Of a DNA stretch of 24,884 bases, positions 1-24,884 are shown one piece after another (the stretch's first letter is position 1; the number at the start of each line of letters is the position of its first letter). This DNA comes from Rodentolepis nana (Eukaryota; Platyhelminthes; Cestoda; Cyclophyllidea; Hymenolepididae). The stretch covers positions 1-24,884 of the forward strand of contig UZAE01013239.1 of NCBI GenBank assembly GCA_900617975.1. The letters run 5' to 3'. The notes under the pieces are model-generated. The model saw nothing but the letters and a program-made list of their open reading frames with translations. It was not told the DNA's origin and did no database searches. A program made the position numbers and the translations under genes.

Positions 1-1347
1 GGGGGTGGGCACAAGTCTGCCAAAAAAAGTTCTGCAGCCCCATAACATACCTCCCACGTAGATGGAGAATTTGCGATTCCGCCACGAATGAACGAGTGAA
101 CGAACCAAGGCAAAGGAGGGTAAAAGCCGTCTGTGGAAAAATGATTAATTGCCTCTAAATAGACCAAGTAAGTATGCAATACAAGAAATATCACGGGCTT
201 GGAGTGGGGAGGGCAGGCGGAAAGAGACAAAAAAATTTTGTCCGCTTTCCTTTCTTTTCATTTTTCCCCGGACTATTCCCAACCCAATACTTCGTATAAA
301 TATTAACATCACCGCCCAGTATGATTGCCAGATGGGGGAAATTAACTCGACTACTATATTTACTTGCCAAGGCAGAGAGCACACCGATCTCTCGCCAATT
401 TGAGTTACAAAACGAAATTCCTTCCTGCGTTTCTTGGAATTTTTTTTTGGTAAGACCTCTCTTTGCTATATATCCGTCGGATAAGTTGACTATAACCTTA
501 TCTTGATCTAGTGAAAATTCAAGAGAAACTAGGTCGAAATATGTGCATTTTATCGGAAATCAAAGAAACCAGTTGACGCTATCGATGGGACCCTCAGACA
601 CTATGTTTAATGAGGACATTAAGGGTCTAATCTCCAGCTGGTTTAAATCTCGTGAGATTCAAGCGTAATTGAAATGCCGCATATCTGAATGCCATCCTCA
701 GCGTTGACATTAGCTCAATACGAGCTTACGAAGCTCTCCTCTGTCAAAAATGCTACCTATCGCATCAATTATATCTTTACTTAAAATTTAAAATAAGCCG
801 TATCAATAGAGACACTTTGTCTATTCAGTCGTTGGGATCAAAAAATTAATACTGATAAATAAATATTATCAAATACTGCTGGCTATTAGGCTCTGAACAG
901 GGTGGATAAGAACTTGTTATAAATCAGGGGTGAATCAAGTAAATCGAATTTTGTAAAAATGAACTGCACATTTAGTAAGCATTGTTGAGCTCAAATCATA
1001 TAGTGAAATGGAGTGAGATTTTTTGCCACCCCGATGGTGCACTCTGTGCCTCTCTCCTCCACCATTTGTTGGATTTGTATCACCTACTCCCCACAAATAA
1101 AATTATAAAATATTCATGTGCTCCTATTGGTAAAAGTATTAGTAATAACAAATCTTATCAGAGAGCCCCTGAAAAAGCTGTCTCATGTATTCTCTCCAAC
1201 TGGGAAGAAAAATGTATAATCCCATATCTAATAGACCTCTACTTGATCTGATCTATCCTGAACATGTTATAACCTAGCTTAAGCCATATATTCATCTGGG
1301 CAAGTAGTATAATATAATCCATTTTATTAATTATTTATATTTAAAAC
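1..1347. other. unassigned AT-rich sequence
   Basis: No gene is recognised here. Short open frames exist (the longest are 84 codons at 149-403 and 89 codons at 982-1251, both +), but their translations are low in information, overlap other frames and show no motif. The segment ends at the left target-site duplication of element A. I see no repeat shared with the rest of the window. Confidence 0.6.
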
Positions 1348-1361
1348 TATATTTTTAGTCC

Positions 1362-1432
1362 GGAGTGTGAGATAGACTTACCTCCACGTGGTGCACCCTG
1401 GGCAACGTATTCTCACACGGCAAAAAGTCTAT
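1362..1432 (+). ncRNA. HDV-like self-cleaving ribozyme, element A
   Basis: Pairing read by eye: P1 1362-1368 with 1393-1399 (first pair a G.U wobble, third pair an A/C mismatch in this copy); P2 1372-1379 with 1425-1432 (8 bp, perfect); P3 1380-1382 with 1390-1392, closing the 7-nt loop TCCACGT; P1.1 from the CC of that loop to the GG at 1400-1401; the strand GGGCAA; P4 1406-1410 with 1415-1419 (one mismatch); J4/2 with the presumed catalytic C at 1421. Position 1362 is also the first base of the element after its target-site duplication. The P1 mismatch may weaken cleavage in this copy. Confidence 0.82.
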
Positions 1433-1682
1433 AAACTGGCAGTTGACTTCTGACTTCAAACTGTCATGACCCCACTGTGTGACATATTCGACCCCTTCCT
1501 CAGTACTCATCTTACCTTTTCTCTACCTTTGTGTCTGTCTGTCTCTTTTATATCTTTGAATCACTCTTCTGTTCCCCCTCTCTACTTTTTCTCACTTTGA
1601 TGTTCTTCTCCTCTGTGAAGCTTGAAGTCAGCTAAAAGGGCTAATGATATGTATCATAAAGCCCGCCATTTGAAATAAATAA
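1362..1682 (+). mobile_element. SINE-like element A, full length (321 bp)
   Basis: Non-autonomous retroelement without an ORF. It starts with an HDV-like ribozyme (1362-1432), continues through a pyrimidine-rich body, and ends with the family 3' end: GGGCTAATGAT, a TGAT/ATCA hairpin, GCCATTTGAAAT and an AAATAAATA tail. It is flanked by near-identical 14-bp direct repeats, tatatttttagtcc (1348-1361) and tatacctttagtcc (1683-1696), 12 of 14 matching, read as a target-site duplication from target-primed reverse transcription. The body contains several TTTT runs, which argues against RNA polymerase III transcription. Both ends match the LINE at 2290-5857, whose machinery probably mobilised it (inference). 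Several differences from the other copies suggest an old insertion. Confidence 0.88.
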
Positions 1683-1696
1683 TATACCTTTAGTCC

Positions 1697-2275
1697 ATTT
1701 CATAGCTATTATGTGGATATTATGCGTAATTTAAAGCTTTGTGTTTAAAAATTTTTAATTTCATTACCAAACATTTGGAGGAAGGCATGCATAAATTTGA
1801 TGTTTTAGTCAATGCCAAATGATCAGTGGCAAATACTGTTTCTCTTTCCATACACTCGAGTAAAATTAAAGTTTGTTAAGAGGTTTGACTAAATAAAACA
1901 AGTTTAGAATGGTAGAAACCATGACTATATAGCGCAAAAATTCCATCAGATCTTAAGAACAGAAGCAAAGTGAGAATAAAATTCACCGATGCTTCAATAT
2001 AAGATAAAATCAAAATTGGGATCTAATTCTTAGAACTATTGAGAATTGATAACTTATAATTTGAGTGAATGTTGGTGAGCTTAGATATGTTGAAACCTTG
2101 TTAACTTGCCAAGTAATTTTTATATTGACTAACAAATTTGACAATTTACATTCTTAGCCTCTTTGTCATATTTCAATTGATTGATTAAATATGGAATTAT
2201 CAGAACATAAAAAGAAACAAACCAGCATATTTTCCCTCAACCACTATCTAAAACGCAGCCTAAATCCAAAGAAGC
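1697..2275. other. unassigned AT-rich sequence between element A and the LINE
   Basis: No open frame of note, no structured RNA and no repeat related to the rest of the window is seen. Confidence 0.6.
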
Positions 2276-2289
2276 ACTTTCAAAATATT
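2276..2289. repeat. LINE target-site duplication, left arm
   Basis: actttcaaaatatt here is identical to 5858-5871. The two 14-bp direct repeats bracket the minus-strand LINE exactly, showing a complete insertion by target-primed reverse transcription. Identity across all 14 bases is striking given how decayed the element is. Confidence 0.92.
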
Positions 2290-2381
2290 TTTTAAATGGC
2301 AGGCTTTGTGATATTTATCATTAGGCCTTAAACTTTGACTTCAGCTTCCCCAATGGGTGGGGGTACATTGATAGCAGTTAA
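2290..2381 (-). other. LINE 3' UTR and 3' terminus shared with the SINEs
   Basis: The last ~55 nt of the LINE (2290-2345) read as the SINE 3' end: a GAAGTCA block, GGCCTAATGAT, a TGAT-AAAT-ATCA hairpin, then GCCTGCCATTT and a short A-rich tail. Sharing of the 3' end is the usual signature of a LINE-SINE pair, where the LINE reverse transcriptase recognises that end. A small internal direct repeat (atagcagtt at about 2371-2379 and 2387-2395) lies next to the stop codon. Confidence 0.82.
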
Positions 2382-3099
2382 TTAATAGCAGTTCATTAGC
2401 CGTCTTCTAGCTTCCCAGAATCTCTGGGTTTCCGTCGTTGTCATTTGGGCTGGATACCGAATCAGGTGGGTCTTCTCCATTTCCTCATGTAGGTTACATT
2501 GGAGGCATGTGGGTTGAGTGTATACTCCCAATCTGTGAAGGTGTTTTGCCAAGCAATCGTGTCCGGTACGTAGTCTAAACTCAGCAATGGATTTGATTCT
2601 TGGCCAGTCGGGTATGTCGGAAAGTGCCACTGTCCACTGTTTCTCCTTTGTTAAAGCTTTAATTTCGTTGGACCTTGAGGTCTGGAATTCTTTCCTGATT
2701 AAGGCCTTCATTGTGTGGAAAGACATCGGCCGGTCCATGCTTTGCAAAATCGTTGTCCCCTTCTTAGCAAGTGTGTCAGCAAGCTCATTGCCTTTAATGC
2801 CACAGTGACCAGGAATCCACTGTAGGACCACTGTTTTGCTTTTCTCTCTCAGCAGCTGATAGAGTTTTCTACATTCCTTTATCTCAGCTGTTTTGGGTGG
2901 CTCTCTATTTCCAATTGAGTTTATTGCAGACTGTGAGTCCGAAAGTATCACCGATTTGGTGAATTTCGTATCCGGGCAACACAAGTGGCATTGTGCTATC
3001 CTAATGGCCTCTAATACCTTCGAAAGCGGATCTATTGTGTCCCGCTGGTGCGTAGAAAGAGAAGAGTTCAGAATAGACACCTGCACCAACGTTTGTCTG
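2382..3099 (-). pseudogene. LINE RNase H domain and C-terminal Cys/His cluster (broken)
   Basis: This is the 3' part of the LINE polyprotein. Reading down from 3099, the RNase H N-terminal strand (GAGVYSELFSFY) is in one frame, which ends at a stop near 3000. The rest follows in a second frame open from 3089 to 2382 (235 codons), so a one-base frameshift lies at about 3010-3030. Visible motifs are the catalytic-Asp strand VILSDSQSA (about 2917-2950) and WIPGHCGIKGNELAD (about 2776-2822), which holds the last acidic residue. The first catalytic Asp (a TDGS-type motif in this family) is absent because the domain is cut at the SINE boundary. The C-terminus has CLQCNLHEEMEKTHLIRYP, a CxxC...H cluster in which the usual last Cys appears to be Tyr. 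The domain would degrade RNA in RNA-DNA hybrids; this copy cannot be functional. Confidence 0.9.
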
Positions 3100-3111
3100 T
3101 TTCAAATGGCA

Positions 3112-3298
3112 GGCGTTATGATAGGTATCATTAGCCCTTTAGTTGACTTCGGGCTTCACAGAAAGGAAAATGAACCTCAAAGTGGCAAAACGTCGAGAGG
3201 GGGACAGAATAATGATTCACAGACGTAAGAGACAGACAGACACAAAGGTAGAAAACGGTGAGGTGAGTACGGAGTCAGAAGTCAACTGCCAGTTTATA
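3112..3298 (-). repeat. 187-bp exact direct repeat, copy 1 (left of an N)
   Basis: Positions 3112-3298 and 3300-3486 appear identical base for base over 187 bp and are separated only by the N at 3299. Exact identity amid otherwise diverged copies suggests two contig ends that overlap but were not merged, rather than a biological duplication. Confidence 0.9.
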
Positions 3299-3299
3299 N

Positions 3300-3486
3300 G
3301 GCGTTATGATAGGTATCATTAGCCCTTTAGTTGACTTCGGGCTTCACAGAAAGGAAAATGAACCTCAAAGTGGCAAAACGTCGAGAGGGGGACAGAATAA
3401 TGATTCACAGACGTAAGAGACAGACAGACACAAAGGTAGAAAACGGTGAGGTGAGTACGGAGTCAGAAGTCAACTGCCAGTTTATA
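3300..3486 (-). repeat. 187-bp exact direct repeat, copy 2 (right of an N)
   Basis: Second arm of the exact repeat described at 3112-3298. It begins inside the SINE 3' end and runs into the ribozyme P2' strand, so its outer edge has no biological boundary. Confidence 0.9.
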
Positions 3487-3554
3487 GACTTTTTTGCCTA
3501 TGAGTATACGTTGCCCAGGATGCACCACGTGGAGGTAAGTCTATCGCACATCCC
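3484..3554 (-). ncRNA. HDV-like ribozyme, nested copy G, with compensatory P1 change
   Basis: Same fold as the other copies: P1 3548-3554 with 3517-3523, P2' at 3484-3491, P3 closing loop TCCACGT, strand GGGCAA, P4 with a one-base loss on its 3' side. P1 reads GGGATGT with GCATCCT instead of the family GGGGTGT with GCACCCT. The fourth pair has gone from G-C to A-U by changes on both strands (3551 and 3520), so P1 stays fully paired. This is covariation support for the helix. Confidence 0.87.
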
Positions 3555-4211
3555 ACCATTCCATTGTTGTCGCACCAGTTTGCTAGTAGTTTAAGAGCAC
3601 AATTTAGGTCACTTTCCGTCCTCTCCTGAGCGTTTTTCTTAGGGGCAGAATACCATAGAACAAGATCATCTGCATAAAGTAAGCACTTGATGCCCGTGAC
3701 TGTCTGTACCAATTCGGCTGTCATTGATGAAGACATTGAAAAGAGTGCAGCTTGTGACAGGTCCCTGTGGAAGGCCTGTTTGTAAAAGATTGGATTTTGA
3801 TAGAGCATTTCCATATCTAACTTTACATGTTCTTTGTCTAATGAATGATTTTATCCAATTTAGCATGTTATGCTTCATACCAATCTTCGCTAATTTTAGA
3901 ATTAGCTCCTCTTTCCATACTAAGTCATATGCTGATGAATCTTTGATGTGTTGGGAGAAAGTGGCTACTTGTTGGTTAATTGATCTTTGCGACCTAAAAC
4001 CTGCTTGTTCACTCCTAAGAATATTGTTGGTCTCAAGGAACCAGGTCAGCTTCCTGTTAACCATCCTTTCCACAAGTTTAAGCCTATAGTTGTCAAAGTT
4101 GCTAGGGTCTTTGCCCTTTTTCAGTACTGGTATTACATTGGCAACTTGGTTAGGTACAAGACTGGTCTCCCAGATTTTGTTGAAAGTGTCAGCACAGTTT
4201 CCTTGGCTGTT

Positions 4212-4289
4212 GGTCCCATTCTTATTAGAAATTCCGAATGAATACGGTGTGGTTCCATTCTAATTAGAAACTCTGGATGAATACCGTCT
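4212..4289 (-). repeat. 39-bp tandem duplication in the RT coding region
   Basis: Units 4212-4250 and 4251-4289 align along their length (shared cores ATTAGAAA and GATGAATAC types) with several mismatches. 39 bp is 13 codons, so the translation shows EFLIRM twice without loss of frame. The divergence shows the duplication is old. Confidence 0.8.
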
Positions 4290-4305
4290 CCGCCAGGAGA
4301 CTTCT

Positions 4306-4375
4306 TGCACTTTAGCTGTTTTATCGCATCATTAAGTTTTTGCACTTTAACTGTTTTATCGCAGCATTAAGTTCG
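4306..4375 (-). repeat. 35-bp tandem duplication in the RT coding region
   Basis: Units 4306-4340 and 4341-4375 share TGCACTTTARCTGTTTTATC and a following GCATTAAG-like block. 35 is not a multiple of three, so this duplication shifts the frame. The peptide AIKQLKCK therefore appears once in each of two frames. Confidence 0.8.
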
Positions 4376-4984
4376 CAAGATCTGAATGGTTCAGTTAATA
4401 CATTATTTGGTGTTGCGTCTCCCTTTATTTCACCACACTGTCTTACTTGTATTTTTATATCTCTTGAAGGATTTCTGACAAAAGGGTTCTTTTGCTTGTG
4501 GGAATTGAACCTCGCAAAGCAGTTAGCTATTTCGAAGTTAGTGGCGAGCGGTTTGTCGTTTAAGCTCACCGGTTCTTTCTTGGATCTTTCCCTGTTGTTT
4601 TGGAGATTACCCAGAAATTTGAAAGTGCGTTAGCTATCACTTTGATAGTTGATATTTGAGATGAACTTGTCGAAGGAAATCCGTTTAGTTTGTAAGATGG
4701 CTTGCCTTAGGACACCTGATTTTCGTCTCCAGGCTTGTACGTCTTTCGTTCTTCCAGTCTGATCAGCAGTGTTGCGAAGGACGTCCCGCTTTCTTTTCAG
4801 TTCCTCAAGGTGTCTAGACCAAAACACTCGATAGTGTTTAGTCTTGCCTCTGGGAATAGTTTTCTTTGCACATCGGATCATAATATTCGTGATATCAGTG
4901 CAAAGTTTGTCAGGATGTTGGTTGAAGTTGAGGGACTTGTGTGAAGTTCATTCTCTAAAAGGTTTATGAATCTAGGCCAGTCAG

Positions 4985-5758
4985 CCTTCTTGAAGTTCCA
5001 TGATAGCTTAGTTGGCACTTTCCCTGTCATGCTTTTGCTGCCGAAGTTAATACTAGCAATGACCGGTTTGTGACCAGAACCAGGATTGTCAATTATTTTG
5101 CGGTGTGTATGCTCGCTGATGTCGCTTGAAGCCAGGAGTAAGTCAAGAGTTGTTCTGGTTCCACATAGTGCAGATATGTAGCCGGATCCTCATTGCTGTA
5201 AATAAGTTCCAGAGGGTTGCTGTTTAGCATGTCTTCGATTTCCTTTCCAGCTGTGTTTGTATTCTTTTAGCCCAATCTGGTGGAATGGGCGTTGAAGTCT
5301 CCTTATAATACAATTCTGTGTGAGATGTTCAGAAAATCAAAGTTGGGACAATTCTGAGGTGGATTATAGAATGCATACATCTTGAAGTAGTTTTGACATT
5401 TCCAAACATTTAATCTGATTATTTCACATTTGTCTTGTGTTGAGCCCATACTCTTGATTAGATCGTAGTGTGAGGTGAGGCCTTCTATTACTCCAGTCTG
5501 AATTCCACTTGCAACTTGCCGGTATTTAGGTAGATTGTACAGGGTGTAACCTGGGAATTGGTAGTATTTCAGTTTGTCATCCGAAATGTTTGCTTCCATA
5601 ATTGTGAAAATGTCTACATCATAGGTTTGTAGGATTTTCTGGACTTGGATCTTCTTGTCCGGTGACATCCCTCCAGCATTCCACTGAAGGATCTGTAGAC
5701 GTTGTGATTTGCCCTGACGAGGGCGATTTCTCTTATAGCTTTGTTTCAAGCTAATCAT
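4985..5758 (-). pseudogene. LINE APE-type endonuclease domain (broken)
   Basis: This is the N-terminal domain, which nicks the target DNA to prime reverse transcription. The first Met (codon at 5758) follows the ribozyme by 27 nt, and translation is open to a stop at 5303-5305 (151 codons). Motifs are LQILQWNAGG near residue 22 (metal-binding Asn region), IMEANI (catalytic Glu) and then, beyond the TAA at 5303, GDFNAHS (about 5282-5302). A second TAA lies at 5267-5269. A frameshift at about 5160-5190 is followed by TTLDLLLASSDIS and SGHKPVIAS (about 5055-5081), the catalytic His motif. All main APE motifs can be seen but in two frames with two stops. Confidence 0.91.
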
Positions 5759-5785
5759 AATAAATAGAAGTCAAAATGCTGAGTG

Positions 5786-5857
5786 ATAGACTTTTTTGCC
5801 GTCTGAAGATACGTTGTCCAGGGTGCACCACGTCGAGATAAGTCTATCGCGCACCCC
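5786..5857 (-). ncRNA. HDV-like ribozyme at the LINE 5' end
   Basis: Minus-strand pairing: P1 GGGGTGC (5851-5857) with GCACCCT (5820-5826), 7 bp including a first G.U wobble and a C-G where the SINEs have U.G; P2 5840-5847 with 5786-5793 (8 bp, perfect); P3 5837-5839 with 5827-5829; L3 5830-5836; P4 CGTAT/AGACG with one mismatch; then GGCAAAAAA containing the presumed catalytic C. L3 is TCGACGT and the core strand GGACAA, against TCCACGT and GGGCAA in most SINE copies, so P1.1 is weakened here. Position 5857 is the exact element start next to the target-site duplication. It sits immediately upstream of the ORF, as HDV-like ribozymes do in R2- and RTE-type elements (known). Confidence 0.85.
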
Positions 5858-5871
5858 ACTTTCAAAATATT
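5858..5871. repeat. LINE target-site duplication, right arm
   Basis: actttcaaaatatt, identical to 2276-2289. It abuts the first nucleotide of the ribozyme, fixing the LINE 5' end at 5857. Confidence 0.92.
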
Positions 5872-8800
5872 AAAAAACTTTAATAACAAGATTTCAAAGT
5901 AGCAACTCGAGCTGTATGAGTTATTTAGTACCCAAACTTCGAAAATTCAGTCTCGCATTCTCTTGGCAAATACAAGGAGTTTTTGTGTCAAATCAAAATT
6001 TCGGTAAGGCCATGTTATAAAATGAACCAAAGTAATCATTTAAACAAGTCGCTGCTATTGATACATTCATTTCTTATCCATCTTATAAATGCTATTGTAT
6101 TATAAGTGTATGTAGGAGAAATATCTCGCAAAACCCTTCACTGGCCTTAATAAACAGGAAATGATGAATGCATTGAGGAGATAAGGACTCACCAGTGGTT
6201 CATCATTACGTAAACTGTCTGCTCTTTTGATCTTCGCTCACTCTTATTTTATATCCATTTTTCCTTGTTAACAGTCCCTTGATAAGATATAATTTTGAAA
6301 TACTGCAAGAAACAATAAAATTTTTTAATAAAGCTATCTAAACCAAGCTAGCTTGAAAGGCTTCTATAAATTGGTTTAAATACTAAAATTTAAAAATCAC
6401 CTTTCTTAATTTCCCCTAATATGGCAATATCTTAAAAAGTCTTAATCAAGTAATATTTTCATTTAAATACTATTTAGGTTTGTGGGAATTCGGTATCTAA
6501 CGGTAAGTCGTCGGATCGTTTTAATATTTAGTTCATTATATTCTGTAGAGAAAACGCCTAAGGCGGTTTAAACAATTGATTTTGTTTTTTTACATGAAAT
6601 TTTATTGATTCCCCATTTGAAGTATTCACCATGTTAGATCCAGATTTTCGGATTATATCAACACCTATTCTCCGTATCACACAAGATTTTGTCCAATACT
6701 TTCTAGCGCTTATGTGATTTATGGAGAATATTTCATTGCAATAGATTATTAAACTACGTTCGAAGTAGTTTGCTTATAAGTAAACGAGATATAGTATAAT
6801 TTGACAACTTTGTAAACTAAGTTATGGGATTTCAAATGCCTTTTTTTCAATAAAATTTCAATTGCTTTTGAGACTTTTCTGCAGCATGAAGTGCAGTCTT
6901 TTTCTCTTCTTCACACCAAGCATTGGGAGGGCTCGATTCTCACATGCTGGTTCCCTCGGATGATTTCTAACTTCTGATGTTGACTCTTCTCGGATAATTA
7001 AGAGGAGGCATCAATAACAAGGATATCCATCTCATGTTCATTTTACTTCGAAATAACTTTTGAAAAAGTGCATTGGTGCAATCAGACATTGTTATAACAC
7101 GTAAATGAAAGACCTTACCATCACATGTATATGACATATATTATCCATATCTCGGCTTTAGTAATAGAATCCAATGTAGACAATTCATGTGCCTAAATTT
7201 ACTGGTTCACGTAGACTGACTTTCCAATACTTCATCATCTCAGTTCTTGCCACTTATCTATACCAGGATATTGAATATGAATCTGATTGAATGAAAAAAC
7301 TAATTTATTCGTAATCATTCCACAAGCCCATGTGGTGAGAAAAGAAAACGCCCACAAGGAAAATTTTCTATAAAATATTTTCTGGTGCCTTCATCACTGG
7401 AGATTTATTTGAAAGCTATATTGAAATATTGTTATTATCTAAAATTAGAACCGATTAGCCGAATACGGAACATAAACACTGATAATTTTTCCGTTTTAAT
7501 TACCTAATAGCCGAAATAGTTATTTGCAGATTCTAATTATGCATCGAAAGTTAGGGGTTTTCTTATAAGAGGTCAACAGTATATAGAACTTCCTCTGGTA
7601 GTGCGATACCATACGCAGTTAACTCAACCACTTGAAAAGGCTAAGAATACATTTTCCATTCTCAAGAGCATAAATAATAGTAAAGGTTATTATTGTTCAT
7701 ATTTTGGACTGAACAAATGTAAAAAACGACAATGATAAAGTTGTTTCATGGAGTTTTAAAAATTGGGGCTTGCCGTCCTGTGATCTTGTATCCATATAAA
7801 TGATCGTATTTGACTCCATAGTTATTGAAATTATGATTTCCGATTGGAGTGATTTTAAAGGTGATTGGGTAAATAGTGTTTGTTTCACTAATTGTGCTTC
7901 TCACGAATTCATTAGAAGTCGTCTGAAAGTTCATCAAAGCCAATATCAGAATTTAACAAAATTGAAAGATGGGTGTTGATGTTGCTCCCTTTTCTATCTA
8001 TATCGCTCTAAGGTATACATTATTCATTGAGGTCTTCAACGTACTTTTCAACATGAAGCAGACTGCGACAAGTCGGCAACGTTTAATTTTCAAACAGAAA
8101 CTACGGGAACTTATCTGTCAGGCGATAGGAATTTGACGCATCCAGAAGCTGCCGGTAATTCCATTATGTTTATGTAAACACACCCACTCAGGCATTGCTG
8201 GCATACAGATAATGACCCCGTAATGGAAGGGGAAACGAAGTGGATTCCTGGAATTGGGTTGAGGAATGCTAAATTTGTAGAAGGAAAAATTAACCTGTGG
8301 GTGGTCTTTTCCATCGAAGACACACTTTCCTTGCATGCGTTTTCTCGCCTTTTAATTTCGTTCCTTCAATTTCTTTCTATGGTAGCTCAGTTCAGCCGAA
8401 TATCTCAACTTTCATGTGAAGACGTTTACTTCTCCCCTCGTAAATAGACCGAATCGGAACTCTTCCGCAAAGTAAACAATAAATAGGCTCTTTTGTAAAA
8501 TATTTAGGCGAAATGTCACTTCCATGAAATTGCAGTAAAAACAACAGTTGAATCTCAATTGCTACTCGTGATCTACGTTATTCTTAAACTTTAAGGCAAC
8601 AATAATATATGGAAATTCTCAGTCTTTTCTTAATTTTTACGAATTTGAGTTATAATAAAATATTTTACTAAAAGACGAAGCAGTTAGATATATTGCTTTT
8701 TAAATCCTCTCACTTTAGTGGCTATGTGATAGTAGGGCGATAGCGTTACTTGAAGGTTAATAGTAGTAAATAAAGTGTTCGGTGAAATTTTACATTTTAG

Positions 8801-8889
8801 GACTTTGAATTCTATTCACTGTCAAAAAGAGAATCTAATGAAAGCAACTGGCTGTAAATATTAAATTTTATCTCCAACTACTAGAGAAA
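5872..8889. other. unassigned AT-rich sequence
   Basis: No gene is recognised. Short overlapping open frames at 7697-7943 and 8111-8447 occur in several frames of both strands and show no motif or coding bias I can see. There are T- and A-runs but no element-sized repeat. Confidence 0.55.
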
Positions 8890-8898
8890 GTAAAATTA

Positions 8899-9405
8899 GC
8901 CTCTATTTATTTATATCAAATGGCAGGCGCTTTGATTGTTATCATTAGCCCTTTAGCTGACTTCGGGCTTCACAGAGAGGAAGGAACATTAAAGTGAAAA
9001 AAAGTCGAGGAATGGGGGGGGTGAGGGGGACAGAAGAGTGTTACAAAGATGTAAAAGAGACAGTCAAAATTGTAGAAAATAGGTGAATTGAGTACTGTAG
9101 AAGTAGTTGAATATGAAATACGGTGGAGACATGGTTGTTTAAAGTCAAAAGTCAACTGCCGAATAATAGACTTTTTGACGTATGAGTATACGTTGCCCAG
9201 GGTGCACCACGGACTCTTTTGCCGTGTATACGTTGCCCAGGGTGCACCAGTTTGTTTGCCGTATGAGTATACGTTGCCCAGGGTGCACCACGTGATAGAC
9301 TTACTTGCCGTATGAGTACACGTTGCCCAGGGTGCACCACGTGGTGCCTTATGAGTATACGTTGCCCAGGGTGCACCACGTGGATGTAAGTCTATCACAC
9401 ACCCC
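8899..9405 (-). mobile_element. SINE-like element B with an expanded 5' ribozyme region (507 bp)
   Basis: The 3' end lies at 8899 (minus-strand tail GATATAAATAAAT, hairpin TGAT-AACA-ATCA). The body spans about 8940-9165 and the 5' part 9166-9405 is a five-unit tandem array. Direct repeats gtaaaatta at 8890-8898 and 9406-9414 flank it as a target-site duplication. The body carries an extra G-run relative to other copies. It has no ORF of its own; apparent frames through the array are simply translations of the repeated ribozyme segment. Confidence 0.88.
9166..9405 (-). ncRNA. Tandemly expanded HDV-like ribozyme (five P1'-P4 modules)
   Basis: The 5' strand is normal (P1 9399-9405, then ATAGACTT). 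The segment containing loop L3, P3', P1', the GGGCAA strand and P4 occurs five times. A 19-bp marker, cgttgcccagggtgcacca on +, lies at 9191-9209, 9231-9249, 9272-9290, 9321-9339 and 9360-9378 (periods 40, 41, 49, 39). P2' strands (atagactt on +) follow the second module (9295-9302) and the last one (9166-9173). Several modules could therefore compete for one P1 and P2. The P3 pair at the 5' end has a mismatch (ACA for ACC). Whether this copy still cleaves is open. Confidence 0.78.
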
Positions 9406-9794
9406 GTAAAATTAACATAAAATAAGGTATAAATAGAAAAATATATTAAGAATTTATCGCCATAAAATTTTATGTTATCCTATTAAAAAGATAGATAAAC
9501 TAGTCTATTAGTTCATACTAAACGTTATTTATTGTGTGTACATGAAAATGCTTCAAATGAACAACGAAGTATTTTTAACTAATCTTCAATATCCATTAAA
9601 ATTAATACATCCTGTAAATTCCATGCTTGAAAGACTGCAGTCATTATAGTTTTTTCCCATTCAAACTTCAACGAGTTGCAGGCCGATCGTATTTTCCGAA
9701 GATGAATATGAGCTATTTCCTCTGGGTCTCCAGAATAGCTTCTCTTTTATTAGGGCAAGTCATTAACATGAATAATGAGAGAGTTAATTGAATG

Positions 9795-9815
9795 GGGACA
9801 ATTAAAATTTGTCCC
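9795..9815. repeat. Perfect dyad GGGACAA-N7-TTGTCCC
   Basis: 7-bp inverted arms (9795-9801 and 9809-9815) are separated by TTAAAAT. This could be a binding site for a dimeric factor or a chance palindrome. Confidence 0.5.
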
Positions 9816-10399
9816 TTTTCAGGCTTCGTCCCTTGGACTTCTTGAAACTCTTGACACCGGGACTTCTAAGAATCAATGGCTATGTATTTCGTTAGGAACT
9901 AATTTTATTAATAATTATATCGTTATGGAGACCAGATCTAGGTGATTGGAATGGGTCAGGCCACTTACATAAATATTGCGGCAGAGATGGTTTTAATGTT
10001 CATTGAAGAAACGCAATTTTGGGAATGTTGAATGATGATATCAGCGCAGACGTGAAGTCGTCAAAACCATGTCGCACTAGTTGTTTTTAATAACTTGAAA
10101 GCATAGGAAATTTGATATGAAGAATAAGTGAATCACCTTAAATGATTCATAAATACCATCATTCTGTCTCGTTTCAAACCAGTAAAAATTCTGCAACATC
10201 TCTTTTCCCTTGAAAGAAAAGTGGGTGAAAGTGCCAACGGAATGTAATCATTCAACAGTAAAGTGAAATTGATATCCAATTTTACTTCCATCTAATGATA
10301 CCCGTCTATCAAATCTAATAAGTCCGTTTCTTTTTTTCATTTCAATGGTGTGCATGCTCCCCTAATACTCTCCTTCTCCTCCACCTTTTCCGCCTAACC

Positions 10400-10418
10400 C
10401 TCCTCCTCCTCCTCCTCT
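10400..10418. repeat. (CCT)n tract
   Basis: Trinucleotide pyrimidine repeat ending two bases before an AG. It would serve as a good polypyrimidine tract for a + strand 3' splice site. Confidence 0.8.
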
Positions 10419-10421
10419 CAG

Positions 10422-10458
10422 CATTAATGACCGGAGTTTTTCAGAATGCAGATTTATG
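10422..10458 (+). other. Candidate 37-nt micro-exon
   Basis: A long pyrimidine tract ending in CTCTCAG is followed by 37 nt and then GTGAGT, a strong 5' splice-site match. The 37 nt are open in two frames (one reads INDRSFSECRFM). The sequence after the donor continues AT-rich. A single micro-exon cannot be verified from sequence alone, and splice-like signals arise by chance in 25 kb. Confidence 0.22.
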
Positions 10459-10950
10459 GTGAGTTAATTAAATGCCTCTCAAAATATAATAATTATCATT
10501 ATTGTACGCTGGCGATAATTAATACAGCTCTGAAGACCCTGATTGGGGGCTGGGTTAGGGCGAGAGTGTCTAATTGCAATATTCCAAAAACCGCTTATTT
10601 AAATGTCTCGTGCCCAACTTGTTAAAAACTCAAAGGTAATTCAGTTTTGAAATGCTTAAATTTTAGTTAAATGAGCCAGCGATCTGCCCTATTGCTTCGC
10701 CTTTTCTCTGTTTAATTACCTTAAGAGAGGTCATGCTTATGAAAACCTTCTCACTTTGCAAATTAACGAGTTATTTCAGCTTTTGCTGCCTCCGTGTCAA
10801 ATATTTGGTTTTATTTAATGTTCATTCGCTTTGGAAGTGAGTTATTTTCATGTTTCAATACACGAAATCACTCTTCTTTCAATCACTTTAATTCCAAATG
10901 CATTCGCTTAGAACCCTTAGATCTATTAACCGATGCTAAATAAAGAGATT
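10459..10950. other. unassigned sequence
   Basis: No gene or repeat is recognised. It looks less repetitive than its surroundings and could be conserved non-coding DNA, but no comparison is possible here. Confidence 0.45.
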
Positions 10951-11022
10951 GGGGTGTGCGATCGACCTACCTCCACGTGGTGCACCCTGGGCAACGTATA
11001 CTCATACTGCAAAAAAGTCTAT
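10951..11022 (+). ncRNA. HDV-like ribozyme, element C
   Basis: P1 GGGGTGT (10951-10957) with GCACCCT is intact. P3 ACC/GGT closes loop TCCACGT, the GGGCAA strand follows, P4 keeps GTAT/ATAC with its outer C-G pair lost, and J4/2 carries the presumed catalytic C at 11010. P2 has two mismatches (ATCGACCT against AAGTCTAT, 11015-11022), so P2 is the weak point of this copy. Confidence 0.82.
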
Positions 11023-11283
11023 TGACTGGCAGTTGACTTCTGACTCCAAACCACCATCACCCCAGTGTATGTCATATTCGACTACTTTCACAGTACTCAC
11101 CTTACCTTTTTCGCTGCCTTGGTGTCTGTCTGACTCTTTCATATTTGTTTATCATTATTCGGTCCCTCCTCTCGACTTTTTGTCACTTTGATGTTCCTCC
11201 TCCTTTCTGCGAAGTCCGAACTTAGATAAAGGGCTAATGATGATTATCAAAACGCCCTACATTTGAAATAAAATAAAATAAAT
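10951..11283 (+). mobile_element. SINE-like element C, full 5' end (~333 bp)
   Basis: Begins GGGGTGTGCG with the ribozyme, followed by the pyrimidine-rich body (CAGTACTCACC, GTGTCTGTCTG and CTTTGATGTTCC blocks shared with other copies), then GGGCTAATGAT, the hairpin TGAT-GATT-ATCA, and an ATTTGAAATAAAATAAAATAA-type tail. A convincing target-site duplication is not visible because the left flank and the tail are both AAATAAA-like. An 80-codon open frame across its 5' half (10949-11191) is a chance reading of the ribozyme and body. Confidence 0.88.
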
Positions 11284-14234
11284 TTCATATAACTCTCTTG
11301 CAATCACACCCTTGATAATATTTTCTTTGGAATGTAACGAAAGATTGGATTTCTTTAAAGCTTCTTTCAACTCAAGCTCATTGTCTGAAAGGTACAAATT
11401 TTCTATGTGTCTACTAAATGAATAACTTTATGCCCGCCGTATTTTTACTTTAATACACACATTCGCAAGGTTTGCGCAATCAGTTAACAGAAAGTCGATC
11501 AAAGGCGAGAGAGTATTAAAGGTATTAAATCGTTCAACTTCATTTGGTCCTTTGGGTTTAGGCTACATATGAGCAGTTACGTCTCCTGTTCGTACCCAGG
11601 AGTACACCAAATGATTCTCTCCAATATTGGGTGGATTTTGATCACGAACGACCGATCTTACCACTTCGAGTAATAACTTCATATAACTTCTTGGAAATTT
11701 TTTTCATCCAGCTTTGTACTTTCTTTCCTCAATTTATTATATTAAAGTTAAAAGTCTATAACATTCAAATTAATCTTTTCAAGTTTATTAACGCGATTTT
11801 AAAAGAATGATATGCATAGCTAAAAACGCATTCTCCATTTTTTACAGAATGACTGGTTTGATCAGAAACCTGAATGAATCATATCGGCCACAACATTTTA
11901 CTCCTATAATATTCTAAAAAATTTTACTTAAAAATGCTTTTTTTCTCCCTCCCTTTCTATCAGTGCTGTCGAGAAAGAGGAGGTACAAGTACTGGAGGAA
12001 TGTGACAAAATTTTCCTGGGGATGACAATACGAACAAACAATGCATCTTAGTTTTGTCACTTTTTCTTAAAAATAGAGTTCCTTCTTTTTTGTAAGATCC
12101 AAGTAAAGTAATATATTCAGAATTGTTTAATCTTAGATTTAGAAATGCCAAGTGTTCTAATCCAGACTTTTATTCTCATATGAATTCTTGGCAATCAGTT
12201 TTTGCATTTCATTGTGCACAATAAAGTGCATAGTCGGATTAAATTGAAACTGATTAGGCAGTCGAGTTTCTTTTGGCCCCAGAGAAAACTTTTGATGCAT
12301 AAATAGCATTAATGATTAAGTCGGGTGACTTATAATGAGCAAGCTATGTTTATTTTAAATGTTAATTTCATTTTTTAAGTACGTAACAAGGACTGCTCTG
12401 CACATAATAGTATTACCAACTTCTTCTGACATCCAGATAATAAAAACGTATGATTTGTGACTCCATTTTGATCTATCAGTCCCTTATGGAAGACATAAGC
12501 AGTTAGATGGAACAACTAACTGCATGTCAAACGAAGTGGAGTACACTTGAGTTAATTTAAATTATGACAATAGTTTTCTCCTCGTTTGTACTTTCTGACT
12601 CAATTAAACGTATGATAGGCGCTCAATCCGCCCTCAGTTTACCTAGATTTCCAATTCACATTTAAACTGTCTCTGAAAGTAATTTTATTTCCGGAGATTC
12701 CAAAACTATCAAAAGTACTTTTATATTAATCAAAAGATTTCGAAAATCATTTTACGTTTTAATGAATTCCTTTATCGAAATTGGTTTCCAAGCTTCCTTC
12801 TCATGCATTTGTGTTTATTTTTCCCTGAAACGAGAGCAAACATGAAGTATAAATATACCGGGAATAAAAAGAAATACCGAATGAACATAAATACCTCTGG
12901 AAGCGCATATTTCAACAAGATGCCAAATCCTTCACACAAGAAGGAAGAAGTGAAGGTTGACTTTTTCCTTCTCTCGCTCTCTTTTCTACTTGGCGTTTGT
13001 GTGCACCTTGACCAAAGTTATGCACTTTTTTGCTTTCCCCCAGTCAGTCAGTTCTGTCTTCCTTAAGAAATAGAACTATTTCAAACAGCCGTTTGTCTCC
13101 TACCCCCTTGACATATTTGTACAGCAGGCCCTATGCGAACAAACGGAAGAAAAAGCCATTTACAGTGCGTATCTGTTATCCATCTACTCGAAGTAGGAAT
13201 TGTTCACTCTTCCACGTCGTACGGCCATGAATGAAAGTTACTTACTTCCCATATCTTTTGCATTTCAACGCATTATGAAATATACAAAAAAGAATAGAGA
13301 GTCCTAGTGCAAGTATCACTACATCACTTCTCGTTGTGTCAATTGCAAACCAGTCAGATTGGCCTACGGAATATCCTTGATGACGCCGAGAAATCTATCA
13401 AATTCATGTCTCACGTTTCTCACGTGGCCTGGCAGAGTTTTACAACCGACTTTAATAGAAGTTTCACTACTAATTCATTGACAAGCATTATTTTCATTTG
13501 AAGTTAGAGTGATCGTCCAAAAAGTAGTCGACATATGTGTTATAATATGCAGTGTCTGAGAGGATGGTATCTCCTATCTTTGTTGTAACTACAAAAAATA
13601 CTATGTTTTGCGATGAACCTTTGTTGCAACATTGTTAGTTTCTCAATTGTCACTGCTTCCAGAACTCAATAAAAAATACTTTGCGACCTCACAAGTGGGC
13701 TTTTCTCTGCGATTATCCGCACCAACAAACCTGCAGTTTCGATCATCTTCACAATTATACTAATTTAAAAAAATTGTTAAAAGTAATTTAATTTTCCTTG
13801 AAGGTAACTACTAATTTCACTCAAGAGCCATAAATAAAATAATTATTGAAAAATTAATTTTGAAACCGCTTTAAAAGGAAAGAAATTATTGATGAAAGAA
13901 AAAGTATTCATACCAACACTATGATTTTTCTTGAAATGTACTCAACTTAATCCTATCGTTACTTCGTAGTGTTTTCGACCAAATGAAAATTGTAGCGATA
14001 CTTATGAAAAGAGTGACGAATTGCTAACACCTTGTGGCTCTTGCTACGTTGGCTTCCAAACTAATGAATACGGTGACATAGACTGAGATGCCCCGAATAA
14101 AGGTCCCTATAACCTATATTTAAGCGGGTTTTATACGATATTCAAGTTCTATGCATTCCACATGATCAAGCTTTCCTTATTTACTTCAACTTTGCACACC
14201 ACTATTCATTTGTCTAATTTCGTGAATTCTACTA
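11284..14234. other. unassigned AT-rich sequence
   Basis: No gene is recognised. Open frames of 60-90 codons (for example 12803-13066 and 13307-13501, +) lack motifs. No copy of the LINE or SINE family is seen in this stretch. Confidence 0.5.
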
Positions 14235-14248
14235 CCCCCCCCCCCCCC
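14235..14248. repeat. Poly-C tract (14 C)
   Basis: Homopolymer run, prone to length variation. A long G-run lies about 270 bp downstream on the same strand. Confidence 0.9.
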
Positions 14249-14477
14249 ACTAAACCCATTTTCTTCACATGAAATAAGGCTTTATCTTTGCATCAATTAA
14301 AAATTCACTCAAGTAAGATGCCCATCTTAATTCTTTAATTGATGATGGTCAAAATTGAAATAAATTGTTTCCCTAAGAGGGACACCCCTTTTAAGAGGCA
14401 TAGTCTGTAATGGGGTCAAGAGAACGAAGTGTATAACTTAGAGGAAAATTTCCGTACACAAAGACTGATCTCCGCTT
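14249..14477. other. unassigned sequence between the C and G tracts
   Basis: No feature recognised. The translation of a minus-strand open frame here (14391-14639) is Pro/Ser-rich only because of the neighbouring G-run. Confidence 0.5.
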
Positions 14478-14519
14478 GGGGAGAAGGGAGGGGTGGGAGG
14501 GGGTGGGGGGGGGGGGGGG
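14478..14519. repeat. G-rich tract with G-quadruplex potential
   Basis: Purine tract with five or more runs of three or more G, ending in 15 consecutive G (14505-14519). This is suitable for a G-quadruplex on the + strand. Confidence 0.8.
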
Positions 14520-16022
14520 AGAGATCAGGCTGAGGAAGTGAGGTGAAATTAGGTCAAAGACTGAGGGGGAATCGCTTAAAGGTAGCAGCTGACCGAGTCC
14601 CTCCACCTTGGAAGCTCTATTCCTCTGAAGTGACCGCACCTACGTGGCATTTTCAAATGGGAAATTCCATTATTTCCTTCCCTCCCCTTCTTTTCCTTGC
14701 GTGTACAATTTGCACAAACATATACCCGCCTGCACAGTTCCATGACCTCCCCGATTCAAGCTGCCACATTTTTGTGAACATCAAACATGCAGTAAAAAAT
14801 CATGTTTTACTGTGTTTGAAACGTTACTTCCGTATTTTCTTCCACTTCTATTGAATTTAACACTAGCTAACCAATGCTGATAGTTTTTCGGTATTAAATC
14901 TAATTATTGAAATTACTTAATATCTATATTGTGATCCAACAGCAAGATATAATCAGGTTGACGGTCCACTTCAAATCACTCAATTGTTAAATCACTTTTA
15001 TTCTGCGTTGTTATATGTATGGAAAACACGGACAAGCTGTTGTATAAATTTTTGGAAATAACTTTGGAATGGGAAATATTAAATCTTCAGGAAGTAGAAT
15101 TTTCAATGATCAGAGACATTGTTTCCATTTTGTAAACGTTCGCATACTGTTGAAGATTGTATGCCTACTTTTGTCCCTAATGGCCTTGATTGTTTAGTTG
15201 GGTTTTTAAAGCAAGGCCAAATGTTTTCTAGGCGTCCAAATAGATTTCAGTCGGAAATTATTTCATCCAAACCTTATACTTAGTTGTTGATTCATCTGAA
15301 GGGTCATGGATACATGAACTATGAGGGCCTTTCATATTAACCCAAACGTGAGGTTTTATTTGTTGGAGCATGGTCGCATATCGTGCCGAAGTTATTTGAT
15401 TGTAGTAGTGTAAGAGCTATGTACTAAAATAGGGAAGGTTATCGTTAATTTGAAGGATTATTAATTTACTCATCTATTTAGATTCTAAAAAAAAAACAAA
15501 ATTCAAGCAACTGCCCCATCTCGGCAAAATATTAATACCTCGACTATCTTCTAAAATGTTAATGTTGGAAAGTGCCAATCTTTCAAGAATCAATTTGAAA
15601 AGCCTGCTTAACTATCTGACAACCCCTCTTCCTCCTCTTTCGAAATCCTGCTTCTTCCATTTGCCTTCACCTCGCACTTGTCTACTTGGTGCCTTGTCAC
15701 CATCTGTCAGCTGATAGCATATTTTTGTATCCAAACCCCGTACACTCACGCTCGAACTGGCATAATGGCCACACAGAGAAACTGTCAAAGAAATGTCACC
15801 AAATAGCTCTGCGCAAATCACACCACCACCCTCTTTTTTTCTGCTTTTACTTTCATTTCATGCTACCTTCCTTCTAATACAAAAATATTATGGATCTAGT
15901 TTCTAGGCTGGCGATTTTGAGTTGAAATGGCCCTTAAGTTTCAAATTGATTTTGTGAAATTAATGCATTGCGTCAAATGCTCTGTTACAGTGAAATGTTT
16001 TTCGAAGAGTAGGCAACTTCAG
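14520..16022. other. unassigned sequence
   Basis: No gene is recognised. A 103-codon open frame at 14543-14854 (+) shows no motif. It contains the hairpin at 14781-14819. Confidence 0.5.
14781..14819. repeat. Short imperfect hairpin
   Basis: Left arm 14781-14797 and right arm 14805-14819 pair over 15 bp with one 2-nt bulge and a 7-nt loop (AATCATG). Too short for a typical pre-miRNA; no homologue elsewhere in the window. Confidence 0.55.
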
Positions 16023-16036
16023 GCCATACTGATCAT

Positions 16037-16333
16037 TTATTTATTTCAACTGGCAGGCGTTTTGATAGTTATTATTAGCCCTTTAGCTAACTTCGGGCTT
16101 CACAGGGGGAAGGAACATCAAAGTAAACGAAAGTCGAGGGATGTGGAACAGAAGAGAGACAGACACAAAGGCGGAGAAAAGGTAGGATGATTACTGTGGA
16201 AGCGGTAGAATATGGCATCCAGTGGGGTTATGGTAGTTTGAAGTGAGAAGTCAACTGCCGATTTATAGATTTTGCCGCATGAGTATACGTTGCCCAGGGT
16301 GCACCACGTGGAGGTAAGTCTATCGCACACCCC
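16037..16333 (-). mobile_element. SINE-like element D, full length (297 bp)
   Basis: Has the family 3' end with an AAATAAATAAA-type tail at 16037, a body and a 5' ribozyme. Flanking repeats gccatactgatcat (16023-16036) and gccatactgaacat (16334-16347) agree at 13 of 14 positions. The hairpin at the 3' end has one mismatch (TAAT in place of TGAT). No ORF belongs to the element. Confidence 0.9.
16265..16333 (-). ncRNA. HDV-like ribozyme, element D (P2'/J4/2 eroded)
   Basis: P1 16327-16333 with GCACCCT, P3, loop TCCACGT, GGGCAA and P4 (CGTAT/ATGCG with a U.G wobble) are all intact. The 3' side is shortened: GGCAAAATCTAT replaces the usual GGCAAAAAAGTCTAT, leaving a mismatch in P2 and a shorter J4/2. 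The 5' base 16333 again coincides with the edge of the target-site duplication. Confidence 0.82.
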
Positions 16334-17771
16334 GCCATACTGAACATAAAATTTATTAAATTCAATGTGAACAGCACCCTATCGATTACCCCCCTCCCTC
16401 GTATCTATCATCTAACTTTATTTTATTTAAAGACATTTATTTTTAAACTATTATCTCACCCATAATTAAGTGCATTCGTACACAATGTGTCCTTAAACGA
16501 GGTATTACAGAGATCTAGAAAACATCTGGATCTATTTGACTGGTGAACGAAATATTATTACAACTCAAAAAATTATGTTCGCCTATACCACCCACCCTTT
16601 AAACAAGATTAGAATTCATTATTCAAAGTTGCCAAAGTTTCCATTCGAAAACGAACCTTTGAATTCTGATCCTCTCTCTCATTATATGGCGTAGCGGTGA
16701 ATTTACTGCAGACAACTATTTGTATGCTAGTCTGAGTAAACCAAAGCTAAAATCAAATCCACCGGCCTCAATCTTTCGTTAATTCATTTCCCAATTTTTT
16801 TGAAGGAACTGGCTGCTGGAAAACTAATCATGATCTCTAACTTTTTCTGAAGGTTATTTCCTTTCACTTAATGTTAATAACAATTGTTCACTCGAGGGTA
16901 GACAAATGCAACAAAAAAATCATTAGAGGAGGTTTTGGAAGTGAGAAGGCCACTAGAATTTGGTCTATTTGAAGTTAGAGGAGGGAGATCATTTATGATG
17001 CAAGGAAAACGTTTCAAATGGTCTTATGACACCTTCATTAGAGGTAAATCCGCGATGGATTTGGACACGAAAAGTCCTCAAGTAGATCCACACCTTGGAA
17101 AAGTTAGGCTTTGGTTCATGTCGGAGACTTAAATCAAATCAATGAATTTCTAAAGTTGACAAGGTGCCAAGTGAGTAAATTGAGTGAATGTATCTTTGCA
17201 ATTTTACCTTCTAACGATTGATGCATTAGCCACAACCTGCTTTCTGATTTGCAAATAGGACTTTGAAGGCTTTTAGAAAACATTGACCTTGTCAAGCGAA
17301 ACCGCGTTCATGCTTTTGTCAGTCCTCAAATAAATTTGCAAATCAAAGTTGGAAATGTTGAAATCCACGCTTGATGGAGCATTATTTATCGTGCACTCCT
17401 AGAAATGTTTTTAGTCATCACACATCTCTAAGGCGTGTGAACAAGTTTGCACAAAAATCTACAATGGTAGCAAATTAATTGTGTTACGGGTAAATATTTG
17501 ATTCTAAACTCAAATATGTTTGGCCAATGCGTCGAAATGAAGCATTCAAATTGTTACTTCTACTTTCGATTTGGTCAAATTTTTAACTATAAGACAAACT
17601 CAATTACTACACTGAAACCCTGATATTGAAAATGAACTATTTAAATATTTAATAACTTAAGCAAAATGTAGGTGAATTAAAAGATATGATTGCGAGTATT
17701 TAACTTCAATGAAAAATTTATATAGGTAATGGGTAAACTGAGGAATTTTCAGTCTTGTAAACAAGATTTCC

Positions 17772-17773
17772 AT

Positions 17774-17806
<33 letters not shown>

Positions 17807-17809
17807 TAT
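17772..17809. repeat. (AT)n microsatellite
   Basis: Near-perfect AT dinucleotide repeat with two AA interruptions, followed by unique sequence. Confidence 0.9.
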
Positions 17810-18757
17810 GATAATTTCTGAGCCTTCTTCCTCTTCTTGAGGTTGTTCAGAAAATAGGATTAGAGACTGGCTTTCAGGGTGAAATAGTTTGAAGTTTGGT
17901 GGCTGCGTTTTCCTAGTTATGCACCATGAACGAAGTAAGAGGCTGTTTTCGAAATTGACCTACTAAAAAGTCAAAATAGTAAGCTTAAGATTTTAACAGA
18001 ACAGAGCTAAGGAGATAACAACATTGCAAGCTTCTGTTTTTGCTAAGCTATTCTATTGACCACCTATTATTAAGGATGCCTTAGAGATTAATTATAAACT
18101 GGCAGAGTAAACAAAAAAGAGAAGGGATTTCTCGATAGCGGAGTTGTTTTCTGCAGTGATCCAAAAAACAGGCAAAATTCATTGGGATGCGTAATAAAAT
18201 ATTTACAGGAAAAAAACACAAAGTGTTGAAATGTCAGCGCTTTCAAAACGGTCAAATTGCATTATTATTTGAGCATATAACAAACGAAATTATTATGCTA
18301 TTTAATTACTGTCTAGGGAGTGTGCTTGCAAGGTTGGTTGAAGCCAAACTCTTCTTTCTCTCATTTCCGCACTCAGTGAGAGAGAAAAGCAAACATACTT
18401 TGCTAGCTAATCACGTGTTGACAATTTCTAATAAACACTCTTTAAAAACAACTATTCAATTCAATATCACTAGTGTTTAGATAATAGACTTTGCCTTTAA
18501 AATAAGCCAAGTATTTTAAAATTGACTATTTTAAGGCATTGTGTTTACCGATAGTTTTTTTCCTAAAGCGCATTAAACTTTCTTCGAGAATTTCATGGAA
18601 AATGTCAGATTCTTCGCAATGAACTATTTGGCTTTTGTTTTAATCAGCATTTTACTACAACGCAGGGGTAAGAGGTAAGCCATTTTCTCCCAATGTAGGC
18701 TGCAGAAGCTAGAATTGTGCACGAAAGAATTTAGGTTTTACATGTTGTGGGGAGGTT

Positions 18758-18774
18758 GGGGGGGGGGGGGGGGG
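18758..18774. repeat. Poly-G tract (17 G)
   Basis: A 17-base G run, preceded by GGGG and GG, giving G-quadruplex potential on the + strand. Confidence 0.88.
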
Positions 18775-18995
18775 TGACTTTCTGCATTGTAGTTTTGATG
18801 CCATTCTGTACCAATTTATCAGTCATCAATCATGTGGAAGAATCCTACCAAAAACCTCATTCATACCCTTTTGGGTCCCTAACCCACGGGTGGTCCTAGA
18901 AACGCGCATAAAAACACAAACAGATAATTTTCTGCGGTGAACGCGGTAGGCTAAATTCGCATTTTCGCTTGTCAGCTTGCTTGCTTTCCTGCCTC

Positions 18996-19018
18996 CTCGC
19001 TCTCTCTCGCTCTCTCGC
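18996..19018. repeat. CT-rich simple repeat
   Basis: CTCG/CTCT-type low-complexity pyrimidine block. Its minus-strand reading gives an Arg/Glu-rich peptide that should not be taken for a gene. Confidence 0.75.
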
Positions 19019-20613
19019 GGTTTCTTGGAATGTGAAAAGTGAATGATACCTCAAGAGTCTTTCTATAATTACGTTCATCTATGGTGACTTTTTTTACCTC
19101 AGAGGCAGTTTTTTAAAAGCCTGAAACAACCAGGTGTCATATAGTTCAGGTATCTAAGCCTTTTATTAAGGATGGGGGGTGGAGGTGGAAATGATCATTT
19201 CATAATATTTTCAAAATCAATAGCAGGGATGCCTTTAGGGACAAATGCAATAATACTTTAACTGATTTTCAATATTACCAGCCTTAATGGTACCCATGAA
19301 GAATTTAAATTGAGGGTGAAGGTATATTCACCAACGAGCTCCGTTTTGACCTTTAAAAGTATTAACTATGCTTGCTTGTCGGATTTTAAAAGCTAGTTTA
19401 AGATCTTTAAATAATTCAAACTTTGCATCGATACCGTAAATTTAAGAAGGAAAAAATTAAAAAATACCACCATTTATCATTGTTTCTTCCAACGCCAAAA
19501 ATGGTCAGAATAAAACTAGAATGTGAAATAGGCGTTATTTCGGCTATAAACCATTGTATATAAGTTAGTTCGTTTGTACGGCCGTTGTAGCGTTGCTCGA
19601 AGTGTTTTGTGTAGATAAAACTACCCGATGAGAAGAATTAACCAGTAAAACATGCGCCTTTAAGAATGGAGTTCTCATAGAAAATCATTGGTCTAAACAT
19701 GATCAACGAAGTTTAAATTTAACTTCCTTTTTACGCAGAAAGGTTAACACGCTTTAACGTTACATTTGCTGGAAGGAGGTAGTAGGAACAGTTTGAGGAC
19801 CTCAGTTCTAAAATCTCAAATATTGTTTAAGTTTGTAGAGGTATTTTGGTTGGACTGGTACCTATCTTGTTAGTGCTATTGGTTCGAATTTATTAATATA
19901 ACCTGCATCTCGAAGCATTGTAAACATTAGATATTTCAAAAACCGTTTAAAAAAATGCAACGCATCAGGTTATAAGATTTGGTTACTTCCATACTGCCAG
20001 CACCGTGATCAGAGCAAAATGTTAACAATCAATCCCATTTTACAACAAATTTTGTTAAATTTTACCGTTTCTTTTATCAGTTTCTTCACTTGTTTTGTCA
20101 GCTTAAAGAAAAATTGTAGACGCCACTATTCAAGTTAGACCAGATGTAATGACTCGATGGATTGAAAGAGCACATTTTAATCATTTCCGATTCCTTAGAA
20201 GAATTCTCATAATTCTCAATTAAGAATATGAAGAGAAGTACTGAGAATTTAATTACATACACACATCTGTTTTCAATTTACCGTGTTCTATCTCTACCAA
20301 TTGTAAAGTATATGCAATTCTAATTTGGGAATAAATTTTTTATTTAAACAGAGGAGATTTTAGAGCAACATAGGAGTGGTTATAGGTGATCTCATTTCAG
20401 CTCACTAGCTTTTATAAAATGATAGAATTTTGTACTTACCAAAAGATTTTGCTTTATTTTTTTCATAGCTGGATTTTCGCAAATCAGTTACGACTATTGA
20501 TTGTCTGTTGGAAATCAACTAATGCGTTGTATTAAATATATCTAGTGAGAAATATGCGGAAAGAATTCTGTGGTGAGAAAACACGATTTACCGATTGTTG
20601 TGGGGAAATGAAA

Positions 20614-20896
20614 TTAATTTATTTACTTATATCAAACGGCGGCTTTATGGTAGTTATCATTTGCCCTTTAATAGACTTCGGTCATCACAGAGGGTTGGAA
20701 CAGACAAAGTCACAAAATGTCTAGGCAGGGGAACAGAAGAGTGACTCACAAACACAAATGTAGAGTAAAAGGTAAGGTAAGATGAGTACTGTGAAAGTTG
20801 TCGAATATGACATTCAGTCAGGCCATGGTAATTTGACGTTTTATAGACTTTTTGCCGTATGAGAATATGTTGTCCAGGGTGAACCAGGTGGAGGTA
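20614..20896 (-). mobile_element. SINE-like element E, 5'-truncated and diverged
   Basis: The tail (minus-strand TATAAGTAAATAAAT) and 3' end are recognisable, with a mismatch in the TGAT/ATCA hairpin. The body aligns with the family. The 5' end stops after ACCTCC, so the P1 and P2 5' strands of the ribozyme are missing. No target-site duplication is evident. Like the LINE it has GGACAA in the ribozyme core rather than GGGCAA. Confidence 0.8.
20843..20896 (-). ncRNA. Remnant of an HDV-like ribozyme, element E
   Basis: P2' (20843-20850), a degraded P4, the core strand and a changed P1' (TCACCCT) remain, but the matching P1 and P2 5' strands are absent. It cannot fold as a ribozyme on its own. 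Confidence 0.75.
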
Positions 20897-21842
20897 GAAA
20901 AAAGTCCCATGAACAAATCCATTTTCTTACTAATTGTACAACACTTAAAAAGTAGATCAGTAGCCACCACTTAAACACTTGAAATGAGATCAATGTGTTA
21001 ATCTCCCTCGTTTGATCCCAAAATTTGTTTTCATTTGTTTTGGCAATTTTAATATTTCAGGATGAAATACCCTCGAATAGAAAAGGAAAAATAAGGTTAA
21101 GATCCAAAAGATTTGAGTCTGGTGTTTCAGGCAATAAATATATAAATATGAGAGAATGCAAAAGTTTTCTATAGAATTTCAAATATTTCGAAAGACTACC
21201 ACTTTACCGAATTGATTTACAGGGTGTCGGCACGTTCATATGAGAAATATAAAATAACTTCTCAGCAATCACTTATCCCAATGCTTTTCGCTTGATTTGC
21301 AATTAATGAAATTGGGGAGGGGGGGGGCCATTCCGTACTTCCCATTGAAACATCTCATCAGATGAAGTTAGTCCCGTTTTATTATAATAGGAAATGGCAA
21401 AATTGCTTTGAAAAGTGTATAGAGCATTTCCGAAAAATGCTATGTATTTCATTTTCTTTGATTGAGTGGCTACATATGAAATATAAAATTTTTTCCCCAT
21501 TCAACTCTTGGGAACACCATAAAATGCTAATAATTAGAGCTAATTAGAAGTGTACTCTCGATTCATGAATCTGTCAATGCTAAGCCTGCAAAACTCGTTT
21601 AGTCTGCGTTTGCTGTGTTGCAGTGTCAAATAAAGTTGCACTCTTCTTGCATCAAACAGAAGCGGCAAATGTCTTCTTTGAAGTGAGCACAACTCACCTT
21701 CTTTTGCAGAAATAAGGCATTTCATCACTCTCCTTTTCCAGTGGACCTACATCGAAGGTAATTGAAACAGTTCTCGTTCTCTCGGTGAAGTTAATTCTAT
21801 TCTCTTTGTCTCTCACACATACACAAAACGAAATGACCAATA

Positions 21843-22129
21843 AGAGAGGGGGAGAGAGAGAGAGCGAGTACGTGGGGTGTGAGTTTAACGGCATTCTATT
21901 TATGATGGCGGCAATTTCATTGACCCCAAACTCGTCCAACGCTTTAAAAATTTCCCATTTTTATTTCTTGATTTCTGATTAATTTCGCTCTCACAGAGAG
22001 AGAGAGAGGTGGTGCGTTTGATAGTTCGGTGCTCTGCCGCTCCTTCCCATTGACTTTGTCGTTGTATTAGTTTTGAGAGTACAGTTGCTCGATGGAGCAA
22101 GGGGCGGGGTGAGGTGGGGTGGGGTGGGG
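21843..22129. promoter_or_regulatory. Candidate regulatory cluster: GAGA runs, ATGGCGGC, GC box
   Basis: Within about 290 bp there are two (GA)n blocks (about 21851-21864 and 21995-22009), ATGGCGGC (21905-21912, the core of YY1/Pho-type sites), a GGGGCGGGG GC box (from 22101) and a G-rich tail of five GGGG runs to 22129. GAGA plus Pho-type sites together are typical of arthropod promoters and Polycomb response elements (known). No transcript start or neighbouring gene is visible, so function is inferred from motifs only, and simple-repeat drift is an alternative. Confidence 0.3.
22101..22129 (+). repeat. G-quadruplex-prone tract
   Basis: Five GGGG runs with 1- to 6-nt spacers, a strong match to the G-quadruplex pattern on the + strand. 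Confidence 0.75.
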
Positions 22130-24336
22130 AGTTGAACGGCTTATTCCATCTCCCTGGACTAGTTTTCGCTAGGTGTTTCCCATAGAACAAAGCAAAATCG
22201 TTATTCTCTCGTCCTCTATCACTTGTTCTATTAATGAGAGCGTTGGAAAATAGAAGATATTACCATTTATTACTGGACCACACACACCTTACCTACTGCT
22301 CAATTTTATTTTGCTGAGTTATATTCTCCATAGCAATACAATAACTTGTATTGGAGTTAATTTTAAAAACGCAAAAAATGTTCTATTGATTATTTCATTG
22401 ATCATATGAATTTATTTCGCGTTTTGTACGTAAAGGGAAATTTTTTGCTGTAGAACATAGCTTATTTCCGTCACCATTACTGAACTAACATCTCAATGAA
22501 AGTCTAATTCAACGGATATCAATAAATCAAAGAAATATTCGTACTTCTCACCGGGCAGTTAAACCTCATTAGCAACAGGTATGCGTCAGAAAATTAATAT
22601 CTTTATGATTTTCCCTCAATAATACGATAAATATCTTGGTGTTAGTAAAAGCCCTTTCCAAACTGAGCGTCAAGTCTATAAATCTCAAAATTTAAAAATT
22701 CTGCATTGTGAGTAACATCAATCACGCTTTCACGAACTGGATGCCTGAGTGCGTTTCTCCATCACTTCCTCCTTTCTCTTAGGCATTCGAAGACCTAACC
22801 CCTGTGTGCTTTCATTTCAAGGGCTCTTTTCTTAATAATTTCGGAATACATCAGTCTGGAAGTGCTTTAAATAAATGGGCTTGAAACATGGTAATGATCA
22901 GATACCACGATACCAAGAGACTGAGAGCCCTATTATGCTTGAAATTTATCTAAAGAGTCCCTACTCGATTTGACTATCCTGTTACTTGTACAGTTATTAG
23001 GGAAATCGATAAGAAACCGTAATACCATCAAAGATTCTGCACCTTTTCAGAGGTACGTATAACTGTTTAAAATAATTTCCCATACCATTAGCCAACGACC
23101 TTGTCATTTTCGATCTCAAAATTGAAAATACCTGTCTTTTTTTATTTGAAATACTCGTTCAAGCTGTCTCCCAGATTATGATCCATGGATTTGAAAAGGT
23201 GGTAGACAAATGAGGTGTGGCCTTGCAAATATGGAAGATGAGGTGGAAACGCAAGATTTAACTTCGGAACATTTTGGAGGATATTCTCTCTTTGTGATGC
23301 CGGTCGGACGACATTAGCATTTTGAAAAATTGAACCAACTTTGTTAAATAAACTTGAACACTTATCTTTTAATTCCTCTCTTAGTATTTCCCATTGACCA
23401 AAACTGAACTGTCTTCCATAACTGTGACTGGACGTGAAGTGTACACAAGCATTTATTTGCACAATATGCTAGTTCTTATTGGTGAGTGAATTAATTCCTC
23501 TCTTTTATTAATGATAAATTCTCACCTGTGTACTTGCTCTCTTGAGGTTCGAGTTCTAATATCTTGAATGTTTGGAATCTCGAAATATATTCCTTCCTAA
23601 AAATGTACCGTTGTGACTCTCCAATCTAGCATACGCTTCCTTTATTTGTTGCTTAGTAATAAGATGCAGGATAAGTGTGATAAATTAACTTGACAATTTC
23701 CTTAAATGCCGATCACTTGATCATTGATTAACTTGTACTAAAGCAGTTAATAACTTAATCTACTTTTTCATCATAATTCTAATTAATCTTCCCATTTAGA
23801 GGATATTAAAGCCATAAAACTTTTTTGGTCTGTCATTTAGAAAAGATCAAACCTTTTTTCATTGTAGTTGATAACTGACACCCAAATTTTGAAAGGTGAT
23901 TCCATACATAGTATTTTCGAATTAAATCATTTCGAGAATAGTTTACTTCCTTTTACGTGGATATACTGAAATTGGCAATGGTTATTAGCATAGGAGTGTA
24001 TAGAATTGTTCAGGTGTCAATACCCTATTTATCAATTAGCACTTTTCAGACAGAGACAAATTCTGATTGGAAATGACGTGTGACAAGATGAAAATAATTA
24101 GCTTTTCCACCCCTCCAAAATGTTGACTGTTGACCGATGGACAGACTGATGGGCAGATAGATGGAAAAAATGCACACTAGATTAAAAGCTTTTCTCATAT
24201 CTTTAATCAAAATTGACAAGTTTGACAGGTAATAACTTCAACATTTCTCGTAGTTGAAACATTGCCGTGCGACTTAGCATACAATCTGCACCGTCCAATT
24301 ATTAGAAAGTGAACTAAATGAAATTTTCATGCTGGT

Positions 24337-24367
24337 CTAGGATATATACAAGCAGTATATTTCCTAG
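24337..24367. repeat. 13-bp imperfect hairpin
   Basis: Arms 24337-24349 and 24355-24367 pair at 12 of 13 positions around the loop AAGCA. Function unknown. Confidence 0.5.
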
Positions 24368-24508
24368 CATTCAACCTAAACAGAAGTAAACAATTCAGAC
24401 TACTTGTGACTCATAAAGTCTGCGTAATAAAATAACTCTCAGAATATTATTCAAAGCAAAATTTATGGAAATCCAAATTTATATATCATTATTAGTACTT
24501 GTGGAATA

Positions 24509-24835
24509 TTTATTTATATCAACCGGCAGGCTTTATGAAAGTTATCATTAGCCCCTTAGTTGACTTCAGGCTTCACAGAGGGAGAGGAACATCAAATCGA
24601 AAAAAGTCGAGAGTGGGGGGTGGGTGAACAGAAAAGTGTTTTAAAGATGTAAAAGAGACAGACACAAAGTTAGATGAAAGGTGAGGTGCGTACAGTGGCA
24701 GTGGTGGAATATGACATACTGTGGGGTCATGATAGCTTGAAGTTAGAAGTCAACTGCCGATTTATAGACTTTTTTGCCGCATGAGTATACGTTGCCCAGG
24801 GTGCACCACGTGGAGGTAAGTCTATTGCACACCCC
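24509..24835 (-). mobile_element. SINE-like element F, full length (327 bp), best preserved
   Basis: Has the family 3' end with a GATATAAATAAAT tail, body and intact 5' ribozyme. Flanking repeats gtacttgtggaata (24495-24508) and gtatttgtggaata (24836-24849) agree at 13 of 14 positions. No ORF belongs to the element. Its ribozyme is the cleanest in the window, making it the best copy for experimental work. Confidence 0.92.
24764..24835 (-). ncRNA. HDV-like self-cleaving ribozyme, element F (intact)
   Basis: Minus strand, 72 nt: P1 24829-24835 with 24798-24804 (7 bp, first pair G.U at the cleavage site as in HDV-type ribozymes); J1/2 24826-24828; P2 24818-24825 with 24764-24771 (8 bp, perfect); P3 24815-24817 with 24805-24807; L3 TCCACGT 24808-24814, whose CC can form P1.1 with the GG at 24796-24797; GGGCAA 24792-24797; P4 24787-24791 with 24778-24782 around an ACTC loop; J4/2 24772-24777 with the presumed catalytic C at 24776. 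Every element of the double pseudoknot is present. The 5' nucleotide is the first base after the target-site duplication. Confidence 0.9.
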
Positions 24836-24884
24836 GTATTTGTGGAATAAATAGTAGCTACAAATAGCAACTAAAAAGTACAAT

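Follow-up and report, generated by a model that had tools for sequence, protein, structure and literature searches.

We report that a ribozyme of the HDV type is supported, by its predicted fold and by the ends and flanks of its copies, as the precise 5' terminus of a family of short retroelements in the tapeworm Rodentolepis nana. The window, by which we mean the whole stretch of 24,884 nucleotides analysed here, holds several copies of this family together with a LINE that starts with the same ribozyme and has a similar 3' tail, and which is therefore its likely mobilising partner. On the strength of these sequence features we consider it probable, with good confidence, that the family is a short non-autonomous retroelement with an HDV-like ribozyme at its head, mobilised by a LINE in a cyclophyllidean (probably hymenolepidid) tapeworm. 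An initial annotation, made from the sequence of the window, had described the ribozyme and called the elements arthropod-type; that label does not hold, the host being a cyclophyllidean tapeworm and the best matches of COX1 and of the LINE open reading frame being cestode sequences.

Ribozymes of the HDV type are characterised by a 7-bp P1 with a G.U pair at the cleavage site, a 3-bp P3, P1.1, a J1.1/4 reading GGNCAA, P4, a J4/2 with a C, and P2, the whole forming a double pseudoknot. Every one of these hallmarks is present at 24764-24835 on the reverse strand, where the 72 nt run, from 5' to 3', through P1, P2, P3 with its 7-nt loop, the 3' strand of P1, GGGCAAC, P4, J4/2 and the 3' strand of P2. 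P1, which opens with the G.U, comprises 7 bp (24829-24835 with 24798-24804), P2 a perfect 8 bp (24818-24825 with 24764-24771) and P3 3 bp (24815-24817 with 24805-24807); L3 is the 7-nt UCCACGU (24808-24814), P1.1 joins 24812-24813 to 24796-24797, P4 has 5 bp (24778-24791) and J4/2 (24772-24777) consists of GGC and a run of A, the candidate catalytic C being 24776. The predicted cleavage site lies between 24836 and 24835. Each part of the complete double pseudoknot that had been claimed for this segment is thus found in its place, and we read 24764-24835 as an HDV-type double pseudoknot for which self-cleavage is predicted.

The initial annotation had also proposed a covariance-model search, and this returned exactly 24764-24835 on the reverse strand for the Rfam family RF02682, with 45.9 bits against a gathering score of 44 and an E-value of 1.1e-5 for the whole Rfam library. 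When the cut-off was relaxed to E ≤5, five more sites in the window scored between 28.9 and 37.4 bits, all below the gathering score; four of them, at 16331, 10953, 1362 and 3554, belong to short elements and the fifth, at 5855, to the start of the LINE, and the copies at 9405 and 20896 were unmatched at this cut-off. The model of HDV itself, RF00094, stayed under its cut-off in the window (33.9 against a gathering score of 50 bits). RF02682 contains no P2, so that the perfect 8-bp P2 of the window copy counts as independent support. A descriptor of our own, made up of P1, P3, J1.1/4, P4 and the GC and composed with the sequence already known, likewise matches this copy and finds four of the seven family starts in the window that possess a 5' end (24835, 16333, 10951 and the LINE start at 5857), missing those at 1362, 3554 and 9405. 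On 200 dinucleotide-shuffled windows it finds two sites, both with a P2 of at least 6 bp; with that length of P2 added to the descriptor the comparison is between two sites in the one real window (24835 and 5857, P2 of 8-9 bp) and two in the 200 shuffled ones. Together, the RF02682 match and the comparison with shuffles make a chance match very unlikely.

The short element is some 320-325 nt long, its first 72 nt being the ribozyme. The copy that carries the best-scoring ribozyme of the window occupies 24509-24835 on the reverse strand (about 327 nt with an A/T-rich tail, profile positions 1-319 of 320). A BLAST comparison of the window's end with the window itself places copies at about 1361, 3554, 9408, 10951, 16334, 20896 and 24884/24835, and the LINE at 5857. 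On the forward strand lie the elements at 1362-1682 (ribozyme at 1362-1433; profile and sub-threshold RF02682 match) and 10951-11276 (ribozyme at 10951-11022; profile and descriptor), the latter having an interrupted P2 with 4 contiguous bp and no clear target-site duplication (TSD). On the reverse strand, the profile and the descriptor identify 16036-16333, in which P2 is cut to 5 bp and a 14-nt TSD adjoins nt 1; the profile finds an element inserted in the LINE at 3092-3554, with an internal 187-nt tandem duplication, and a diverged one at 20622-20896 that lacks the first 17 profile positions (it matches 18-319); and BLAST and the profile show at 8906-9405 an ordinary body (8906-9211) fused to a 5' array (9212-9405).

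The family is abundant in the genome. The 107-Mb assembly contains 3,057 exact occurrences of a 35-nt 5' core (1,554 on one strand and 1,503 on the other), against 0 occurrences of the reversed 35-nt control pattern; this core begins at the 5' end and takes in most of the P1 3' strand, and its count includes LINE starts. A profile was built from 38 near-full copies and applied to the window, to the seven loci that matched best (L002-L008) and to 20 10-kb stretches spaced evenly by contig number. In the 20 stretches its matches, LINE ends and arrays included, cover 21,699 of the 200,000 sampled bases, or 10.8%, a proportion that may be raised by an enrichment of repeats at the contig starts from which the stretches come. 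In the whole genome RF02682 gives at least 59 matches, 37 of them above the gathering score, among 61 scored of 25,212 candidates; the matches listed exclude the window's own copy and may not all belong to the family of the short element and the LINE. RF00094 gave no match among 86 scored of 18,786 candidates, and the positive control was likewise unmatched. The exact ribozyme core has 0 matches in viral contigs and 0 in contigs of bacterial and archaeal genomes.

The claim that the ribozyme forms the 5' end of a short family is borne out by where copies begin and by what adjoins them. The samples yielded 66 hits with an intact 3' end, of which six are truncated by the edge of the locus; 32 of the remaining 60 begin at profile positions 1-3. 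Another 12 start no earlier than position 206, being LINE tails or the second parts of copies that are split (for example in L013 and L017), and with these set aside the fraction rises to 32 of 48. TSDs were sought in 40 full-length copies, reduced to 38 distinct ones by the removal of two with duplicate flanks. TSDs of 10 nt or more flank 29 of the 38 (nine have none of this length), and the TSD exactly adjoins nt 1 in 22 of the 29, lying 1-4 nt off in the other seven; when the flanks are re-paired, the corresponding frequencies are 3.5% for a TSD of this length and 0.7% for exact adjoining. For the 20 stretches and the window only, the numbers are 30 copies, 22 with a TSD and 15 exactly adjoining. 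Where found, the duplications are mostly 10-16 nt long. The copy at 24509-24835 shows this arrangement: on the element strand, TATTCCACAAATAC (24836-24849) ends at an offset of 0 from the predicted cleavage site, and TATTCCACAAGTAC, identical to it at 13 of 14 positions, follows the tail (24495-24508). A ribozyme cutting at this point would, if active, give a simple reason for the keeping of exact 5' ends.

The LINE, which the initial annotation had left out in making the ribozyme the 5' end of short elements, shares that same 5' end. It was identified by BLAST, the profile and the descriptor at 2290-5857 on the reverse strand, where it is interrupted by the short element at 3092-3554, and is bounded at both ends by a 14-nt TSD, AATATTTTGAAAGT (5858-5871 and 2276-2289). 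Its ribozyme, the same as that of the short element, takes up 5786-5857, and its 3' tail, common to the two, 2290-2366. Between them, all on the reverse strand, lie fragments of an N-terminal (endonuclease) reading frame at 5303-5758, about 100 nt downstream of the 5' end, of a reverse transcriptase at 3666-4073 (PF00078, E 5.4e-12) and of an RNase H at 2382-3089 (PF00075, E 3.5e-10); the endonuclease assignment comes from longer homologues, which match PF14529/PF03372, a Pfam search with the fragment 5303-5758 itself giving no hit. In all 12 LINE loci, the window copy included, the ribozyme is present from position 1 and about 100 nt ahead of the reading frame; these loci are the best 12 from a genome search with the N-terminal part, in which 150 of 1,063 candidates were scored. 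RF02682 gives the starts of 11 of these LINEs 29.9-40.9 bits, all below the gathering score. The LINE consensus differs from that of the short element at five of the 72 ribozyme positions and retains 24 of the 25 pairs: one of the changes preserves a P1 pair, three are confined to the P4 loop and J1.1/4, and the fifth disrupts the final P4 pair. At the other end, about the last 65-80 nt are common to LINE and short element, with changes.

For the LINE reading frame at L036:196-1950 the nearest match is from Rodentolepis nana (81% identity over 73% of the query), a species in which shorter parts are matched as well, at 57-90%; a match from Hymenolepis microstoma has 66% over 65%. Beyond the tapeworms the nearest relatives are spider proteins, namely those of Trichonephila clavipes (38-49%), Oedothorax gibbosus (49%) and Nephila pilipes (43%), and one further protein stands at 51% identity. 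The spider likeness could reflect either horizontal transfer or patchy sampling. COX1 (L049), which is open under translation tables 5 and 9, finds its best named matches among cestodes: in the 120 hits listed, Pseudanoplocephala crawfordi stands first of these at 86% identity, followed by Taenia, Cloacotaenia, Fimbriaria and Echinococcus, among others, at 82-84%, and one other hit reaches 89%. A protein of Rodentolepis nana compared with the genome attains 95% identity in its best LINE stretch, and its LIM part does not occur among the matches listed.

Between the ribozyme (nt 1-72) and the LINE-shared tail (about 65-80 nt) the short element of about 320 nt has a body of about 140 nt. Positions 93-235, compared with LINE loci that cover the LINE unevenly, gave two weak hits (29 and 17 nt) besides short-element insertions, and with no clear match of the body in the LINE parts compared, these parts do not support a plain internally deleted LINE, or SIDE arisen by deletion. 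A classical pol III SINE is rejected: three patterns for the A and B boxes found neither in the consensus, which contains internal runs of TTTTTT and TTTTTTT, and the window has no tRNA that could supply a head and, at cut-off, no Rfam family other than RF02682. The lack of these boxes, together with the T-runs, argues against transcription by pol III, and of the earlier label SINE there survives the short retroelement family, not the pol III definition. Being short, dispersed and flanked by TSDs, with an A/T-rich tail and a 3' end shared with a LINE, the element has the marks of a non-autonomous non-LTR element, and to judge from these comparisons it is SIDE-like, neither a classical SINE nor, in the LINE parts compared, a plain deleted LINE.

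Conservation along the element was assessed on 32 full-length copies from the samples. Mean divergence from the consensus is 6.0% for nt 1-72, 8.3% for 73-100, 12.6% for 101-160, 17.2% for 161-230 and 10.3% for 231-315; with CpG sites removed the ribozyme is still the lowest, at 5.7% against 10.0-16.3% elsewhere. This low 5' divergence may be partly a matter of ascertainment, because the copies were chosen by their intact 5' end. Within the ribozyme, paired and unpaired positions diverge alike (5.8% and 6.3%). An alignment of 59 sequences gave a covariation score of 0.083 against 0.084 for shuffles, 315 of 500 shuffles scoring as high, and double changes in three pairs against 2-7 when the structure is slid along the sequence, with 93.9% of cells able to pair against 33-52% for the slid structures; the sequences are too alike for compensatory changes to prove the fold. 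Of 37 sampled copies with a complete 5' end, which may include a few LINE starts, 34 retain the candidate catalytic C, as do 11 of 12 LINEs; all required features are kept by 16 of these copies and by eight of the LINEs. Six of 65 sequences (L015:7194, L016:6915, L020:5627, L020:6908, L025:5580 and L028:1600) were omitted for a deleted or inserted ribozyme or as duplicates, so that the covariation and feature counts lean towards intact copies.

In the mechanism that we favour, a copy of the element would be transcribed within a longer read-through RNA, in which the ribozyme would fold and cut just ahead of the first G to leave an exact RNA 5' end, as the fold and the exact ends of the copies suggest. 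The endonuclease-reverse transcriptase of the LINE would then recognise the common 3' tail and copy the RNA by target-primed reverse transcription, a step to which the shared ends and similar TSDs point, and new copies would end up flanked by TSDs that mostly adjoin nt 1, which is the arrangement observed. Read-through is the source of transcripts that we infer as fitting best, an internal pol II promoter being its rival. Such a promoter is the core of an alternative that we regard as unlikely but worth weighing, according to which the 5' end of about 75 nt would be mainly a DNA promoter with transcription starting at G1 and the ribozyme fold would be secondary or decaying. Fixed initiation, too, can yield exact 5' ends, the upstream flanks appear unrelated by eye with no shared upstream promoter evident, and Pr77 of the trypanosomatid L1Tc is reported to be both promoter and ribozyme (PMC4035085). 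A promoter, however, has no need of a double pseudoknot, and here L3, J1.1/4, P1, P2 and the C of J4/2 are all in place in what is also the least diverged region of the element. The two roles are compatible.

That the fold is a chance likeness within a repeat is the least probable of the readings considered, indeed scarcely credible: the uninformative covariation within the family would allow it, and an energy fold without pseudoknots prefers P1 extended to 9 bp with P4 retained and P3 lost (-16.0 against -14.6 kcal/mol for P1+P3+P4), although such models cannot score a double pseudoknot; against it stand the RF02682 E-value, the four descriptor sites in the window compared with two in 200 shuffled windows, and the position of the fold exactly at the 5' end of both the short element and the LINE. 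Hardly more probable is a life cycle like that of retrozymes, in which tandem ribozymes would be cut to monomers and circularised, with arrays as the source. Arrays of partial ribozymes do exist, in the window (9212-9405) and in three sampled stretches (L016 2564-5940, L019 1769-2264 and L027 3374-4741), but their units mostly have no 5' strands of P1 and P2 and are thus incomplete ribozymes, and ordinary copies have a single 5' ribozyme and TSDs of the linear type. The array units are pieces of about 40-60 nt from the 5' part of the element, whose end points differ between units and shift along the element (in the window the junctions fall roughly at profile positions 61|23, 73|24, 65|28 and 69|26), a pattern unlike that of a normal tandem repeat. 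Several units follow one another in the same order in L016, L019 and L027, which implies that the arrays themselves have been copied.

HDV-like ribozymes are known from a range of hosts, among them other insects besides the Drosophila discussed below. Trypanosomatids provide a close parallel, their LINEs and short elements (L1Tc/ingi; NARTc, RIME and SIDER) having a common HDV-like 5' ribozyme, Pr77, and L1Tc encoding an AP endonuclease, reverse transcriptase and RNase H (PMC4035085). The host there is a trypanosomatid and here a metazoan flatworm; NARTc and RIME, moreover, are described as truncated LINEs, in contrast to the tapeworm element, for whose body the LINE parts compared offer no clear counterpart. 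Among animals, the R2 SIDEs and R2/R1 hybrid SIDEs of Drosophila likewise combine a 5' HDV-like ribozyme with a LINE 3' end, and PMC3414825 describes them as not transcribed by pol III and as mobilised by the machinery of R2 or R1, one hybrid having extra sequence partly from ITS-1. These SIDEs reside in 28S rDNA sites, with fewer than five copies in one species (PMC3414825), whereas the tapeworm family is dispersed and counts thousands. R4, Dong, Baggins, L1Tc and the R2 of many animals also have an HDV-like ribozyme at the 5' junction, that of R2 in several lineages, planaria included, cutting in 28S sequence upstream of the element, and for R4, Dong, Baggins and R2 we found no short partner family in the accessible part of the same source (PMC3774820). 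The animal retrozymes, as outlined in PMC7761336, are also short, non-autonomous and dependent on a self-cleaving motif, and may be regarded as a SINE family; they differ in their type I hammerhead, their circular RNA and the Penelope-like elements that are their likely helpers. PMC7761336 also mentions the HDV-like ribozymes of RTE elements in passing.

The initial annotation had hinted that a SINE built around such a ribozyme would be new. In searches of open-access papers we found no report of this family or of a flatworm SINE with an HDV-like ribozyme, and nothing there that joins ribozymes with Hymenolepis; what joins ribozyme, cestode and retrotransposon appears to concern non-autonomous LTR elements. 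Novelty is nevertheless smaller than was suggested: trypanosomatids (PMC4035085) and Drosophila R2 (PMC3414825) already furnish published examples of short non-autonomous elements headed by an HDV-like ribozyme. The interest lies mainly in the animal host, the copy number and the composite body.

If the ribozyme is active, the tapeworm would offer an animal parallel to the LINE/SINE pairs of trypanosomatids and a single genome rich in HDV-like ribozymes, in which it would become testable whether a short element can dispense with a promoter by excising itself from host transcripts, and how the worm handles transcripts that cut themselves at thousands of sites. A bolder view, which we put forward tentatively and think rather doubtful, is that a metazoan lineage has exchanged the pol III promoter of a SINE for a self-cleaving ribozyme, giving a composite element, put together from a LINE ribozyme, a foreign body and a LINE tail, that lives on host read-through RNA in thousands of copies. 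Were that so, host transcripts throughout the tapeworm transcriptome would harbour cleavage sites by the thousand, and the segment encoding the ribozyme would itself have been amplified into arrays. Should the ribozyme prove inactive, there would still be a clear pair of LINE and short element in a group with much unclassified repeat sequence, as is stated for Hymenolepis microstoma (PMC7653826).

Some of the copies are arranged in ways that deserve mention. The short element inserted in the LINE of the window contains a perfect 187-nt tandem duplication (3112-3298 and 3300-3486), which is either a recent event or an artefact of the assembly. Two pairs of short elements in L020 (4700-5018 with 5388-5706, and 1668-1985 with 6908-7230) have identical near upstream flanks, owing to a local segmental duplication or to an effect of assembly. 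In L034 (2889-3308) the 3' end of a LINE is followed, after 13 nt, by a full short element, and in L007 (1195-1823) two short elements lie 16 nt apart; judged from these two loci, insertion beside older copies seems to recur.
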